Shown: positions 1 through 64,000 of the stretch, piece after piece
Numbering within the stretch: position 1 is the stretch's first letter
Layout of the letters: every line of letters starts with the position of its first letter
Origin: Gemmatimonadota bacterium
GTDB taxonomy: Bacteria; Gemmatimonadota; Gemmatimonadetes; Longimicrobiales; Gaopeijiaceae
Length of the DNA: 64,000 bases
Assembly (NCBI GenBank): GCA_027623325.1
Contig: JAQBXY010000016.1
Span: 1-64,000, forward strand
Reading direction: 5' to 3'
Notes under the pieces: generated by a model
The model's database searches: none
What the model saw: the letters and a program-made list of their open reading frames with translations, nothing else
Told to the model about the DNA's origin: nothing
Program-made: the position numbers and the translations under genes

Positions 1-1153
1 CACCGCGTTCGAAGAACTCTCGCTGTCGGTCGACGATGAAGCTCATGGTCTTGAGCATCGTTTGACGCCTCTGCTCGATGGCCTGAACCATCCAGTTGGC
101 CGCGTTGAGCTTGTTGGCGATGAACTCCTTGTTCTGGCCGGTAAAGTGCTTCTTGTCTTTCGCGACATCCTTATACGACTGAGAGATGCGCAGGCGCGGC
201 AGGCTCGTGTCGTTTACGAACACCATGTATTCGCCGTCGATCTTCTCGACGATCAGGTCCGGAATCACATAACGTTCCGGCTCGACGGAATACTTGAGTC
301 CGGGCTTCGGGTCGAGATGACTGATCGAATCCGCGGCGTCCTGCACTTCCTTGGGCGAGAGATCCAGCGTCTTCCCGATGTCCACCCAGCGGTGATTGAT
401 CAGCTCGTCGAAGTGATTCTCGACGATCTTGTAGGCATCGGTTTCGTGCTCGCCGCGTAGCCGGAGTTGGATGAGGATGGACTCCTGGACAGTGCGCGCC
501 CCTACGCCGGGTGGGTCGAAGTTCTGGATGACGAGCAGCATCCGCTCCGCTTCCTCGGGCTGGTAGTCGCGGAACACCTCCTCGATATCCGCCAGCTCCT
601 GCGCGCGCTCCACATCGTTCGCAATCTCTCCTGCCCGTTCGATGACCGTTGGCCGTACCTCGTTGAGCCAATCGTTCACCCCCGTAACCACCTCTTCCGT
701 TGTGCAGGCGAGCATCCCGGAGTCGTCGATGTTTCCGATCAGTTCTTCCCCGAGACGGATCTCACGTTGGGAGATGGACAGGTGGCGGAGTTGATCGTGA
801 AGGTGATCGTGGAGGTCCTGCGCTTCGACCGGGGTCGGTTCGAAATAGTCGCGGTGCTCGTACTGTTGGCGCCGCCCTCCGACGTCGAAACCGTCGAGGA
901 GGATCTCCTCCCAATCGACCTCGTCATCGCCCATCGGCTCATCCGTCGTGTCCGACTTGAGCTCGACCTCGTTCAGTACTTCCGCTTCGGTCGTTTCCAG
1001 GAACGGGTTCTCCGCGAGCTCCTGTTGCACATGCTGCTCCAGGTCGAGGAGGGGCATGTAGAGCAACTCCATCGCCTGATACAGGCGAGGGTTGATCCGC
1101 ATCTCCTGCCGGAGCTGCGTGCTCTGGTAGAGCTTCGTGCTGAACTGACTCAT
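1..1153 (-). CDS. rpoN: RNA polymerase sigma-54 factor (3' part outside window)
   Basis: Alternative sigma factor that binds core RNA polymerase and recognises -24/-12 promoters, opened by AAA+ activators. The 384 visible residues show region I (about 1-50, Gln/Leu-rich, ending QELAENPFLE), an acidic region II (about 52-90) and the core-binding domain (about 105-300, with NFDPPGVGAR and HLDPKPG). The start of the DNA-binding region follows. The RpoN box lies beyond the window edge, so the gene is incomplete here. The ATG is preceded by GAGGA at good spacing. It is the last visible gene of the Kdo/Lpt operon, 62 nt after lptB; lptB-rpoN linkage is common in Gram-negative bacteria. Confidence 0.96.
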   Translation of the reverse strand, partial: MSQFSTKLYQSTQLRQEMRINPRLYQAMELLYMPLLDLEQHVQQELAENPFLETTEAEVLNEVELKSDTTDEPMGDDEVDWEEILLDGFDVGGRRQQYEHRDYFEPTPVEAQDLHDHLHDQLRHLSISQREIRLGEELIGNIDDSGMLACTTEEVVTGVNDWLNEVRPTVIERAGEIANDVERAQELADIEEVFRDYQPEEAERMLLVIQNFDPPGVGARTVQESILIQLRLRGEHETDAYKIVENHFDELINHRWVDIGKTLDLSPKEVQDAADSISHLDPKPGLKYSVEPERYVIPDLIVEKIDGEYMVFVNDTSLPRLRISQSYKDVAKDKKHFTGQNKEFIANKLNAANWMVQAIEQRRQTMLKTMSFIVDRQREFFERG

Positions 1154-1215
1154 CGTTCCTCGGTTGCGAGCCCGGACCTACCGCGTCCGCGACCCGGAGA
1201 GCCCACGCCTACCCC

Positions 1216-2025
1216 TCAAGGGCGGGCGTACCGCTCCCTCATACGGGCGGTCAGCGCCGGTCCGAGGTAAATCTCGGCAGCCTCGTCGTTCCAGACGAGT
1301 TCTGAGACGGTGCCACTCACCCTGATCTTACCCTCATACATGATGTATGCCCGGTCCACGATCTCCAACGTTTGCTCCACGTTATGATCGGAGATGATCA
1401 CGCCGATTCCGCGGCTCTTCAGGCCTCGCACGATCTCCTGGATATCGTGGACGGCAATCGGGTCGATGCCCGCGAAGGGCTCGTCGAGCAGCATGAACTT
1501 GGGTCGTTGCACGAGCGCCCGCGTGATCTCGAGACGGCGTCGCTCACCCCCCGAGAGGGAGAACGCCTTGTTCTTCCGCAGCGCCCGGAGTCCGAGTTCC
1601 GCCAACAGTTCTTCGAGGCGCTGCTTCTCGTCGGCCTTGGAGAGTCCGAGCGTCTCGAGGATCGCCAGCACGTTGTCTTCGACGGAGAGCTTGCGGAATA
1701 CCGATGGCTCCTGGGCCAGATAGCCCATTCCCTGGCGCGCACGTCGGTACATCGACGTCTTGGTGATATCGGCTCCGTCCAGGTGGACCGAACCCGCGTT
1801 CGGTGGTATCAGGCCCACCATCATGTAAAACGTCGTGGTCTTGCCCGCACCGTTGGGTCCCAACAGGCCCACGATTTCCCCTTGTCGCACCGCGATGTCG
1901 ACGCTGTCTGCGACCCTGCGATTGCGATAGATCTTCGTCAGGCCCGAGGCCCAGAGTCGGCTCTCTCCGAAGTTCGGGTCGGGGGAGGTGTCCGGTGCGT
2001 GTTCGAGCTCTACGGGCGTATCCAC
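1216..2025 (-). CDS. lptB: LPS export ABC transporter ATPase LptB
   Basis: Cytoplasmic ATPase of the LptB2FG machine that extracts LPS from the inner membrane and drives it across the periplasm. Walker A GPNGAGKT is at residues 56-63, the signature LSGGE at 157-161, Walker B FMLLDEPF at 177-184 and the H-loop His at 214. The protein has 269 residues; about 22 N-terminal residues precede the usual family start. The GTG start has GAGGAAG seven bases upstream. It overlaps the end of the LptA-like gene by 16 nt, implying translational coupling. LptF and LptG are not in the window. Confidence 0.95.
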   Translation of the reverse strand: MDTPVELEHAPDTSPDPNFGESRLWASGLTKIYRNRRVADSVDIAVRQGEIVGLLGPNGAGKTTTFYMMVGLIPPNAGSVHLDGADITKTSMYRRARQGMGYLAQEPSVFRKLSVEDNVLAILETLGLSKADEKQRLEELLAELGLRALRKNKAFSLSGGERRRLEITRALVQRPKFMLLDEPFAGIDPIAVHDIQEIVRGLKSRGIGVIISDHNVEQTLEIVDRAYIMYEGKIRVSGTVSELVWNDEAAEIYLGPALTARMRERYARP

Positions 2026-3536
2026 GGCTCTTCCTCTCGGGGAGTGTCGTGCTCCGGGGTCGATTCACGACGATTCGGGTCGTTCGATGGTATCGAGGCG
2101 GGTTCGATCACATTCGTGGTATCACGTACGACGGTGTCGGGGACGGCTGGCTTGCGAAGGGGCTCGAGGTGCACCCCACGGGTTTGTCCCACCACCTGCA
2201 TCGTGCGGACCTCACCCTCGCCCATCTCGATCGAGATCTCGTTGCCCACCACGTAGTGGACCGCCGGAGGGTCGGTCCCGGGGCGAGCCGCGGTGTCGGA
2301 CGCCGCCAGGCGGTACAGGCTCCGGGCTCGGACGCGAGCGACGATACGATCCACCTCGAGGTCGCCTGAGTCGGCATCGGGAGCTCGGAATGAGACCACT
2401 ACGGTGTCACCTTCGAGCCAGTCCGTCGTGGCGACAGCGGGCATGGACGGGGTATTCAGTGAGTCACCGGAGGTCGAGACGCTCCGTGCCGATCCGGCCG
2501 CGAAGACACGCTGCACCGCGTTGTCACGGGACGTCACTTCGAGGGAATCGGCGGTGAGGACGAAGTCCTGAACGATCGCTCTTGGCCGTGCAGCCTCGGT
2601 GCTGTCGGTCACGGGTCCTGGGCCCCCTCTCGAGCCGGGAATCGCCACCAGGCGCTCGAGGTTGTTGTCTCGAAGGAAGACGAAGATCTGGGCCGCGGTG
2701 AGTAAGAGATCGTCCCCGGTGAGGCGTGCCTCGCGCACCGCATGGATCTCATTCGACTCCGCCTGAGCCTTCATCGTGATGGTCCGCCCCTCGAGCAGAT
2801 ATCCCGTCCCTTCGACACGAGCCGAGCCCTCGAGCAAGAGGTCCCCCGAGCCTTGATCGAAATCCGCCGAATCTGCGAAGGCGCGGAGTGAGTCGCGTAC
2901 GATCTCGACGTCGCCCGCCGAGGTGAACGCGGAGGCACCGCGGAGGAAGATGCGATCGCCGACAACCGTGTACGGCTCCGGCGGAGCGCGGAGGGGGACT
3001 CGGGCGTCGAGCGGCGCGGCACTGTCGAGCGGTGCGGCCGGCGCTGCGAGCACGGCCCGTGGCCGCAACAAGTCGGAGCCGATGACCACCGTCATCGTCT
3101 CTTCGGCTCGGAAGTCGGTTCGCCGCAGGTATACGAGATCCCCATTCTCGATGGAGGATCCCTGCTGTTCATCTCGGATCGACATGTGACCCTGAGCCTG
3201 GAGCCGTCCCTGGTCCGAGAAATAGCGTGCCTCGTCGGCCCGAAGCTCGCGAGTCGCATCGAGATAGCGGACGCGGCCGATGAGGTACGTCATCCCGAGC
3301 GCTGCGTAGGCAACCGCCGAATCGGCCCAGATCTGCACTCCGTCATCACACAAGAAATGCGGATTGCTGACATAGGTTACGACGCCGCTGGGGAGAGACT
3401 CGCGAAAGAAGTCGTCGTTGCCGTCGTTCCCGAAGACGCAGCCGTCCTGGGCAGCCGCACCCCCGGGCATTATTCCGACGCACACCCCGACAACCGCGAA
3501 GGCCCACCTCGCGCGACGGAACGTAGGCGGCGGCAT
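2010..3536 (-). CDS. Large OstA/LptA-like periplasmic protein
   Basis: Predicted periplasmic LPS-transport protein of the LptA/OstA fold. It has a Sec signal peptide (cleavage near AAA-Q, residue about 29) followed by repeated beta-rich segments typical of OstA domains, for example VRYLDATRELRADEARYF, DRIFLRGASAF and EVTSRDNAVQRVFAAG. At 508 residues it is far longer than LptA (about 180), so it may hold several OstA modules or combine LptA with another role; it is shorter than LptD and I see no clear barrel domain. A TTG nine bases upstream is an alternative start; the ATG is preferred. It sits between lptC and lptB. Family assignment is firm, the exact role inferred. Confidence 0.75.
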   Translation of the reverse strand: MPPPTFRRARWAFAVVGVCVGIMPGGAAAQDGCVFGNDGNDDFFRESLPSGVVTYVSNPHFLCDDGVQIWADSAVAYAALGMTYLIGRVRYLDATRELRADEARYFSDQGRLQAQGHMSIRDEQQGSSIENGDLVYLRRTDFRAEETMTVVIGSDLLRPRAVLAAPAAPLDSAAPLDARVPLRAPPEPYTVVGDRIFLRGASAFTSAGDVEIVRDSLRAFADSADFDQGSGDLLLEGSARVEGTGYLLEGRTITMKAQAESNEIHAVREARLTGDDLLLTAAQIFVFLRDNNLERLVAIPGSRGGPGPVTDSTEAARPRAIVQDFVLTADSLEVTSRDNAVQRVFAAGSARSVSTSGDSLNTPSMPAVATTDWLEGDTVVVSFRAPDADSGDLEVDRIVARVRARSLYRLAASDTAARPGTDPPAVHYVVGNEISIEMGEGEVRTMQVVGQTRGVHLEPLRKPAVPDTVVRDTTNVIEPASIPSNDPNRRESTPEHDTPREEEPWIRP

Positions 3537-3545
3537 GGCGACCAA

Positions 3546-4118
3546 TCAGAAGACCCGACGGGCGCCGCCCCGGATGTCCGTGATCCGAATATTCTCGAAC
3601 GACATGTCGGACTGGAACGACGTGCCCGAGGTGACCGAGCCATCGGACAGTGTGCGCACGGTGGCGGAGTCGCTCCAGATGCGATCCTGATCCGGGTCGT
3701 AATGGATCTCCTGGCTCTCGATCGTGCTGGAGTCCGAGTGGATGTAGAGGACGACATCACCGCGGGCGATCATCCTGTCACTCGCCTGACTCCATTCCCC
3801 GTACGTCCCAGTGACCGTGGCCCGCTCCCGACCGACTTCATCATAGAAGACGATCTCCATCCTACGCAGATCGGCCTTGGCGGAGTCGGCGTACATGAAG
3901 GCGGTGTCTGCTGCGACGCGCCCTTCGCGGATCCCCCTGGACGTCAGGAAACTCACCATTCCGAAAATGACGTTGTCGGCCTCCATCAGCTGCGTGGCCG
4001 AGTTGGCGAGCGGAGTGTTGATGCTACGCTCGCAACCTGCCACGGCAGCCAGGAGCAGCGCCGCACCAAGGGCAATGGCGGCGGGCGTCCGGGAACTTCG
4101 GCAAGTCGTCATATCCAT
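3546..4118 (-). CDS. lptC: LptC-like LPS export lipoprotein
   Basis: Predicted LptC, which passes LPS from LptB2FG to the LptA bridge. The chosen ATG gives a 190-residue protein with a lipoprotein signal ending in the lipobox VAGC (Cys29), so it should be lipid-anchored, whereas E. coli LptC keeps a membrane helix. The mature part contains the beta-strand pattern of the LptC family, including ADLRRMEIVFYDEVG and ATVTGTYGEW. A GTG at 4214, 2 nt after kdsC, would add 32 residues ahead of the signal and is less likely. Its place between kdsC and the LptA-like gene supports the call. Confidence 0.8.
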   Translation of the reverse strand: MDMTTCRSSRTPAAIALGAALLLAAVAGCERSINTPLANSATQLMEADNVIFGMVSFLTSRGIREGRVAADTAFMYADSAKADLRRMEIVFYDEVGRERATVTGTYGEWSQASDRMIARGDVVLYIHSDSSTIESQEIHYDPDQDRIWSDSATVRTLSDGSVTSGTSFQSDMSFENIRITDIRGGARRVF

Positions 4119-4216
4119 GGGTCCGTTTCCATCCAAGCGAACTGATCGGCGCGCTCCACTCCTACTCTCTTGGGTCGGTCTGGGTTCACCCGGGTGTGCA
4201 GTTCGAGGGCGCACGC

Positions 4217-4780
4217 TCAGCTCCGCTCCTGCACGTAGCGTTCGATTACGTCGTCGAGGACACCGCGTGCGGCCAGTAGCGCGTCGCAGAACTCACGTGC
4301 GGCACCGTGTCCACCCAGCTTTGTTGCCTGCCAGTCCGCGATGGCCACTACGGGGGCTGTGGCGTTGCCAACGGCCGCCTTGAGGCCCACCCGGCGCATG
4401 ACGGCCAAGTCCGGGATGTCGTCGCCGATCATGGCCACCTCATCCCAGGCGATCTGCTTTCGTTCGAGAAGTGCCTCGACGACCTTGAGCTTGTGGGCGT
4501 CGGGCTCCTGATGGCACTCCACGATGCCGAGTTCGCGAGCCCGAACGGACGTTGCTTCCGAGACTCGACCCGAGACGATCGCGACGTCCAGGCCGCCCCA
4601 GACGAGCATCTTCATTCCGACCCCGTCTTGAATATCGAAGCGTTTCAGTTCGGCGGTCTCTCCACTTCCCGTCGCCCCGATATATACACCGGCGTCGGTC
4701 AGCACGCCGTCCACATCGAAGATGACGAGCTTGATACGAGCTGCGATCTCAGGATTGATGGGGTCGGACGAACGTGTCAT
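4217..4780 (-). CDS. kdsC: 3-deoxy-D-manno-octulosonate 8-phosphate phosphatase
   Basis: HAD-superfamily phosphatase that removes phosphate from Kdo-8-P to give Kdo. The motif FDVDGVLTD supplies the nucleophile Asp22 and acid/base Asp24. The later acidic motif IGDDIPDLAVM binds Mg2+, and VSGRVSEATSVRARELGI matches KdsC specifically. The 187 residues fit the short cap-less, tetrameric C0 type. Start and stop overlap kdsA by an ATGA, so the synthase and phosphatase are translationally coupled. Confidence 0.95.
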   Translation of the reverse strand: MTRSSDPINPEIAARIKLVIFDVDGVLTDAGVYIGATGSGETAELKRFDIQDGVGMKMLVWGGLDVAIVSGRVSEATSVRARELGIVECHQEPDAHKLKVVEALLERKQIAWDEVAMIGDDIPDLAVMRRVGLKAAVGNATAPVVAIADWQATKLGGHGAAREFCDALLAARGVLDDVIERYVQERS

Positions 4781-5598
4781 GGTAGCGGGCCCTCCGAGGG
4801 CCGCAGTGCGGGCGGGAAAGCGAGAGCGTCACGAATCGCTAGGACGTCCCGGACGAGTGCCCCGAGGTCCTTAAGCGCCAACATTGTGAGCCCGTCCGAC
4901 GGGGCGGTGGCGGGCCTTGGGTGCGTTTCCAGATAGAGGCCGTCGCAGCCCGCCGCCACGGCAGCGCGGACCAATGCCGGGATATGCTGAGGGTCTCCTC
5001 CGCTCGATCCCCGGTCCGCGCCCGCCCGCTGTACCGAATGAGTACCGTCGAACAGGACGGGCGCGTCAGTGGCGGCCCGGGTTCGTTCGAACGAGCGCAT
5101 ATCCACAACCAAATCCCCATACCCGAGCATCGTACCGCGCTCGGTGACCGCGACCTGCGGCGCACCCGCCACCCGCAGCTTGTCGACCGCCGCCGCCATC
5201 TCCTCGGGGGCCATCCACTGCCCCTTCTTGATGTTGACCGGTTTCCCCGTTTCTCCCGCGGCGGCGAGCAGATCGGTCTGCCGACAGAGAAACGCTGGGA
5301 TCTGAAGCACGTCGGCGACGGATGCGGCCGGAGCCGCCTGCGCCGGTTCATGGATGTCCGTAAGGATTGGGAGGCCCGTCTCGGCGGCGACCCTGGCGAG
5401 CAGATGGAGTCCCGCCTCCATCCCCGGCCCCCGGGGAGACTCGAGCCGCGCTCGATTGGCCTTGTCGAACGAGCCCTTGAAGACCACGCGCAGACCGGTT
5501 TCAGACGCCAACGTGGCGAGCGCGCGCGCGATTTCGAGGTTCAGGTCGTGGCCTTCGAGCGCGCACGGCCCCGCGACGAGCAGGAATCGATCGAACAC
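4777..5598 (-). CDS. kdsA: Kdo-8-phosphate synthase, metal-dependent class
   Basis: Condenses phosphoenolpyruvate and arabinose-5-phosphate to Kdo-8-P. Motifs seen are AGPCALE, KGSFDKANR, TDIHEP, IPAFLCRQTDLL, NIKKGQ, FDGTHSVQ and ETHP. Cys12, His187, Glu224 and Asp235 line up with the four metal ligands of the Aquifex-type enzyme; E. coli-type enzymes carry Asn in place of the Cys. It should therefore need a divalent metal. The protein has 273 residues and starts at GTG. It lies 20 nt downstream of pyrG and overlaps kdsC. Confidence 0.96.
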   Translation of the reverse strand: MFDRFLLVAGPCALEGHDLNLEIARALATLASETGLRVVFKGSFDKANRARLESPRGPGMEAGLHLLARVAAETGLPILTDIHEPAQAAPAASVADVLQIPAFLCRQTDLLAAAGETGKPVNIKKGQWMAPEEMAAAVDKLRVAGAPQVAVTERGTMLGYGDLVVDMRSFERTRAATDAPVLFDGTHSVQRAGADRGSSGGDPQHIPALVRAAVAAGCDGLYLETHPRPATAPSDGLTMLALKDLGALVRDVLAIRDALAFPPALRPSEGPLP

Positions 5599-5618
5599 GT
5601 CGTCTCGCCTATGCGGCT

Positions 5619-8079
<2,461 letters not shown>

Positions 8080-8133
8080 GCGGCTTTTCCGGGGCCGGCG
8101 AGGCGGGACGCAAATGCAAAATTCACGCCAAGA

Positions 8134-8163
8134 AAGCTACCGGAACGCAGGGGCTAGGGTCAA
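8134..8163 (-). promoter_or_regulatory. Candidate sigma-70 promoter for the kdsB-rpoN operon
   Basis: On the minus strand, TTGACC (8163-8158) and TAGCTT (8139-8134) are separated by 18 nt, in the 97-nt gap between the amidotransferase gene and kdsB. The same TTGACC-18 nt arrangement occurs upstream of dcd. Pattern match only. Confidence 0.4.
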
Positions 8164-8176
8164 CCGGCACCGGAGT

Positions 8177-8761
8177 TCAGATCTGCGAGCCGAGGAAGTT
8201 CCCGAGGAGCCGGATCCCGTGCTCGCTGAAGAGGGATTCCGGGTGAAACTGGACGCCCCACAGCGGGAGGTTCCGGTGACGCATCGCCTGGATTTCACCC
8301 TCGTCATCGGGGTCGGCGCTGAAGGCGATCGGCTCGAGAACGGTGGGGAGAACAGCCTCCTCGGTGACGAGCGAATGGTATCGGGCGACTGCGAAGGTCG
8401 TCGGTATCCCTTCGAAGAGTGAATCCCCCGTATGGCGAATCGGTCCGGTCTTGCCATGCATGATCCGCCGGGCCCTCACGGTACGTCCCCCGAACGCCTC
8501 ACCGAGGCTCTGGTGACCCAGGCAGACCCCGAGCATGGGGATCCCCTGCCCCCCCAGGACGCGGAACGCATCGATGCTCACGCCGGCCTCGCTGGGGGTG
8601 CAAGGACCGGGCGATACCACGACTCTCGTCGGACCCATGGTGACCAACTCTTCTATCGAATGCTGGTCGTTTCGCACCACGACAGGGTCCGCCCCGAGCG
8701 ATCCGAGGTGTTGTACGAGGTTGAACGTGAACGAGTCGTAGTTGTCGATGACGAGAAGCAT
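8177..8761 (-). CDS. Class I glutamine amidotransferase, anthranilate/aminodeoxychorismate synthase component II
   Basis: Releases ammonia from glutamine for a chorismate-using partner (TrpE or PabB). Starting at MLLVIDNYDSFTFNL the protein has 194 residues, the usual TrpG/PabA length. The catalytic triad is Cys80 (GVCLGHQ), His173 and Glu175 (FHPES). An upstream in-frame start would add 13 residues. No trpE or pabB is adjacent, so sequence alone does not separate tryptophan from folate synthesis; a stand-alone PabA/TrpG often serves both. No Shine-Dalgarno is evident, and TAGATT ends five bases before the ATG. Confidence 0.88.
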   Translation of the reverse strand: MLLVIDNYDSFTFNLVQHLGSLGADPVVVRNDQHSIEELVTMGPTRVVVSPGPCTPSEAGVSIDAFRVLGGQGIPMLGVCLGHQSLGEAFGGRTVRARRIMHGKTGPIRHTGDSLFEGIPTTFAVARYHSLVTEEAVLPTVLEPIAFSADPDDEGEIQAMRHRNLPLWGVQFHPESLFSEHGIRLLGNFLGSQI

Positions 8762-8885
8762 CCGGCAATCTAGGTATTGTCGCCGTCGCACGAAGGCCAC
8801 GGCTCATGATGGAAACGGGGACCCGGTACGTACGCTGACGGGTAGGCCCAGTTCCCAGGGATCACCGGGACTCAGGAGGTTGTTC

Positions 8886-9917
8886 GTGTACACGCGCTGC
8901 CTCGTCTGTGCCACGCCCTTTGAGGCGAACGAGGAGCTACAGCATCTGCCGCACGGTCGAAGGCTCGCCTTCGATCCGAAACGCGGCAGACTGTGGGCCG
9001 TGTGCCGCACCTGCCGCAGTTGGTCGCTGACCCCCATCGAGGATCGTTGGGAAGCGCTCGAGGAGCTGGAGAAGCTCGCCACCGATCGAGCCAAACTCCT
9101 CTCGCAGACAGAGAATATATCGCTCCTGCGGGCGGGTCAGCTCGAGGTCGTGCGGGTCGGGAAAGCCGAACGCACCGAGGAGGCTTGGTGGCGCTACGGT
9201 CGAGAACTGACGTCTCGGAAGAGGAGTTGGGACAAACTCGGCGTTGCGGGGACTCTGGCGGCGGGTGCGGTCGTGGCCGGTGGCTGGGCGACGGGTGGGA
9301 TGACGATGCTCGGGGTGTGGCTCGTCATGGGGCACGGCAGCGAGACGGTACGGGACGGAGCGAGGTGGCTCCGCTTCGGTAGCTCCGCGTGGCGTGGGGA
9401 GGGACGGTGCACGAAGTGTGATCATCTCTTCCGGTCGATCCCCTTCCGGGAACGCGGAGCCCTCGGACTCTTCCCCACGGAAGAGACAGGCAAGATCGAA
9501 CTGGTGGCGCGCTGTCCGAAGTGTGGCGAATACCGCGATGCGGGGCTCCATCTTCGAGGCCAGGACGCCGAGCGCACCTTGAGGCGGGTTCTCGCCTACC
9601 ATCACTTCGCCGGCGCCTCTGAACAGCGCGTGGTCGCGGCGTCTCGGCTGATTCAGGAGGCGGGCTCCCCTCGGGACCTCACTCGAATCGTCATCAAGGA
9701 TGGTCGGCGCCTGGGTGACCTACAGCGAACCGGGGGCATCGCCTTGGAGATCGCGGCCAACGAGGCGTCCGAACAGCACCTGCTCGAGATGGAACTCGCG
9801 GGTCTCGAAGCACACTGGCGCCGTGAGGAAGAACTGGCCTCGATCATCGACGGAGAACTGACCCCATTGCCGTTTCTGGAACAGATGCGGCGCTTGGTGC
9901 CGGGAGCCGGCGGCTGA
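8886..9917 (+). CDS. Zinc-ribbon protein of unknown function
   Basis: Not recognised as a named family. A strong AGGAGG six bases before a GTG fixes the start and gives 343 residues. The N-terminus has a CxxC pair (CLVC, residues 4-7) and a second pair (CRTC, about 40-43), a likely zinc ribbon. A small-residue hydrophobic stretch (about 118-147, GTLAAGAVVAGGW) follows. A second zinc ribbon, CTKC and CPKC, flanks residues about 178-221. The C-terminal third is charged and probably helical. It is transcribed divergently from the amidotransferase gene. A role in protein or nucleic-acid contact is possible but unsupported. Confidence 0.75.
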   Translation: MYTRCLVCATPFEANEELQHLPHGRRLAFDPKRGRLWAVCRTCRSWSLTPIEDRWEALEELEKLATDRAKLLSQTENISLLRAGQLEVVRVGKAERTEEAWWRYGRELTSRKRSWDKLGVAGTLAAGAVVAGGWATGGMTMLGVWLVMGHGSETVRDGARWLRFGSSAWRGEGRCTKCDHLFRSIPFRERGALGLFPTEETGKIELVARCPKCGEYRDAGLHLRGQDAERTLRRVLAYHHFAGASEQRVVAASRLIQEAGSPRDLTRIVIKDGRRLGDLQRTGGIALEIAANEASEQHLLEMELAGLEAHWRREEELASIIDGELTPLPFLEQMRRLVPGAGG

Positions 9918-9997
9918 CAGAGGTCCACCCATAGCACTCATTGGTGCCGTCGAGGCTTGCACAGATCTTTCGCGGAGGGCCGAGAGAGCGTACACTC

Positions 9998-10180
9998 GGT
10001 CCATGCTCGGTCAGCCTCTGACGTACGCCTGCACATGTCGACGCCTCCGTTTCGTACGGGGGCGCGGCAACGCATTGAGTACGGGGGTGGACTTCAGGTA
10101 ACACGAAGTTCTCGAACACAGATCCAGCCCGAACTTTCGAAGCGGCCGCGACTCCCCGGAGTTGTGGCCGCTTCTTCGTT
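9998..10180 (+). ncRNA. Candidate structured RNA in the 286-nt gap before the DUF1684 gene
   Basis: This gap has no credible gene but holds three hairpins in tandem on the plus strand. Stem 1: 10042-10050 with 10056-10064 (9 bp, one G-U, loop TTCGT). Stem 2: 10089-10095 with 10105-10111 (7 bp, one G-U). Stem 3: 10139-10155 with 10158-10174 (17 bp, two G-U). A TACACT at 9991-9996 could be a -10 box but lacks a good -35. It could equally be a leader of the next gene. It does not match 4.5S, tmRNA or RNase P signatures that I know. Confidence 0.3.
10139..10180 (+). terminator. Candidate Rho-independent terminator
   Basis: A 17-bp inverted repeat with a 2-4 nt loop, GC-rich apart from its A/T base, is followed by CTTCGTT, giving a moderately U-rich tail only on the plus strand. 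It lies 222 nt after the zinc-ribbon gene and 30 nt before the DUF1684 start, so it could end that gene's transcript or a short RNA. Confidence 0.5.
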
Positions 10181-10203
10181 CAACCCTCCCGCCGTCCCGG
10201 ATC

Positions 10204-11196
10204 ATGTCCTCACATCCCTCCTCAGCGTCAGCCTCACCGTTCCGCCTCGCTCTTCTAGGCGTACTTCTCATGGCGTGCACGGGCGAATGGCCCGCCCCGA
10301 TTGAAGTCGACCTGGCTCAACTCACCACGGATCACGATGAGTGGCGAGAGTGGCGTCGCTCCCGACTCGTGACGCCGCCTGGGGGAGCCGTCCTGTGGGT
10401 CGGCCTTCACGATCTGGGAGAGGGGCGGACCGCGTTCGGGTCCGATCCCACGCTTCCCATCGTCCTCTCGGCCCTCGACTCGCCGCCCCACGCGGGCACG
10501 CTACTTCGGAACGGATCGGGCATCGTCCTCGAACCCGCGGAGGGTTCCCCGCTGCGTCGCGACGACGGTTCGCCCATCGTGGAGGCGATCGCCCTCGGAA
10601 ACGACCGGGAGGGTGAATTTGTCCAGTTCGCGATCGGTTCGCTCGGAATGCGGATCCATGCCGAGCGGGGGTCCGATCGACTTTGGCTCCGGGTATGGGA
10701 CGAGGACCTACCGAACCGCGAGTCGTTTCGCCTACCGGCGTTCTATCCGGTTGATGCGGCGTGGATCCTGCCGGCGCGGTTCGACGCGTACGAAGAGGTG
10801 AAGGTCATGTCGGTCCCCGACGTTACCGGCGGCTTCATCGACTACCAGGCCCGCGGAGAACTCGTGTTCCGGAAGGACGGCAAGGAACAGAGGCTGATCG
10901 CCACAGCCGGAGAAACCAGTTCGGCCTTCTTCGTCATGATGTGGGACTCAACGGCTGTCACGGAGACCTATCAGGGGGGCCGCTATCTGAGCGTCCCCTT
11001 TCCGGACGAGAGCGGCTGGACCTCGATCGATTTCAATAGGACCTACAACGCGCCCTGTGTGTTTACGGCCTTCTCCGTGTGCGGGCTACCGCCGAGGGAC
11101 AACTGGCTCGACATGGCGGTGACCGCGGGGGAAAAACGCCCCGACAAGCCGGCTACCCTGATCGAGCTCCGCGGGGAGAGAGCCGTCGACCGTTAG
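10204..11196 (+). CDS. DUF1684 lipoprotein
   Basis: Member of the DUF1684 family, function unknown. The ATG giving MSSHPSS starts a lipoprotein signal with lipobox LMAC (Cys25), so the protein should be membrane-anchored outside the cytoplasm. The family hallmark is near the C-terminus: GGRYLSVPF, then DFNRTYNAPCVFTAFSVC, GLPPRDN and AGEK. The 330-residue length is within the family range. An upstream in-frame ATG at 10162 would put extra residues before the signal and overlaps the hairpin region. The gene stands alone between the hairpins and the mgtE-type gene. Confidence 0.85.
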   Translation: MSSHPSSASASPFRLALLGVLLMACTGEWPAPIEVDLAQLTTDHDEWREWRRSRLVTPPGGAVLWVGLHDLGEGRTAFGSDPTLPIVLSALDSPPHAGTLLRNGSGIVLEPAEGSPLRRDDGSPIVEAIALGNDREGEFVQFAIGSLGMRIHAERGSDRLWLRVWDEDLPNRESFRLPAFYPVDAAWILPARFDAYEEVKVMSVPDVTGGFIDYQARGELVFRKDGKEQRLIATAGETSSAFFVMMWDSTAVTETYQGGRYLSVPFPDESGWTSIDFNRTYNAPCVFTAFSVCGLPPRDNWLDMAVTAGEKRPDKPATLIELRGERAVDR

Positions 11197-11298
11197 GCGG
11201 CCGCGCTCAAACCACTGGCGCGTTGCCCATGCACCTGTTGAACTTCCAGCCTAGGAACGCGGCCCAACCTGACTGCGCTCTTCCCTCTGGAGGTCACC

Positions 11299-12543
11299 GT
11301 GGACACAGCCTCGACGAGTAACTCAGCCACCCTGGCCGTCGCACCACCGACACCGGAGCAGATCGCGGACGATTTGTCCCGGCTGGACTCCGTCGAGGCT
11401 GGACGAACGCTCGGCACGCTTGACGATGAGTTGGTGATCGAGGTGCTTCGCCGAATGAATCCGGCCATGGTCGCGGATATCATCCCTGAGATGGGTGATG
11501 AACAGCGTCGTCGCCTGGTCGCGACGGGACCGCAGGCGGTGACGCGGCAGTGGGCGCTCAACATGGCCTACCCGGAGGATTCGATCGGGCGGCTGATGGA
11601 GCCGCCGACGGCCGTCTTCCGGCCGGACCAGACGGTGGCTGAGGTGACGGCCCGAGTCAGGCTGCTCGTGACGAAGATCTTCATCACGTACTGCTTCGTC
11701 ACCGACGAAGAGGGGCGTCTGATCGGGATCGTCACGATGCGGGACCTTTTGGTCTCGGACCCCGAAGCAGTTATCGGCGACGTGATGCTGAAGGACCCCT
11801 TTTCACTTAGTGCGGACGCAGAGTTGAAGGACGCCATGAAGCTCGTGGTGCGCAGACACTTTCCTGTGTACCCGGTCTGCGAGGATGGTGGCCTGCTGGT
11901 TGGGTTGGTCCGCGGCCAGGCGATGTTCGAGGAACACACGTTCGAGGTTACGGCTCAGCCTGGACAGATGGTCGGTGTCGACAAGGAAGAGCGGTTGACG
12001 ACGCCGGTGCGCCGGAGTCTGAAGCTCCGCCATCCTTGGCTCCAGCTGAACCTTCTGACCGCGTTCGTGGCTGCGGCGGTCGTCGCCGTGTTTCAAGACA
12101 CACTCGACCAGATGGTCATCCTCGCGCTGTTCCTCCCGGTGCTTGCCGGCCAGTCCGGAAACACCGGATGCCAGGCGCTCGCGGTAACACTGCGCGGGCT
12201 GACGCTGGGAGAAGTAAAGGACGGGGACGAGAAGGCCCTCGTGGCCAAGGAGGCACAGCTCGGACTGGCCAACGGCGCTTTGGTTGGCGTCACTGCCGGT
12301 TTAGGCATGTATCTGGTCGCCACCGCACAGGGTCAGCCTGCTGCCCTCACGCTGGCGGCGATCGTGTTCGTGGCCATGATCGGAAGCTGCGTGATCAGCG
12401 GGCTCGCTGGGGCGTTCATTCCTCTGACTCTTCGCCGTGTGGGCGCGGATCCGGCGACGGCGTCGAGCATCTTTTTGACCACGGCGACCGATGTGGCGAG
12501 CATGGGGCTGTTCCTCGGGCTCGCGACCATGGCGCTGACCTAA
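11299..12543 (+). CDS. mgtE: MgtE-type magnesium transporter
   Basis: Predicted Mg2+ channel/transporter of the MgtE/SLC41 family. An N-terminal helical regulatory domain (residues about 18-95) is followed by a CBS pair (about 100-215, with IVTMRDLLV and MLKDPFSL). The membrane domain begins near 250 (HPWLQLNLLTAF). The pore motif reads PVLAGQSGNTGCQA where many MgtEs have PxxAGMGGNAGTQ, and DPATASSIFLTTATD is near the last helix. At 414 residues the N domain is short. The GTG start has CTGGAGGT upstream. The 100-nt leader is too short for an M-box. Ends 39 nt from convergent nadE. Confidence 0.88.
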   Translation: MDTASTSNSATLAVAPPTPEQIADDLSRLDSVEAGRTLGTLDDELVIEVLRRMNPAMVADIIPEMGDEQRRRLVATGPQAVTRQWALNMAYPEDSIGRLMEPPTAVFRPDQTVAEVTARVRLLVTKIFITYCFVTDEEGRLIGIVTMRDLLVSDPEAVIGDVMLKDPFSLSADAELKDAMKLVVRRHFPVYPVCEDGGLLVGLVRGQAMFEEHTFEVTAQPGQMVGVDKEERLTTPVRRSLKLRHPWLQLNLLTAFVAAAVVAVFQDTLDQMVILALFLPVLAGQSGNTGCQALAVTLRGLTLGEVKDGDEKALVAKEAQLGLANGALVGVTAGLGMYLVATAQGQPAALTLAAIVFVAMIGSCVISGLAGAFIPLTLRRVGADPATASSIFLTTATDVASMGLFLGLATMALT

Positions 12544-12582
12544 GCTCGACAGGCGTTCTTCCTTAGTCGGACCCGCTCGGCT

Positions 12583-14382
12583 CTAGTAGTCCACCGGTCG
12601 TAGGTAGAATTCTCCGATCGCGCTCGAGGACAGGACCGCGACCGTGGGCAACTCTCGCTTCCAATGCGTGGAATTCAGCCGACGCCAGACGACGTCGACG
12701 TCCGCCGGGTCGAATCCCATGCGGCTGAGCTCCTCGACCCGAAAGCCACGCACGAGACAGTGCAGAATCGGGTCTGCGTCGTGGTATGAGATTCCGAGTT
12801 CGTCCTCGTCGTTCACGCCTTTGACGAGATCGGCCGTCGCCGGCTTGTCCACGATCGCGTCGGGGACGCCAAGGTGCCGGGCCAAGGCCCACACCTGTGT
12901 CTTGAAGAGGTCGCCGAGGGGGTTGATGGGTGGCGAGTCGTCGGCGTGCCAAGTGAAGTATCCGAGAAGTCGCTCGCTCTTGTTCCCGGTGCCGAGCGGG
13001 AGCGCATGAAGCTTCGCCGACTGGTCGAAGAGTATCACGGCACGAAGCCGCGCCATCAGGTTGCCTTTTCTCAGGGGCGAGATCTCGGGTTCGTACCGGT
13101 CGACGTAGTCGTCGATGGGGCCCGAAATCTCCAAAGTGTGAACGTGAGCCCCCGAGGCTTGGAGCACGAGCGCCGCGTGTTCCAGACTCTCTGCACTCGA
13201 GGTGCGGTACGGAAGCCGAAAGCCGTGGACGTTCTCGGGCCCCAGCGCCCTGCACGCGAGGAAGAGGGATACAGCGGAATCGACTCCTCCGGATACACCG
13301 ATCACGACCTTCTCGAAGGCCCGCCGCCGCCGCACCTCCTCCCGAATGAACTCGACAAGGGTTTGTTCGACGAGAGCCAGGTCGAGGTCCATGAGCGCGG
13401 GATCGCGATGAGCCCCATCATCCCCCGGGGCGTCGCCTCGACCGGCGAATACCGGACTGACTTCATGGGCGGAGCCGCCATTCGGACCGCCGCCGGCCGC
13501 ACGTCCCTCGCGGGCCAGCTTCAGGGACCGCTCCAGATGAGGGAGCATCTGTTCCAGATCCGAGAGAAGTGGCGTGGCGGCTCGGGTTCGGTCGATGGAT
13601 ACGGCGTCCAACGAAGCGATCGTCACTGCCTCCTCAAGAAGCGGTCCCCGGGCGAGAATCTTCCCGGCGGGATCCACCGCGATGGAACCTCCCGGGAAGA
13701 GTTTGCCGCCCTCGGACCCGGCGAGTTGCGCGACCACCACAAAAACGCCGTGTTCGTTCGCTATGGCGGGTGCGAGCCGGTCCCACCGCTCGAGGTTGAG
13801 CGGGCGCCCTCCCTCTGAAGGGGTGAAGTCGCGCGCGGGAGATGCGCTCACGACCAGGATCAACTCGGCACCACCCACAGCGAGAACGGTCGCGGGCAGC
13901 GAATGCCACGCTTCCTCACAGATCAGCATGCCCATTCGGCCGAAGCGAGTGTCGAACGCGCGCACATCGGTGCCCGGCTCAACGAAACGAGACTCATCGA
14001 AGACGCCGTATGTGGGCAGGAACATCTTCCGGTGGACGTGCCGCACGACCCAGGCGCCCTCGACGGGTTCCAAGTACGCTGCGCTGTTGTAAAGGCGTCT
14101 CCGCCAGCGCTCATAGAAGCCAACGCAGACGTCGGGGACACCTTCCGGCGGGTCCCCCAGAGCCTCGATCAGTTGTTCCACGGTGAGCGCGGCTTCCGAC
14201 ACCCCACCTTCGAGGAAATAGCCGGACAGGCTCGCCTCGGGAAAGACGATGACGTCCGTGTCCGAGACGGATCGTTCTACGAAGCCCTTGATGCGGTCGA
14301 TGTTGCCCCGCACGTCACCCTTCGAGGGCTTGAATTGAACGAGTGCCACTCGCAGCGGAGCCCTCGCCGGATCTTGATTCAT
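12583..14382 (-). CDS. nadE: Glutamine-dependent NAD+ synthetase
   Basis: Last step of NAD+ synthesis: deamido-NAD+ plus ATP and ammonia taken from glutamine. The N-terminal nitrilase-fold glutaminase has the triad Glu49 (FPEASLSGY), Lys119 (HRKMFLPTYGVFDE) and Cys155 (LICEEAWHS). After a Gly/Asp-rich linker, the synthetase domain has the PP-loop motif GVSGGVDSA, then LPLGTGNKSE and KTQVWALARHLGVP. The length (599 residues) suits the two-domain type. A GTG three codons upstream is an alternative start. Divergent from the S41 protease gene, with a 191-nt shared intergenic region. Confidence 0.95.
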   Translation of the reverse strand: MNQDPARAPLRVALVQFKPSKGDVRGNIDRIKGFVERSVSDTDVIVFPEASLSGYFLEGGVSEAALTVEQLIEALGDPPEGVPDVCVGFYERWRRRLYNSAAYLEPVEGAWVVRHVHRKMFLPTYGVFDESRFVEPGTDVRAFDTRFGRMGMLICEEAWHSLPATVLAVGGAELILVVSASPARDFTPSEGGRPLNLERWDRLAPAIANEHGVFVVVAQLAGSEGGKLFPGGSIAVDPAGKILARGPLLEEAVTIASLDAVSIDRTRAATPLLSDLEQMLPHLERSLKLAREGRAAGGGPNGGSAHEVSPVFAGRGDAPGDDGAHRDPALMDLDLALVEQTLVEFIREEVRRRRAFEKVVIGVSGGVDSAVSLFLACRALGPENVHGFRLPYRTSSAESLEHAALVLQASGAHVHTLEISGPIDDYVDRYEPEISPLRKGNLMARLRAVILFDQSAKLHALPLGTGNKSERLLGYFTWHADDSPPINPLGDLFKTQVWALARHLGVPDAIVDKPATADLVKGVNDEDELGISYHDADPILHCLVRGFRVEELSRMGFDPADVDVVWRRLNSTHWKRELPTVAVLSSSAIGEFYLRPVDY

Positions 14383-14425
14383 GGACCGCACCGTCGTATC
14401 GGTCTAGTGTGTCCTACGAACTCGA

Positions 14426-14455
14426 TTGTCGTAGCACTCCACGGAAACATATCCT
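14426..14455 (+). promoter_or_regulatory. Candidate promoter for the S41 protease gene
   Basis: TTGTCG (14426-14431) and TATCCT (14450-14455) are spaced 18 nt apart in the divergent nadE/protease gap, 118 nt before the ATG. Each box matches 4 of 6 consensus bases. I see nothing else firm in this 191-nt gap. Confidence 0.3.
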
Positions 14456-14573
14456 TTCCTGAACGGCGATGCAGGCTGGTGCGATGCTGCTCGACGTCCC
14501 GCTGCGCGGAACGAGCGTGTCTTCGCAGGGGTTACATGGCTGACCTCCTTCCATCGACGCACAAGGGCGCCGC

Positions 14574-16169
14574 ATGACAAAGAGTTCCATAGCAATCGTG
14601 GCCGCGTCGTTCGTACTGTTCGCGCCTGGCCTTCGGGCCCAGACCATGACGGGGGCGACTCCCCCGCCACCCGAGGTGGACGTGCTGGCGAGTGCGGTCA
14701 GCGCGATCTCACGGATGCATATGGATGCCTTCAGCGATTCCACGCTGTGGGAGGCCGCGATCGACGGGCTCATCGGTGCATTGAACGATCCTTACGCCGA
14801 GCTCTTCACCCCTGTAGAGGCGGAGGCGTGGGAGGAGGACACCACCGGGAATTACTCCGGTATCGGTCTGCAGATCACGCTCCTGAACGATGAGATCACC
14901 GTTACCGCAGTGTTCCGGGGATTCCCCGCGAACGAGCATGGGATCTCGGTCGGTGACGTCATCGTTGGTGTGAACCAACACGACGCGTCCGAATGGGGAA
15001 CCGGCATGGCGGCCGACTCGATCCGTGGGCCCGTCGGGACCGATGTCTTGGTGAAGATCAAGCGCGTGGGGTACGAGCAGCCGATCGGCTTCGAGATCAC
15101 GCGAGCCGAAGTCCATGTGCCAGCCGTGAACTATGGGGTGCTCGAGAGCGACATCGGGTATGTCATCATGGACCGTGTGGCCCGGAACGCTGCACGCGAG
15201 ATGAGCGACGCGCTGGGCGAACTTGGAAGCCGAAAGGGTCTGATTCTCGACCTCCGTCGAAATCCAGGCGGGTTCCTCGACGAGTCGCTCATGCTGGCGG
15301 ACCTCTTCCTGAAACCCGGCTCGACACTCGCGAGCACGGTGCAAAGGACTCCGGGAGGAAGCGCGGAAGCACCGGAAGTCGACTCTTTCCAAGATCGCTG
15401 GCCGCAACTCGTGCCCAATCTGCCGATCGTGATCTTGGTCGACGAGTTCACCGCCTCCGGCGCCGAGATCCTCGCGGGGGCCCTCCAGGACTACGATCGA
15501 GCGATCATCCTTGGGCAACGCACCTTCGGAAAGGGTGTGGTGCAGACGGTCATGAATCTCCCGTACGGTCGCCGGCTGCGCTTCACGACAGGCTCGTGGA
15601 TGACGCCACTCGGGCGCTCGCTTCAGCGCGCCCGCGACCGGCAGATGATGCCCTTTCCCGAAGACGTGGACACACTGCCGACGATCACGACCGCACAGGG
15701 TCGGGCGCTGGTCAACGGCGGAGGGATCTTCCCCGATCTCGTGATTCGCGACGACACGCTTCGGACTGCGGAGCAGGACTTTCTCCGGGTGGCTACCGAG
15801 GCCGAGTTCCCGCTCGGACTTCGCATTGCCGAGTTCGGCTTTGAAGTTGCGGCGGTGCGACGTGAGGCCGGTGCCGCCGCGAGTGTCACCGCGAGCGAAT
15901 TCGACAACTTCGTCACCGACCTCGTGGCCGAGGGCCTGAACGCCGAATGGGTCGTGGATCCTGTCGTTCGTGACTACCTGTTGTGGAGAGGCAAGATGGC
16001 CGTCGCACAACGGATGAACGACATTGGCGCGGAGGCGGACTTCCGGACCGAGCGGGACCCCGTACTGACTGAGGCGATCCGGCTGCTACAAGCTGCGTCG
16101 TCGCAAGCCGATCTGTTTCAGGCCGTCGATTCGAGACCGACTCCTGCGCGAGGCCCGACCGGGGGCTGA
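14574..16169 (+). CDS. Exported S41 C-terminal processing peptidase (CtpA-like)
   Basis: Periplasmic serine protease of the tail-specific CtpA/Prc family. A Sec signal (residues 1-22, cleavage after LRA) is followed by a helical segment, a PDZ domain (about 95-180, YSGIGLQITLLND to GPVGTDVLVKIKR) and the S41 core. The nucleophile is Ser295 (DEFTASGAEILAGAL) and the general base Lys320 (GQRTFGKGVVQ), the usual 25-residue spacing. GYVIMDRV and LILDLRRNPGGFLDE are further core motifs. The C-terminal 120 residues are an extra helical region. Convergent with xerD, 9 nt apart. Confidence 0.92.
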   Translation: MTKSSIAIVAASFVLFAPGLRAQTMTGATPPPPEVDVLASAVSAISRMHMDAFSDSTLWEAAIDGLIGALNDPYAELFTPVEAEAWEEDTTGNYSGIGLQITLLNDEITVTAVFRGFPANEHGISVGDVIVGVNQHDASEWGTGMAADSIRGPVGTDVLVKIKRVGYEQPIGFEITRAEVHVPAVNYGVLESDIGYVIMDRVARNAAREMSDALGELGSRKGLILDLRRNPGGFLDESLMLADLFLKPGSTLASTVQRTPGGSAEAPEVDSFQDRWPQLVPNLPIVILVDEFTASGAEILAGALQDYDRAIILGQRTFGKGVVQTVMNLPYGRRLRFTTGSWMTPLGRSLQRARDRQMMPFPEDVDTLPTITTAQGRALVNGGGIFPDLVIRDDTLRTAEQDFLRVATEAEFPLGLRIAEFGFEVAAVRREAGAAASVTASEFDNFVTDLVAEGLNAEWVVDPVVRDYLLWRGKMAVAQRMNDIGAEADFRTERDPVLTEAIRLLQAASSQADLFQAVDSRPTPARGPTGG

Positions 16170-16178
16170 ATCAAGACA

Positions 16179-17078
16179 TCAGCTTCGAGGGTGATACTTG
16201 CGATGTATGTTGCGCAGATAGGCCCGATCGAGGTGCGTATAGATCTGGGTCGTTGAGATGTCTGCATGACCCAATAGTTCCTGTACTGCTGCGAGGTCCG
16301 CGCCGCCTTCCACGAGATGCGTCGCGAAGGTATGCCGCAGTGTGTGCGGGGACACGTCCCGATCGATTCCGCACCGTTTCGCCGCGTCGCGTACGATGGC
16401 CCAGATCGACTCTCGCCGAATCGGGCGGCCGCGCGCGTTGAGGAACGTTCTGCCGCGTCCCCGGCCACGGTCGAGGGCGGGCCTCACGTCTCGGAGGTAG
16501 CGGCCGAGAGCCCGGAGTGCCGGCCCTCCGATGGGTACGAGTCGCTCCTTCGCACCCTTGCCGAAGACGACGGCGAATCCGTCCTCGAGGTCGAGAGACG
16601 AGAGGGGGAGTTCCACGAGTTCGGAGACCCGCACGCCGGTCGCGTACAGAAACTCGAGGATCGCCCGGTCTCGCCAGTACGTCGGATGATCCGCATCCGG
16701 CGCGATCAAGAGGCGATCCACCTCGTCCCGTGTGAGGAACTCGGGAAGCCGGCGATCGACCCTGGGAGTGTCGAGCCGATCCGTCGGGTCGTCAGCGATC
16801 ACGCCCTCGGCCAGTAGGAAGCCGAAGTAGGTCCGGAGGGCGGATTGGGCGCGACGGATCGACGTCGCGGCGAGACCGGATTCCTTGAGGTCGAAGACCC
16901 ACGCCCGCAGTGCCGCGACGGTGACTGCGGCCGGGTCGACGATGCCCTGCTCCGTCATGACCGCTACCCAGCGCCGGAGGTCACGTCGGTACGCCGACAC
17001 CGTTCGCACCGAGAGTCCGCGTTCGAAGGTGAGGTAGTCGTGGAACTGCTCCATCCGGAACGCTCGAGGTTCACTCAT
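16179..17078 (-). CDS. xerD: Site-specific tyrosine recombinase XerD
   Basis: Resolves chromosome dimers at dif with XerC. The N-terminal SAM-like DNA-binding domain (about 8-90) precedes the catalytic domain. The catalytic set is Arg150 (GVRVSELVEL), Lys174 (GKGAKERLVP), His245 and Arg248 (HTLRHTFATHL), His271 (LLGHADISTTQIYTH) and Tyr280. At 299 residues it has the standard Xer length and carries no extra domain, which argues against a phage or island integrase. It overlaps dedA by 8 nt and ends the long sucC-to-xerD cluster. Confidence 0.93.
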   Translation of the reverse strand: MSEPRAFRMEQFHDYLTFERGLSVRTVSAYRRDLRRWVAVMTEQGIVDPAAVTVAALRAWVFDLKESGLAATSIRRAQSALRTYFGFLLAEGVIADDPTDRLDTPRVDRRLPEFLTRDEVDRLLIAPDADHPTYWRDRAILEFLYATGVRVSELVELPLSSLDLEDGFAVVFGKGAKERLVPIGGPALRALGRYLRDVRPALDRGRGRGRTFLNARGRPIRRESIWAIVRDAAKRCGIDRDVSPHTLRHTFATHLVEGGADLAAVQELLGHADISTTQIYTHLDRAYLRNIHRKYHPRS

Positions 17079-17682
17079 CGTGATCGTGCCTCGTTCGGTA
17101 CCACCACCTCACGACGAGTAGCCCCACGAGGCCAGCGACGACGCCCACAGTCGTATTGAGTCGATCCACGATGGACCCCAGCCGATCGAGATTACGGCCG
17201 GCAAGAAGCCCGATTTGTACGAGGCCACCGTACCACAGGGCCGAAGCCGTTGCGATCGGGAGGGCAACGCGCGACCAAGGCTGGTGCGTGGCTCCCGCAA
17301 ACACGGGTACGACGGCTCGAACTCCGGGAAGGAAGCGCGACAAGAAGATCGCCGACGTGCCCCAGCGCTCGTAGAAGATGCCCATCCGGCGCATCTGGTG
17401 TGGACGCACCAGGTGCCGTCCCAGGCCACGCTCAAAGAATGCGGGGCCGTGATTATGGCTCAGCCTGAACACGAGGAGCGCTCCCCCGACGTTGGAGAGC
17501 CAGGTAGCGAGAAATACCCAGCGAGCGCTCAATTCGCCTGCGCCGGCGAGGAAGCCTCCCAGCGCGACGAACGTATCGGCGGGTATCGCGGGAAAGACAT
17601 TCTCGACCCCCGCCCCGATACCAAGGACAAGGTACAGAGCGGCCTCGGGGAGGCGGTTCATCCACATGATGAATTCAGCCAC
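17071..17682 (-). CDS. DedA family membrane protein
   Basis: Inner-membrane protein of the DedA/VTT family, whose members act as lipid scramblases or flippases (for example of undecaprenyl phosphate or phosphatidylethanolamine). The signature FPAIPADTFVALGGFLAG comes early. SRFLPGVRAVVPVFAGATH supplies the conserved Arg and the Gly/Pro re-entrant motif. The 203 residues hold about five hydrophobic segments. The substrate cannot be told from sequence. Lies between ispF and xerD, consistent with an envelope role. Confidence 0.88.
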   Translation of the reverse strand: MAEFIMWMNRLPEAALYLVLGIGAGVENVFPAIPADTFVALGGFLAGAGELSARWVFLATWLSNVGGALLVFRLSHNHGPAFFERGLGRHLVRPHQMRRMGIFYERWGTSAIFLSRFLPGVRAVVPVFAGATHQPWSRVALPIATASALWYGGLVQIGLLAGRNLDRLGSIVDRLNTTVGVVAGLVGLLVVRWWYRTRHDHDE

Positions 17683-17705
17683 CTCGGCTCGTCGCTCCTA
17701 TCGCG

Positions 17706-18197
17706 TCACAGGGGAGAGCGTGTCGACCCTGACTCGATGAGAGCCACCGCATGGACGGCGAGGCCTTCTCCTCGGCCGATCCACCCCATCCGCTCATTCG
17801 TTTTACCCTTGATGGAGACCTGCGCGATCGTCAGGCTCATCGCCCCGGCGAGGCGCTCGCGCATGGCCTCGACATGGGGCCCGATCTTGGGCGTCTCGCA
17901 GACGACCGTGATGTCGACGTTGACGACCTCGAAGTCGCGATTGGAGAGGATAGCAGCGGCCTGCCGGAGGAGCTCGATCGAGTCGGCCCCCTTCCACTTC
18001 GCATCCGTCGGCGGGAAGTGACTACCGACGTTGCCCGCGGCGGCGGCGCCAAGAAGAGCATCGATGAGGGCGTGGGCGACGGCGTCGCCGTCCGAGTGTC
18101 CCGAGAGGCCCGCGTGACCCGGGATCAAGACGCCGCCGAGCACTAACTCGCGCTCCGCGTCGAAGCGGTGCGAGTCGTATCCGGTGCCGATGCGCAT
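17706..18197 (-). CDS. ispF: 2-C-methyl-D-erythritol 2,4-cyclodiphosphate synthase
   Basis: MEP-pathway enzyme that cyclises CDP-ME-2-phosphate to MEcPP, releasing CMP. Metal ligands Asp8 and His10 (GYDSHRF) and His42 (SDGDAVAHALIDALLGA) are all present, as are GSHFPP and IKGKTNERMGWIGRGEG. 163 residues, typical for the trimeric enzyme. No ispD is adjacent or fused. It lies 23 nt after fabF and 23 nt before dedA. Confidence 0.96.
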   Translation of the reverse strand: MRIGTGYDSHRFDAERELVLGGVLIPGHAGLSGHSDGDAVAHALIDALLGAAAAGNVGSHFPPTDAKWKGADSIELLRQAAAILSNRDFEVVNVDITVVCETPKIGPHVEAMRERLAGAMSLTIAQVSIKGKTNERMGWIGRGEGLAVHAVALIESGSTRSPL

Positions 18198-18220
18198 GGA
18201 TCTGCCCTACTGGGGCGGTC

Positions 18221-19486
18221 TCAGTCCCACGCGCTCAGCGCGAGGCACACGTTGTGTCCTCCGAAACCGAACGAGTTGCTCAGTGCGATTCCGACGGGGC
18301 GTTCCATCATGCCACCATGGGCGTATTCCAAATCACATGCCGGGTCGGCCGTCGAGAAATTGATCGTCGGCGGAATTTTTCCCGTTCGACAAACCATGAG
18401 CGACACGATCGTCTCGAGCGCACCAGCCGCTCCCAGAAGGTGCCCGGTCATCGACTTCGTCGACCCGACGACGATCTCCCTGGCGCGATCACCCAGAACG
18501 GCCTTGATCGCTTCAGTCTCGACCGCGTCGGCCATGGTGGAGGTTCCGTGCGCATTCACGTAGTCGACGTCCGAGACTTCGATCCCGGCATACCTCATCG
18601 CCATACGCATCGCCTGTTGCGCCCCCAGGCCACTCGGCGGTGGCGCGGTGATATGATGCGCATCAGCGCTCAGCCCGTAACCGACGAGCTCGCCGAGGAT
18701 CGTAGCGCCACGGCCCTCCGCGTGCTCGAGCGACTCCAAGACCACGGCAGCGCCACCTTCTCCCATGACGAACCCGTCGCGGTCTGCGGAGAACGGGCGA
18801 CTTGCCCCTTTTGGGTCATCGTTGCGCGTCGACATGGCCTTCATCGCCGAAAAGCCGGCGAACGTCATCGGAGTAATCGTCGCTTCGGCCCCGCCGGCGA
18901 TCATGAGGTCTGCGTCCCCATGCCGGATGTGACGCGCGGCATCGCCGATGGCATGTGCCGACGACGAACACGCCGATACGGTCGCGTAGTTGGGTCCCTG
19001 AAAGCCCCATCGGATCGAGATGAGGCCGGCTGAAATGTCGGGAATGAACATCGGAATGAAGAAGGGACTCACACGGCTCGGTCCCTTCTCGATCAATTTC
19101 CGATGCTGCTCCTCGAACGTCGCGATTCCGCCGATCCCCGTCCCGAAAATTACGCCGCACCGCTCCGGGTCCAACCCCGCGGGGGCACCGGCGAGGCCGG
19201 CGGAGGCGAGTGCCTGGGCCGAAGACGCCACCGCAAACTGAGAGACCCGGTCGTGTCGCTTTACGTCACGCTTATCCAGGTAGTCGAGCGGATCGAAGTC
19301 TCGGACTTCACAGCCGATTCTGCAGGGGAAGTCGTCGGCATCGAAGGACGTGATCGGCCCCCCACCACTTTTTCCCGCGAGGAGGTTGGTCCACGCAGTG
19401 TCCACATCGTTGCCGACGGGGGAGACCACACCCATGCCGGTAATCACAACGCGGGTTCGTGTACCGGCGTCGTTGGCCATGGGCAT
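18221..19486 (-). CDS. fabF: Beta-ketoacyl-ACP synthase II
   Basis: Elongating condensing enzyme of type II fatty-acid synthesis. The catalytic triad is Cys173 (VSACSSSAHAIGDA), His313 (NAHGTST) and His349 (KSMTGHLLGAAG). The C-terminal NSFGFGGHN is present. 421 residues. Two start codons (ATG at 19486 and 19480) are possible; GAGGT lies about 13 nt before the first. It follows acpP by 16 nt, the common acpP-fabF order. Confidence 0.96.
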   Translation of the reverse strand: MPMANDAGTRTRVVITGMGVVSPVGNDVDTAWTNLLAGKSGGGPITSFDADDFPCRIGCEVRDFDPLDYLDKRDVKRHDRVSQFAVASSAQALASAGLAGAPAGLDPERCGVIFGTGIGGIATFEEQHRKLIEKGPSRVSPFFIPMFIPDISAGLISIRWGFQGPNYATVSACSSSAHAIGDAARHIRHGDADLMIAGGAEATITPMTFAGFSAMKAMSTRNDDPKGASRPFSADRDGFVMGEGGAAVVLESLEHAEGRGATILGELVGYGLSADAHHITAPPPSGLGAQQAMRMAMRYAGIEVSDVDYVNAHGTSTMADAVETEAIKAVLGDRAREIVVGSTKSMTGHLLGAAGALETIVSLMVCRTGKIPPTINFSTADPACDLEYAHGGMMERPVGIALSNSFGFGGHNVCLALSAWD

Positions 19487-19502
19487 GGAGCGACGCTTTA
19501 CC

Positions 19503-19745
19503 TCAGTCCGGTGTGTTTTCTTTCATGTACTTGATTGCGTCCCCGACGGTCCGCATCTGCTCTGCATCCTCGTCGGGGATGTCGATGCCGAATTCCTCTT
19601 CGAACGCCATGACCAGCTCGACCGTGTCGAGTGAGTCCGCGCCGAGATCCTCCACGAACGACGCGTCGTCGGTCACCTTTTCGGCTTCGACGCCCAGTTC
19701 GTTGATGATGATCTCACGGACCCTCGCCTCGGTGGGCTCACTCAT
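19503..19745 (-). CDS. acpP: Acyl carrier protein
   Basis: Carries acyl chains on a 4'-phosphopantetheine attached to Ser38 in the DSL motif ([22 protein letters not shown]). The 80-residue acidic protein starting MSEPTEAR has a GGGAGAGG Shine-Dalgarno just upstream; a longer frame starting 27 nt earlier is unlikely. It lies between fabG and fabF, but a terminator-like hairpin separates it from fabG, so its expression may be set apart from that of the upstream genes. Confidence 0.97.
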
Positions 19746-19763
19746 TGTCCTCTCCCTTGCTTG

Positions 19764-19811
19764 AAAAAACACGACCGTTTTACGGACTCAATAAGAAAAC
19801 GGCGGTTCGTG
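19764..19811 (-). terminator. Intrinsic terminator or attenuator between fabG and acpP
   Basis: On the minus strand a CCGTTTT/AAAACGG 7-bp stem is extended by CACGA/TCGTG after a 4-nt bulge, with a 14-nt loop, and is followed directly by six T. It begins 6 nt after the fabG stop and ends 18 nt before the acpP start. The T run is unusual in this GC-rich region, which supports real termination. Confidence 0.65.
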
Positions 19812-19816
19812 CGAGA

Positions 19817-20554
19817 CTACATGACCATCCCGCCGTCGACCGCCAATACCTGGCCGGTAATGTAGCGTGCCCCTGGGCCTACGAGAAACCGTGCGGCGCC
19901 CGCAATGTCCTGCGGTTCCCCGAGCGTTCCAAGGGGGATCTGGCTACGGAGAGTCTCGACCTGAGCTTCGGTCAGTTCACCCGTCATATCCGTGCGGATA
20001 AAGCCGGGCGCAATGGCGTTGCACCGGACTCCACGGCTAGCCAATTCTTTGGCCACACTCTTGGTCAGCCCGAGGAGACCCGCCTTCGAGGCTGCATAGT
20101 TCACCTGGCCGGCGTTTCCGGTAAGGCCCACGACCGAGCTGATGTTGAGGATCGCACCCTCGCGGCGTTTCATCATGCCGCGTGTTACGGCCCTGGTGAA
20201 GTTGAAGGCGCCCTTGAGGTTAGCAGCGATGACCTCATCGAATTCCTCATCCTTCATTCGGACCAGGATATTGTCGCGCGTGATCCCGGCATTGTTCACG
20301 AGAATCCCGACGTCGCCTATGTCGCTCTCGATACGGGACAGCGTCGCCGCGACGGCAGAGGCGTCGGCTACGTCGCACGCGAAGCCGGCGTGGCCGGATC
20401 CAGGAAGCTGGGCCGCCGCCGCCTCGGCACCCTGAGCCTGGCGAGAGACTACTGCGATCCGCGCTCCCGCCTCGGCTAGAGCCACGGCGATCGCCTGGCC
20501 AATGCCACGGGAGCCGCCCGTCACGATCGCGACCTTCCCCTCCAGTTCGGTCAT
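19817..20554 (-). CDS. fabG: 3-oxoacyl-ACP reductase
   Basis: NADPH-dependent short-chain dehydrogenase that reduces 3-oxoacyl-ACP. Cofactor motif TGGSRGIG (residues 12-19), NNAG (87-90) and catalytic Asn112, Ser140, Tyr153 and Lys157 (YAASK) are all present; the C-terminus VDGGMVM is typical. 245 residues. The start overlaps the fabD stop by ATGA. Its transcript appears to run into the hairpin before acpP. Confidence 0.96.
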   Translation of the reverse strand: MTELEGKVAIVTGGSRGIGQAIAVALAEAGARIAVVSRQAQGAEAAAAQLPGSGHAGFACDVADASAVAATLSRIESDIGDVGILVNNAGITRDNILVRMKDEEFDEVIAANLKGAFNFTRAVTRGMMKRREGAILNISSVVGLTGNAGQVNYAASKAGLLGLTKSVAKELASRGVRCNAIAPGFIRTDMTGELTEAQVETLRSQIPLGTLGEPQDIAGAARFLVGPGARYITGQVLAVDGGMVM

Positions 20555-21474
20555 GATGTCACCTCCAGCGATTCGAGGTCGGCCGGTTCACCCAGCGCCG
20601 TACTCGGGAAGCCCTTGGCGTTGCGTCGATTGAGCGTGCTGAGCACCCTGCCCGGCCCCAGCTCCAAGAAACGATCCGCCCCCGCTTCGATCATCGTCGA
20701 GATCGAGGCGCTCCATCGAACCGGCGACGTCAGCTGCCGTACGAGCAGCTCGCGAGCTACATCGCCCTTCGTCACGGGATCGGCGGTGGCATTCGAAATG
20801 ACCGGGTAGTCGGGGTCCCGGAAATCGACACTCTCTAGGTGCGCCCGCAGCCCCTCCGCGGCGGGTGCCATTAACGGCGAGTGAAAGGCACCAGAGACGG
20901 TCAACCGTACGACTTTTTTGGCACCCGCCTCGTGGGCGAGTCGCATGGCATGCTCGATACCGACGAGGTCCCCGCTCACCACGACCTGCCCTGCGGAGTT
21001 GAAGTTGGCGGGGACACAGACGCCGTCCTGGACGCGCGCGCAGAGTTCCTCCACGACCTCATCCTCGAGCCCAAGGATCGCCGCCATGGTTCCGGCGCGC
21101 TCACGGCCCGTCTCGAACATCAGTTCGCCCCTTATACGAACCGCCCCGAGCGCGTCCTCGAAGGACAGTGTGCCCGCCGCGACGTGCGCGCTGAACTCCC
21201 CCAGGGAATGGCCCGCCGCGAACGAGGCGGGGCCGATACGACTTCGCACCGTCCGGAGAACGGCTACCGAGTGAGTGAGCAAGGCCGGCTGAGCATTCTT
21301 CGTGGCGGTGAGATCGTCCTCTGGCCCCTCCCTCATGAGCCGAGAGAGCGAGAAGCCCAGGACCTCGTCCGCGACTCGGAGGACTTCCGCCGCCACAGGT
21401 TCCACCTCCGCGAGGGCGGTGGCCATCCCCACGTGTTGGGATCCCTGGCCGGGGAAGATCAGTGCAAGTGGCAT
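20551..21474 (-). CDS. fabD: Malonyl-CoA:ACP transacylase
   Basis: Transfers malonyl groups from CoA to ACP to feed fatty-acid elongation. The N-terminus IFPGQGSQHVGM, the nucleophile Ser90 in GHSLGEF and SGAFHSPLM with the catalytic His are characteristic. 307 residues, normal length. It lies 16 nt after fabH and overlaps fabG by 4 nt. Confidence 0.96.
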   Translation of the reverse strand: MPLALIFPGQGSQHVGMATALAEVEPVAAEVLRVADEVLGFSLSRLMREGPEDDLTATKNAQPALLTHSVAVLRTVRSRIGPASFAAGHSLGEFSAHVAAGTLSFEDALGAVRIRGELMFETGRERAGTMAAILGLEDEVVEELCARVQDGVCVPANFNSAGQVVVSGDLVGIEHAMRLAHEAGAKKVVRLTVSGAFHSPLMAPAAEGLRAHLESVDFRDPDYPVISNATADPVTKGDVARELLVRQLTSPVRWSASISTMIEAGADRFLELGPGRVLSTLNRRNAKGFPSTALGEPADLESLEVTS

Positions 21475-21490
21475 GGAGTTGGGGTTCGAA

Positions 21491-22486
21491 CTACATGCGG
21501 AGCGTCATTGCGCCCCAGGTGAGTCCCGCCCCGAAGGCGGCGGTAAGGACCTTCGAACCGGGACCGATTCGACCCTGCTCCAGGGCCTCGTCGAACGCGA
21601 TGGGTACCGACGCGGAGCTCATGTTGCCGTATCGGTCGACATTTACATAAACCTTTTCCATCGGTATGCCCGCGTACTTCGCCGTCGCCTCGATGATCCG
21701 GATGTTTGCTTGATGCGGCACCAGGAGGTCGATGTCGTCGGAGGTCAGCCCCGCCTTCTGGAGCGCTAGATCACATGCTTCGGCCATGTTGCGCACGGCG
21801 TTCTTGAAGATCTCGCGGCCCTGCATCTTCATGAGATGCCTGCCTTCATCGAGCACACCCTGGCTGAGCGGATCGATGGTCCCGCCCCCCGGCCTGTAAA
21901 GCAGATTCGCGAGTCTTCCGTCCGACCGCAGGTGTGTGGAGAGTATGCCTCTACCCGACCCGTTGGACCTGCGCACCACCGCGGCACCCGCCCCGTCGCC
22001 GAAGAGCACGGCGGTGGTTCGGTCGTCCCAGTCGATGATGGTGCTCATCTTCTCGGCGGAGATGACGAGCGCGATTTCGCCCCGTCCGGCCGCGAGATAG
22101 CCCTCGGCCATGCTGAGGCCATAGAGGAAGCCGCTACAGGCGGCCATGATGTCGAAGGCGACGGCGTTGTCGCATCCGAGTAGTGCCTGGGTGTCGCAGG
22201 CCGTGGATGGAAGCCACCGATCAGGGGTCGCCGTGGACAAGATCACGATGTCGACCTCACCCGGCTGGACACCCGCCCTTTCCATGGCCTGGCGGGCCGC
22301 GCTCGCACCCATTTCCGCGGCCGTCAGCCCGTCAGGGGCGATTCGGCGTTCGCTGATTCCGGTGCGCGTCCGGATCCACTCGTCGGACGTGTCCATGGTC
22401 TTCGCCAGGTCGTCGTTGGTTACGACGTTGTCCGGCAAGAATCGCCCCGTGGCGGCGATCTCGACGATGGGGGTCGGATTCTTCAT
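21491..22486 (-). CDS. fabH: Beta-ketoacyl-ACP synthase III
   Basis: Starts fatty-acid synthesis by condensing acetyl-CoA (or a branched acyl-CoA) with malonyl-ACP. The catalytic set is Cys117 (AACSGFLYGL), His258 (VPHQANIRI) and Asn288 (YGNMSSAS); the C-terminal GAGLTWGA is conserved. 331 residues. It overlaps plsX by ATGA, linking phospholipid and fatty-acid initiation genes. Confidence 0.97.
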   Translation of the reverse strand: MKNPTPIVEIAATGRFLPDNVVTNDDLAKTMDTSDEWIRTRTGISERRIAPDGLTAAEMGASAARQAMERAGVQPGEVDIVILSTATPDRWLPSTACDTQALLGCDNAVAFDIMAACSGFLYGLSMAEGYLAAGRGEIALVISAEKMSTIIDWDDRTTAVLFGDGAGAAVVRRSNGSGRGILSTHLRSDGRLANLLYRPGGGTIDPLSQGVLDEGRHLMKMQGREIFKNAVRNMAEACDLALQKAGLTSDDIDLLVPHQANIRIIEATAKYAGIPMEKVYVNVDRYGNMSSASVPIAFDEALEQGRIGPGSKVLTAAFGAGLTWGAMTLRM

Positions 22487-23457
22487 GACTGCAGATCCTC
22501 GGCGCTGTGTTTCACGAACTCGGAACCCACCGCACGTGCCGCGACGGCGAGTGCGTTGCGAATCGCCTTGGGCGGGGACGCTCCGTGACAGATGATCGAA
22601 ATACCTCCTAGGCCGAGTAGAGGGGCTCCCCCGTACTCGGCATAGTCCAGCACACGAAAGACGTGTTCCAGGTCCACCTTGCGGTCTTCGACGGCATCGA
22701 GCTCGTGTCGTAGGAGTCCAATGATGTACCCCGCCACCGACTCGTAGAACTTGAGGAGCACGTTTCCGATGAAGCCGTCACACACGATGACATCACAGTC
22801 GCCCGTGACGATGTCGCGCCCCTCGACGTTGCCCACGAAGTTGATCCCTGGCTCAACGCTCAGTAGATCGTACGCTGCGATGGTGAGTTCGTCACCTTTT
22901 CCGGGCTCCTCACCGATGTTCAGGAGCCCAATGCGGGGGTTCTCTCTCCCCATGGCATCTCGTGCATAGACGCTGCCGAGGTGTGCGAATTGAACGAGAT
23001 GGTGAGGTTTGCAGCCGATGTTGGCCCCGGCGTCGAGCAGAAGGCACAACTCCCCGGCTGTCGGGAGCATCGTACCGACGGGGGGGCGATCGACCCCAGG
23101 AAGTGGGCGCAGGGTAAAGAGCGACGACGCCATGACCGCCCCCGTCGAGCCGGCGCTCACGAATGCATCGACATCCCCTTCCTTGTGCATTCGAAGTCCG
23201 ACCACGATCGAGGAGTCGGGCTTGCGTCGAATCACGGATGCGGGCGGGTCAGCCGACGTCACGCGGTCCGGAGCGTGACGGATGTGCAGGCCCTTTGGGA
23301 TGACCGGGTGATTCGCCAGCTCAGCCCGAATGAGTGCCTCGTCGCCGACCAATACGATCTCAAGATCTCCCCCCAGCTCCTGGAGGGCCTGGATCGCGCC
23401 CGCGACCTCCGAGCGGGGGGCCTCATTGGTCCCCATCGCGTCGAGTGCTATGCGCAA
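22483..23457 (-). CDS. plsX: Phosphate acyltransferase PlsX
   Basis: Makes acyl-phosphate from acyl-ACP for PlsY-dependent glycerol-3-phosphate acylation. The family N-terminus IALDAMGTNEAP is present (many members have IALDAMGGD), followed by SAGSTGAVMA, LLDAGANIGCKP, NIGEEPGKG and CDGFIGNVLLK. To keep the conserved N-terminus the start must be the TTG at 23457; the first ATG falls inside that motif and I see no usable start further upstream. 324 residues. An 85-nt gap separates it from rpmF. Confidence 0.93.
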   Translation of the reverse strand: MRIALDAMGTNEAPRSEVAGAIQALQELGGDLEIVLVGDEALIRAELANHPVIPKGLHIRHAPDRVTSADPPASVIRRKPDSSIVVGLRMHKEGDVDAFVSAGSTGAVMASSLFTLRPLPGVDRPPVGTMLPTAGELCLLLDAGANIGCKPHHLVQFAHLGSVYARDAMGRENPRIGLLNIGEEPGKGDELTIAAYDLLSVEPGINFVGNVEGRDIVTGDCDVIVCDGFIGNVLLKFYESVAGYIIGLLRHELDAVEDRKVDLEHVFRVLDYAEYGGAPLLGLGGISIICHGASPPKAIRNALAVAARAVGSEFVKHSAEDLQS

Positions 23458-23542
23458 AGCAACATCCCGTGTCTCCGGCTCAGCCGTGCTCGCCCCAAGC
23501 GCTCGGTCCGCTCGAAGAGATGGGCGCTCCGAGGGCTGAAGC

Positions 23543-23725
23543 TCAGTCTACGTCGATGGGGAGGACGAGTTGGTCCCGGTAATGCCCGCAGCTTGGGCAG
23601 ACGCGGTGCGGCATCTTGGGGTCTCCACACTTCGAACAGCTGTTGACGGTGACGTCTTCAGCCTTGATGTGGGTGCGACGCTTACGCTGGCGCTGTTTGG
23701 AGGTACGCTTCTTGGGAACGGCCAT
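23543..23725 (-). CDS. rpmF: 50S ribosomal protein bL32
   Basis: A 60-residue ribosomal protein starting MAVPKKRTSKQRQRKRR, the bL32 hallmark. CSKC and CPSC form the zinc-ribbon version of the protein (C+ form), so no zinc-independent substitution is seen. It lies 4 nt after the DUF177 gene, the widespread DUF177-rpmF-plsX-fab order. Confidence 0.97.
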   Translation of the reverse strand: MAVPKKRTSKQRQRKRRTHIKAEDVTVNSCSKCGDPKMPHRVCPSCGHYRDQLVLPIDVD

Positions 23726-23729
23726 CGAT

Positions 23730-24239
23730 TCACTCGTCCTTTAGGTTCCGGAGCGTCGCCCACCGCGGGTCGGTCTCATCGTCCACACAGTCGCACTCGC
23801 CCTCGTTCAGGTTCGTGCCACAGGTGGAACAGAGACCCCGACAGCCCGGATCGCAAACCACATATGGATTCATCGCGAGGACCACTTCCTCGCGCACTGC
23901 ACTGCCCAGGTCCAGCACTGCACTTCTCGGCTCGAACGTGTAGCCACCCACGTCTTCGTCGTCGGGGTCCACATCCGAAACGAACACCAACACCAGAGAA
24001 CTCCTGAACGGCGTGTTGAGCGGCTTCAGGCATCGCTTGCATTCCTGGCGTAACTCCCCCGTCACACTCCCGCGCACGACAATCTCGCCCGTGCCAGCGT
24101 TGGTCGCCTGTAGATCGATCTCGATGTCACCGGTCCACGGGAGATCGGTACCGGTCCACAGATCATCCGTCGGGGACAGTCGAGCCGCGACGATCGCCGA
24201 CCCTTCACGCCCCAACTGCCCAAGGTCAACTCTGAGCAT
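23730..24239 (-). CDS. DUF177 (YceD-like) protein
   Basis: Member of the DUF177/YceD family, found next to rpmF in most bacteria and linked in some to 23S rRNA accumulation. The motif ECKRCLKPL in the middle and the C-terminal CRGLCSTCGTNLNEGECDC are the conserved cysteines, suggesting metal binding. 169 residues. No Shine-Dalgarno is visible; a candidate promoter ends only 8 nt before the ATG. Confidence 0.92.
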   Translation of the reverse strand: MLRVDLGQLGREGSAIVAARLSPTDDLWTGTDLPWTGDIEIDLQATNAGTGEIVVRGSVTGELRQECKRCLKPLNTPFRSSLVLVFVSDVDPDDEDVGGYTFEPRSAVLDLGSAVREEVVLAMNPYVVCDPGCRGLCSTCGTNLNEGECDCVDDETDPRWATLRNLKDE

Positions 24240-24247
24240 AGTCGTAA

Positions 24248-24275
24248 AAGCTAGTAACTAAGCGAAGATTGTCTA
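24248..24275 (-). promoter_or_regulatory. Candidate promoter before the DUF177-rpmF-fab genes
   Basis: Minus strand: TAGACA (24275-24270), 16 nt, then TAGCTT (24253-24248), in an unusually AT-rich 45-nt gap. Transcription would begin within about two bases of the DUF177 ATG, giving a nearly leaderless mRNA, in line with the missing Shine-Dalgarno. Confidence 0.35.
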
Positions 24276-24284
24276 GAGGAGCCC

Positions 24285-24704
24285 TTAGAGACGAAGTCGT
24301 TCGTGGGCGGAGAAGAAGAAGCCGATCTCGATCGCCGCATTCTCGTCGGAATCCGAAGCGTGAATGGCATTTCTGCCCTTGGACTCTGCAAACAGCTTTC
24401 GGACCGTGCCATCGGCCGCCTCGGCCGGATCGGTGGCGCCGATTGTATCCCGCAGCTTCGCCACGGCTCCGTCGGCCTCGAGCACCATGGGCATTACCGG
24501 CCCAGACGTCATGAATTCGACCAACTCAGCGTAGAAGGGGCGCCCCTCGTGGACCGCGTAAAAGGCCCCTGCTTGTTTAGCATCCATCGTGGTGAGGCGA
24601 AGAGCGCGAACCTTGAAGCCCGCGTGCTCGAGATGGGCAAGGATGGCGCCCGCCTTGCCCGCGCCCACGGCGTCGGGCTTGATGATGGCCAGTGTATGAC
24701 TCAT
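24285..24704 (-). CDS. ndk: Nucleoside diphosphate kinase
   Basis: Moves the gamma-phosphate of ATP onto other (d)NDPs through a phosphohistidine. The N-terminus TLAIIKPDAV and the active-site His115 in NAIHASDS are present. 139 residues, normal size. It overlaps the CBS-domain gene by ATGA. Being two genes below sucCD, which can make GTP or ATP, is a frequent pairing. Confidence 0.97.
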   Translation of the reverse strand: MSHTLAIIKPDAVGAGKAGAILAHLEHAGFKVRALRLTTMDAKQAGAFYAVHEGRPFYAELVEFMTSGPVMPMVLEADGAVAKLRDTIGATDPAEAADGTVRKLFAESKGRNAIHASDSDENAAIEIGFFFSAHERLRL

Positions 24705-25162
24705 GAATCGTCTTTCGTTTCGTCGTTAGTAGGGAGCCACGCAGCGTGCAGCGCGCTCAGAATGCGATCTCGCGTTATCAAGCCGATCAACTCACCGTCG
24801 CGCACCACCGGGAGTTGCTCGACCTTCCTATTCACCATCATGCGGGCCGCTTCGGCCAACTCCTGTGACTCCGAGACGCATAGAACCGCCCTGGTCATGA
24901 CGTCGCGTGCGGTCAGCGGTCCCCCCCTGACCTCACCTTCCGCCTCTTCCGACACCTCACCGCGCAGCAATTGCGACAGCGCGTCTCCCGTCGTGATGAT
25001 TCCGAGCACTTCATATCCAGGCCCGACCACCGGCACGGCTCGCACTGCACGCCGGACCATCAGATCGACGACCTCCGCGAGCGGTGTTTCCGGATACACG
25101 CGGTACTTCACCGTTTCGAGCGCATCCTCAACAAGGAGCCGCTTCTGGGGTCCAGCTGTCAC
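24701..25162 (-). CDS. CBS-pair domain protein
   Basis: A 153-residue protein made almost entirely of two CBS motifs (about residues 8-70 and 87-145, with VRAVPVVGPGYEVLGIITTGD and VEQLPVVRDGELIGLITRD). Such stand-alone pairs usually sense adenine nucleotides. No catalytic domain is attached, so the target is unknown; its overlap with ndk and closeness to sucCD suggest an energy-related sensor. The GTG start has a strong GGGAGGT upstream. Confidence 0.9.
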   Translation of the reverse strand: MTAGPQKRLLVEDALETVKYRVYPETPLAEVVDLMVRRAVRAVPVVGPGYEVLGIITTGDALSQLLRGEVSEEAEGEVRGGPLTARDVMTRAVLCVSESQELAEAARMMVNRKVEQLPVVRDGELIGLITRDRILSALHAAWLPTNDETKDDS

Positions 25163-25224
25163 GTCGACCTCCCTGGCTGCCCACCGTCCCGTAGCGCGGG
25201 TGCGGGGGAGCGTGAGCCCCGGCG

Positions 25225-26109
25225 TTATGCCAGGGCCTCTTGAATCAGGCCCACGATGTCGGCCGGTCGCTTCGCGACCGGGATGCCGTTCTCCTCGAAC
25301 GCCTTGATCTTGTCTTCGGCCGTTCCTGCCGAGCCGCTGATGATGGCACCCGCGTGCCCCATACGTCGTCCGGGCGGTGCGGTCCGTCCCGCGATGAAAC
25401 CGACGACGGGCTTGCGAACGTGTTCGCGGACGTATTCAGCCGCTTCCTGCTCGTCCGTACCGCCGATCTCGCCGATCATCACGATGGCGGCCGTGTCGCC
25501 GTCCTGATTAAAGGCCTCGAGACAGTCGATAAAATTCGTCCCGATGAGCGGGTCGCCGCCGATTCCGACACACGTCGTCTGGCCGAGGCCGACACTGGTG
25601 AGTTGGAAGACGGCCTCGTACGTGAGGGTACCGGAGCGAGACACAACGCCCACAGGACCCTCCATGACGATCTGGGCCGGAAGAATCCCGACCTTGGACT
25701 TGCCGGGAGAAATCAGGCCGGGACAGTTCGGACCGAGAATGCGGACGCCCCGGTCGCGTGCGAACGCGTGGGCGCGCGCCATGTCTAGAACGGGCACTCC
25801 CTCCGTGATGGCCACGACGAGGCTCACTCCGGAATCTGCCGCCTCGAGAATCGCGTTAGCCGCGAAGGCCGGAGGTACGTAGATGACTGACGTGTTCGCC
25901 CCGGTTTGGGCGACCGCTTCGTCCATCGAGTTGAAGATCGGCGCCGACTTGCCGTCCGGGCCCTCGAAGGTCTGGCCGCCCTTCCCTGGCGTGACGCCGG
26001 CAACGACCTGCGTGCCGTACTCCATCATCTGGTAGGTGTGGAAGCTGCCGTCGCGGCCGGTAATGCCCTGGACGACGAGTCGGGTGTCGGAATCGATGAA
26101 GATTGCCAT
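25225..26109 (-). CDS. sucD: Succinyl-CoA ligase, alpha subunit
   Basis: TCA-cycle enzyme; the alpha subunit binds CoA and carries the phosphohistidine. Motifs: [13 protein letters not shown] at the N-terminus, [26 protein letters not shown] and His252 in GHAGAIISG, the phosphorylated residue. 294 residues. It follows sucC by 13 nt. Confidence 0.97.
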
Positions 26110-26122
26110 TCGGTTTCGTGCC

Positions 26123-27256
26123 CTATGCCTTGGCGAGCTGCACGGCTTTCTCGACCACCGCGTCCATCGACGTGTAGGCCGAGAAGCCCGCTTCTTTGAG
26201 GATCTCCAGCGCCAGATCTTCGTTCGTTCCGGTCAGGCGGATGACGATCGGCGGCTTGATGTCAATGCGTCGGGTGGCTTCGACGATGCCGTTCGCGACG
26301 TCATCGCAACGTGTGATGCCTCCAAAAATATTGAAGAGGATGGACTTCACATTCGGATCCGAAGTGATGATCTCCAGGGCCGCGACCACCTTGTCGGGAT
26401 TCGATGAACCACCGATGTCGAGGAAGTTCGCCGGCGCCCCGCCGTAGTATTTCACGAGGTCCATGGTTGCCATGGCGAGGCCGGCTCCGTTGACACAGCA
26501 GCCGACGTTTCCATCGAGCTTCACATAAGAAAGGCCCGCGTCCCGAGCCTTGGTCTCCGAAGGCGGCTCCGAGGAGGAGTCACGCATGGAGGCGACCTCG
26601 GGACGGCGGAACAATTCGCTGTCATCGATGCTCATCTTGGCGTCGATCGCCTTCACTTCTCCCGAGGGAGTCGTGATGAGCGGGTTGATCTCGGCCATGG
26701 AAGCGCCCGATTCCACGAACGAATCGTAGAGCTGGGCGATGACCTTGCTGGCCTGTTTGATGAGGCCCGGGTCGTCGTAAAGGAAGTTCGCGAGCCAGAA
26801 CGCCTGGTGCGGAAGAAGGCCGTATCGCGGGTCGACCGTGAGTTTGCGGATCGCATCCGGATTGGAGTGAGACACTTCCTCGATGTCGACACCACCCGCC
26901 GCTGAAACCATGAAGGTTGCCGCCTGGTTCTTCCGATCTACCAGCACGCCGACGTACGCTTCGGTGGCAATGTCTTCGGCGGGTGTAACGAGCACCTTCT
27001 GGACCGTCAGGCCGTTGATTTCCATCCCGAGGATGTTGAAGGCATGCTCGCGCGCCTCCGCGGCAGTCTTCGCCAGCTTCACGCCGCCCGCCTTGCCGCG
27101 CCCCCCGGAGTGGACCTGGGCCTTCACCACGACCATGCCGCCGTACTTGGAAGCTATGGCTTCGGCTTCGTCCGCGGTCGTGGCGATCTCGCCCGGCGGT
27201 ACGGGAATGCCCGCTGCGCGGAACCGCTCTTTCGCCTGATACTCGTGGATGTCCAT
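26123..27256 (-). CDS. sucC: Succinyl-CoA ligase, beta subunit
   Basis: Nucleotide-binding ATP-grasp subunit of succinyl-CoA synthetase. Starting [12 protein letters not shown] gives 377 residues. [37 protein letters not shown] and [10 protein letters not shown] are conserved family motifs. A GTG at 27304 would add 16 residues but the ATG matches the family N-terminus. Whether it prefers ATP or GTP cannot be told safely. First gene of the long minus-strand cluster, with a roughly 140-nt leader containing a hairpin. Confidence 0.96.
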
Positions 27257-27366
27257 GCGATTCGGGCTAGAGGTTCGAACGTGAGGGTCCGGCGGGTGAG
27301 ACACCTGACGGACAGCAGAAAAAACTACCAGAGGCCGCAGGGTGGATCAACGTCACATGCCTGTGC

Positions 27367-27390
27367 CGCCGGGTCCCGCGAGACCCGGCG
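27367..27390 (-). promoter_or_regulatory. Perfect 9-bp hairpin in the sucC leader
   Basis: Positions 27367-27375 and 27382-27390 form an uninterrupted 9-bp inverted repeat with a 6-nt loop, in the gap after the UPF0182 gene and before sucC. On the minus strand no T run follows, so it is not a standard terminator; it may stabilise or regulate the sucC leader. Confidence 0.45.
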
Positions 27391-27404
27391 CGGGGTCCGC
27401 TCTA

Positions 27405-27410
27405 TTTATA
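27405..27410 (-). promoter_or_regulatory. Candidate -10 box for sucCD
   Basis: TATAAA on the minus strand, in the only AT-rich stretch of the 171-nt gap between the UPF0182 gene and sucC. No convincing -35 box precedes it. Transcription from here would put the hairpin at 27367-27390 near the 5' end of the mRNA. Confidence 0.35.
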
Positions 27411-27427
27411 CCACGGGCTGCTCGTCA

Positions 27428-30214
27428 CTAGCCCCCGGACTGGAGTCTCTCGAGGAGGGCTCGCAACTGGTCCAGCGCTTCACCAAAGCCTTGCCAGTCC
27501 CCCAGCCTCGCCCGGGACTCTGCCTCCCCGAGTAGCTCGAGGGCAGCGGCGGGCCACGCGGTCTCCTCGGCCCCGCCCTCTACTCTCGGTTGCCCTCCCA
27601 CGGCGGCCGGCGGGACCTGGCTTGCAGCGCCCGGACTCGCGAGACCGGCCAACTGTGCAATGGCGTCGACGAGGTGTTCGGTCATCACGACCCGCCGGCC
27701 ATCGCTCACGACGAATCTGCGGAGTTCGGGGATGGCGTCCTCTTCAGCCGCGAGGAAGACCGGCTCCAGATATAGGAGGCGGCTTCCGACGGGCACTAAG
27801 TGCAGGTGACCCGTCCACACCTCGCTCCCGCCCGTCCGCCAAAGCGAGAACTGCTGAGAGATCAACGGATCTTGCTCGACCAGCGCCTCGATCTGGCGTG
27901 GCCCCGGAACCTGAGCGGCCACCGGAACGTCGATCAGAATCGTCTCAGGCACTCCCGCGTCGTCGGTTCGGGCTACGAGGATCGCTGTGAGGTTCTGTCG
28001 GCCCGCCGGGACGAAAACGGTCGTCAGTTGGAAGCGGGCGTCGGCCTCGTCGGGGAGCCGGTACAACCCGTACTCTGCACGGTACGGAACCGGACTCGTA
28101 TTGTTGGCCAACTCCTCCGGCTCGTCCCAGACGTCCTGCTGCCCGTGGAAGGCCGGGGCTGTTTCCTGGTGGTACTGGAGGAGCACCCGCCCCTGCAGTT
28201 CGAGTAGCGAACGAGAGTATCTCAGGTGTTGCCGGAGCCCGCTCGGCATCTCTCCCATCGGTTGAAGGAGGCCCGGGTACGCACTTTGGAAAGCGTCGGC
28301 AAGCGGATCGTCGACGGGCACCCGATAGAAGTCGATTTCCCCGGTTACGGCGTCGACCGTGACTTTTACGCTGTTGCGGAGATACGTAACGGATCGTCGG
28401 ATCGAGCCGAAGGTCTGGACCTCAGCCAAGGGAAACGCCAGAGTGCCCGTGAATCCTTCGAGAATCCAGACGACGCGGCCATCGTGAACGACCGGATAGG
28501 GCTCCTCGGGGAATCGCAGGAATGGCGCGATGGCCAGGGCTCGCTCGATGACCCGTCGTCGGTGAATGAAGCGGCTCTCCTCGTTCACCTCGGCCGAGAA
28601 GATCAGATTGCCGGCCCGGAAGTGCAGCGCGAGGAGGGCGGTCCGCAGGAACGAAGTGAGTCGAATCCCTTCCGGGTAATCGACGCCGGCCAGCCCTGGG
28701 GTCTGGTCGGGAGCCAAATACTGCCCCGCTCCGGGCGTGATGACCGCGTAGTCTTGCTGCCGTCGGGTGCCGAAGTAGATCTCGGGGCGTTCGAGTCGGA
28801 GCGCAGGGACATCGAAAGACTCCGGAGGTACTTCAGGTGGAATCCCTCGTATGAGCAGTTGCGGACGGCCCTCGGGCGACCGCGTGGTCGCGAGGCTCGC
28901 GACGGCCCCCACACCTGCGATGTAGCGCTCGCGCAGGTGCAAGTTCTGCCAGTTGGGGTCCTGAATACCGCGAGGGTCGACCTGCCGCACCGATATCGCA
29001 ACGGGGGTCACACCGCTTGGGGTCGGATACCGATCGATCGAGACGGCGTCGAAGTCGTAGTAGGGAAAGAGCGCCTCGAGCTCGCGATATGCCGTCAGTA
29101 GCGGACCTGCTCCCCAGACCGGGAGTCCCGCGAACTGACGCCCCGCATCGGCCCAATCGATGCCCTGGTCGGCGACATAGTTGAAGCCTCGGCGCTCAAG
29201 GCGATCGAGTCCAAAGGCCAGCCGGGTGAACTCTAGACTGTACTCGATGTACGGGGTCTCCCGTTCCAGTTCGTTCGGCTCGACACGAAAACTCTGGATA
29301 ACGCGGGGATAGAGATTTCCGATGAGGATGGAGCCGAGCATGACGACCATGAACGATGCGATGATCGGTGACGGGCGATTCTTCCAGGCGCCGAATAGAG
29401 TGGCTCCGGCCGCGCCGAGGCAGATCACGGCCAGAGTCTGCAAGGCCGGAAGTCGGGCCTCTGCATCCGCGAATCCGAAGATCCCCTGAACCGCCGAATT
29501 GCCGTTGAGAAGCAATTCGAAGCGCCCGAGCCAGAGTCGGGCTGCGAGGAGCACAAAGAAGACTGCGAGGATGGCCCCCAAGTGGATTCGGGTCAGATCC
29601 TGGGCGTGCAAACGACCCTTGATCCACGACAGCGCGCCGGTCGCAGCGTAGCCTGCGGTGGCGAGGGTGAAGACGAGGAACGCGACGACCAGCGCGTAGG
29701 TCAGTCCTCCCCCGAGGACTGGGTACCAGAAGACGTAGAAGCCGAGGTCACGCCCGAGGATCGGATCGGTGATGCCCCAGGCCCCGGCCTCCGTCGCCAA
29801 CAAGAGCGCCCTACCAATGCCCGCTGGGACTGCCGCGCCGAACCAAAGGCCGAGCAAGATGGCCACGGTAAGAATCCCCATGGTCACGTATTGGCGAGGG
29901 ATCTGTTCCGAGATCTCGAGGTTGCCGAAGCGACGGCGGATCTGGATTCCGCCCAACGTCGTCGCCGCCACTTTGAGGTTCAGAAATACCAGGAGTCCGA
30001 CCAACATTCCCGCGATCCCTCGAACGCCCCACTCCCACAGGATGCGCGTCCAAAAGATGGACAGGTATCCGGTTTGCGACTGCCAAAGGATCTCGACGTA
30101 GGCAGACGTCAGCGCCCGTCCGATCGCCGAGACGAGGGCGATCACGACGAAGATGGTGATGAGCAGGCGCCCGCCTCGGAGCGCGTTCAAGAAATCGCCT
30201 GACGCGGGTTTCAT
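27428..30214 (-). CDS. UPF0182 family large membrane protein
   Basis: A 928-residue protein of the UPF0182 (COG1615) family, function unknown. The first 290 residues hold about seven membrane helices (the first at about 15-33, LLITIFVVIALVSAIG). The rest is a large, probably extracytoplasmic domain with family motifs such as TPYIEYSLEFTRLAF, YITPG-like VITPGAGQYLA and TYLRNSVKVTVDAVTGE. The last 70 residues after a Pro/Ala-rich linker form a short helical tail. It lies 25 nt after the phosphohexomutase gene, likely in the nuo transcript. Confidence 0.9.
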   Translation of the reverse strand: MKPASGDFLNALRGGRLLITIFVVIALVSAIGRALTSAYVEILWQSQTGYLSIFWTRILWEWGVRGIAGMLVGLLVFLNLKVAATTLGGIQIRRRFGNLEISEQIPRQYVTMGILTVAILLGLWFGAAVPAGIGRALLLATEAGAWGITDPILGRDLGFYVFWYPVLGGGLTYALVVAFLVFTLATAGYAATGALSWIKGRLHAQDLTRIHLGAILAVFFVLLAARLWLGRFELLLNGNSAVQGIFGFADAEARLPALQTLAVICLGAAGATLFGAWKNRPSPIIASFMVVMLGSILIGNLYPRVIQSFRVEPNELERETPYIEYSLEFTRLAFGLDRLERRGFNYVADQGIDWADAGRQFAGLPVWGAGPLLTAYRELEALFPYYDFDAVSIDRYPTPSGVTPVAISVRQVDPRGIQDPNWQNLHLRERYIAGVGAVASLATTRSPEGRPQLLIRGIPPEVPPESFDVPALRLERPEIYFGTRRQQDYAVITPGAGQYLAPDQTPGLAGVDYPEGIRLTSFLRTALLALHFRAGNLIFSAEVNEESRFIHRRRVIERALAIAPFLRFPEEPYPVVHDGRVVWILEGFTGTLAFPLAEVQTFGSIRRSVTYLRNSVKVTVDAVTGEIDFYRVPVDDPLADAFQSAYPGLLQPMGEMPSGLRQHLRYSRSLLELQGRVLLQYHQETAPAFHGQQDVWDEPEELANNTSPVPYRAEYGLYRLPDEADARFQLTTVFVPAGRQNLTAILVARTDDAGVPETILIDVPVAAQVPGPRQIEALVEQDPLISQQFSLWRTGGSEVWTGHLHLVPVGSRLLYLEPVFLAAEEDAIPELRRFVVSDGRRVVMTEHLVDAIAQLAGLASPGAASQVPPAAVGGQPRVEGGAEETAWPAAALELLGEAESRARLGDWQGFGEALDQLRALLERLQSGG

Positions 30215-30230
30215 GAGCGAGGCACGCGGG

Positions 30231-30248
30231 CTCCCGTGATCACGGGAG
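30231..30248. repeat. 18-bp perfect palindrome between phosphohexomutase and UPF0182 genes
   Basis: CTCCCGTGATCACGGGAG is fully self-complementary and overlaps the stop codon of the phosphohexomutase gene, 17 nt before the UPF0182 start. It could be a protein-binding site or, as RNA, a 7-bp hairpin with a GATC loop. No T run follows on either strand. Confidence 0.6.
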
Positions 30249-31607
30249 TGACACCCCGTGGGTCGCGAGCCAGGATGCCACTAATTCACGAATCTCGTCG
30301 AGCCGTTCCGCCGTGCGCGCTTCAAACCGGGCGACGATGACCGGCTGAGTGTTCGAGGTTCTCAGGAGGGCCCAGCCGTCGCCGAACTGCACGCGTGCTC
30401 CGTCGACGTCGATCACGTCATGGCTCTCCTTGAAGTGAACCACCGCCTTGTCGACGATATCCCACTTCTGTTCCTCCGTGACATCGATTCGGATCTCGGC
30501 GGTCGAGAAATAGGTCGGAAAATCGGCGACCTGCTCGGAAAGCGTGCGTGGGGAATGACTCAACAGCGCGATCAGCCGACAGGCGTCGTAGAGCGCATCA
30601 TCGAAGCCAAAGTAGTCGTCGGCAATCATGATGTGCCCCGAGAGTTCACCCGCCAGGAGCGCTCCGGTCTCCTTCATTTTCACCTTCTGCAGAGAGTGTC
30701 CCGTCTTCCACATGATGGGCTCCCCCCCTGCGGCGGCGAACACTTCCGGCAGCGCTTGGCTGCACTTCACGTCGAAGACGAGCTTCTGGCCCGGGCCGCA
30801 CTTCTTCAAGAGGTCGAGACCGAAGATCAGCAGGAGAAGGTCGCCTCGCACGATGGCGCCGTTCTCGTCCACCGCTCCGATACGATCGGCGTCGCCGTCG
30901 AATGCCACGCCGAGATCGTGTTTGTCCTGACGGACAGCGCGGATCAGATCTTCCAGGTTCTTGTCCACCGTCGGGTCAGGATGGTGGTTCGGAAAGGTCC
31001 CATCGGAGTCGCAGAAGAGCGGGGTCACCTCGACGCCCATCGCCTCGAGGAGCTGGACGGCGACGAGCGCCCCGCTGCCGTTCCCGCAATCGACGGCGAC
31101 CTTCATCGGTCGGCCGAGTTCGAAGCGGCCCGCCACGTCGGTCACATATCGGTCGAGCACCTCCGTGGACTCGAGCCCGCCGGCCCCGGTCGTCAGGTCG
31201 CCGCTTGCGATCCGTTGGTAGAGGCCCTGGATGGCGTCGCCGTACAGCGCGGCCCGGCCGCACGTCATCTTGATACCGTTCCATTCCGGCGGGTTGTGCG
31301 ACCCCGTGATTTGTACGGCCGCATCCGTCCCGAACGTGACCTCGGACCAATAGAGAACGGGCGTCGGGACCGTGCCAACAGCGAGAACATCCGCTCCCGC
31401 TGCGCGCAGACCCTTGATGAGCCCCGCCGCGAGGTCCGGTGAGGACAGTCGATTGTCATACCCGACGGCCACCTTCGGCCGTTCGAGCCCGGACTCGGCT
31501 CTCACGTGGGAGGCGAAGGCTCGTCCCACCGCCTCCGTTACCTCCGCGTCGAGGTCTTCACCGACGATGCCACGGATGTCGTACTGCCGAAAGATGTGCG
31601 ACTTCAT
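30240..31607 (-). CDS. Phosphomannomutase/phosphoglucomutase
   Basis: Alpha-D-phosphohexomutase that interconverts hexose 6- and 1-phosphates for sugar-nucleotide and polysaccharide synthesis. The ATG giving MKSHIFRQYDIRG matches the family start and yields 455 residues; the frame stays open far upstream but that part is not gene-like. The phosphoserine is Ser103 (TGSHNPPEWNG), the Mg2+ loop is DGDADR (237-242), the sugar loop GELSGH, and the phosphate-binding loop RTSNTQP. The active site resembles bifunctional PMM/PGM (AlgC type); the substrate is not certain. Confidence 0.93.
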   Translation of the reverse strand: MKSHIFRQYDIRGIVGEDLDAEVTEAVGRAFASHVRAESGLERPKVAVGYDNRLSSPDLAAGLIKGLRAAGADVLAVGTVPTPVLYWSEVTFGTDAAVQITGSHNPPEWNGIKMTCGRAALYGDAIQGLYQRIASGDLTTGAGGLESTEVLDRYVTDVAGRFELGRPMKVAVDCGNGSGALVAVQLLEAMGVEVTPLFCDSDGTFPNHHPDPTVDKNLEDLIRAVRQDKHDLGVAFDGDADRIGAVDENGAIVRGDLLLLIFGLDLLKKCGPGQKLVFDVKCSQALPEVFAAAGGEPIMWKTGHSLQKVKMKETGALLAGELSGHIMIADDYFGFDDALYDACRLIALLSHSPRTLSEQVADFPTYFSTAEIRIDVTEEQKWDIVDKAVVHFKESHDVIDVDGARVQFGDGWALLRTSNTQPVIVARFEARTAERLDEIRELVASWLATHGVSLP

Positions 31608-31630
31608 GGGTCTCGTCGGTTGGATGCGGG

Positions 31631-33166
31631 TTACTGGCCGAGGCCCAGCAGACCTCCGCCTACGGCTCCGAGCCCCTGAACACTGTCCCGAGCGAAGTCG
31701 ATCGCCGCGCCGGGTGCGAAGCCCAAATAGAGGACGACGCACACCGAGGCGATCAAGGCGATACGCATGGGGAACGGTGTAATGACCAGGGTATGCTGGC
31801 CCTCTGTGACTTGGTCTTTCATCCACATGAACCACGCCAGCCGCAGATAGTACCAATACGAGGCGATGGTCGTGAGGACCAGGATCACCGACAGATACCA
31901 GAGCTGAGCGTCGGCCGCGCCCTGCAGCACGTAGATCTTCGCCATGAAGCCACCCGTACCCGGGAAGCCGGCGAGGGACAACAGGAAGATCGTGAGGACC
32001 ACGCCCAAGAACGGTCGGGCCCAGCCGAAGCCCGCGTAGTCCTCCACCTGCAGTCTCTCTTCAGCCTGATGCGCCGCACCGATGACGATCGCGAACGCCC
32101 CGATGTTCATGACCGTGTAGATCAGCAGATAGAAGAGCATGCCGGCTGCGGCCGTCTCGTTCGCCGCGGTAAGTGCCACCAACAAATAGCCTGCGTGGGC
32201 GATGCTCGAGTATGCGAGCATTCGCTTGACGTTCGATTGCACGAGCGCCATCAGGTTCGCCGACACCATCGTGATCGCTGCGAGCCACCACAGAACCGGA
32301 TACCACGTCTCGTACGAGGCGTCGAAGGCGACCAAGAAGACGCGTAGGAACGCTACGAACGCTGCCGCCTTCACTCCGGCGGACATGAAGGCGGTGACCG
32401 GAGCGGGTGCGCCTTCGTAGACGTCGGGCGTCCACATGTGGAACGGAACTGCCGAGACCTTGAATCCGAACCCGATGATCAAGAACGTGATCGCCAACGT
32501 CGTGAGCGTGCCGGACGCGGCGCCCGATGCGATCCGCTCCCCGATCACCGAGACGTTCGTGCTCCCGGTCGCCCCGTAGGTCAAGGCTATTCCGTACAGA
32601 AAGAAGCCGGTCGCGAATGCGCCCAAAAGGAAGTACTTGAGACCTGCCTCGGCCGACTTACGCTCTCGCCGATTGAAAGCCGTCAGCGCATAGACGGCGA
32701 TCGACATCACCTCGAGGCCGAGGAAGATGACGATCAGATCGCGCCCGCCCGCCATGAACATCATGCCTGCGGTGGCGAAGAGCATCAGGGCGTAGAACTC
32801 TCCGGCCTGGAGCCGTTGCCGGTACACGTAGGCGAACGAGATGAGGATCGAGAGTGCCGCCGCAATAAGGAAGATCCAGTTGGCGAAGAGACGGAAGCCG
32901 TCGACTGCAATCATCGAGGTCCGCCCAACCTCCGTCACCCCGTAAAGCCACCCGTTGGCTAGAGCGGAAAGCAGCACGCCCACGAGTGCCAGCCACCCGA
33001 GGTCGGCGCCTCCACTCAAGGTGGGATCGCCACCCTCCTCGGCTCCGCCCTTCTTGTGCTTGCCCGACACACCCGCGATCAGCACGACCATTCCCCAGGC
33101 GCAGAGGATGATCTCGGGAAGGAGGGCCCACCAGAAGTGGAGCTGCCGACTGAAGTCTAGTTCCAT
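31631..33166 (-). CDS. nuoN: NADH-quinone oxidoreductase subunit N
   Basis: Antiporter-like proton-pumping membrane subunit of complex I. 511 residues with about 14 helices. Conserved features are the lysine-bearing helix segments KYFLLGAFATGFFLYGIALTYG and FKVSAVPFHMWTPDVYEGAP, plus SNVKRMLAYSSIAHAGYLL. A Lys/Gly-rich loop (about 36-50) is unusual but small. Last nuo gene, 23 nt before the phosphohexomutase gene. Confidence 0.96.
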   Translation of the reverse strand: MELDFSRQLHFWWALLPEIILCAWGMVVLIAGVSGKHKKGGAEEGGDPTLSGGADLGWLALVGVLLSALANGWLYGVTEVGRTSMIAVDGFRLFANWIFLIAAALSILISFAYVYRQRLQAGEFYALMLFATAGMMFMAGGRDLIVIFLGLEVMSIAVYALTAFNRRERKSAEAGLKYFLLGAFATGFFLYGIALTYGATGSTNVSVIGERIASGAASGTLTTLAITFLIIGFGFKVSAVPFHMWTPDVYEGAPAPVTAFMSAGVKAAAFVAFLRVFLVAFDASYETWYPVLWWLAAITMVSANLMALVQSNVKRMLAYSSIAHAGYLLVALTAANETAAAGMLFYLLIYTVMNIGAFAIVIGAAHQAEERLQVEDYAGFGWARPFLGVVLTIFLLSLAGFPGTGGFMAKIYVLQGAADAQLWYLSVILVLTTIASYWYYLRLAWFMWMKDQVTEGQHTLVITPFPMRIALIASVCVVLYLGFAPGAAIDFARDSVQGLGAVGGGLLGLGQ

Positions 33167-33181
33167 GAGTGCGTATCCGGC

Positions 33182-34783
33182 CTATTCATCGCCGTCGGTG
33201 ACTTGGATGCCATCATCCTCGACATCCGGGCCTGCGTCTGGTGTGGGGTCGAAGGACGCCTGAGCATCGGCCGCCCCGGCGGCTTCGACACGCTCGATCA
33301 CGGCCCGCACGCTCGGTTCCATGCGCTCGAGCAGGGGCGTCGGGTGCCACCCGATCAGGATCATGAGTGCGCACAGCGGGGCCAGGATCACCATCTCACG
33401 CGAGGACAGATCTTTGATCTGCCGGTTCTCGTCCGTCTCCAACTTGTTGAAGAAGACGGTTTGAACCATGGGGAGCATGTAATACGCCGCGAAGATTACG
33501 CCGAGGGTCGCAATGAACGCGATCGTCGGGTGTGACTCGAAGGTTCCGAGCAGCGCGAGAAACTCGCCCACGAAACCACTCGTGCCAGGAAGGCCGATCG
33601 AGGCGAGCGCCGTGATGACGAATGCGGTGGCGAACCAGGGGGCGACGCGCGCAATGCCTCCGAATTCAGCGATCGTTCGCGTGTGCCGGCGCTCGTACAG
33701 CATGCCGAGCAGAAGGAAGAGTGCCCCGGTGCTGATGCCGTGAGAGATCATCACGATCAGCCCGCCCTGAATACCGTTCACATTGAGCGCGAAGATGCCG
33801 AGCACCACGAAGCCCATGTGGGCGACTGATGTGTATGCGACCAGCTTCTTCGCGTCAGGTTGGACGGCGGCAACCCAGGCCGTGTAGAGAATGCCGATGA
33901 CACCAAGCACAAGCATGGTGGTGACCACGGTCGGGTGTTGAGCCGCGACCGGGAAGAGCGGCAGAAGGAAACGCAGGAACCCGTACGTCCCCATCTTGAG
34001 GAGCACTGCCGCCAGAATCACCGACCCGGGCGTGGGCGCCTCGACGTGTGCGTCCGGTAGCCACGTGTGCAGAGGGAACAGCGGCACCTTCACACTGAAC
34101 GCGAGCGCGAAGGCTGTGAAGAGCCAGAGCTGTTCGGTACCGGAAAGCGGCACCTGGAGCAGGTCCGCATAGGCGAAGGTCGGTAAGCCTAGTACCAGCT
34201 TCGCCTTGGCGAAGAGGTACAAGATGCCGACGAGCATGAGGAGCGAGCCGAACGCCGTGTACAGGAAGAACTTGATCGCCGCGTAGATCCGGCGCTCGCC
34301 TCCCCAGATGCCGACGATGAAGTACATCGGCACCAACGTCAGCTCGAAGAAGACGTAGAAGAGGAATACGTCGGTGGCCACGAACACCCCGATCACCGCA
34401 GCCTCGAGGAGGAGCATCAGAGCGTAGAACGCTCGCTCGCGCTTCTGGATGTAGTTGAACGAGCCGAGGATCGCCAACGAAGTGGTGAAAGTCGTCAGCA
34501 TCACCATGAACAGGCTGATACCGTCGATGCCGAGCGAGTAGCTGACCCCCCACGCCTCGATCCAGGGGGTGGTACTCACCATCTGCATGTCGGCTCGCGT
34601 GGGATCGAACGCCCACCACAGTCCGAGGCTCAGAACGAAGACGCCGATCGACCACCAAAATGCGAGGATCTTTGCCTGGGCCTCATCGGCCCACAGCACG
34701 AGTCCGACGCCTAGAACCGGCAGCCAGATGAGCGCGTGCAAGGCCCATCCAGAGTATCCCAGGGACTCGAGTAATGCGGTCAT
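33182..34783 (-). CDS. nuoM: NADH-quinone oxidoreductase subunit M
   Basis: Antiporter-like proton-pumping subunit of complex I. 533 residues. Conserved pieces include FELTLVPMYFIVGIWGGERRIYAAIKFFLYTAFGSLLM (Glu and Lys of the proton path), FSVKVPLFPLHTWLPDAHVEAPT and KKLVAYTSVAHMGFV. The last 40 residues are acidic and soluble. It starts 12 nt after nuoL. Confidence 0.97.
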   Translation of the reverse strand: MTALLESLGYSGWALHALIWLPVLGVGLVLWADEAQAKILAFWWSIGVFVLSLGLWWAFDPTRADMQMVSTTPWIEAWGVSYSLGIDGISLFMVMLTTFTTSLAILGSFNYIQKRERAFYALMLLLEAAVIGVFVATDVFLFYVFFELTLVPMYFIVGIWGGERRIYAAIKFFLYTAFGSLLMLVGILYLFAKAKLVLGLPTFAYADLLQVPLSGTEQLWLFTAFALAFSVKVPLFPLHTWLPDAHVEAPTPGSVILAAVLLKMGTYGFLRFLLPLFPVAAQHPTVVTTMLVLGVIGILYTAWVAAVQPDAKKLVAYTSVAHMGFVVLGIFALNVNGIQGGLIVMISHGISTGALFLLLGMLYERRHTRTIAEFGGIARVAPWFATAFVITALASIGLPGTSGFVGEFLALLGTFESHPTIAFIATLGVIFAAYYMLPMVQTVFFNKLETDENRQIKDLSSREMVILAPLCALMILIGWHPTPLLERMEPSVRAVIERVEAAGAADAQASFDPTPDAGPDVEDDGIQVTDGDE

Positions 34784-34795
34784 GATGGGCGCCCC

Positions 34796-36970
34796 TTAGA
34801 AGAGTGAGGCGCCGAGGATGACCAACACCCCGACGGTGAGGATGAACGCGTAGGTGTTCACGGATCCGGTTTGGAACATGGAGATGCCCCAGCCAATGCC
34901 CTTCGACACCAGGCCGACCGCGTTGACGGTGCCGTCGATGATGCGGGCATCTACAACTCTCCAGCAGAATCGAGAGGCCTCGATGATCGGCTGGACAATG
35001 AAGCGGTCGTAGATCTCGTCCACGTAGTACTTGTTGTACAGCAGCGCCGAGATGCCCGTCAGTTCGGTGGTATCCTCGGCCACCGACACGATCTTCTGTC
35101 TGCCCACGGTGCGTATGGTCAACAAGACGACGACACCAGCCGCCACGGTCGACAGGACCGCCCACAGCACCTCACCGCCCCCGAACGGAGCGGAGTGCGA
35201 CAGTTCACCCAGGTTGACCTCCTGGATGTGGTGTGCCTGAGCCGTCAGAGGCTCGAGCCAGTGATGGAGCCACTCGCTCATGGGAAAGGCGCCCATGCCA
35301 CCGAGGAACGAGTTCTGAATCGCCTCGGGGACGTTGATCCAGCCGCCGAACGCGGACAGTGCGGCGAGGACGGCGAGCGGAATCCACATTGTGGCCGGAG
35401 CCTCGTGCAGTTGCTTCGCCTCCGCCTCTCCGGTCCGATTGGTGCCATGAAACGTCATGACCATCATGCGGGTCATGTAGAACGCGGTCAGCATGGCTGC
35501 GGCGAGCGCGATGATCCAGTAGATGGTGTACAGCGTCGGAAACGGTGCGCCCGCCGCGCCGCCGAACGCTGCCGTCTGCCAAATGATCTCGTCCTTCGAG
35601 AAGAAGCCCGCGAACGGCCAAATACCGGCGATCGCGAGTGTGGCGACCCACATCGTGGCCCACGTGATCGGCATGTAGGCCTTCAGGCCGCCCATGTTGC
35701 GCATGTCCTGTGCGTCTTCATGGCGGTGGGTGCTGTGATACGCATGGTGCATCGCGTGAATCACCGCGCCCGACCCTAGGAAGAGCAGCGCCTTGAAGAA
35801 GGCGTGGGTCATGAGGTGGAAGACCCCGGCAGCATAGGCGCCGACCCCGACCCCGACGAACATGTATCCGAGTTGGGATACCGTGGAGTACGCCAGCACC
35901 TTCTTGATGTCGTTCTGCTTCAAGGCGATCGTCGCCGCGAACAGCGCCGTCAGGGCGCCGACACCGGCAACCGTCGCACTCGCCACAGGCGAAAGTGCGA
36001 ACAGAACCGATGAGCGCGCGACCAGGTAGACGCCTGCGGTGACCATCGTTGCGGCGTGGATCAGTGCCGAAACGGGCGTCGGACCCGCCATCGCGTCGGG
36101 CAACCACACGTAGAGCGGCATTTGAGCGCTCTTGCCGACCGCGCCCAGGAAGAAGAAGAGCGTGATCGCGGTCACGAGCGCGCCCCCATACGCGAGCGTC
36201 TCGGCCTCCGCGAACACAGGGACGAAATCGACGGTATGGAACGCCTTGTAGAGCAGGAACATGGCGATGAGGAATCCGACATCGCCGATACGGTTGACGA
36301 TGAACGCCTTCTTGCCTGCGTCGGCCTTCTCCCGATCGGCGAACCAGAAACCGATGAGGAGATACGAGCAGAGTCCGACGCCCTCCCACCCCACGAACAT
36401 CAGCGCGTAGCTCGAACCCATCACCAGCACGAGCATGAAGAACACGAAGAGGTTCAGATAAGCGAAGTACCGCGGGTACCCTGGGTCCTCCTTCATGTAG
36501 CCCACGCTGAAGACGTGGATGAGGAAGCCCACGCCGGTGATGATCATCATCATGATCATCGAGAGCTGGTCGAGCTGAAGTGCTGCGTCGACCGTGAAGG
36601 TTCCGGTCGCCATCCAGGTCCAGTAGTGCACCACTACCGGGGCTTCCAGGTGGACGCCCAGCATCCGCCCGAAGTTCACCAGCGTGATCAGGAAGGCGCC
36701 TGCCATGACGCCGGGCCCGATCCACGTCGGCAGCGTGTGGGTCGACGGGCGCGAATCCGGACCACCGAGGTTGAACTCGCCACCCGCCCGGACCGCATCG
36801 GCGGAAGCGCGTCCGTGCCGAAGCGCGAGGATTCCGTTCGCGAGGAAGCCGAGCAGAGGAAGAAGGACGACCAGGCCGGGAAGGAACGGCTCGAAGTGAG
36901 CTCCCTCCGCGGCGGCCTGCCCCCCGCCCTGGGTCAACGCGATCAGGGAAGCGAACACGCCGCTTACCAT
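34796..36970 (-). CDS. nuoL: NADH-quinone oxidoreductase subunit L
   Basis: Distal antiporter-like subunit whose long lateral helix couples the proton channels of complex I. 724 residues, somewhat longer than E. coli (613). Motifs seen are [28 protein letters not shown]-like [41 protein letters not shown] and [18 protein letters not shown]. The C-terminal 200 residues contain the long helix and last anchor. Overlaps nuoK by 7 nt. Confidence 0.97.
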
Positions 36971-37257
36971 TTCAGGAGGTTGAAGCTATCCACGTTGACC
37001 GTCTCGTAGTGGCGGAAGATCGAGATGATGATGGCAAGGCCGACCGCGGCTTCGGCAGCCGCGACGGTCATGACAAAGAAGACGAAGATCTGTCCATCGA
37101 TTCCCCACATACGGGAGAACGCCACGAAACTCAGGTTCACGGCGTTCAGCTGTAGCTCGACGCAGAGAAACATGATGATGGCGTTGCGACGGACGAGAAA
37201 ACCGAAGGTCCCGATCACGAAGAGGATCGCACTGAGTACCAGCGCTTCGGTGATCAT
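36964..37257 (-). CDS. nuoK: NADH-quinone oxidoreductase subunit K
   Basis: Small three-helix membrane subunit (97 residues, starting [10 protein letters not shown]). The two membrane glutamates of the proton path are present in [14 protein letters not shown] and [11 protein letters not shown]. The frame stays open upstream for 280 more codons, but that part is only the other-frame shadow of nuoJ and nuoI. A strong GGAGGTG lies directly before the ATG, which overlaps the nuoJ stop by 1 nt. Confidence 0.97.
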
Positions 37258-37772
37258 CACACCTCCTTCTTCGCGAGAACGAGTGCGCCAACGATCGCGA
37301 CCAGGAGCAGGATGCCCGTGATCTCGAAGGGGACGACGTACGTCGTGTAGAGCGGTTGGGCGATCGCCCCGATCGCACCGTGCTCTGCGATCGCGGCGTC
37401 GATCGCGACCCCGCCGGCGGTGATGTCGGAGGACCCGGCCGCGCCCAGTCGCTGGGCCAGGAGTCCGGAGATCGCACCGACAATCGCGAAGGAAAGCACA
37501 GCGAATGCCCCGCCCTTCAGGTCCCGCTGGTAATCGTGCCCGAGGTTTAGGAGCATGATCACGAAGAGGAAGAGCACCATGATGGCGCCCGCGTACACGA
37601 TGATCTGGATGGCCGCGAGGAAGTGGGCCTCCAACAGGACGAAGGTGGCCGCCATCGCGGCCAAGGTCGTGACCATGAAGAGAAGACTGCCAACCGGGCT
37701 CTTCGCCATGACGACCCCGATCGCACCACCGATCGCGAGCCCAGCGAACAGATAGAAGAGAATCGTTACCAC
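37257..37772 (-). CDS. nuoJ: NADH-quinone oxidoreductase subunit J
   Basis: Five-helix membrane subunit next to the quinone channel; helix 3 takes part in conformational coupling. Motifs: [24 protein letters not shown] and [23 protein letters not shown]. The GTG at 37772 overlaps the nuoI stop as TAGTG and gives 171 residues; a GTG at 37802, 30 nt upstream, is an alternative. The loop after helix 4 is rich in Gly and Ala. Confidence 0.94.
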
Positions 37773-38272
37773 TACTCTGAACTCGGGTCCGAGGGGTCCC
37801 ACAGGAGCGTCGATGGATGGTCCTGCTCCATGAGCCGGTCCAGGTCATAGACGAATCGGTCACGGGTGTATTCGGCGTTCTCGAAGTGGCGGCCGACGTG
37901 GATGGCCTCGACCGGGCAGACCTCCTGACACATTCCGCAGAAGATGCAGCGGAATTCGTCGATCTCGTACACGATCGGGTAACGATTGCCTTGATCGTCC
38001 TCGCCACCGACCAGCCGGATGCAATTCGCCGGACACACGGTCGGACACAGGCCACATGCGACGCACTTGGGACGCCCGTCTGCGTGCGTCTCCATGACAT
38101 GGGTCCCACGCCACCGTGGGCTCAGGTCGGTCTGCTCCTCCGGGTACTGCTGCGTGACCTTGACCGGGTTGATCATGTGCTTGAAGGTCAGCGCCATGCC
38201 GCTCAGCGCCGCCCGGAGATAAGAAGTCGTCTCCGGTGCGGGTCGGTGCATGACTTTGACGGATATGGCCAT
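37772..38272 (-). CDS. nuoI: NADH-quinone oxidoreductase subunit I
   Basis: Peripheral-arm subunit carrying clusters N6a and N6b. Two ferredoxin motifs are intact: Cys70, 73, 76, 80 ([12 protein letters not shown]) and Cys109, 112, 115, 119 ([12 protein letters not shown]). The 166 residues start with an amphipathic membrane-surface helix. It starts 9 nt after nuoH. Confidence 0.97.
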
Positions 38273-38281
38273 TGCTTGGTC

Positions 38282-39583
38282 CTAGTCTCCGGCGGGCGCA
38301 GGGTCGGCCCCGGCGAGGGCCTGAGGAATCGTCTTGATCTCGACCTTCTGGCTGCGCTGGGCTGCGGCACCCGTGATGGTTCGCCCGCGGTCCATGAAGA
38401 ACACGAAGGCGAAGGTCGACACTCCGCTGATGGCCGTGAGTGCGAGCCCGTACCCGAAGCCCCACCGCACGCCGATCTCGTCGAGAACCAGAATCGAACC
38501 CCCGATCAGCATGATGTACGCAAGTGCCGTGGGCAGAAGCACCTTCCAGCCCAGTGCCATGACCTGGTCATAGCGGAAACGTGGCAGCGTCCAACGGATC
38601 CAGATGAAGAGAAGCAGGAAAAATCCCGTCTTTCCAGCGAATCCCATGAACGTGAGCAGCGTCTTCCATACAGCGGGCTGGGCGAGGATCACGCTTCCAT
38701 CGGCGGCGAAGCCTCCGATGAGTTGACCCTGATACCAGAAGGCGTTGTCCCACGTACCCGGCAGGTCCCATCCACCCAAGAAGATCGTCGCCATGAGTGC
38801 GGACGCGGTGACCATGTGCCCGAATTCTCCGATCATGAACGCCGAGAACTTCATGGCGGAGTATTCAGTGTGGTATCCCGTCACCAGCTCGGACTCCGCC
38901 TCGGCCATGTCGAAGGGCAAGCGGTTCGTCTCGGCGAACGCCGAGATTACGAAGAGGATGAATGCCAACGAAAGTGGGAACGCGTACCACATTCCCAGCT
39001 GCTGCTGCTGCCAGACCATCTCCGTCAGTGTCACGTTGCCCGTCAGCATGAGCACCGCGATGAGCGAGAGTCCCAATGCGACCTCGTAGCTGACCATCTG
39101 CGCAGAAGCCCGGAGTCCGCCCAGGAAGGCGTACTTGTTATTGGACGCCCACCCGCCCAGCACCACGCCGTACACCGCCAATGAACTGAACGCCAGCACG
39201 TACAGAATCCCGATCGGTACGTCGGCGATGATCATGTCCACGACGCCCACGGGTGTCGGCAGCGGCGCCGCGATCGGGATCACCGCGAAGGTGACGAGCG
39301 ACGGGATCAACACCAGGATCGGTGCGAGTACGAAGAAGAAACGAGACGCCGTGGCGGGCAGCGTTTCTTCCTTCAGAATGTTCTTGATGCCGTCCGCGAT
39401 CGGCTGCAGGAGCCCGAACGGGCCGACGCGATTCGGACCGCGGCGGTCCTGAATAAAGGCGGACACGCGGCGCTCCGCGAGCGTCGCATACGCGACCACG
39501 ATAATCACCATGGTGAAAATCGTGAGGTTCTTCAGGGCCATCGCGATGAGCGCCCATCCGCCTGAGATCGGTTGCAGTTCCAT
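38282..39583 (-). CDS. nuoH: NADH-quinone oxidoreductase subunit H
   Basis: Eight-helix membrane subunit that forms the entrance of the quinone chamber. Signature stretches are ERRVSAFIQDRRGPNRVGPFGLLQPIADGIK, FAETNRLPFDMAEAESELVTGYHTEYS and RWTLPRFRYDQ. At 433 residues it is longer than usual (about 330) because of an extra hydrophobic segment and a soluble tail after residue 370. It lies 4 nt after nuoG. Confidence 0.96.
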   Translation of the reverse strand: MELQPISGGWALIAMALKNLTIFTMVIIVVAYATLAERRVSAFIQDRRGPNRVGPFGLLQPIADGIKNILKEETLPATASRFFFVLAPILVLIPSLVTFAVIPIAAPLPTPVGVVDMIIADVPIGILYVLAFSSLAVYGVVLGGWASNNKYAFLGGLRASAQMVSYEVALGLSLIAVLMLTGNVTLTEMVWQQQQLGMWYAFPLSLAFILFVISAFAETNRLPFDMAEAESELVTGYHTEYSAMKFSAFMIGEFGHMVTASALMATIFLGGWDLPGTWDNAFWYQGQLIGGFAADGSVILAQPAVWKTLLTFMGFAGKTGFFLLLFIWIRWTLPRFRYDQVMALGWKVLLPTALAYIMLIGGSILVLDEIGVRWGFGYGLALTAISGVSTFAFVFFMDRGRTITGAAAQRSQKVEIKTIPQALAGADPAPAGD

Positions 39584-39587
39584 CGCC

Positions 39588-41183
39588 TCAGTCCCCCGTC
39601 AGGGAAACGGACTCATTGACCACGGCGCCCCGGGTACCGATGTCGTCGTAGGTGATTCCGCCGAAGGCCGAGACGGCGCCACTCAGAGAGCTGAAGGCGT
39701 CGGTCGCCTTTCTGGGGCCTGAGCGCTCGGTCAGTTCCCCGACAAGTGCTCCCAACACGAGCCAAGCCGGCCGGGCCATGCCAGGCGGTTGAAGTGCGGG
39801 CCAGAACCGTTGCACCCTGCCCTCGTGGTTGGTGAAGGTGCCCTCGTGCTCCGCATGGGTCGTCACGGGCAGCACGAGGTGGGCGTTCCGAGCGGCGGGG
39901 GAGTCGTGCGTTCCCAAGTAGATGTAGAGACTGGCTTTCGACCCAAAATCAGGGGTTTGATCGACTAGTGCGTCGCCGAGTACGATGAGGATACCGTCGT
40001 GCTCCGCGACCTTGTCGAGTCCGCCAAAGCCATCGTCGTTCCCCACTCGCTTGAATCCGATGAGTTCGGCCCCGTTCCGATTCGGCGCCAGATCGCGTCG
40101 TCGCACCAAAGTCGGGAACCCCTTGAGAGGCACTTCTGCTTCAGCGCGACTCGAACGGAACGTGGTCTCCCCGCCCCCGAGTGCGCCGACCAACTGGGCG
40201 AGAGCCCCCAAGTCCTCGTTCGACGAGAAGGGGGATGCCACAGCCTTCACCGGCTGGTTCCCGAGTTCGCCTGCCCGGGCGAGGATCGAGGAGAGTGAGG
40301 ACTTCCAATCCACGGCGCGGCTACCGGAGTCCTCGCGGACGAGGGGGGCTTCGATGCGGTCGCCGTGGTTCATCCACTCGTAGTTGTGGCGCCCGTGATC
40401 GCACATCCACCACGCGTTCACGTCGAGGTTCTCGCGGGGTTTGATCCGTTGAACGAGGTTGTCCCTCGTGTGCAGATCGATGTTGCATCCCTGGGAACAA
40501 CTCGTGCACACGGACGGGGTGTGCTCGAGATCCCACGCACGGGCTTTGTGCAGGAAGTCCTTCGACACCAAGGCACCGACCGGACAGATATCGACGATGT
40601 TGCCGTGCCAGTTCGTCCCGTCGAGACCTTCGTCGAAGAAGGTGTCGATGATCGAGCGATCACCCCGCTCGACGACGGTGAGTCGGTGGTCCTGTTCGAC
40701 TTCACTCATGAAGCGGACGCAGCGCGTGCACATGACGCAGCGGTCCCCATAGAAGAGCACATCGCCGCCAAAGTCATCCCGACCGAAGACCCTCTTCGGT
40801 TCTCGTCCGCGGCCCTGTTCCCTCCCCTCGTCGTGGACATAATCCTGAAGATTGCATTCACCCGACATGTCACAGATCGGACAGTCCAGCGGGTGATTGA
40901 CGAGGTAGAACTCGAGCACACCCTGACGGTTCTTCCTCGCCTTCTCCGACTGGGTGTGCACGGTCTGTCCTTCCATGACCGTGGTCACACAGCCCGGCAT
41001 CGGTTTGGGGGCCCCCTCGACGTCCACGAGACAGAGGCGGCACATCGCCGGGGAGGACATTCCGGGGTGGTAGCAGTAGTGCGGGACCTCGGCACCGATC
41101 GTCTTCGCGGCCTCGAGGATCGTCGTACCCCGGGGTACGGCCACATCGTGACCGTCAATCGTGAGCTTGATCAACTCAGCCAT
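39588..41183 (-). CDS. nuoG: NADH-quinone oxidoreductase subunit G (short form)
   Basis: Electron-transfer subunit of the peripheral arm. The 2Fe-2S cluster ligands are Cys37, 48, 51, 65; the His-Cys3 4Fe-4S site is His97, Cys101, 104, 110; another 4Fe-4S has Cys149, 152, 155, 200. Cys226, 229, 233 and 261 (CTSCSQGCN) match the extra N7 cluster. At 531 residues the C-terminal molybdopterin-like domain is much reduced compared with 700-900 residues in many bacteria. It starts 3 nt after nuoF. Confidence 0.95.
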   Translation of the reverse strand: MAELIKLTIDGHDVAVPRGTTILEAAKTIGAEVPHYCYHPGMSSPAMCRLCLVDVEGAPKPMPGCVTTVMEGQTVHTQSEKARKNRQGVLEFYLVNHPLDCPICDMSGECNLQDYVHDEGREQGRGREPKRVFGRDDFGGDVLFYGDRCVMCTRCVRFMSEVEQDHRLTVVERGDRSIIDTFFDEGLDGTNWHGNIVDICPVGALVSKDFLHKARAWDLEHTPSVCTSCSQGCNIDLHTRDNLVQRIKPRENLDVNAWWMCDHGRHNYEWMNHGDRIEAPLVREDSGSRAVDWKSSLSSILARAGELGNQPVKAVASPFSSNEDLGALAQLVGALGGGETTFRSSRAEAEVPLKGFPTLVRRRDLAPNRNGAELIGFKRVGNDDGFGGLDKVAEHDGILIVLGDALVDQTPDFGSKASLYIYLGTHDSPAARNAHLVLPVTTHAEHEGTFTNHEGRVQRFWPALQPPGMARPAWLVLGALVGELTERSGPRKATDAFSSLSGAVSAFGGITYDDIGTRGAVVNESVSLTGD

Positions 41184-41186
41184 ACC

Positions 41187-42479
41187 TCAAGCCGCTCCTA
41201 CGCGTTCGCCGCGACGAATGAGCGCCAGGTACTCGTCCCTGAATTTCTCGATCGACGACTGCACGGGGGCAGCGACGGAGTCGGACAGTACACAAATCGT
41301 CGTCCCGACCATTTGCTGGGTCATTTCCATGAGGGTGTCGAGATCGCCTTCGGTGCCTCGCCCGTCCTCGATGCGGCGCAGGATCTGCGCGGTCCAGGAT
41401 GAGCCCTCCCGGCACGGCGTACACTGGCCACAGGACTCGTGTGCATAGAAATCGACCATGCGTCGAACCTGCTTCACGATGTCGGCATGTTCGTCCATGA
41501 CGATGACAGAGGCACACCCGAGCATCGTGCCGACCTCGACGCACCCTTCGTAGTCGAGGTTGCAACGACCGGCTTCCTCCGCGGTGATGATCGGCACGGA
41601 GGATCCGCCGGGAATGACCGCCTTGAGCGCGTTTCCGTCCCGGACTCCACCGCATACTTCGTCGATGAGCTTCATGAGCGGAAAGCCGAGGGGCAGCTCG
41701 TAGTTTCCGGGCTTGTTCACATGGCCGCTGACACAGAAGAGTTTCGTTCCCGGGCTCTTCTCGGTGCCGTACTGACGGTACCACGCCCCCCCGTTCTGGA
41801 TGATGTGCGGGATGATCGACAGCGTTTCGACGTTGTTGATCGTCGACGGCATGCCGAAGGCTCCGACGGCCGCCGGAAACGGAGGTTTCACGCGCGGCTG
41901 GCCGCGGCGGCCCTCCAACGAGTTCATGAGGCCCGTCTCTTCCCCACAGATATACGCCCCGGCACCCTGGTGGACGGTGACATCTATGTCATTGCCAGAG
42001 CCTAAGATATCCTTGCCGATATAACCTTTTGCGTAAGCATCTTCTACGGCGCGGGCCAAGACCTGATTGGTCTCGAAGAACTCACCCCGGCAATAGATGT
42101 AGACGTGCTGAGCCTGGATGGCGAAGGCCCCGATCAAGCAGCCCTCGATGAGCTGATGCGGATCCCATCGCATGAGCTCACGGTCCTTGAACGTTCCGGG
42201 CTCGGACTCGTCCGCGTTGCATAAGAGGTAGTGTGGTTTGCCGGTGTCCTTCGGCATGAACGACCACTTCAAACCCGTCGGGAACCCTGCTCCACCTCTC
42301 CCGCGGAGGCCCGAGGCCTTCACGGTCTCGATGACCTCGGCGCTACCGCTATCGAAACCCTTCTTGAGCGCCGAGTATCCGCCGCGCTCGACATAGGTGT
42401 CGAGGTGGCGCTGCTTGGGGTCGCCGAAGTACTTGCTGAGGATCCGGACCTCGTGTTCCGATACGTAGGGATAGGCCAT
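41187..42479 (-). CDS. nuoF: NADH-quinone oxidoreductase subunit F
   Basis: NADH- and FMN-binding subunit. The flavin motif GRGGAGFPTGLKW is at residues 60-72, the NADH-binding segment follows (GAYICGEETGLMNSLEG, 174-190), and cluster N3 is held by Cys350, 353, 356 and 396 (ESCGQCTPCREG). I start at the ATG giving MAYPYVSEHE because GGGGGAG lies just upstream; an earlier in-frame start would add 40 unlike residues. 430 residues. Confidence 0.97.
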   Translation of the reverse strand: MAYPYVSEHEVRILSKYFGDPKQRHLDTYVERGGYSALKKGFDSGSAEVIETVKASGLRGRGGAGFPTGLKWSFMPKDTGKPHYLLCNADESEPGTFKDRELMRWDPHQLIEGCLIGAFAIQAQHVYIYCRGEFFETNQVLARAVEDAYAKGYIGKDILGSGNDIDVTVHQGAGAYICGEETGLMNSLEGRRGQPRVKPPFPAAVGAFGMPSTINNVETLSIIPHIIQNGGAWYRQYGTEKSPGTKLFCVSGHVNKPGNYELPLGFPLMKLIDEVCGGVRDGNALKAVIPGGSSVPIITAEEAGRCNLDYEGCVEVGTMLGCASVIVMDEHADIVKQVRRMVDFYAHESCGQCTPCREGSSWTAQILRRIEDGRGTEGDLDTLMEMTQQMVGTTICVLSDSVAAPVQSSIEKFRDEYLALIRRGERVGAA

Positions 42480-42481
42480 GA

Positions 42482-43135
42482 CTACTCCCCCTGCGCCTTG
42501 AGGTGTTCGCAGATCTTGGGCACCTCGGTCGGGGTCACGTTCTCGAAGTAGCGTGAGTTGATCTGTACGCAGGTCGGGAAGCCACACGCCGCGAGACACT
42601 CCGCTTCGATCACGGTGAAATTGCCATCTTCGGACGTTTCTCCGATTTCCGTGTCGGTGTATCGCAGGAAGGCGGCGACGACCTCATCGGCTCCGGCCAG
42701 ATTGCAGGAAATATTGGTGCAAACCTGTACCAGATGCCTGCCGACGGGCCGCTTGTTATACATGGTGTAGAACGTCGCGACGCCCCGGACGTAGGCGGGC
42801 GAAAGGTCGAGCAGTTCAGCCACCCGATCCATCGCCTCCGGGCTGACATGCCCGCGGATCTCCTGAGCTAGTCCGAGCGCCGGCAATAGCGCGGCCTGCT
42901 TCGTCGGATACCGCGTCAGGATCTTGTCGAAGCGCTCGCCATACTCCCCCTCGAATAGCTTTGCGTCGGGGTGTTTGTCGGCGTGCATGTAGGGGAGAGT
43001 CCCCGCGCCGGAGGCGTGGCCCCCGTGCTTCGGACGTACGCCGACGAAGTCGTCACCCCGAACCTGCTCTTCGGTGAGGTCGAATTCGCCGGTGTTTCCG
43101 GCCCAACCCGGGTTCTTGAACGGGATATCGCTCAT
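42482..43135 (-). CDS. nuoE: NADH-quinone oxidoreductase subunit E
   Basis: Thioredoxin-fold subunit carrying 2Fe-2S cluster N1a, with ligands Cys139, 144 (CTNISC), 180 and 184 (CLAAC). Starting MSDIPFKNPG gives 217 residues; about 60 N-terminal residues precede the conserved helical bundle and are longer than in E. coli. The start overlaps the nuoD stop by ATGA. Confidence 0.96.
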   Translation of the reverse strand: MSDIPFKNPGWAGNTGEFDLTEEQVRGDDFVGVRPKHGGHASGAGTLPYMHADKHPDAKLFEGEYGERFDKILTRYPTKQAALLPALGLAQEIRGHVSPEAMDRVAELLDLSPAYVRGVATFYTMYNKRPVGRHLVQVCTNISCNLAGADEVVAAFLRYTDTEIGETSEDGNFTVIEAECLAACGFPTCVQINSRYFENVTPTEVPKICEHLKAQGE

Positions 43136-44412
43136 CGGTCGATTTCCCCGAGGACGATGTCCAGGCTCGCGTTGATCATGATCAGGTCGGAGACGAGGTG
43201 TCCTTCGGCGAGTTTCGGAATGACCGACAGATTGACGAACGAGGGAGGCCGGACGCGCCAACGGACCGGCTTCGTGTCACCCTCCTCGGCGACGACGTAC
43301 ATGCCGAGCTCCCCCTTCGACGCTTCGATCGCCATGTAGCAGTCACCTTCGGGTGCCGGAATTCCTTCGGTGATCAACTTGAAATGGTGGATCATGCTCT
43401 CCATGTCGGACATCGCGTCGGTCTTGGACGGGAGAGAAATGCGGGTGTCGGAGACGTTGATCGGTCCACCGGGGAGGCGAGCCATTGCTTGCCGGAGGAG
43501 GCTCACGGACTGCTCCATTTCCTCCATGCGGCAGAGGTAGCGGTCGTAGCAGTCGCCGTGCTCGCCCACCGGGACCTCGAAGTCGTACGTCTCGTAGTCG
43601 TAGTACGGGCGGTCCTTACGGACATCGTAGTCCACGCCGGCCGCCCGGAGGTTGGGGCCTGTAAAGCCATAATTGATCGCGTCGGCCGCGCCGATCACGC
43701 CAACCCCTTGGGTCCGACCGATATGGATCTGATTCGCCGTCAGGAGGTGATGGATCTCGCCGAGCGTCTTCGGGAAGGTGTCGAGGAAGGCGAGGAGACT
43801 ATCGAGCCATCCCTCCGGAAGATCCGCCATCATGCCCCCGACGCGTGTGGCGGAGGTCGTGATCCGGGCTCCGGTAAGCGATTCGTGGAGCTTATAGATC
43901 CGCTCTCGTTCCTGGAACGCATACAGAAACGGCGTGAAGGCCCCGACGTCGATGGCGGTGGTCCCGAGCCACAGGAGGTGACCGAAGATCCGGTCCAGCT
44001 CCATGAGCATCACACGAACCACTTTGCAGCGCTCGGTCACCTCGATTCCCATCAACTTCTCGACCGACATGACATAAGCGCAGTTGTAGATGAGCGGCGC
44101 GAGGTAGTCCATACGATCGGTGAGCGGAACGATCTGATTCCAGGTCCGATACTCGCCCAGCTTCTCGAAGGAGGAGTGCAAGTACCCGATATGCGGCACC
44201 ACCTTCTTGACCGTCTCACCGTCGAGTTCGCAGACCAGGCGCAGCACTCCGTGGGTCGCCGGATGCTGGGGACCGATGTTGATGAGCATGTGCTCCGTGC
44301 CGAACTCGGGCTCCGGAATGTCGAAGGGTGCGATCGGGCTTCGCGCGCCTCGCCCCTCTGCACCCATTTCGCGGCTCTGACCGACCGATAGTTCCACAGT
44401 GCGAGTCGCCAT
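43132..44412 (-). CDS. nuoD: NADH-quinone oxidoreductase subunit D
   Basis: 49-kDa-type subunit that forms the quinone-reduction site with NuoB. INIGPQHPATHGVLRLVCELDGE contains the conserved His next to the quinone. HIGYLHSSFEKLGEYRTW, DRMDYLAP and the C-terminal ASLDIVLGEIDR are typical. 426 residues with about 35 extra at the N-terminus. NuoC and NuoD are separate proteins here. Overlaps nuoC by 1 nt. Confidence 0.97.
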   Translation of the reverse strand: MATRTVELSVGQSREMGAEGRGARSPIAPFDIPEPEFGTEHMLINIGPQHPATHGVLRLVCELDGETVKKVVPHIGYLHSSFEKLGEYRTWNQIVPLTDRMDYLAPLIYNCAYVMSVEKLMGIEVTERCKVVRVMLMELDRIFGHLLWLGTTAIDVGAFTPFLYAFQERERIYKLHESLTGARITTSATRVGGMMADLPEGWLDSLLAFLDTFPKTLGEIHHLLTANQIHIGRTQGVGVIGAADAINYGFTGPNLRAAGVDYDVRKDRPYYDYETYDFEVPVGEHGDCYDRYLCRMEEMEQSVSLLRQAMARLPGGPINVSDTRISLPSKTDAMSDMESMIHHFKLITEGIPAPEGDCYMAIEASKGELGMYVVAEEGDTKPVRWRVRPPSFVNLSVIPKLAEGHLVSDLIMINASLDIVLGEIDR

Positions 44413-45116
44413 CAGCTGTCTTCCTTCCCGGACCCGTCGGCGAGCATCGCTGCCTGTGCGGGCGCGACCTCCTGAGGCATCCCGTGCGTGAGGTCTTCGG
44501 CGAGGTAGAACCGCTCCACGTCCTGCGCCAGAGCTCGCCGGGTTTGCTCGGCCCGCGAGAACCGGCCCCGGAGCGGGAAGTCCTTTCGCAGGGGGTGGCC
44601 TTCTGCATAATCGTCGGGCATCAGGATGCGCCGGAGATCGGGATGGCCCCGGAACGAGATCCCGAACATGTCGAAGACCTCACGTTCGACCCAGTTGGCC
44701 GACTTCCAGAGATCACAAACGGAATCGATCTCGAGGCCGTCGAGCGGTAGCGTACACCGAATCCGAAGCTCCCGCTTGTGGGTCGTGGAGAACATTTGAT
44801 ACACGACCTCGAGCGGGCGGCCGCTGCCGTAGTCCACCGCCGTAACGTCCGACATCATGTCGTACGCGTGGGCCGGATCGTTCTTGAGCCACGTGAGCAC
44901 TTCGTGGCTCCGAGCGGCGTCGATCCAGACCACGAACTGATCACCCGCGGCGATCCGGTGGCGATGCACGGCGCTCCCGAACGTCGCCAAGAGCGCCGCA
45001 ACGGAAGCGTGTTGGTTCGGGTCGCCCGACGAGCCCGTGGCGGACGCGGGGGGAGCCTCAGAGGAGATGGGCCCCTCATCGACCGCATCCAGACCGCTCT
45101 TTGTCTTGTCGGCCAT
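44412..45116 (-). CDS. nuoC: NADH-quinone oxidoreductase subunit C
   Basis: 30-kDa-type peripheral-arm subunit without cofactor. The signature WVEREVFDMFGISFRGHPDLRRILMPDDYAEGHPLRKDFPL is complete. The first 40 residues are low in complexity and rich in Ser, Pro and Ala. 234 residues. It starts 2 nt after nuoB. Confidence 0.96.
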   Translation of the reverse strand: MADKTKSGLDAVDEGPISSEAPPASATGSSGDPNQHASVAALLATFGSAVHRHRIAAGDQFVVWIDAARSHEVLTWLKNDPAHAYDMMSDVTAVDYGSGRPLEVVYQMFSTTHKRELRIRCTLPLDGLEIDSVCDLWKSANWVEREVFDMFGISFRGHPDLRRILMPDDYAEGHPLRKDFPLRGRFSRAEQTRRALAQDVERFYLAEDLTHGMPQEVAPAQAAMLADGSGKEDS

Positions 45117-45118
45117 AT

Positions 45119-45808
45119 TCAGCTTAGGAGGTCGTCGGTCGCGGTGGCGTCGGCGAGAGCGCCGGCCCCCGTCGAGAGCTGCTCTTGCTGCGTCGAGTTT
45201 CCGAACGGTCCCGTCAGCCCGACGACCTCAGCCTCATTGGCTCGCGGTCGCCCCACGAGCGCCGCGTCTTCCGCCCGATGCTCGAAGTGCTTCGAGAGGC
45301 TTTCCTCGCGGATCTTCTCCTGGATCATCATCAGGCCGTAGATCAGCCCCTCGGGACGGGGCGGACACCCCGGGATGTACACGTCTACAGGAATGATCGT
45401 GTCGATGCCCTGGACCATGGAGTACACGTCGAAGACACCGCCCGAGCTCGCGCAGGCCCCCATCGAAATGCACCATTTGGGCTGGGGCATCTGATCCCAG
45501 ATGCGGCGCAGCACAGGAGCGAGCTTGTAGGGGACCCGACCGGCGCAGATCAAGACATCGGCCTGTCGAGGGCTGAACGACATCCGCTCCATGCCGAAGC
45601 GAGCGAGATCGTAGTTCGAGGCTGCCGATGCCATCATCTCGATCGCGCAGCAGGCCGTTCCGAACGGCATCGGCCACAGTGAGTTGAGGCGTCCCCAGTT
45701 GATCAGCGCATCAACCTTGCTCGTCAGAAACGTGGGGCTACCGGCTCCGAACATCCCACCGGTCGTCTTCGAATCGCCTCCACCGGGAAGCATGTCGCCT
45801 AGTCCCAT
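45119..45808 (-). CDS. nuoB: NADH-quinone oxidoreductase subunit B
   Basis: Carries cluster N2, the last electron donor to quinone. Ligands are the adjacent Cys53 and Cys54 (GTACCAIEMM), Cys119 (MGACASSGG) and Cys148 (YIPGCPPRPE). The ATG giving MGLGDML is chosen because GGAGGT lies just upstream; it overlaps nuoA by 10 nt. 229 residues, with a Gln/Ala-rich tail after residue 200. Confidence 0.97.
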   Translation of the reverse strand: MGLGDMLPGGGDSKTTGGMFGAGSPTFLTSKVDALINWGRLNSLWPMPFGTACCAIEMMASAASNYDLARFGMERMSFSPRQADVLICAGRVPYKLAPVLRRIWDQMPQPKWCISMGACASSGGVFDVYSMVQGIDTIIPVDVYIPGCPPRPEGLIYGLMMIQEKIREESLSKHFEHRAEDAALVGRPRANEAEVVGLTGPFGNSTQQEQLSTGAGALADATATDDLLS

Positions 45809-46155
45809 TCCAGACCTCCTTTCTTCCATTCGTAGACCAATCCGATCGCAAGAACGGTCACGAAGAGGCTCATGGCCAGGAAAGCACTCCACCCGAGCTC
45901 ACGCATCTGAACCGCCCACGGAATCAGGAAGATCGTCTCCAAATCGAAGACGATGAAGCTGATTGCCACCATGTAGAACTTGATGGAGAAGCGGGCGCGG
46001 GTCGTTCCGAGCGGGGTGATCCCCGACTCGTAGGGCATCAGCTTCTGAGGGGTGTCACGGCGGGGGTTCAGAATGTGGGAGGTTACCACCATACCGAGGG
46101 CGTTCAGGATCGAGACGCCGAAGAGTATGAGAAGGGGGAGATACGCTCCCGACAT
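45799..46155 (-). CDS. nuoA: NADH-quinone oxidoreductase subunit A
   Basis: Three-helix membrane subunit, first gene of the complex I operon. The conserved loop PYESGITPLGTTRARFSIKFYMVAISFIVFDLETIFLIPWA (positions 41-82) contains the acidic residues near the quinone site. 118 residues. There is no clear Shine-Dalgarno before the ATG. A candidate promoter and an inverted repeat lie upstream. Confidence 0.97.
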   Translation of the reverse strand: MSGAYLPLLILFGVSILNALGMVVTSHILNPRRDTPQKLMPYESGITPLGTTRARFSIKFYMVAISFIVFDLETIFLIPWAVQMRELGWSAFLAMSLFVTVLAIGLVYEWKKGGLEWD

Positions 46156-46172
46156 GGGGGTCGCTTGGGTTT

Positions 46173-46186
46173 GTGAAATTGTTCAC
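46173..46186. promoter_or_regulatory. Inverted repeat in the nuo 5' leader
   Basis: GTGAA-ATTG-TTCAC lies between the candidate nuo promoter and the nuoA start (18 nt before it). The arrangement suits a repressor site or a small RNA hairpin over the translation start region. The 5-bp arms are short, so chance cannot be excluded. Confidence 0.35.
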
Positions 46187-46207
46187 GAGCGTGGCAGACC
46201 GGCGAAA

Positions 46208-46237
46208 AAGGTACCCGGGGCGCCGCAGAAGTGTCAA
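46208..46237 (-). promoter_or_regulatory. Candidate sigma-70 promoter for the nuo operon
   Basis: Minus strand: consensus TTGACA (46237-46232), 18 nt, then TACCTT (46213-46208). Transcription would start about 45 nt before nuoA. It shares a 228-nt divergent region with the dcd promoter. Confidence 0.5.
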
Positions 46238-46274
46238 CCGGACGAAACGAGGTTTTTCGCTGAGATTTGCCGGT

Positions 46275-46304
46275 TTGACCGGCCTTTGTGCGTGCTTCTA
46301 TCTT
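46275..46304 (+). promoter_or_regulatory. Candidate sigma-70 promoter for dcd
   Basis: TTGACC (46275-46280), 18 nt, TATCTT (46299-46304), about 80 nt before dcd. Same box type and spacing as the kdsB candidate. Confidence 0.5.
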
Positions 46305-46383
46305 GGGCGGCCCGCGTCCCTTCCCGATTCGTCGAAAAGGGGCCGGGGCCAGCCCCCGATCACGAACTGGAGAACCCGAGTCG

Positions 46384-46938
46384 ATGCCCGTCAAGAGCGA
46401 CAAATGGATCCGCCGGATGTGCGAGGACCATCGCATGATCGAGCCGTGGGAGCGCGGTCAGGTGCGTGATGGGAAGATCTCCTACGGGCTCTCGTCGTAT
46501 GGCTACGACATCCGGGTATCCACCGAATTCAAGGTCTTCACGAACGTCTACAGTTCGATCGTCGATCCTAAGAACTTCGACGACCGTTCGTTCGTCGACA
46601 TGGTCGGACCGGAGTGCATCATTCCGCCCAATTCGTTCGCTCTGGCGCGTACCGAGGAGTACTTCAGGATTCCTCGCGACGTGCTCGTGATCTGTGTGGG
46701 AAAGTCGACGTACGCCCGCTGTGGGCTGATCGTGAACGTCACTCCACTCGAACCGACGTGGGAGGGGTTCTTGACCTTGGAGATCTCGAACACGACTCCG
46801 CTCCCGGCCAAGGTCTACGGGGGTGAGGGTATTGCCCAGCTCCTGTTCTTCGAGGGAGATGAGGAGCCCGAGGTGGCCTACGCCGACCGAAAGGGCAAGT
46901 ACATGAATCAGGTTGGAGTGACGTTACCCAAGATGTAG
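46384..46938 (+). CDS. dcd: dCTP deaminase
   Basis: Deaminates dCTP to dUTP, the main bacterial route to dUMP and then dTMP. The trimeric dUTPase-fold motifs are present: [23 protein letters not shown], with the catalytic Glu near the end, and [12 protein letters not shown]. 184 residues from the ATG at [18 protein letters not shown] lies upstream. A longer open frame upstream overlaps the promoter and is not coding. Whether it also hydrolyses dUTP (bifunctional type) cannot be decided. Confidence 0.95.
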
Positions 46939-47023
46939 GGGCGGTTCTCGCTTGCGGTAAGCTGCCCCGGATGGTCTCGTAGGAATGGGCGTGACGGCCC
47001 ACTGACTCAAACGAGTTCTCCCC

Positions 47024-47542
47024 ATGCGCGCGTTCATGATCCGGATCCCCGCCTGTCTCGTCATGCTTCTAGCGGGCCTGAGCCTTCTCTGGCCGACCGA
47101 CCTTTCGGGTCAAGATCGATCGGAGCTCTCCCAACAGCGATTGGTCGACCTCTTCTCGTCTCTTTCTCCCAGTCAACGTGTCCAGATCGTGACGCCGGTC
47201 GCCTTCCTCGACGAGGCCGGGTACCTGAGCGTGAGCCAGGACTCGGTCGAAGTCTCCTGGCAGGGTGCCACAGTACCGGTGAGCCTCGACCACATCCGGG
47301 TCGTCTCGGTGCAGAGTGGACACGCCCTCCAGGGAACGTTGTGGGGCGCGGGTACTGGGCTTCTGGTCGGGAGTGTCGCGGGGATGCTCATCGGGTCGTT
47401 TTCGTGCACCACGGTCCAAGGGTGCAACGACGCCGAGCGGCGCGGCCTCATCCGCCTGGGGGGAGCGCTCGGACTCACGGGCGGTGCCCTGGGCTTCTTC
47501 TTCGGGCGACGTTCCCTTTACTGGAAGCCTGTATTCCCCTGA
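47024..47542 (+). CDS. Small exported protein, unknown function
   Basis: No family recognised. The 172-residue protein begins with a Sec signal peptide (hydrophobic core PACLVMLLAGLSLLW, cleavage near LSG-Q). A central beta-type region mentions no motif I know. The C-terminal half has two glycine-rich hydrophobic stretches (about 106-126 and 145-162, WGAGTGLLVGSVAGMLIGS), like a glycine-zipper membrane hairpin, separated by a loop with two Cys. Start could also be an ATG four codons later. Follows dcd by 85 nt. Confidence 0.7.
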   Translation: MRAFMIRIPACLVMLLAGLSLLWPTDLSGQDRSELSQQRLVDLFSSLSPSQRVQIVTPVAFLDEAGYLSVSQDSVEVSWQGATVPVSLDHIRVVSVQSGHALQGTLWGAGTGLLVGSVAGMLIGSFSCTTVQGCNDAERRGLIRLGGALGLTGGALGFFFGRRSLYWKPVFP

Positions 47543-47558
47543 GCCCCGGCGTATCGGA

Positions 47559-47888
47559 ATGGCGTTCGACGAAGGGTTGGCCGAGCGGGTCCGAGAGGGC
47601 CTGAGCCGTAGGTCGGACCTGTCGGAGCGGAAGATGTTCGGGGGACTCTGTTTCATGTTGGGTGGCAACATGTGTTGTGGCGTCGTAGGAGAGGAGCTCA
47701 TGCTTCGGGTGGGTCCCGACGCCTACGAGTCGACCCTGGCGCTTGAGCACGCGCGTGAGATGGACTTCACAGGGCGCTCGCTTCGGGGAATGGTCTACGT
47801 CGCCACCGATGGCCTGTCCGAAGACTCCCAGCTGGACGAGTGGCTACGATTGGCGGTGGACTTCGCGGCCAGTTTGCCCGCCAAATAG
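47559..47888 (+). CDS. TfoX N-terminal domain protein
   Basis: A 109-residue protein matching the TfoX/Sxy N-terminal domain: RKMFGGLCFMLGGNMCCGVVGEELMLRVGPDAYE and GRSLRGMVYV. The C-terminal TfoX domain, needed for competence regulation in Haemophilus, is absent. Stand-alone N domains are common and their role is unknown. It starts 16 nt after the exported protein gene and ends 38 nt before the ABC transporter ATPase. Confidence 0.88.
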   Translation: MAFDEGLAERVREGLSRRSDLSERKMFGGLCFMLGGNMCCGVVGEELMLRVGPDAYESTLALEHAREMDFTGRSLRGMVYVATDGLSEDSQLDEWLRLAVDFAASLPAK

Positions 47889-47926
47889 CGGTGATCGAGG
47901 ATCGAGCTGTTCCGCGTGGGCCGTCC

Positions 47927-48652
47927 ATGGCCCTCGACGCACGAGCGGTAACCAAGACGTACGGAGCCGTGACCGCGCTCAATGGCATCTCGCTGCAGGT
48001 CGCTCAGGGCTCGTGCGTGGCTCTCGTTGGCGAGAGCGGCTCCGGCAAGACCACGCTCCTTCGGACCTTCAACGCGATGGTGGCACCCGACACGGGCGCG
48101 ATCTCAGTCGCTGGACAAGACGTCCGCCGGTCGAACCCGGTCGAGTTGCGACGGTCCGTCGGGTACGTTCAGCAGGAGGGGGGACTCCTGCCCCACTGGA
48201 CGGTCTTGCAGAACGTGGCCCTCGTTCCGTGGCTTCGGGGAGTGGCGGACGCGGACGAACGCGCCCGAAAGGCCCTCGACCTTATGGAGCTTCCGGCCGC
48301 CGACTTTGGAGCACGTTGGCCGCGGGAGCTCTCCGGTGGACAGAGACAGCGGGCAGCGCTCGCGCGTGCGCTGGCCGGGGGGCCAGAAGTGCTCTTGCTC
48401 GATGAACCGTTCGGCGCTCTCGATGCGATCACCAGAGTCGACGTACGCAGGAGGTTCTCCGCGCTACGCCGCACGCTGGGCTGGACCGTATTGTTGGTGA
48501 CCCATGATCTCCGGGAGGCCTTCGAGCTGGCGGACGAGATCGCCGTCATGCGGTCGGGTACCATCGAGCACATTGGTCCCCCATCGGCGCTCCTGTCCGG
48601 TGCGTCTACCCCCTACGTGAGGGAGCTGGTCGAGAAGGCGGGGGTCTCGTGA
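47927..48652 (+). CDS. ABC importer ATPase, quaternary-amine type
   Basis: ATP-binding subunit of an osmoprotectant-type importer (OpuCA/ProV/EgtUA-like). Walker A GESGSGKTT, Q-loop GYVQQEGGLLPHWTV, signature LSGGQRQR, Walker B VLLLDEPFGALD and H-loop LLVTHDL are intact. 241 residues from the ATG. The C-terminal CBS pair of longer ProV/OpuCA proteins is missing. A GTG at 47891 is a possible earlier start. Its end overlaps the next gene by GTGA. Confidence 0.92.
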   Translation: MALDARAVTKTYGAVTALNGISLQVAQGSCVALVGESGSGKTTLLRTFNAMVAPDTGAISVAGQDVRRSNPVELRRSVGYVQQEGGLLPHWTVLQNVALVPWLRGVADADERARKALDLMELPAADFGARWPRELSGGQRQRAALARALAGGPEVLLLDEPFGALDAITRVDVRRRFSALRRTLGWTVLLVTHDLREAFELADEIAVMRSGTIEHIGPPSALLSGASTPYVRELVEKAGVS

Positions 48653-50238
48653 CCACCCGTCGACTCAGCAGGGCGATTTCGGTCGCCGGCTTGGTGGCCG
48701 CAGGAGTAGCCGGGAGCGTCGTCGTGGCTTCACCGCTCTCGGCGCAATCGGACCGCGAGCGGGCGGTGATCGTCGCGAGCAAGCCTTTCGCGGAGTCGTT
48801 CATCCTCGGCGAACTGTTCGCCCAGATCCTCGAGGCCCGCGGTTTCACCGTTGATCGCCGGCCGGGGCTCGGGGCGACCGAGATCGCTTTCGAGGCCCTG
48901 CGGCGGGACGCGATCGACGTCTATCCGGAATACACGGGGACGGGTCTGCTCGCGATCCTTGAGGAGACCCCACCGACGTCGAGCGCGGTGGCGTATGAGC
49001 GGGTGGCCTCCGTGTTCCGTGAGCGTTGGGGGGTGCGCTGGCTTCCGCCGCTCGGCTTCGAGAACAGCTATGCGATCGCGGTGCGACCCGAGACGGCGGA
49101 TTCCCTCGGCCTTCGGACTCTCTCGGACCTGGCGCGGGTGGGCCGCTCGCTCGTAGCCGGGTTCACGCCCGACTTCATTGGCCGGGCGGACGGATTGCCT
49201 GGCCTCCGAGTCGCGTATGGCTTCGATCCCACCGACGTCCGCTCACTCCTCCAAGCCGTGAAATATCAGGCTTTGGCCGAGCGAGAGGTCGACGTGATCG
49301 ACGGCTATGGGACCGACGGTCTGATCGCCCGCTTCGGCTTCACGGTGCTCGACGATGACCGAGGGTTCTTTCCCCCGTATGATGCAGCCGCACTCGTCAG
49401 CCGGAGGCTCGCCGCGGAACAGCCTGCCGCGCTCGCGGCGCTTGCCGAACTCTCGGGTAGAATCGACCAGGGGCTGATGCGTGAGTTGAATCGCCGGGTC
49501 GAGGTCGACGGTGAGGAGATCCGTCGTGTCGCCGCCGACGCTCTGGCGGGAATGGGGCTGGTCGCCGACTCGCCGACAGGTGCGCGCTCGGAGGTGCCCT
49601 CGGATGGGGCGCTGGTCGCGTACTTGTGGGCCCACCGCTCCGAGACCTTGATGCAAACAAGACGGCATCTCCTTCTCGTCGCCGTATCGTTGCTGGCGGG
49701 CCTTTGTGTGGCGGTGCCTCTGGGTCTGGCGCTCGAAAGGACGCGGACCGTCGCGGAAGGAGTCATTCGCGCGGTTGGCATCCTTCAGACCGTACCGAGC
49801 ATCGCCCTCCTCGCCTTCATGATCCCCCTTCTCGGGATCGGTGTCCTACCGGCCGTCACCGCGCTGTTCCTCTACTCACTCTTCCCGATGGTCCGGAACA
49901 CCTATTCCGGAGTGCGCGACGCCGATGCCTCAGCGGTCGACTCGGCCCGGGCCTTGGGAATGACCGAGACGCAGCTGCTTCGGTACGTGCGACTTCCCCT
50001 CGCCGCTCCCGTCATCATGGCCGGAGTCCGAACTGCCGCGGTCATCAACGTCGGAACCGCGACGCTCGCCGCGTTCATCGGTGCCGGTGGCCTCGGCGAC
50101 CCCATCGTGGCAGGTCTCGCGCTGTCGGACACACGGATGATCTTGTCGGGAGCGATTCCGGCGGCCCTACTCGCATTGATCGTGGATGGAGCGTTGGGTT
50201 GGGCCGAGGGGCGGGTCACACCGAAGGGTGTGGGGTGA
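48649..50238 (+). CDS. ABC importer fusion: substrate-binding protein plus permease
   Basis: Single 529-residue protein. A signal sequence (about 1-33) leads into an OpuAC/EgtUC-like binding domain (about 38-310; SKPFAESFILGEL, LGATEIAFEAL, DVYPEYTGTGLLAIL). The C-terminal permease (about 335-525) has five or six helices and the ATPase-contact loop ASAVDSARALGMTETQLLRYVRLPLA. Ligand class is probably a quaternary amine such as glycine betaine or choline, or ergothioneine; not provable here. The binding domain precedes the permease, the reverse of OpuABC and EgtUBC fusions. GTG start coupled to the ATPase gene; 3' end overlaps the convergent channel gene by 23 nt. Confidence 0.9.
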   Translation: MTTRRLSRAISVAGLVAAGVAGSVVVASPLSAQSDRERAVIVASKPFAESFILGELFAQILEARGFTVDRRPGLGATEIAFEALRRDAIDVYPEYTGTGLLAILEETPPTSSAVAYERVASVFRERWGVRWLPPLGFENSYAIAVRPETADSLGLRTLSDLARVGRSLVAGFTPDFIGRADGLPGLRVAYGFDPTDVRSLLQAVKYQALAEREVDVIDGYGTDGLIARFGFTVLDDDRGFFPPYDAAALVSRRLAAEQPAALAALAELSGRIDQGLMRELNRRVEVDGEEIRRVAADALAGMGLVADSPTGARSEVPSDGALVAYLWAHRSETLMQTRRHLLLVAVSLLAGLCVAVPLGLALERTRTVAEGVIRAVGILQTVPSIALLAFMIPLLGIGVLPAVTALFLYSLFPMVRNTYSGVRDADASAVDSARALGMTETQLLRYVRLPLAAPVIMAGVRTAAVINVGTATLAAFIGAGGLGDPIVAGLALSDTRMILSGAIPAALLALIVDGALGWAEGRVTPKGVG

Positions 50239-51490
50239 CGCGTTCGTGTTCCACCAGGCGCGCGAAGTCCGACCCCGCCGGCTCCTGGAACGCACGGAGC
50301 CCGAACTCCGGCAAGATCGCCATCAGGTGATCGAAGATGTCGCCCTGCAGGGATTCATACGTGGCCCAGGCCGTGTCGTTCGAGAAGCAGTAGATCTCGA
50401 TGGGGACACCCTGCGCAGAGGGCGCGAGCTGCCGCACCAGTAGCGTCATCTCATCGTGGATCAGAGGGTTGGTTTTGAGGTAGTTGAACACATAGGCCCG
50501 GAACGTGCCGACGTTGGTGAGGCGACGTACATCGGGAATCGTCGTATCGCCATCCGTGGCCTTCGCCTTGGCGTAGGATTCGAGCTCCCTACGCTTGGTG
50601 GTCATGTACTCGAAGAGTAGCTCGTGGCGTGTGAGTTGCTCGATCTCCGCCTCCGTGAGAAAGCGGATCGTCGCCATGTCGAGATTGAGCGCGCGCTTGA
50701 TGCGGCGTCCCCCCGACTCGCTCATCCCGCGCCAATTCTTGAATGAATCGCTGATGAACTTGTGGGTGGGGATCGTCGTGATCGTCTTGTCCCAGTTCTG
50801 GATCTTCACCGTGTGGAGCGCGATGTCGATGATGTCGCCATCGGCGTTGGCTTGGGGCATCTCCACCCAATCCCCGATCCGGATCATGTCATTGGACAGG
50901 ATCTGCATGCTTGCGACGAGCGAGAGGATCGTGTCGCGAAAGATCAACATCAGCACGGCGGTCAGCGCACCGAGGCCCGACAGGAAGACGATGGGCGATC
51001 GTTGCGCCAGGATCGAAACGATGATGACCCCCGCAGCGACGTAAAGGACCAACCCGACCGTCTGCAGATAGCCCTTGATGGGTCGACTGTTCGCGTCGCT
51101 GTATGAATCGGTGTAGATGCCGTTGATCGCCTGAAGCAGCGCGTTTGCCGCCACCGCTCCGCTCAACACGATGACTGTGAGAGACAGCCTCTGGGTGAGC
51201 AGCGCGAGAACCGCGAGCGAGCTTTCTCCGGCACCAAGGTCGGCTTGGGAGAGTCCCAGCGCCGGCCGGATCCCGTAGTACAGGATCACCGCGGGGACCG
51301 CGTTCGCCAGCCTCGCCAAGACCTTGTGCTCGATGATCCGATCGTCCCAGGTCGCCGTCGTACGGGCCGCCAGGCGGCGGAGCACATCCCGCAGCATGCG
51401 GACGGTAAATCGGTATCCGATCACTGCGCTCAGGAGCAGGACGACGACGAGTCCTGACAACGAGAGAGCACCCTCGGGAAGCGACTGCAT
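50216..51490 (-). CDS. MscS-family mechanosensitive channel (YbdG-like)
   Basis: Membrane-tension-gated channel of the MscS superfamily. 424 residues with about five helices. The pore-helix and beta-domain junction reads LGALTAVLMLIFRDTILSLVASMQILSNDMIRIGDWVEMP, followed by GDIIDIALHTVKIQNWDKTITTIPTHKFI. Length and the insertion in the C-terminal domain resemble E. coli YbdG. It sits next to a likely osmolyte importer, which would fit osmotic stress handling. Confidence 0.9.
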   Translation of the reverse strand: MQSLPEGALSLSGLVVVLLLSAVIGYRFTVRMLRDVLRRLAARTTATWDDRIIEHKVLARLANAVPAVILYYGIRPALGLSQADLGAGESSLAVLALLTQRLSLTVIVLSGAVAANALLQAINGIYTDSYSDANSRPIKGYLQTVGLVLYVAAGVIIVSILAQRSPIVFLSGLGALTAVLMLIFRDTILSLVASMQILSNDMIRIGDWVEMPQANADGDIIDIALHTVKIQNWDKTITTIPTHKFISDSFKNWRGMSESGGRRIKRALNLDMATIRFLTEAEIEQLTRHELLFEYMTTKRRELESYAKAKATDGDTTIPDVRRLTNVGTFRAYVFNYLKTNPLIHDEMTLLVRQLAPSAQGVPIEIYCFSNDTAWATYESLQGDIFDHLMAILPEFGLRAFQEPAGSDFARLVEHERVTPHPSV

Positions 51491-51493
51491 GAG

Positions 51494-53122
51494 CTACCCG
51501 CCCTGTCTGCCGGGGCCGTACAGGACGTGCCCTGGACGTGCCCCCGTGTGAATGCCCTGATCGATCACCACGACGCCGTTGACGAGGACATAGTCGATAC
51601 CGTCGGAAAAGAGCACGGGATCGTCGTAGGTCGCATGGTCCTGAACGCGGTCGAGATCGAAGATCGTGATATCGGCCCACGCACCCTCGCGAATCACCCC
51701 GCGCCGTTCGAGGCGCATTCTCGTCGCGGGCCAGGAGGTCATCTTTCGGATCGCCTCCTCCAGCCGGAGTGTCCCGGTGTCCCGCACGTAATGCGCCAGG
51801 ACGCGAGTGAACGTTCCGTAACTTCGCGGGTGCGGCAGGCCGAGCGCATCGACGACACCCGGGGTTACCGCGGCCCCTGCATCACTCCCAATACTGGTCC
51901 ACGGTAGTTGGAGAGCCCATTGGACGTCTTCCTCGCTCATCATGTGGTAAATCGCCATGACCCGACCCTCGCCCTGCGCGACAAGATCCCACGCTGCGTC
52001 GGCGGGTGACTTACCCCATTCCGAGCCGATGGCCGTCAGGTTCTTCCCTTCGAAACGGGCGTTCTCCGGATTGCGTGCGTTGACCAAGACGACGCCGCTC
52101 CACCCGCCTGCGGCCTCGACGATGTTCCACCAACCCTCGTAACCTGACTCGATCTGCTCCTTGAGTTGAGTACGAACCTCGGGTCGGGCGATGCGTGCCC
52201 GGACGGAGTCCATCCCGCCGTCGAACACCCAACTGGGAATCGTCGCTTCGAGGCCCGTCCCTCCCGCCGTATAGGGGTAGAGATCGGCAGCGACGTCGAC
52301 GCCCCTGGCCCGTGCCGCTTCGATCTCGACCGCCGCTTCCTGGACGACCCGGCCCCACCCGGGTTGGAACGCTCCCTTTAGATGGAAGATCTCGACCGGC
52401 ATCCCCGCACGCTCTCCGATCTCGATCGCTTCGCGGACGGCACCGACGAGCCCCTCGCCCTCGTCGCGGATATGGCTCGCGTAGATGCCGCCGTATTCGG
52501 CGGCCGCTCGAGCGACCTCCACCAATTCGTCCGTCGAAGCGAAGGAGCCGGGCGGGTAGATCAACGCCGTGGTCATGCCCATGACACCTTGGCGCATGGC
52601 CGCTGCCATGATGTCTCGCATTCGCGCGAGTTCATCGGCCGTTGGTGCACGGGCCGAGCTGCCGAGCACCGCGACACGAGCCTGCCGTTCGGAAAAGTAG
52701 GTCCCGAAATTCATGGAGATGCCCTGCTCTTCCAGCTGCCGGAAATACGCGTCGATCCCATCGACCTCGACGGGAGTACCTCCTTCACCGCCGATCGCGG
52801 AGGTGACGCCCATACGCAGCTTGTTTTCGGCCAAGCCGTTGAGGCGGAGCACCGAGCCGGACTGATCCATCATGTCGATGAAACCTGGCGATACGTAGCG
52901 CCCTGAGGCGTCGATCTCCCGCCGCCCACTCCCGGTGATTCGACCAATCTTGACGATACGGCCCGAGCGGATCGCCACGTCGGCTGCGATCCAGGGATTC
53001 CCGGCACCATCCAGCACACGACCGTCCCGAATGACGACATCGTACTCGAGCGGAGTCGTTTGCGCGGCGCATGGCACGGCGGCCAATGCCATCAGGAGTA
53101 GCGGAAGTGTGCGGGGGGCCAT
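51494..53122 (-). CDS. Exported amidohydrolase, N-acyl-D-amino-acid deacylase family
   Basis: D-aminoacylase/dihydroorotase-like amidohydrolase with a Sec signal (cleavage near CAA-Q, residue about 20). His217 (ASHIRDEG), His247 (IFHLKG) and Asp414 (GSDAG) match metal and catalytic residues of the family. The usual HxH after PGFID is replaced by MMD (residues 84-86), and the region aligned with the metal-binding Cys reads GGEGG. Activity may thus differ from classical D-aminoacylase, which frees D-amino acids from N-acyl forms. 542 residues. Ends 3 nt before the channel gene. Confidence 0.85.
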   Translation of the reverse strand: MAPRTLPLLLMALAAVPCAAQTTPLEYDVVIRDGRVLDGAGNPWIAADVAIRSGRIVKIGRITGSGRREIDASGRYVSPGFIDMMDQSGSVLRLNGLAENKLRMGVTSAIGGEGGTPVEVDGIDAYFRQLEEQGISMNFGTYFSERQARVAVLGSSARAPTADELARMRDIMAAAMRQGVMGMTTALIYPPGSFASTDELVEVARAAAEYGGIYASHIRDEGEGLVGAVREAIEIGERAGMPVEIFHLKGAFQPGWGRVVQEAAVEIEAARARGVDVAADLYPYTAGGTGLEATIPSWVFDGGMDSVRARIARPEVRTQLKEQIESGYEGWWNIVEAAGGWSGVVLVNARNPENARFEGKNLTAIGSEWGKSPADAAWDLVAQGEGRVMAIYHMMSEEDVQWALQLPWTSIGSDAGAAVTPGVVDALGLPHPRSYGTFTRVLAHYVRDTGTLRLEEAIRKMTSWPATRMRLERRGVIREGAWADITIFDLDRVQDHATYDDPVLFSDGIDYVLVNGVVVIDQGIHTGARPGHVLYGPGRQGG

Positions 53123-53211
53123 CTCTGATCCTCGGCGGGTAAGGGACAGGCGACGATCAACGCCGCACGGCCCGGGGTCAACCCATCGGGCCCCGGAGGG
53201 GAGACACCCGG

Positions 53212-53241
53212 TTGCCGTTCTGGCCCCGAGCCGTGTATTGT
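53212..53241 (+). promoter_or_regulatory. Candidate leaderless promoter for the YkvI-like gene
   Basis: TTGCCG (53212-53217), 18 nt, TATTGT (53236-53241). The ATG begins six bases after the -10 box, so the transcript would start at or next to the start codon. No Shine-Dalgarno is present. Confidence 0.4.
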
Positions 53242-53247
53242 CGCGCC

Positions 53248-54336
53248 ATGACTCATACCTCTGTGTTTCGCCGCTATCTCCTCCCTGGATTCCTCTTCCA
53301 GTCGGTCGTCATCGCCGGTGGATATGGCACGGGGCGCGAGCTCGTCGAGTTCTTCCTCACCCAGGGGCCGCTCGGCGGCCTGCTGGGGATCCTCGTCACG
53401 ACGCTGATCTTCAGCGCGGTGTCGATGGCGACGTTCGAACTGGCTCGGTTGTGGCAGGCCTTCAACTACCGCCACTTCTTCCAGAAGCTTCTCGGGCGGG
53501 GGTGGTGGCTATTCGAGGTGTGCTACGTGGGGCTTCTGCTCATCGTGCTGGCTGTTGTCGCCGCCGCGTCGGGTGAAATCGTGCGCGACACCTTCGGACT
53601 CAACTATTGGATCGGGGTCGCCGCCGTCATGATCTCGGTAGGCGCACTCGTGTTCGGGGGAAATGAGACCATCGAGCGGTTCTTCACCGCATGGTCCTTC
53701 GTTCTCTACTCCCTCTATATCGTCTTCTTCGTCTGGTGCTTCCAGCGGCTCGGCGGCGATATCTCCGCGAATCTCTTCGCGGAACCCGCCGGCTCAGGAT
53801 GGGCCTGGGCCGGGCTCCGTTACGCGGGCTACAACCTCGCGGTCATCCCTCCTGTCCTCGCGGCCATGCGGCTGCACACGACGCGAAAGGAGACGTTCAT
53901 CGCCGGCGCGCTGACCGGACCGATCGCGATGATCCCTGGACTGCTCTTCTTCCTGCCCATGGTCGGCCTCTGGCCGGTGATCCTCGATGCGCCCGTACCC
54001 TCGACCGTTCTTCTCGAGATGCTGGGCTCGCGGGCGTTTCAGATCGCCTTCCAACTCGTGCTCTTCGGAACGCTGATTGAGACGGGTGCCGGTCTGATTC
54101 ATGCCTTCAATGAACGCATCTTGGGATTGAGGGTCGACAGCGGTGCCACGCTGGAGCCTTGGGTTCGGCCAACGATCGCGGTTGTTCTCCTCGGTTTGGG
54201 AACCGCGATCAGCAGCTTCGGGCTGGTCGGCCTGATCGCTCGGGGCTACGGCACGCTGACGATCGGCTTCATCCTCGTGTACGTCATCCCGGTTCTAACG
54301 ATCGGGGTGTGGAGGATCAAGAAGAGCGCAGGTTAG
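53248..54336 (+). CDS. YkvI-like membrane transporter
   Basis: A 362-residue integral membrane protein with about ten helices, resembling Bacillus YkvI of the APC superfamily. Recognisable parts are the N-terminal FLFQSVVIAGGYGTGRELVEFF (the unwound-helix Gly motif) and LIETGAGLIHAFNERI. Substrate unknown; neighbours suggest amino acids or related organic acids. An in-frame start 36 nt earlier is less likely. The 3' end overlaps the convergent symporter gene by 4 nt. Confidence 0.75.
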   Translation: MTHTSVFRRYLLPGFLFQSVVIAGGYGTGRELVEFFLTQGPLGGLLGILVTTLIFSAVSMATFELARLWQAFNYRHFFQKLLGRGWWLFEVCYVGLLLIVLAVVAAASGEIVRDTFGLNYWIGVAAVMISVGALVFGGNETIERFFTAWSFVLYSLYIVFFVWCFQRLGGDISANLFAEPAGSGWAWAGLRYAGYNLAVIPPVLAAMRLHTTRKETFIAGALTGPIAMIPGLLFFLPMVGLWPVILDAPVPSTVLLEMLGSRAFQIAFQLVLFGTLIETGAGLIHAFNERILGLRVDSGATLEPWVRPTIAVVLLGLGTAISSFGLVGLIARGYGTLTIGFILVYVIPVLTIGVWRIKKSAG

Positions 54337-55577
54337 TCGCCCGAGCTCAGGAACGCATCAGGCGCGCCGTCGGGCGGGCCCGCTCCGACCCACCGATCGA
54401 CGACCACGGATGCCGTCACCTGGCCCAGTAAATTGACGGTCGTGCGGAACATGTCGGGTATTCGGTCGATGCCAAGCAGGATCGATAGCCCGGACAGCGG
54501 GATGCCAACCGCATCGAGCGCCGGCGCGAGGGTGACGACACCCGACGATGGAACGGGTGCGACGGTCAAAGACACCAGGAACGTTGCCAGGATCGCGCCA
54601 CCGAGCGCCGCGGCCGGAATCGGAACGCCGTAGAGATGAGCGAGGAAGATCACCGCTGCGCCCTGAAATAGCGCCGAGCCCGAACGGTACATCGACGCCC
54701 CTAGGGGGAGCACGAGGTCCGCTACGGCCTCGGACACGCCCAGCTTGTGCTTCGCCTCCTCCAAGGTGACGGGCAGTGCGGCCGCGGTGCTGGTGGTCGA
54801 AAAGGCGATCGACGCAGCGCCGAACGTTCCGGCGAGAAAACGCATCGGTGCGATTCCGCCTACGAACCCGAGAAGGGGCAGATACACCACCGCGAGGTAG
54901 ATCCCCAAGCCGGCGATAACGCTGATCACGAAGACCGCGAGACTCTGAAGGAGGCCCCATCCCAGTTGGGCCGTCACCGGCGCGGCGAGCCCAAAGACTC
55001 CGAGCGGGGCGGTCCAGAGGATCCACCAGACGAGCTTGATCAACGCATCGCCGATGGCATCGGCGAGGCCGAGGAGCCGAAGCCGCGGCTCGTCTTCCAG
55101 CGTGCCGGCCGCGGCGGCCAAGAGTGCGGTGAAGACGATCAGGGGAAGGAGTGCTCCGCTACTCGCGGCGGCAAATGGGTTGCTCGGGATGAGGTTGACG
55201 AGGAAGTCGATCATTCCGGGGAGCGCCACAGCATCGCGCGTCGCGGCCTCCGGTGGGATGAGATCGGGTGCGAAGAGCAGCCCCACCTTCATCGACGCCA
55301 TCCCGATCAGGATCGCCGGGATCACCGAAATCCAGAAGAACGCCAGCGTCGTGCCGGCCAGCTTCCCCAGCCTTCTCGGATCGCCGAGGTTCGCCACGCC
55401 GCTGAAGACAACCGCCATGACGAGCGGAATGACCACCATCCGGATCGCGTTCATAAACGCAATACCGAGCGGGGCGGAGGCAAGCGCTATGGCCAAGAAG
55501 AAGTCGGAGCCCGCGGCGGCGAGCAGGCCGGTCCCGAGCCCGAGAATGAGTCCGGCCGCAATGGCGATGTGGAGCAT
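54333..55577 (-). CDS. Dicarboxylate/amino acid:cation symporter (DAACS)
   Basis: Secondary transporter of the glutamate/aspartate/dicarboxylate family (GltP/DctA). 414 residues. The early stretch IRMVVIPLVMAVVFSGVANLG, the serine-rich re-entrant loop FSTTSTAAALPVTLEEA and the late substrate-binding region VAPVPSSGVVTLAPALDAVGIP and DRIPDMFRTTVNLLGQ correspond to HP1, HP2 and TM8. Aspartate, glutamate, serine or C4 acids are possible substrates. Next to proline dehydrogenase and D-amino-acid-related hydrolases. Confidence 0.92.
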   Translation of the reverse strand: MLHIAIAAGLILGLGTGLLAAAGSDFFLAIALASAPLGIAFMNAIRMVVIPLVMAVVFSGVANLGDPRRLGKLAGTTLAFFWISVIPAILIGMASMKVGLLFAPDLIPPEAATRDAVALPGMIDFLVNLIPSNPFAAASSGALLPLIVFTALLAAAAGTLEDEPRLRLLGLADAIGDALIKLVWWILWTAPLGVFGLAAPVTAQLGWGLLQSLAVFVISVIAGLGIYLAVVYLPLLGFVGGIAPMRFLAGTFGAASIAFSTTSTAAALPVTLEEAKHKLGVSEAVADLVLPLGASMYRSGSALFQGAAVIFLAHLYGVPIPAAALGGAILATFLVSLTVAPVPSSGVVTLAPALDAVGIPLSGLSILLGIDRIPDMFRTTVNLLGQVTASVVVDRWVGAGPPDGAPDAFLSSGD

Positions 55578-55607
55578 GGGGGCCTCTGGGGCTGTTGGGG
55601 GCGCGGG

Positions 55608-56840
55608 CTAGTTAGGCGGACCGACGGACTGCTGCAATCGAGGGCCTGTCGAAAGCCTACGAATACACGCGATGCCCGCCGCCGGCCCGAAGGCGAGAAG
55701 GAGGAACGCCCACCGCCAATCGACGATGTCGACCATCACCGGGAGCGCCTGGATGGTGACCATGGTCAACAGGAATCCAAGAGAGGTTTGGAGCATGAGC
55801 GCCGTCCCCACCGAGTCGGGAGGGGCCACCTCCGTGACCATGGCGCTGAACTGCGCGGAGTCGGCCACAACGAAGAAGCCCCACGTCCACGTCAGCAGCG
55901 CGATGAGGTAGAACGGGGCACCGAGAGAAAAGCCGACTAGCACGCAACACGCCCCGCTCACGGCCATCGCCAGATTGACCACGCGGGGGCGCCCGATGCG
56001 GTCGGCCGCGATCCCGCCCCACACGCAGCCCAACCCTCCCATTGCGATGGTGCCGAAGGCGACGAGATCCACCGTGAGGGGCGACACACGCCCCACTGCG
56101 GCCACCGCCAAGAAGGTCGGCACCCACGTCCACATGGCGTACAACTCCCACATATGCCCGAGGTACCCGCCTGTCGCCAACATCGTCTCGCGATGACGAA
56201 GTATTCGTCCCAGCCGACTCCACTCGAAGGCCCGCTTCGGAAAAGGAAACGGGCCGTCTTGGTAGGACGTTCCGATCAAGAGGGCCGCGAAGAGCCCGCA
56301 GGCCGATGCGCCTCCGATGACCGTGGCGAGACTCGTCCCACCCACCGCCTTGAGCAGATAGGGCAGAGCTTTCCCGACCGTCAGTGCGCCCACTACCGTC
56401 CCGATGGCCATGCCCCGTGCGGACCGGAACCAGGTCGAGACCATCTTCATTCCCGGTGGGTAGACGCCCGCCAGGAAGACACCCGTCAGGCCGCGTGCAA
56501 CAAGTGCTGTCGCGTAGCCAGGTACGAAGAGCAACGCCGCGTTCGCGACTGCGGCCAGCGCCGCAGAAGTCGCAAACAGCCAGCGGGCCGGCACGACGTC
56601 CGCGAGGTTGAGCACGGCCGCCAGCGCGGTTCCCACGACGAACCCGAGTTGTACCGCCGTCGTCAGCCAGCCGACCTGGCCGCTCGTCAGCCCCCAGCGG
56701 TCCTGGAAGTCCCCGCCCACAGCTGTCGCGGTCATCCAGGCGGAGAGCGACAGCAGCATCGCCGCGGACAGCAGCGCGAGCATGCGCCACCTGCGCGGGT
56801 CTTCGTCGACCGCGACCGGGTGGAGCGAGCCGGAACTCAT
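55608..56840 (-). CDS. Major facilitator superfamily transporter
   Basis: A 410-residue MFS protein with 12 predicted helices. The loop 2-3 region is degenerate (LNLADVVPARWLF), while GVFLAGVYPPGMKMVSTWF after helix 4 and ADRIGRPRVV in loop 8-9 resemble nitrate/cyanate/metabolite carriers. The ATG at 56840 has GGGGAG just upstream; the open frame extends 97 codons further but that part is the shadow of the proline dehydrogenase gene. Substrate unknown. Confidence 0.88.
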   Translation of the reverse strand: MSSGSLHPVAVDEDPRRWRMLALLSAAMLLSLSAWMTATAVGGDFQDRWGLTSGQVGWLTTAVQLGFVVGTALAAVLNLADVVPARWLFATSAALAAVANAALLFVPGYATALVARGLTGVFLAGVYPPGMKMVSTWFRSARGMAIGTVVGALTVGKALPYLLKAVGGTSLATVIGGASACGLFAALLIGTSYQDGPFPFPKRAFEWSRLGRILRHRETMLATGGYLGHMWELYAMWTWVPTFLAVAAVGRVSPLTVDLVAFGTIAMGGLGCVWGGIAADRIGRPRVVNLAMAVSGACCVLVGFSLGAPFYLIALLTWTWGFFVVADSAQFSAMVTEVAPPDSVGTALMLQTSLGFLLTMVTIQALPVMVDIVDWRWAFLLLAFGPAAGIACIRRLSTGPRLQQSVGPPN

Positions 56841-56856
56841 CTCCCCGGCTCCCCGG

Positions 56857-57771
56857 CTATCCGACGAGCTGCTTCGCGACGAACCAGAGGTTCGCGGGAC
56901 GTTCCGCCAGGCGGCGCATATACCAGGGGAACCACGCCGCACCGTAGCTAACCAACACACGCACCGTGTGTCCTGTGCGGGCGAGGCGTTCCTGCTCGGC
57001 GCGTTGGATGCCGAAGAGCATGGCGAACTCGTAGCGATCCTTCGCGAGGCCGAGTTCATAGGCGATGCGGTTCGTCTCGCCGATGACCTTCGGATCATGG
57101 GTGCCCAAGACGGGGCGACCTTCGCCTCCATTCAGGCGAGCCCGAAGAAGTGTCTGGGTGAGCTTCACGAAGTTCCGATCGACGTCGGCCTTCTTGGGAA
57201 AGGCCACACCCTCGGATTCGTTGTAGGCACCCTTCACGAGCCGAATGGCGGGATCGAGGGGAAGCAGGGACTCGAGATCGTCGGCCGTGCGGAACAAGTA
57301 GGACTGAAGGCAGAGCCCCACGTTTGGGTGATCCCGCTTCACTCCTCGAAAGAGATCCAACGTCCTGTCGACGTAACCCGAACCCTCCATGTCCACCCAG
57401 ACCAGCGTGGACGTCGAGGACGCGAGCTGCGTGAGTCGACTTCGAGCCTCCTCGAGGCCGAAGTCGAGGCCGAGCTGAGTCGGCTTGACCGAGATCTCTG
57501 TGTCGAGTCCTCGAGCCTCGATCTCTTTCAACGCGCCCCGGTAGTGACTCACCACCCCGTCGGCCTCGTCGAGCGAACGGAGGTTCTCACCGAGTAGCGT
57601 CGTGGTCGTGGCGATGCCCAGCTGGCCGAGCGCGCCAGCCTCTACCAGGGCGTCGCCCAATTCCTCCCCGGGCATGAAACGCTTCGTGGCCTTCTTGACG
57701 AAGCGGTAACGAGGGAGCTTTTCGGCGAGCAGCGGATTCGTCGAAGCCCAGAGGAGCGTGTTACGAAGCAT
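56857..57771 (-). CDS. Proline dehydrogenase
   Basis: FAD-dependent oxidation of proline to pyrroline-5-carboxylate, feeding electrons to quinone. The 304-residue monofunctional PRODH has a TIM barrel with SVKPTQLGL, WVDMEGSGYVDRTLDLF, RLVKGAYNE, GTHDPKVI, YEFAMLFGIQ and WFPWYMRRLAERPAN, the proline-binding Arg-Arg motif. The partner pyrroline-5-carboxylate dehydrogenase is not in the window. The upstream gene is M55 aminopeptidase, 15 nt away. Confidence 0.94.
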   Translation of the reverse strand: MLRNTLLWASTNPLLAEKLPRYRFVKKATKRFMPGEELGDALVEAGALGQLGIATTTTLLGENLRSLDEADGVVSHYRGALKEIEARGLDTEISVKPTQLGLDFGLEEARSRLTQLASSTSTLVWVDMEGSGYVDRTLDLFRGVKRDHPNVGLCLQSYLFRTADDLESLLPLDPAIRLVKGAYNESEGVAFPKKADVDRNFVKLTQTLLRARLNGGEGRPVLGTHDPKVIGETNRIAYELGLAKDRYEFAMLFGIQRAEQERLARTGHTVRVLVSYGAAWFPWYMRRLAERPANLWFVAKQLVG

Positions 57772-57786
57772 CGGCTGTGTTTCGGG

Positions 57787-58686
57787 TCAGGATTGAACGA
57801 AGCGGTACATGAGCCGGATCAGCCGGTAGGCCTGGTCCGCGTCCTCAGCAGTATACGCGACCGTAAAGCCATCGACCTTCGACATGCCCGGAATGGACAT
57901 CAAGATGTCAACATGGGTCGTCGAAGCGAAGCGCATTCGTATGCGTACGGGACTCCCTAGGTAAAAAGGCTCGAATCCACCCCGCGCGAGCCGGTCGAGC
58001 GCCCGGTCTACACCTTCCGCGAGGAGTTCATGTACACGCTCAGGATGAATCAATCGCGCCGACTCGGGGGTCTCCGCGGTCTTGGTCGTGATGGTCACCG
58101 CGCCCAGCTGAGTCCCGAGCTCGTGAGCCGCGGCCGAATCACCTGCCGCGAGTATCACGGGTACCCCGTGACTGCCCGCGAAGGCCGCGTTCATGCCCCC
58201 CTCCCCCACCTCGACGTCGTTGAGCCAGAGCCCCTTCACCGAACCGGTGCCCGTGTGGGCTAGGAAGCCGTCCGGATCCCCCGCCTTCGCGTGATATCCC
58301 AGGAACAAGACCGCGTCGAACGACCCGTCGAGCCCCTGCACCATGCCGAGAGGCTTGATCGCGCCCTGGATATACGTCACCCGTGGATCGAGATCGGTGT
58401 GGTGGAGGTTCTGATGATCGCCGTGCGAATCGTTGATCAGCACGTCGGCATCCGGAAGCCTCTCGAGGATCGCATCGACGACCACATTGACTTCGGCGGT
58501 CACCAGCTCCCGGCCAAGTGAGTAGTCCTTCCCTGTACTCGTCGTCATTGCGCCCGTGCCGATGCCGCCGATGCCCTCCATGTCGACGGATATGAAGAAT
58601 CTCAGGGGACGCTCCTGCGCGAGCGCGGGTTGGGTCGTCAGGCTGAGGACGGCCACCACTGTCAACCAACGGCTCCGTGAAATCAT
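57787..58686 (-). CDS. Exported M55 family D-aminopeptidase (DppA-like)
   Basis: Zinc aminopeptidase that frees N-terminal D-amino acids from short peptides in Bacillus DppA. Here it has a Sec signal (cleavage after ALA, residue about 23) and so acts outside the cytoplasm. The metal and catalytic residues of DppA are found: Asp35 and Glu37 (SVDMEGIGG), His88 (NDSHGDHQN), His132 (LGYHAKAG), His144 and Glu162 (GEGGMNAAFAG). 299 residues. The start overlaps the stop of the upstream small gene by ATGA, suggesting coupling. Confidence 0.93.
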   Translation of the reverse strand: MISRSRWLTVVAVLSLTTQPALAQERPLRFFISVDMEGIGGIGTGAMTTSTGKDYSLGRELVTAEVNVVVDAILERLPDADVLINDSHGDHQNLHHTDLDPRVTYIQGAIKPLGMVQGLDGSFDAVLFLGYHAKAGDPDGFLAHTGTGSVKGLWLNDVEVGEGGMNAAFAGSHGVPVILAAGDSAAAHELGTQLGAVTITTKTAETPESARLIHPERVHELLAEGVDRALDRLARGGFEPFYLGSPVRIRMRFASTTHVDILMSIPGMSKVDGFTVAYTAEDADQAYRLIRLMYRFVQS

Positions 58687-58903
58687 CGGTCGGGTCCTTC
58701 TCCGAAAGGTGTGTAACCGGCCGCCCGGAGGGCCGCGCGGTACTCCGATACCTCACCCGCCATGAGCGCCGATACGGCGCCGGTGATCTCGGCTGCCGCA
58801 CGCTCCGCCTGACGGATCATGGCGCGGGTGTTCTGCGAAGGCGGGCCGTTGGCAACGGGCTAGCAAGAAGCGCGACAAGGGTCGCGAGACGACCGAGCCT
58901 CAT
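58683..58903 (-). pseudogene. Small exported protein gene, apparently frameshifted
   Basis: Minus strand. An ATG at 58903 with AGGAG seven bases upstream opens a signal peptide (MRLGRLATLVALLAS) but stops after 28 codons. The +1 frame, entered at a CCC run at 58857-58859, continues as VANGPPSQNTRAMIRQAE to GEGPDR and ends at 58683, overlapping the M55 gene start by ATGA. One extra C in that run would give an intact 73-residue protein with a sensible cleavage site (PVA-N). So this is either a real frameshift mutation, programmed frameshifting, or a one-base sequencing error. Function unknown; the mature part is helical. Confidence 0.6.
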
Positions 58904-58956
58904 CGAAGACTCCTGGTTGGGCGAAGGTCTGTTTCGTGATGGAAGGGGGTGAGCTT

Positions 58957-59022
58957 AGGTCCGGGGCTGGATGGGGGCCAGCACTACACGTGGAGTGGAC
59001 CGCCCACTCGACCTCCGGACCT
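58957..59022 (+). promoter_or_regulatory. Possible three-way-junction RNA in the aminotransferase leader
   Basis: In the 185-nt divergent gap, 58957-58964 pairs perfectly with 59015-59022 (8 bp). Inside are two hairpins: 58966-58970 with 58978-58982 (5 bp, 7-nt loop) and 58993-58998 with 59004-59009 (6 bp, 5-nt loop). The structure lies 66 nt before the aminotransferase ATG. It does not match a riboswitch consensus known to me. The rest of the gap shows no clear promoter. Confidence 0.3.
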
Positions 59023-59088
59023 GTTGCCCTCGCGTCGTCACCCAGACATTGTGGCGCTCGCTCGCCTCCCACCCGACGACGGAAGTCC

Positions 59089-60264
59089 ATGACGAACAGG
59101 GCCGATCGTACCGCGCTGCGCACCCACTCCTTCACCGAGTCCGTGATTCGAGAAATGACTCGGGTCGCTCGGCAGCACGACGCTGTGAACCTCGCGCAAG
59201 GCTTCCCGGACTTCCCTGCTCCGGAGCTTCTCAAGGATGCCGCGTGCGCGGCCATTCAGAACGACGTGAATCAATACGCGATCACGTGGGGAGCACCGAA
59301 TCTCCGTAACGCCCTCTCGCGGAAGTACGGCGAGCACTACGGAATGGAGGTCGACCCCGAACGCGAACTCACAGTGACGTGCGGAGGGACCGAAGCGATG
59401 GCCGCGGTCATGCTCGCCATCGTCAACCCAGGGGACGAAGTGATCGTGATGGAGCCCTTCTACGAGAACTACGGGCCCGACGCCGTTCTCTGCCAGGCGA
59501 AGCCTATCTTCCTGACGCTCGTCGCTCCGGACTACCGTCTCGATAAGGCGGCGCTCGAGGCCGCGGTGACCCCCAAGACCCGAGCGATCGTGATCAACAC
59601 TCCGAACAACCCCACGGGTCGGGTGTTCGATCGCGCCGAGCTGCAGGCCATCGCCGATGTCTGCATTGAACACGACATCATCGCAATCACCGATGAGATC
59701 TACGAGCACATCTACTACGAGGGGGAGCACATTCCGCTCGCCACCTTCGATGGGATGCGCGACCGCACGATCACGGTCTCCGGCCTGTCGAAGACCTTCA
59801 GCGTCACGGGTTGGCGGGTCGGAACCATTGTGGCCCCCGCAGATCTCAGCCATGCCATCCGGAAGGTTCACGACTTCTTGACGGTCGGCGCCCCCGCGCC
59901 CCTGCAAGAGGCCTGTGCCGTGGGCTTGAACCAGCTCGGACCCGAGTACTACAGCGACATGGTGGCCGGATACAAGGAGCGTGGGGCCGTGCTCGTCGCC
60001 GCGCTGCAGGAGGCGGGATTCAAATGCCAGCACCCGCAAGGTGCGTACTACGTTCTCGCCGACTTCAGCGACCTAAGTGACGAGGATTCGATGACCTTCG
60101 GACGACGACTGGCCGCAGAGGGCGGCGTCGCCCCCGTGCCTGGAGCCAGCTTCTTCAGTGTGCCGGAGCGTGGGCATTCCCTTGTTCGCTTCGTCTTTTG
60201 CAAACGCCTCGAGACTTTGCGCGAGGCGGGGGAACGCCTCCGCGCGTTCGCGGCTCGCGGCTGA
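59089..60264 (+). CDS. PLP-dependent class I/II aminotransferase
   Basis: Fold-type I aminotransferase resembling kynurenine/glutamine or methionine aminotransferases (KAT/YbdL group). Start at MTNRADRTAL gives 391 residues, with GGAAG just before. LAQGFPDFPAP is the substrate-side loop, NTPNNPTGRVF binds the cofactor, TDEIYEHI carries the Asp and Tyr contacts, and Lys235 in SGLSKTFSVTGWRVG forms the Schiff base. The C-terminal SLVRFVFCK holds the carboxylate-binding Arg. Amino-donor specificity is unknown. Seven nt before the next gene. Confidence 0.92.
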   Translation: MTNRADRTALRTHSFTESVIREMTRVARQHDAVNLAQGFPDFPAPELLKDAACAAIQNDVNQYAITWGAPNLRNALSRKYGEHYGMEVDPERELTVTCGGTEAMAAVMLAIVNPGDEVIVMEPFYENYGPDAVLCQAKPIFLTLVAPDYRLDKAALEAAVTPKTRAIVINTPNNPTGRVFDRAELQAIADVCIEHDIIAITDEIYEHIYYEGEHIPLATFDGMRDRTITVSGLSKTFSVTGWRVGTIVAPADLSHAIRKVHDFLTVGAPAPLQEACAVGLNQLGPEYYSDMVAGYKERGAVLVAALQEAGFKCQHPQGAYYVLADFSDLSDEDSMTFGRRLAAEGGVAPVPGASFFSVPERGHSLVRFVFCKRLETLREAGERLRAFAARG

Positions 60265-60271
60265 TGCTCGA

Positions 60272-60706
60272 GTGACCGTAGAAACATCCGCACCCGATCC
60301 GGACGACGGCGACACCTTCGAAACCGAAGGGCACGCAGTCCTGTTCGGATTCCCGCCCTCTACGGTGGAGCTCCGCATCATTCGACGGAGCCGTGGATGG
60401 AGGGTGGGTGGTGCTGCCCGCACCTTCGGGATTTCCGTCGTTCTTGCTCCGGTCGTCGCGCTCCTGCCGCCCCACGCGATCTGGCCCATCGGTGCACTCA
60501 TTACCGGAGCCGTACTCTCACGCCGCCGACTCAAGGAACGCTTCACGCTCGTGAGTCTGGAAGGTGCTTGTCCGAAGTGCGCGAAACCGCTGGAGGTGCG
60601 GCGTGGTCGGCTCCTCTTCCCCCATCCGCTCCCCTGCGAGGGGTGCCACCATCAGGGTTCCCTTAGGCTCGCCGAGGATACGCTGGCGGCCATCACGGCC
60701 GACTAG
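60272..60706 (+). CDS. Small membrane protein with a C-terminal zinc ribbon
   Basis: No named family recognised. From a GTG 8 nt after the aminotransferase stop, the 144-residue protein has an acidic N-terminus, one or two membrane helices (about 47-85, ISVVLAPVVALLPPHAIWPIGALITGA) and a zinc-ribbon-like end with CPKC (about 103-106) and CEGC (about 125-128). The start is uncertain because the frame is open upstream and no strong Shine-Dalgarno is visible. Closely follows the aminotransferase, probably on one transcript. Confidence 0.65.
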   Translation: MTVETSAPDPDDGDTFETEGHAVLFGFPPSTVELRIIRRSRGWRVGGAARTFGISVVLAPVVALLPPHAIWPIGALITGAVLSRRRLKERFTLVSLEGACPKCAKPLEVRRGRLLFPHPLPCEGCHHQGSLRLAEDTLAAITAD

Positions 60707-60715
60707 CATCGAGCC

Positions 60716-63298
60716 CTACTCGGGAGCCTCCCTGAGCACCGGAAGAGGGGGCCGGCGTAGGAGGTCCCGGGATCCGATCAACCCCACGACTACCGTGAGC
60801 GAGACGACCACGAGCCAGATCATCGAAACGGCACCCAGTCGCAGCGTATAGTCCATTTCGAAGACCTGAGGCACCACGATCGCGGACGCTGCGATCGCGA
60901 GGACCAGGCCACTCGCGGTCGCTATGGAGCCGAGCGCCAGATACTCCGAGAACAGGACCGTCAAAATCTGTGAACGTCTCGCCCCGAGCGTCTTGAGTAG
61001 GGCGCCCTCACGGAGCCGCTGCATGCGCGACGTCGCGATCGCACCGATGAGAACGATGATGCCCGCGAGCGCGCTGAATGCGCCGAGGAAGGCCACGGCC
61101 TGACGCACTCGCGACAGCACCGCATCGATCGCTTCCTGTACGCGCGAGAAGTCGAGCGCCGAGACGTTGGGGAACGCCCCCACCAGACTCCGTTGAACTC
61201 GAGCGCGCTCCTCTGCGTCCTCGACACGGGCGACCATGACGATGTTCTGAGGCGCTGTCTCGAGCACTCCCGGTTCGAAGATCGCAAAGAAGTTGGGCTC
61301 GAGACGATTCCAATCCACTGTGCGCAGACTCTGCACAATGGTTCCGATCTCGACCCCAGTGACGGTCCACACGATGGTGTCCCCCACGTCGACGCGCAGG
61401 CTACCGGCGACACCCTCTTCGAGGGAGATGCCCGACCATTCCCGGCGTCCGACGTTCGACCCGCCCTCCGTGTTCTGGTCGCCGTCCCACCAGCGACCGG
61501 CTACCACACGCTCCCCGCCACCGAGTCTCTCGCGGTATGTGCTCCGATACTCGCGGCGGAGTGCCCAACTCTCGGGTCGCGCGTCCCGGTCCGAGTTCGC
61601 GCGTAGGTCGTCCGGGGTTCGTCCGTTGATCGACGCGATGCGCGCGGTCACGATCGGGGTGACGTCGGCGTCTGCGCGGGTGGCTTCCGGAAGAAGCGCC
61701 CGCACACCCTCGATCTGATCGGTCTGGATGTCGAAGAAGAGCAGATTGGGCTGTCCGGACCCGAAGGAGAGCGTGAGATCCTCCCGGATGTTGGCCTCCA
61801 CCTGGACGATCGTCCCGATGACGAAGGCTCCAAATCCGAGCGCGAGCGTCACCGAGATCGTCTGGTTGTGGGGCCGGAAGAGGTTGGATACACCTTGTCG
61901 GACCGGATAGGACGCTCCGGTCGGGAAGTACCGCCGTGTGAGTCCCATGAGGGCTCGCCCTACGACGGTGATCAACCCAGCGGCGACGGCGAGCGCTACC
62001 GCGAAGCCGAGGCCTAGTTCGGGCTCGGGCGCTTCCAACGCGCACAACAAGAGTACGCTGGCCGCGAGAAGCCCATAGGCGGTGATGCGCAGCGGATCGA
62101 ACCGCTTGCGCGGTGCCTCGAAGTCCTGCCTCAGCGCCGCTAACGGAGGTACGTCGCGCACCTCCAGCAGCGGAATGAGGGCGAACACGACCGCGACCCA
62201 TAGACCGATCCCGAGTCCGGCGGCTGCGGAGCCGAGTGAGAAGCGCGTCGTGACATCGACCGGTAGGATGCCCGCGAGCGCCCAGGGCATGACCTTCTGC
62301 AGCCCGACACCCACGATGACACCGGCACCGGCTCCGAAAAGACCCAGCCACGCCGCCTGCAGAAGATACGCGAGAAACGCCGTGCCCTGTCCCGCACCGA
62401 TGCAGCGCAGCACGGCGATGCCTGGTCTCTTCTCGCGGATGTACACGTGAATCGCGCTCGCGACTCCTACCCCGCCCAACAGGAGGGCCGCCAGGCCGAC
62501 GAGAGCCAGGAAGCGACCGAGGAAGCGGACTCCGTTCGCGAGGCTCTGAGCCTGTTCCTCGGCCAGCCGGTACCCGACGCGGGCCTCGCTGAAGACGTCA
62601 CCATAACGGTCCCTTATCGCACGCCGGTCGGCGACCTCGGGGAGTTTTAAGAACACTTCGTATCGGGCCAGGCTCCCGAACCCGAGAAGCTCGGATCGAT
62701 CGAGGGTCGCCTGCGAGACGTGTACCCGTGGACCGATGGCGGTCTGGAACGCAACGTCGGTGGGCAGGTCGTCGACCGTCGCAGCGATCTCCAATCGGGT
62801 GAGACCGATCACGAGCGTGTCCCCCACTTCGACCCCGAATTGGGTCAACACGGCCGGGTCGACGAGGACTCGGCCGTCCTCGAGGTGTGCCCCCCATCGA
62901 CCCGCGGGACTGGTCGTCACCACTCCGTAGAATGGGTACCCGGGGTCGAGTGCCCGCACCTGTAGAAGGCGGACCGTACCGGTCGTGGGCGCCAGTACCA
63001 TCGTCGATGCCGTCGTGACGCGCGCCGCCGGCACCCCTGCCGCCTCGAGGGAGTCGATAACTCCCGTGATTTCCTCGCCGAACGGCTTGTCGTCCGACAG
63101 CCGGGCGTTGGCGCCCATGAGCACATCAGCTTCTTCTTGGACGGACCGGGCGAAGTCGTCACGGAACGAATGGATCGAGACGAGCGCGGCCACGCCAAGC
63201 GTGATCGATACCATGTATACGCCGACACGCCGAAAGCCGTGGCGACTCTCGCGAAGGGCGAGTCGAAACGCGAAACCGATGCGCAGAGGTGCGTTCAC
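60716..63298 (-). CDS. FtsX/YbbP-type ABC transporter permease
   Basis: An 860-residue inner-membrane protein of the MacB/FtsX permease superfamily, in the large two-repeat form like E. coli YbbP. Helix after residue 25, then a periplasmic domain (about 50-255), a helix trio (about 265-380), further helices (about 410-500), a second periplasmic domain (about 510-735) and a final trio (about 740-850, ALLKTLGARRSQIL is the FtsX cytoplasmic loop). Such permeases do mechanotransmission or lipoprotein/lipid handling rather than import. GTG start overlaps the ATPase stop by GTGA. Confidence 0.92.
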   Translation of the reverse strand: MNAPLRIGFAFRLALRESRHGFRRVGVYMVSITLGVAALVSIHSFRDDFARSVQEEADVLMGANARLSDDKPFGEEITGVIDSLEAAGVPAARVTTASTMVLAPTTGTVRLLQVRALDPGYPFYGVVTTSPAGRWGAHLEDGRVLVDPAVLTQFGVEVGDTLVIGLTRLEIAATVDDLPTDVAFQTAIGPRVHVSQATLDRSELLGFGSLARYEVFLKLPEVADRRAIRDRYGDVFSEARVGYRLAEEQAQSLANGVRFLGRFLALVGLAALLLGGVGVASAIHVYIREKRPGIAVLRCIGAGQGTAFLAYLLQAAWLGLFGAGAGVIVGVGLQKVMPWALAGILPVDVTTRFSLGSAAAGLGIGLWVAVVFALIPLLEVRDVPPLAALRQDFEAPRKRFDPLRITAYGLLAASVLLLCALEAPEPELGLGFAVALAVAAGLITVVGRALMGLTRRYFPTGASYPVRQGVSNLFRPHNQTISVTLALGFGAFVIGTIVQVEANIREDLTLSFGSGQPNLLFFDIQTDQIEGVRALLPEATRADADVTPIVTARIASINGRTPDDLRANSDRDARPESWALRREYRSTYRERLGGGERVVAGRWWDGDQNTEGGSNVGRREWSGISLEEGVAGSLRVDVGDTIVWTVTGVEIGTIVQSLRTVDWNRLEPNFFAIFEPGVLETAPQNIVMVARVEDAEERARVQRSLVGAFPNVSALDFSRVQEAIDAVLSRVRQAVAFLGAFSALAGIIVLIGAIATSRMQRLREGALLKTLGARRSQILTVLFSEYLALGSIATASGLVLAIAASAIVVPQVFEMDYTLRLGAVSMIWLVVVSLTVVVGLIGSRDLLRRPPLPVLREAPE

Positions 63299-64000
63299 GT
63301 TCCCACAGCGATCGGGCGTGCGGAATCGCGCCCTGGGCGGTCCGAGGCGATGCGCCCCTCGGCGAGGCTCACGATGCGGTCGGCTCGTTCCGCCAGCGCG
63401 AGGTCGTGCGTTACCAGAACGAGTGTCGTCCGGGCTTCCTGGTTCAACTCCTCCAACATTTCGACGATCGACGCCCCGGTGTCCCGGTCGAGGTTGCCGG
63501 TGGGTTCATCGGCGAAGAGGATCTTCGGCCGGTTCGCGAACGCACGAGCCAGCGCCACACGCTGCTGCTCGCCGCCGGACAGCTGGGCCGGATAGTGATC
63601 GAAGCGCGCGCCGAGCCCCACGCGAGCCAACAGGCCCTCAGCGTGCTCACGGGCGCCAACTTGTTTACCCTTGAGCTCAATGGGCACCAGTACGTTCTCC
63701 AGCGCCGTGAGGGTGGGGAGTAGATGAAAGGTCTGGAAGACGAACCCGACGTTGTGGACGCGGAATTCGGCTCGTCCGTCTTCGGTCATCGCAAAGATGT
63801 CTTCGCCGTCGAGCAAGACCCGGCCATCACTCGGCTCGTCGAGTCCCGCCAGGAGGCCGAGCAGGGTTGTCTTCCCACTACCCGAAGGACCCACGACCGC
63901 CACGAACGCCTCCGACGCGATCTCCAGATCCAACGAGCGAAGTACGGGTAGAGGTCTTCCGCCGCTGGTGTAGTTTTTACCGAGGCCTTCAGCAACAATC
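63295..64000 (-). CDS. LolD/YbbA-like ABC transporter ATPase (5' end outside window)
   Basis: ATPase partner of the FtsX-type permease. The frame stays open to the right edge, so the N-terminus is missing; about 234 residues are visible, starting ...IVAEGLGKNYTSGG. Walker A GPSGSGKTT, Q-loop GFVFQTFHLLPTLTALENV, signature LSGGEQQRVALARA, Walker B ILFADEPTGNLD and H-loop LVTHD are intact. The MacB/LolD subfamily signature (TLTALENVLVP, DEPTGNLD) is clear. Internal TTG at 63933 is not the start. Confidence 0.94.
   Translation of the reverse strand, partial: IVAEGLGKNYTSGGRPLPVLRSLDLEIASEAFVAVVGPSGSGKTTLLGLLAGLDEPSDGRVLLDGEDIFAMTEDGRAEFRVHNVGFVFQTFHLLPTLTALENVLVPIELKGKQVGAREHAEGLLARVGLGARFDHYPAQLSGGEQQRVALARAFANRPKILFADEPTGNLDRDTGASIVEMLEELNQEARTTLVLVTHDLALAERADRIVSLAEGRIASDRPGRDSARPIAVGT

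Follow-up and report, generated by a model that had tools for sequence, protein, structure and literature searches.

Pseudogenes formed by internal deletion are a well-established general kind. The feature analyzed here resembles them in that both ends of a gene are kept, the middle is gone and the remaining frames are out of register; its one distinctive point is that the kept 3′ end contains the ribosome site of the gene downstream. Two protein families bear on the comparison. The first comprises the exported BNR-repeat proteins of the Sortilin/VPS10 type (PF15902, PF02012), whose intact orthologs in relatives have a C-terminal tail corresponding to a short body frame in our window (the whole 64,000-nucleotide stretch of Gemmatimonadota DNA that was analyzed); the window differs from these proteins in having no repeat and nothing more of the gene than its signal peptide and ~55 C-terminal codons. 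The second is peptidase family M55 (PF04951), the D-aminopeptidases, of which the gene downstream of the feature is an intact member (261.3 bits against a curated cut-off of 25). This gene differs from the DppA equivalog (NF058634) in scoring far under its cut-off (192.6 bits against 430), and we therefore do not call it DppA. Among the papers listed by literature searches on gemmatimonad sortilin genes and pseudogenes and on M55/DppA D-aminopeptidases, none dealt with the BNR-M55 pair, to judge from titles and the opening parts of abstracts. We consider it very probable that an out-of-frame deletion inside an M55-linked Sortilin/VPS10-BNR gene left this feature behind as a scar.

Anatomy of the two-frame feature

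The features of the locus are as follows.

56857 to 57771, minus strand: proline dehydrogenase gene (ProDH), conserved downstream neighbor (Pfam PF01619; synteny)
57787 to 58686, minus strand: intact gene of the M55 D-aminopeptidase type, which has a signal peptide of its own (Pfam PF04951, E 1.3e-77; orthologs)
58683 to 58859, minus strand: body frame, assigned to the deleted BNR gene as its 3′ end (~55 last codons and stop)
58817 to 58903, minus strand: 28-codon ORF, signal-peptide-like, stop at 58819-58817, assigned to the 5′ end of the deleted BNR gene
58845 to 58860, minus strand: putative deletion junction, approximate, placed by the likeness of the arms to loci L067 and L086
58936 to 60264, plus strand: aminotransferase class I/II gene (AAT), conserved divergent neighbor on the upstream side (PF00155; synteny; ORF start uncertain)

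The original prediction described a ribosome site and signal peptide leading to an early stop, followed in the next frame by a protein body ending in an overlap with the M55 gene, and this description is accurate. On the minus strand the sequence AGGAG precedes an ATG at 58903, which opens a 28-residue ORF. The body frame, one base out of register with the signal-peptide frame, is open for 58 codons (58859-58686), and its stop (58685-58683) overlaps the M55 ATG at 58686 as ATGA. The prediction went further and placed a one-base lesion at a CCC run, which we could not uphold: both frames are open together over ~40 bases (the 28-residue frame as far as 58817, the body from 58859), so that a one-base change anywhere in this overlap gives a continuous frame and the CCC run is not special. 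Near the putative junction the 5′ arm is similar to ...ASPL(SAQ) of L067 and the 3′ arm to ...(x)GPPSxNTR of L086.

The Shine-Dalgarno-like GGAGAAGGA of the M55 gene sits within the 3′ remnant, 5′ of the M55 start. Translation of M55 probably begins from this ribosome site of its own, and the scar would serve as leader sequence only, having no function beyond this. Since the 28-codon frame stops 130 bases short of M55, the old translational coupling through ATGA has probably gone. A scan of 58650-59150 found no sigma-70-type promoter, leaving retention of a promoter unsupported. The same scan picked out, within the signal-peptide codons, a terminator-like hairpin followed by T-rich sequence (58886-58871, minus strand; 0.1 expected), which we treat as incidental; if real, it could lower transcription into M55. 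Two further M55 paralogs of 32-34% identity are present in the same genome (G000:C1:26013-26855 and G000:C19:318-1127).

A large BNR gene upstream of M55 in relatives

The M55 gene was searched for in 59 genomes (the window's own and 58 relatives) and also in genome contigs, which gave 50 loci (L060-L109), the survey covering L060-L089; loci carrying two identifiers were counted once (for example L034/L061, L035/L060, L036/L064 and L037/L065). Directly 5′ of the orthologous M55 gene, 12 Gemmatimonadota relatives have one intact exported gene of the beta-propeller type, ~1,015 codons long and with a signal peptide (G001, G006, G013, G025, G030, L066, L068, L069, L070, L071, L072 and L075), although these copies are not all independent, L068, L069 and L072 apparently being near relatives of one another. 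Two more copies are open but run off the contig end (G010, 279 codons; G019, 871 codons). The intact orthologs match the Sortilin-Vps10 family PF15902 (E 4e-30, 2e-30) and BNR repeats. The gene order AAT / BNR / M55 / ProDH is common to the window's locus and to G013, G006, G001, G025 and G030, with the AAT-BNR spacer holding extra genes in some of the genomes. The large BNR gene usually adjoins M55 in this Gemmatimonadota group. There is no BNR match in L073, a surveyed locus that keeps M55 and ProDH, nor upstream of M55 in L074 and L087 (M55 65-68% identical), and the more distant surveyed M55 loci (L077-L085, L088, L089) are without the BNR gene.

Some of these loci carry additional genes. 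A second BNR gene, ~50% identical, lies directly 5′ of the M55-linked one as a tandem pair in three loci (L066 1-2805, L067 14-2770, L075 7-2739). A gene that we read from sequence alone as outer-membrane-type stands between AAT and BNR in L035 (6899-7387, minus strand; the same locus as L060, 2340-2828) and L040, adjoins M55 on its 5′ side in L073, and is left only as fragments in G011 and G001.

Both ends of the large gene are recognizable in the window. At the 5′ end, an ungapped comparison of the ATG region (bases -20 to +45) with 13 ortholog starts gave a mean identity of 0.44 and a best of 0.57 (L067); the match of the signal peptide to the ortholog starts is short. The controls were 186 ORF starts from the window's own genome, including 49 that look like signal peptides. 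None of the 186, nor of the 49 signal-peptide-like starts, reaches the window's mean or best identity. At the 3′ end, the body matches the last ~50 residues of the intact orthologs at 42-67% identity (tblastn), and does so at the C-terminus of the gene directly 5′ of M55 in all 14 genomes in which that end is open, while in 10 paralog loci from the genome to which the window belongs it has no credible match (best E 0.34). Identities between the window and 14 relatives, taken over 46 codons, range from 39 to 67%; the window's mean identity to the seven nearer relatives is 0.57, compared with 0.58 among those seven.

The body frame shows the coding conservation that the original prediction had called for, with a pN/pS of 0.35-0.75 against the copies of 14 relatives. 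The value for the window body is 0.52, as against 0.44 for the tails of intact relatives, in a test that cannot separate recent deletion from constraint. Because the window's identity and pN/pS about match those of intact tails, the tail probably evolved as coding sequence until recently. No decay following the deletion is seen in tail conservation; with the nearest relative distant (0.46 changes per site), the undecayed tail would say only that the event was recent.

The middle of the gene is absent from the window. When the full BNR protein of a relative was compared to the window's own genome, the sole orthologous piece was the 50 residues in the window; the remaining matches were 12 paralog loci of 31-43% identity, and the missing middle was not found elsewhere in the draft genome. 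These 12 loci form a Sortilin/BNR-type paralog family with open frames of ~900-1,135 codons on contigs C15, C22, C26, C31, C34, C44, C51, C54, C58 and C59 of the window's genome (G000); ten of the matches are contained in L050-L059. Since an intact gene has ~3,050 bases and ~220 are left here, about 2.8 kb would be missing.

A probable deletion scar and alternative readings

We propose that the ancestor carried an exported Sortilin/VPS10-BNR gene of ~1,015 codons between the divergent aminotransferase gene and M55, and that in the window's lineage ~2.8 kb was lost, from behind the signal peptide to the final ~55 codons. The leftover 5′ end would be a good ribosome site and a signal peptide whose reading continues in the wrong frame until it soon meets a stop, and the leftover 3′ end would still carry the M55 ribosome site and the ATGA overlap. 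An out-of-frame loss of this size accounts for the change of frame, and neither programmed slippage nor a point frameshift is needed to explain it. In kind, this is ordinary gene decay, a gene-loss scar before an intact peptidase gene.

The main rival to a deletion scar is mis-assembly, in which the draft jumped over the middle of a ~3 kb gene that is complete in the living organism, as might happen in a mixed population. The genome is a draft in 60 contigs, the join is sharp and out of frame, and the tail is still conserved, all of which would fit such an artefact. However, no ortholog of the middle is present elsewhere in the genome, where the best paralogs have 31-43% identity, the genome is rated 100% complete, and three sister genomes have lost the gene too, by other structures. 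We accordingly regard mis-assembly as improbable.

The original prediction offered decay, programmed frameshifting or sequence error for what it took to be a small exported protein, possibly a partner of the aminopeptidase. Decay was right in kind; programmed frameshifting, the point frameshift at CCC and the small partner protein are rejected, given that wherever the ~1,015-codon gene is intact, the body forms its C-terminal tail. A genuine 73-residue gene inactivated by one base or a sequencing error would have in its favor that the signal peptide and its start site, the conservation of the body frame and the ATGA overlap are all real, but no 73-residue protein stands upstream of M55 in the examined relatives, making the existence of such a gene exceedingly unlikely. 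Programmed frameshifting to a fused 73-residue product, for which two overlapping open frames do lie in the right order, has next to no probability, with the arrangement confined to this genome, no hint of a slippery site in the sequence, and the frame change explained by the missing segment. As for partnership with M55, the open copies in relatives are all parts of long frames, and what stands is that the large gene usually adjoins M55.

Repeated loss in the genus

The large gene has been lost in four of the eight genus genomes that keep this M55 ortholog (G000, G001, G003, G006, G007, G010, G011 and G013), and the four losses have four different structures; the search of the 59 genomes showed no close M55 ortholog in the six other genus members (G002, G004, G005, G008, G009 and G012). 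Besides the deletion scar in the window (G000), G003 retains the 5′ end alone, and G011 retains the 3′ end alone, which is interrupted by stops and abuts a fragment of an outer-membrane-type gene; the gene that is fragmentary in G011 lies between AAT and BNR in G006. The stretch before M55 in G007 has no BNR match and aligns with the AAT-BNR spacer of L034, and the loss there rests on this spacer alignment, the contig beginning 233 bases before M55. The M55 frame is open in all four loss genomes. A tree of M55 and ProDH from 15 genomes requires five state changes, at least 4 of them forced by the starred branches and with L073 scored as a loss, and its intact and lost rows are interleaved. A speculative and rather unlikely explanation of this pattern is repeated, independent removal of the propeller gene under selection against this partner, perhaps owing to a cost of surface exposure or of phage, while the upstream control region stays attached to an intact M55 gene that remains expressed.

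A puzzling split small gene is thus resolved as a routine deletion scar, with the warning that a signal peptide and a conserved short tail can together mimic a small secreted protein. The Sortilin/BNR-M55 pairing, conserved in this Gemmatimonadota group, and its repeated loss offer a modest clue to what the large paralog family does.
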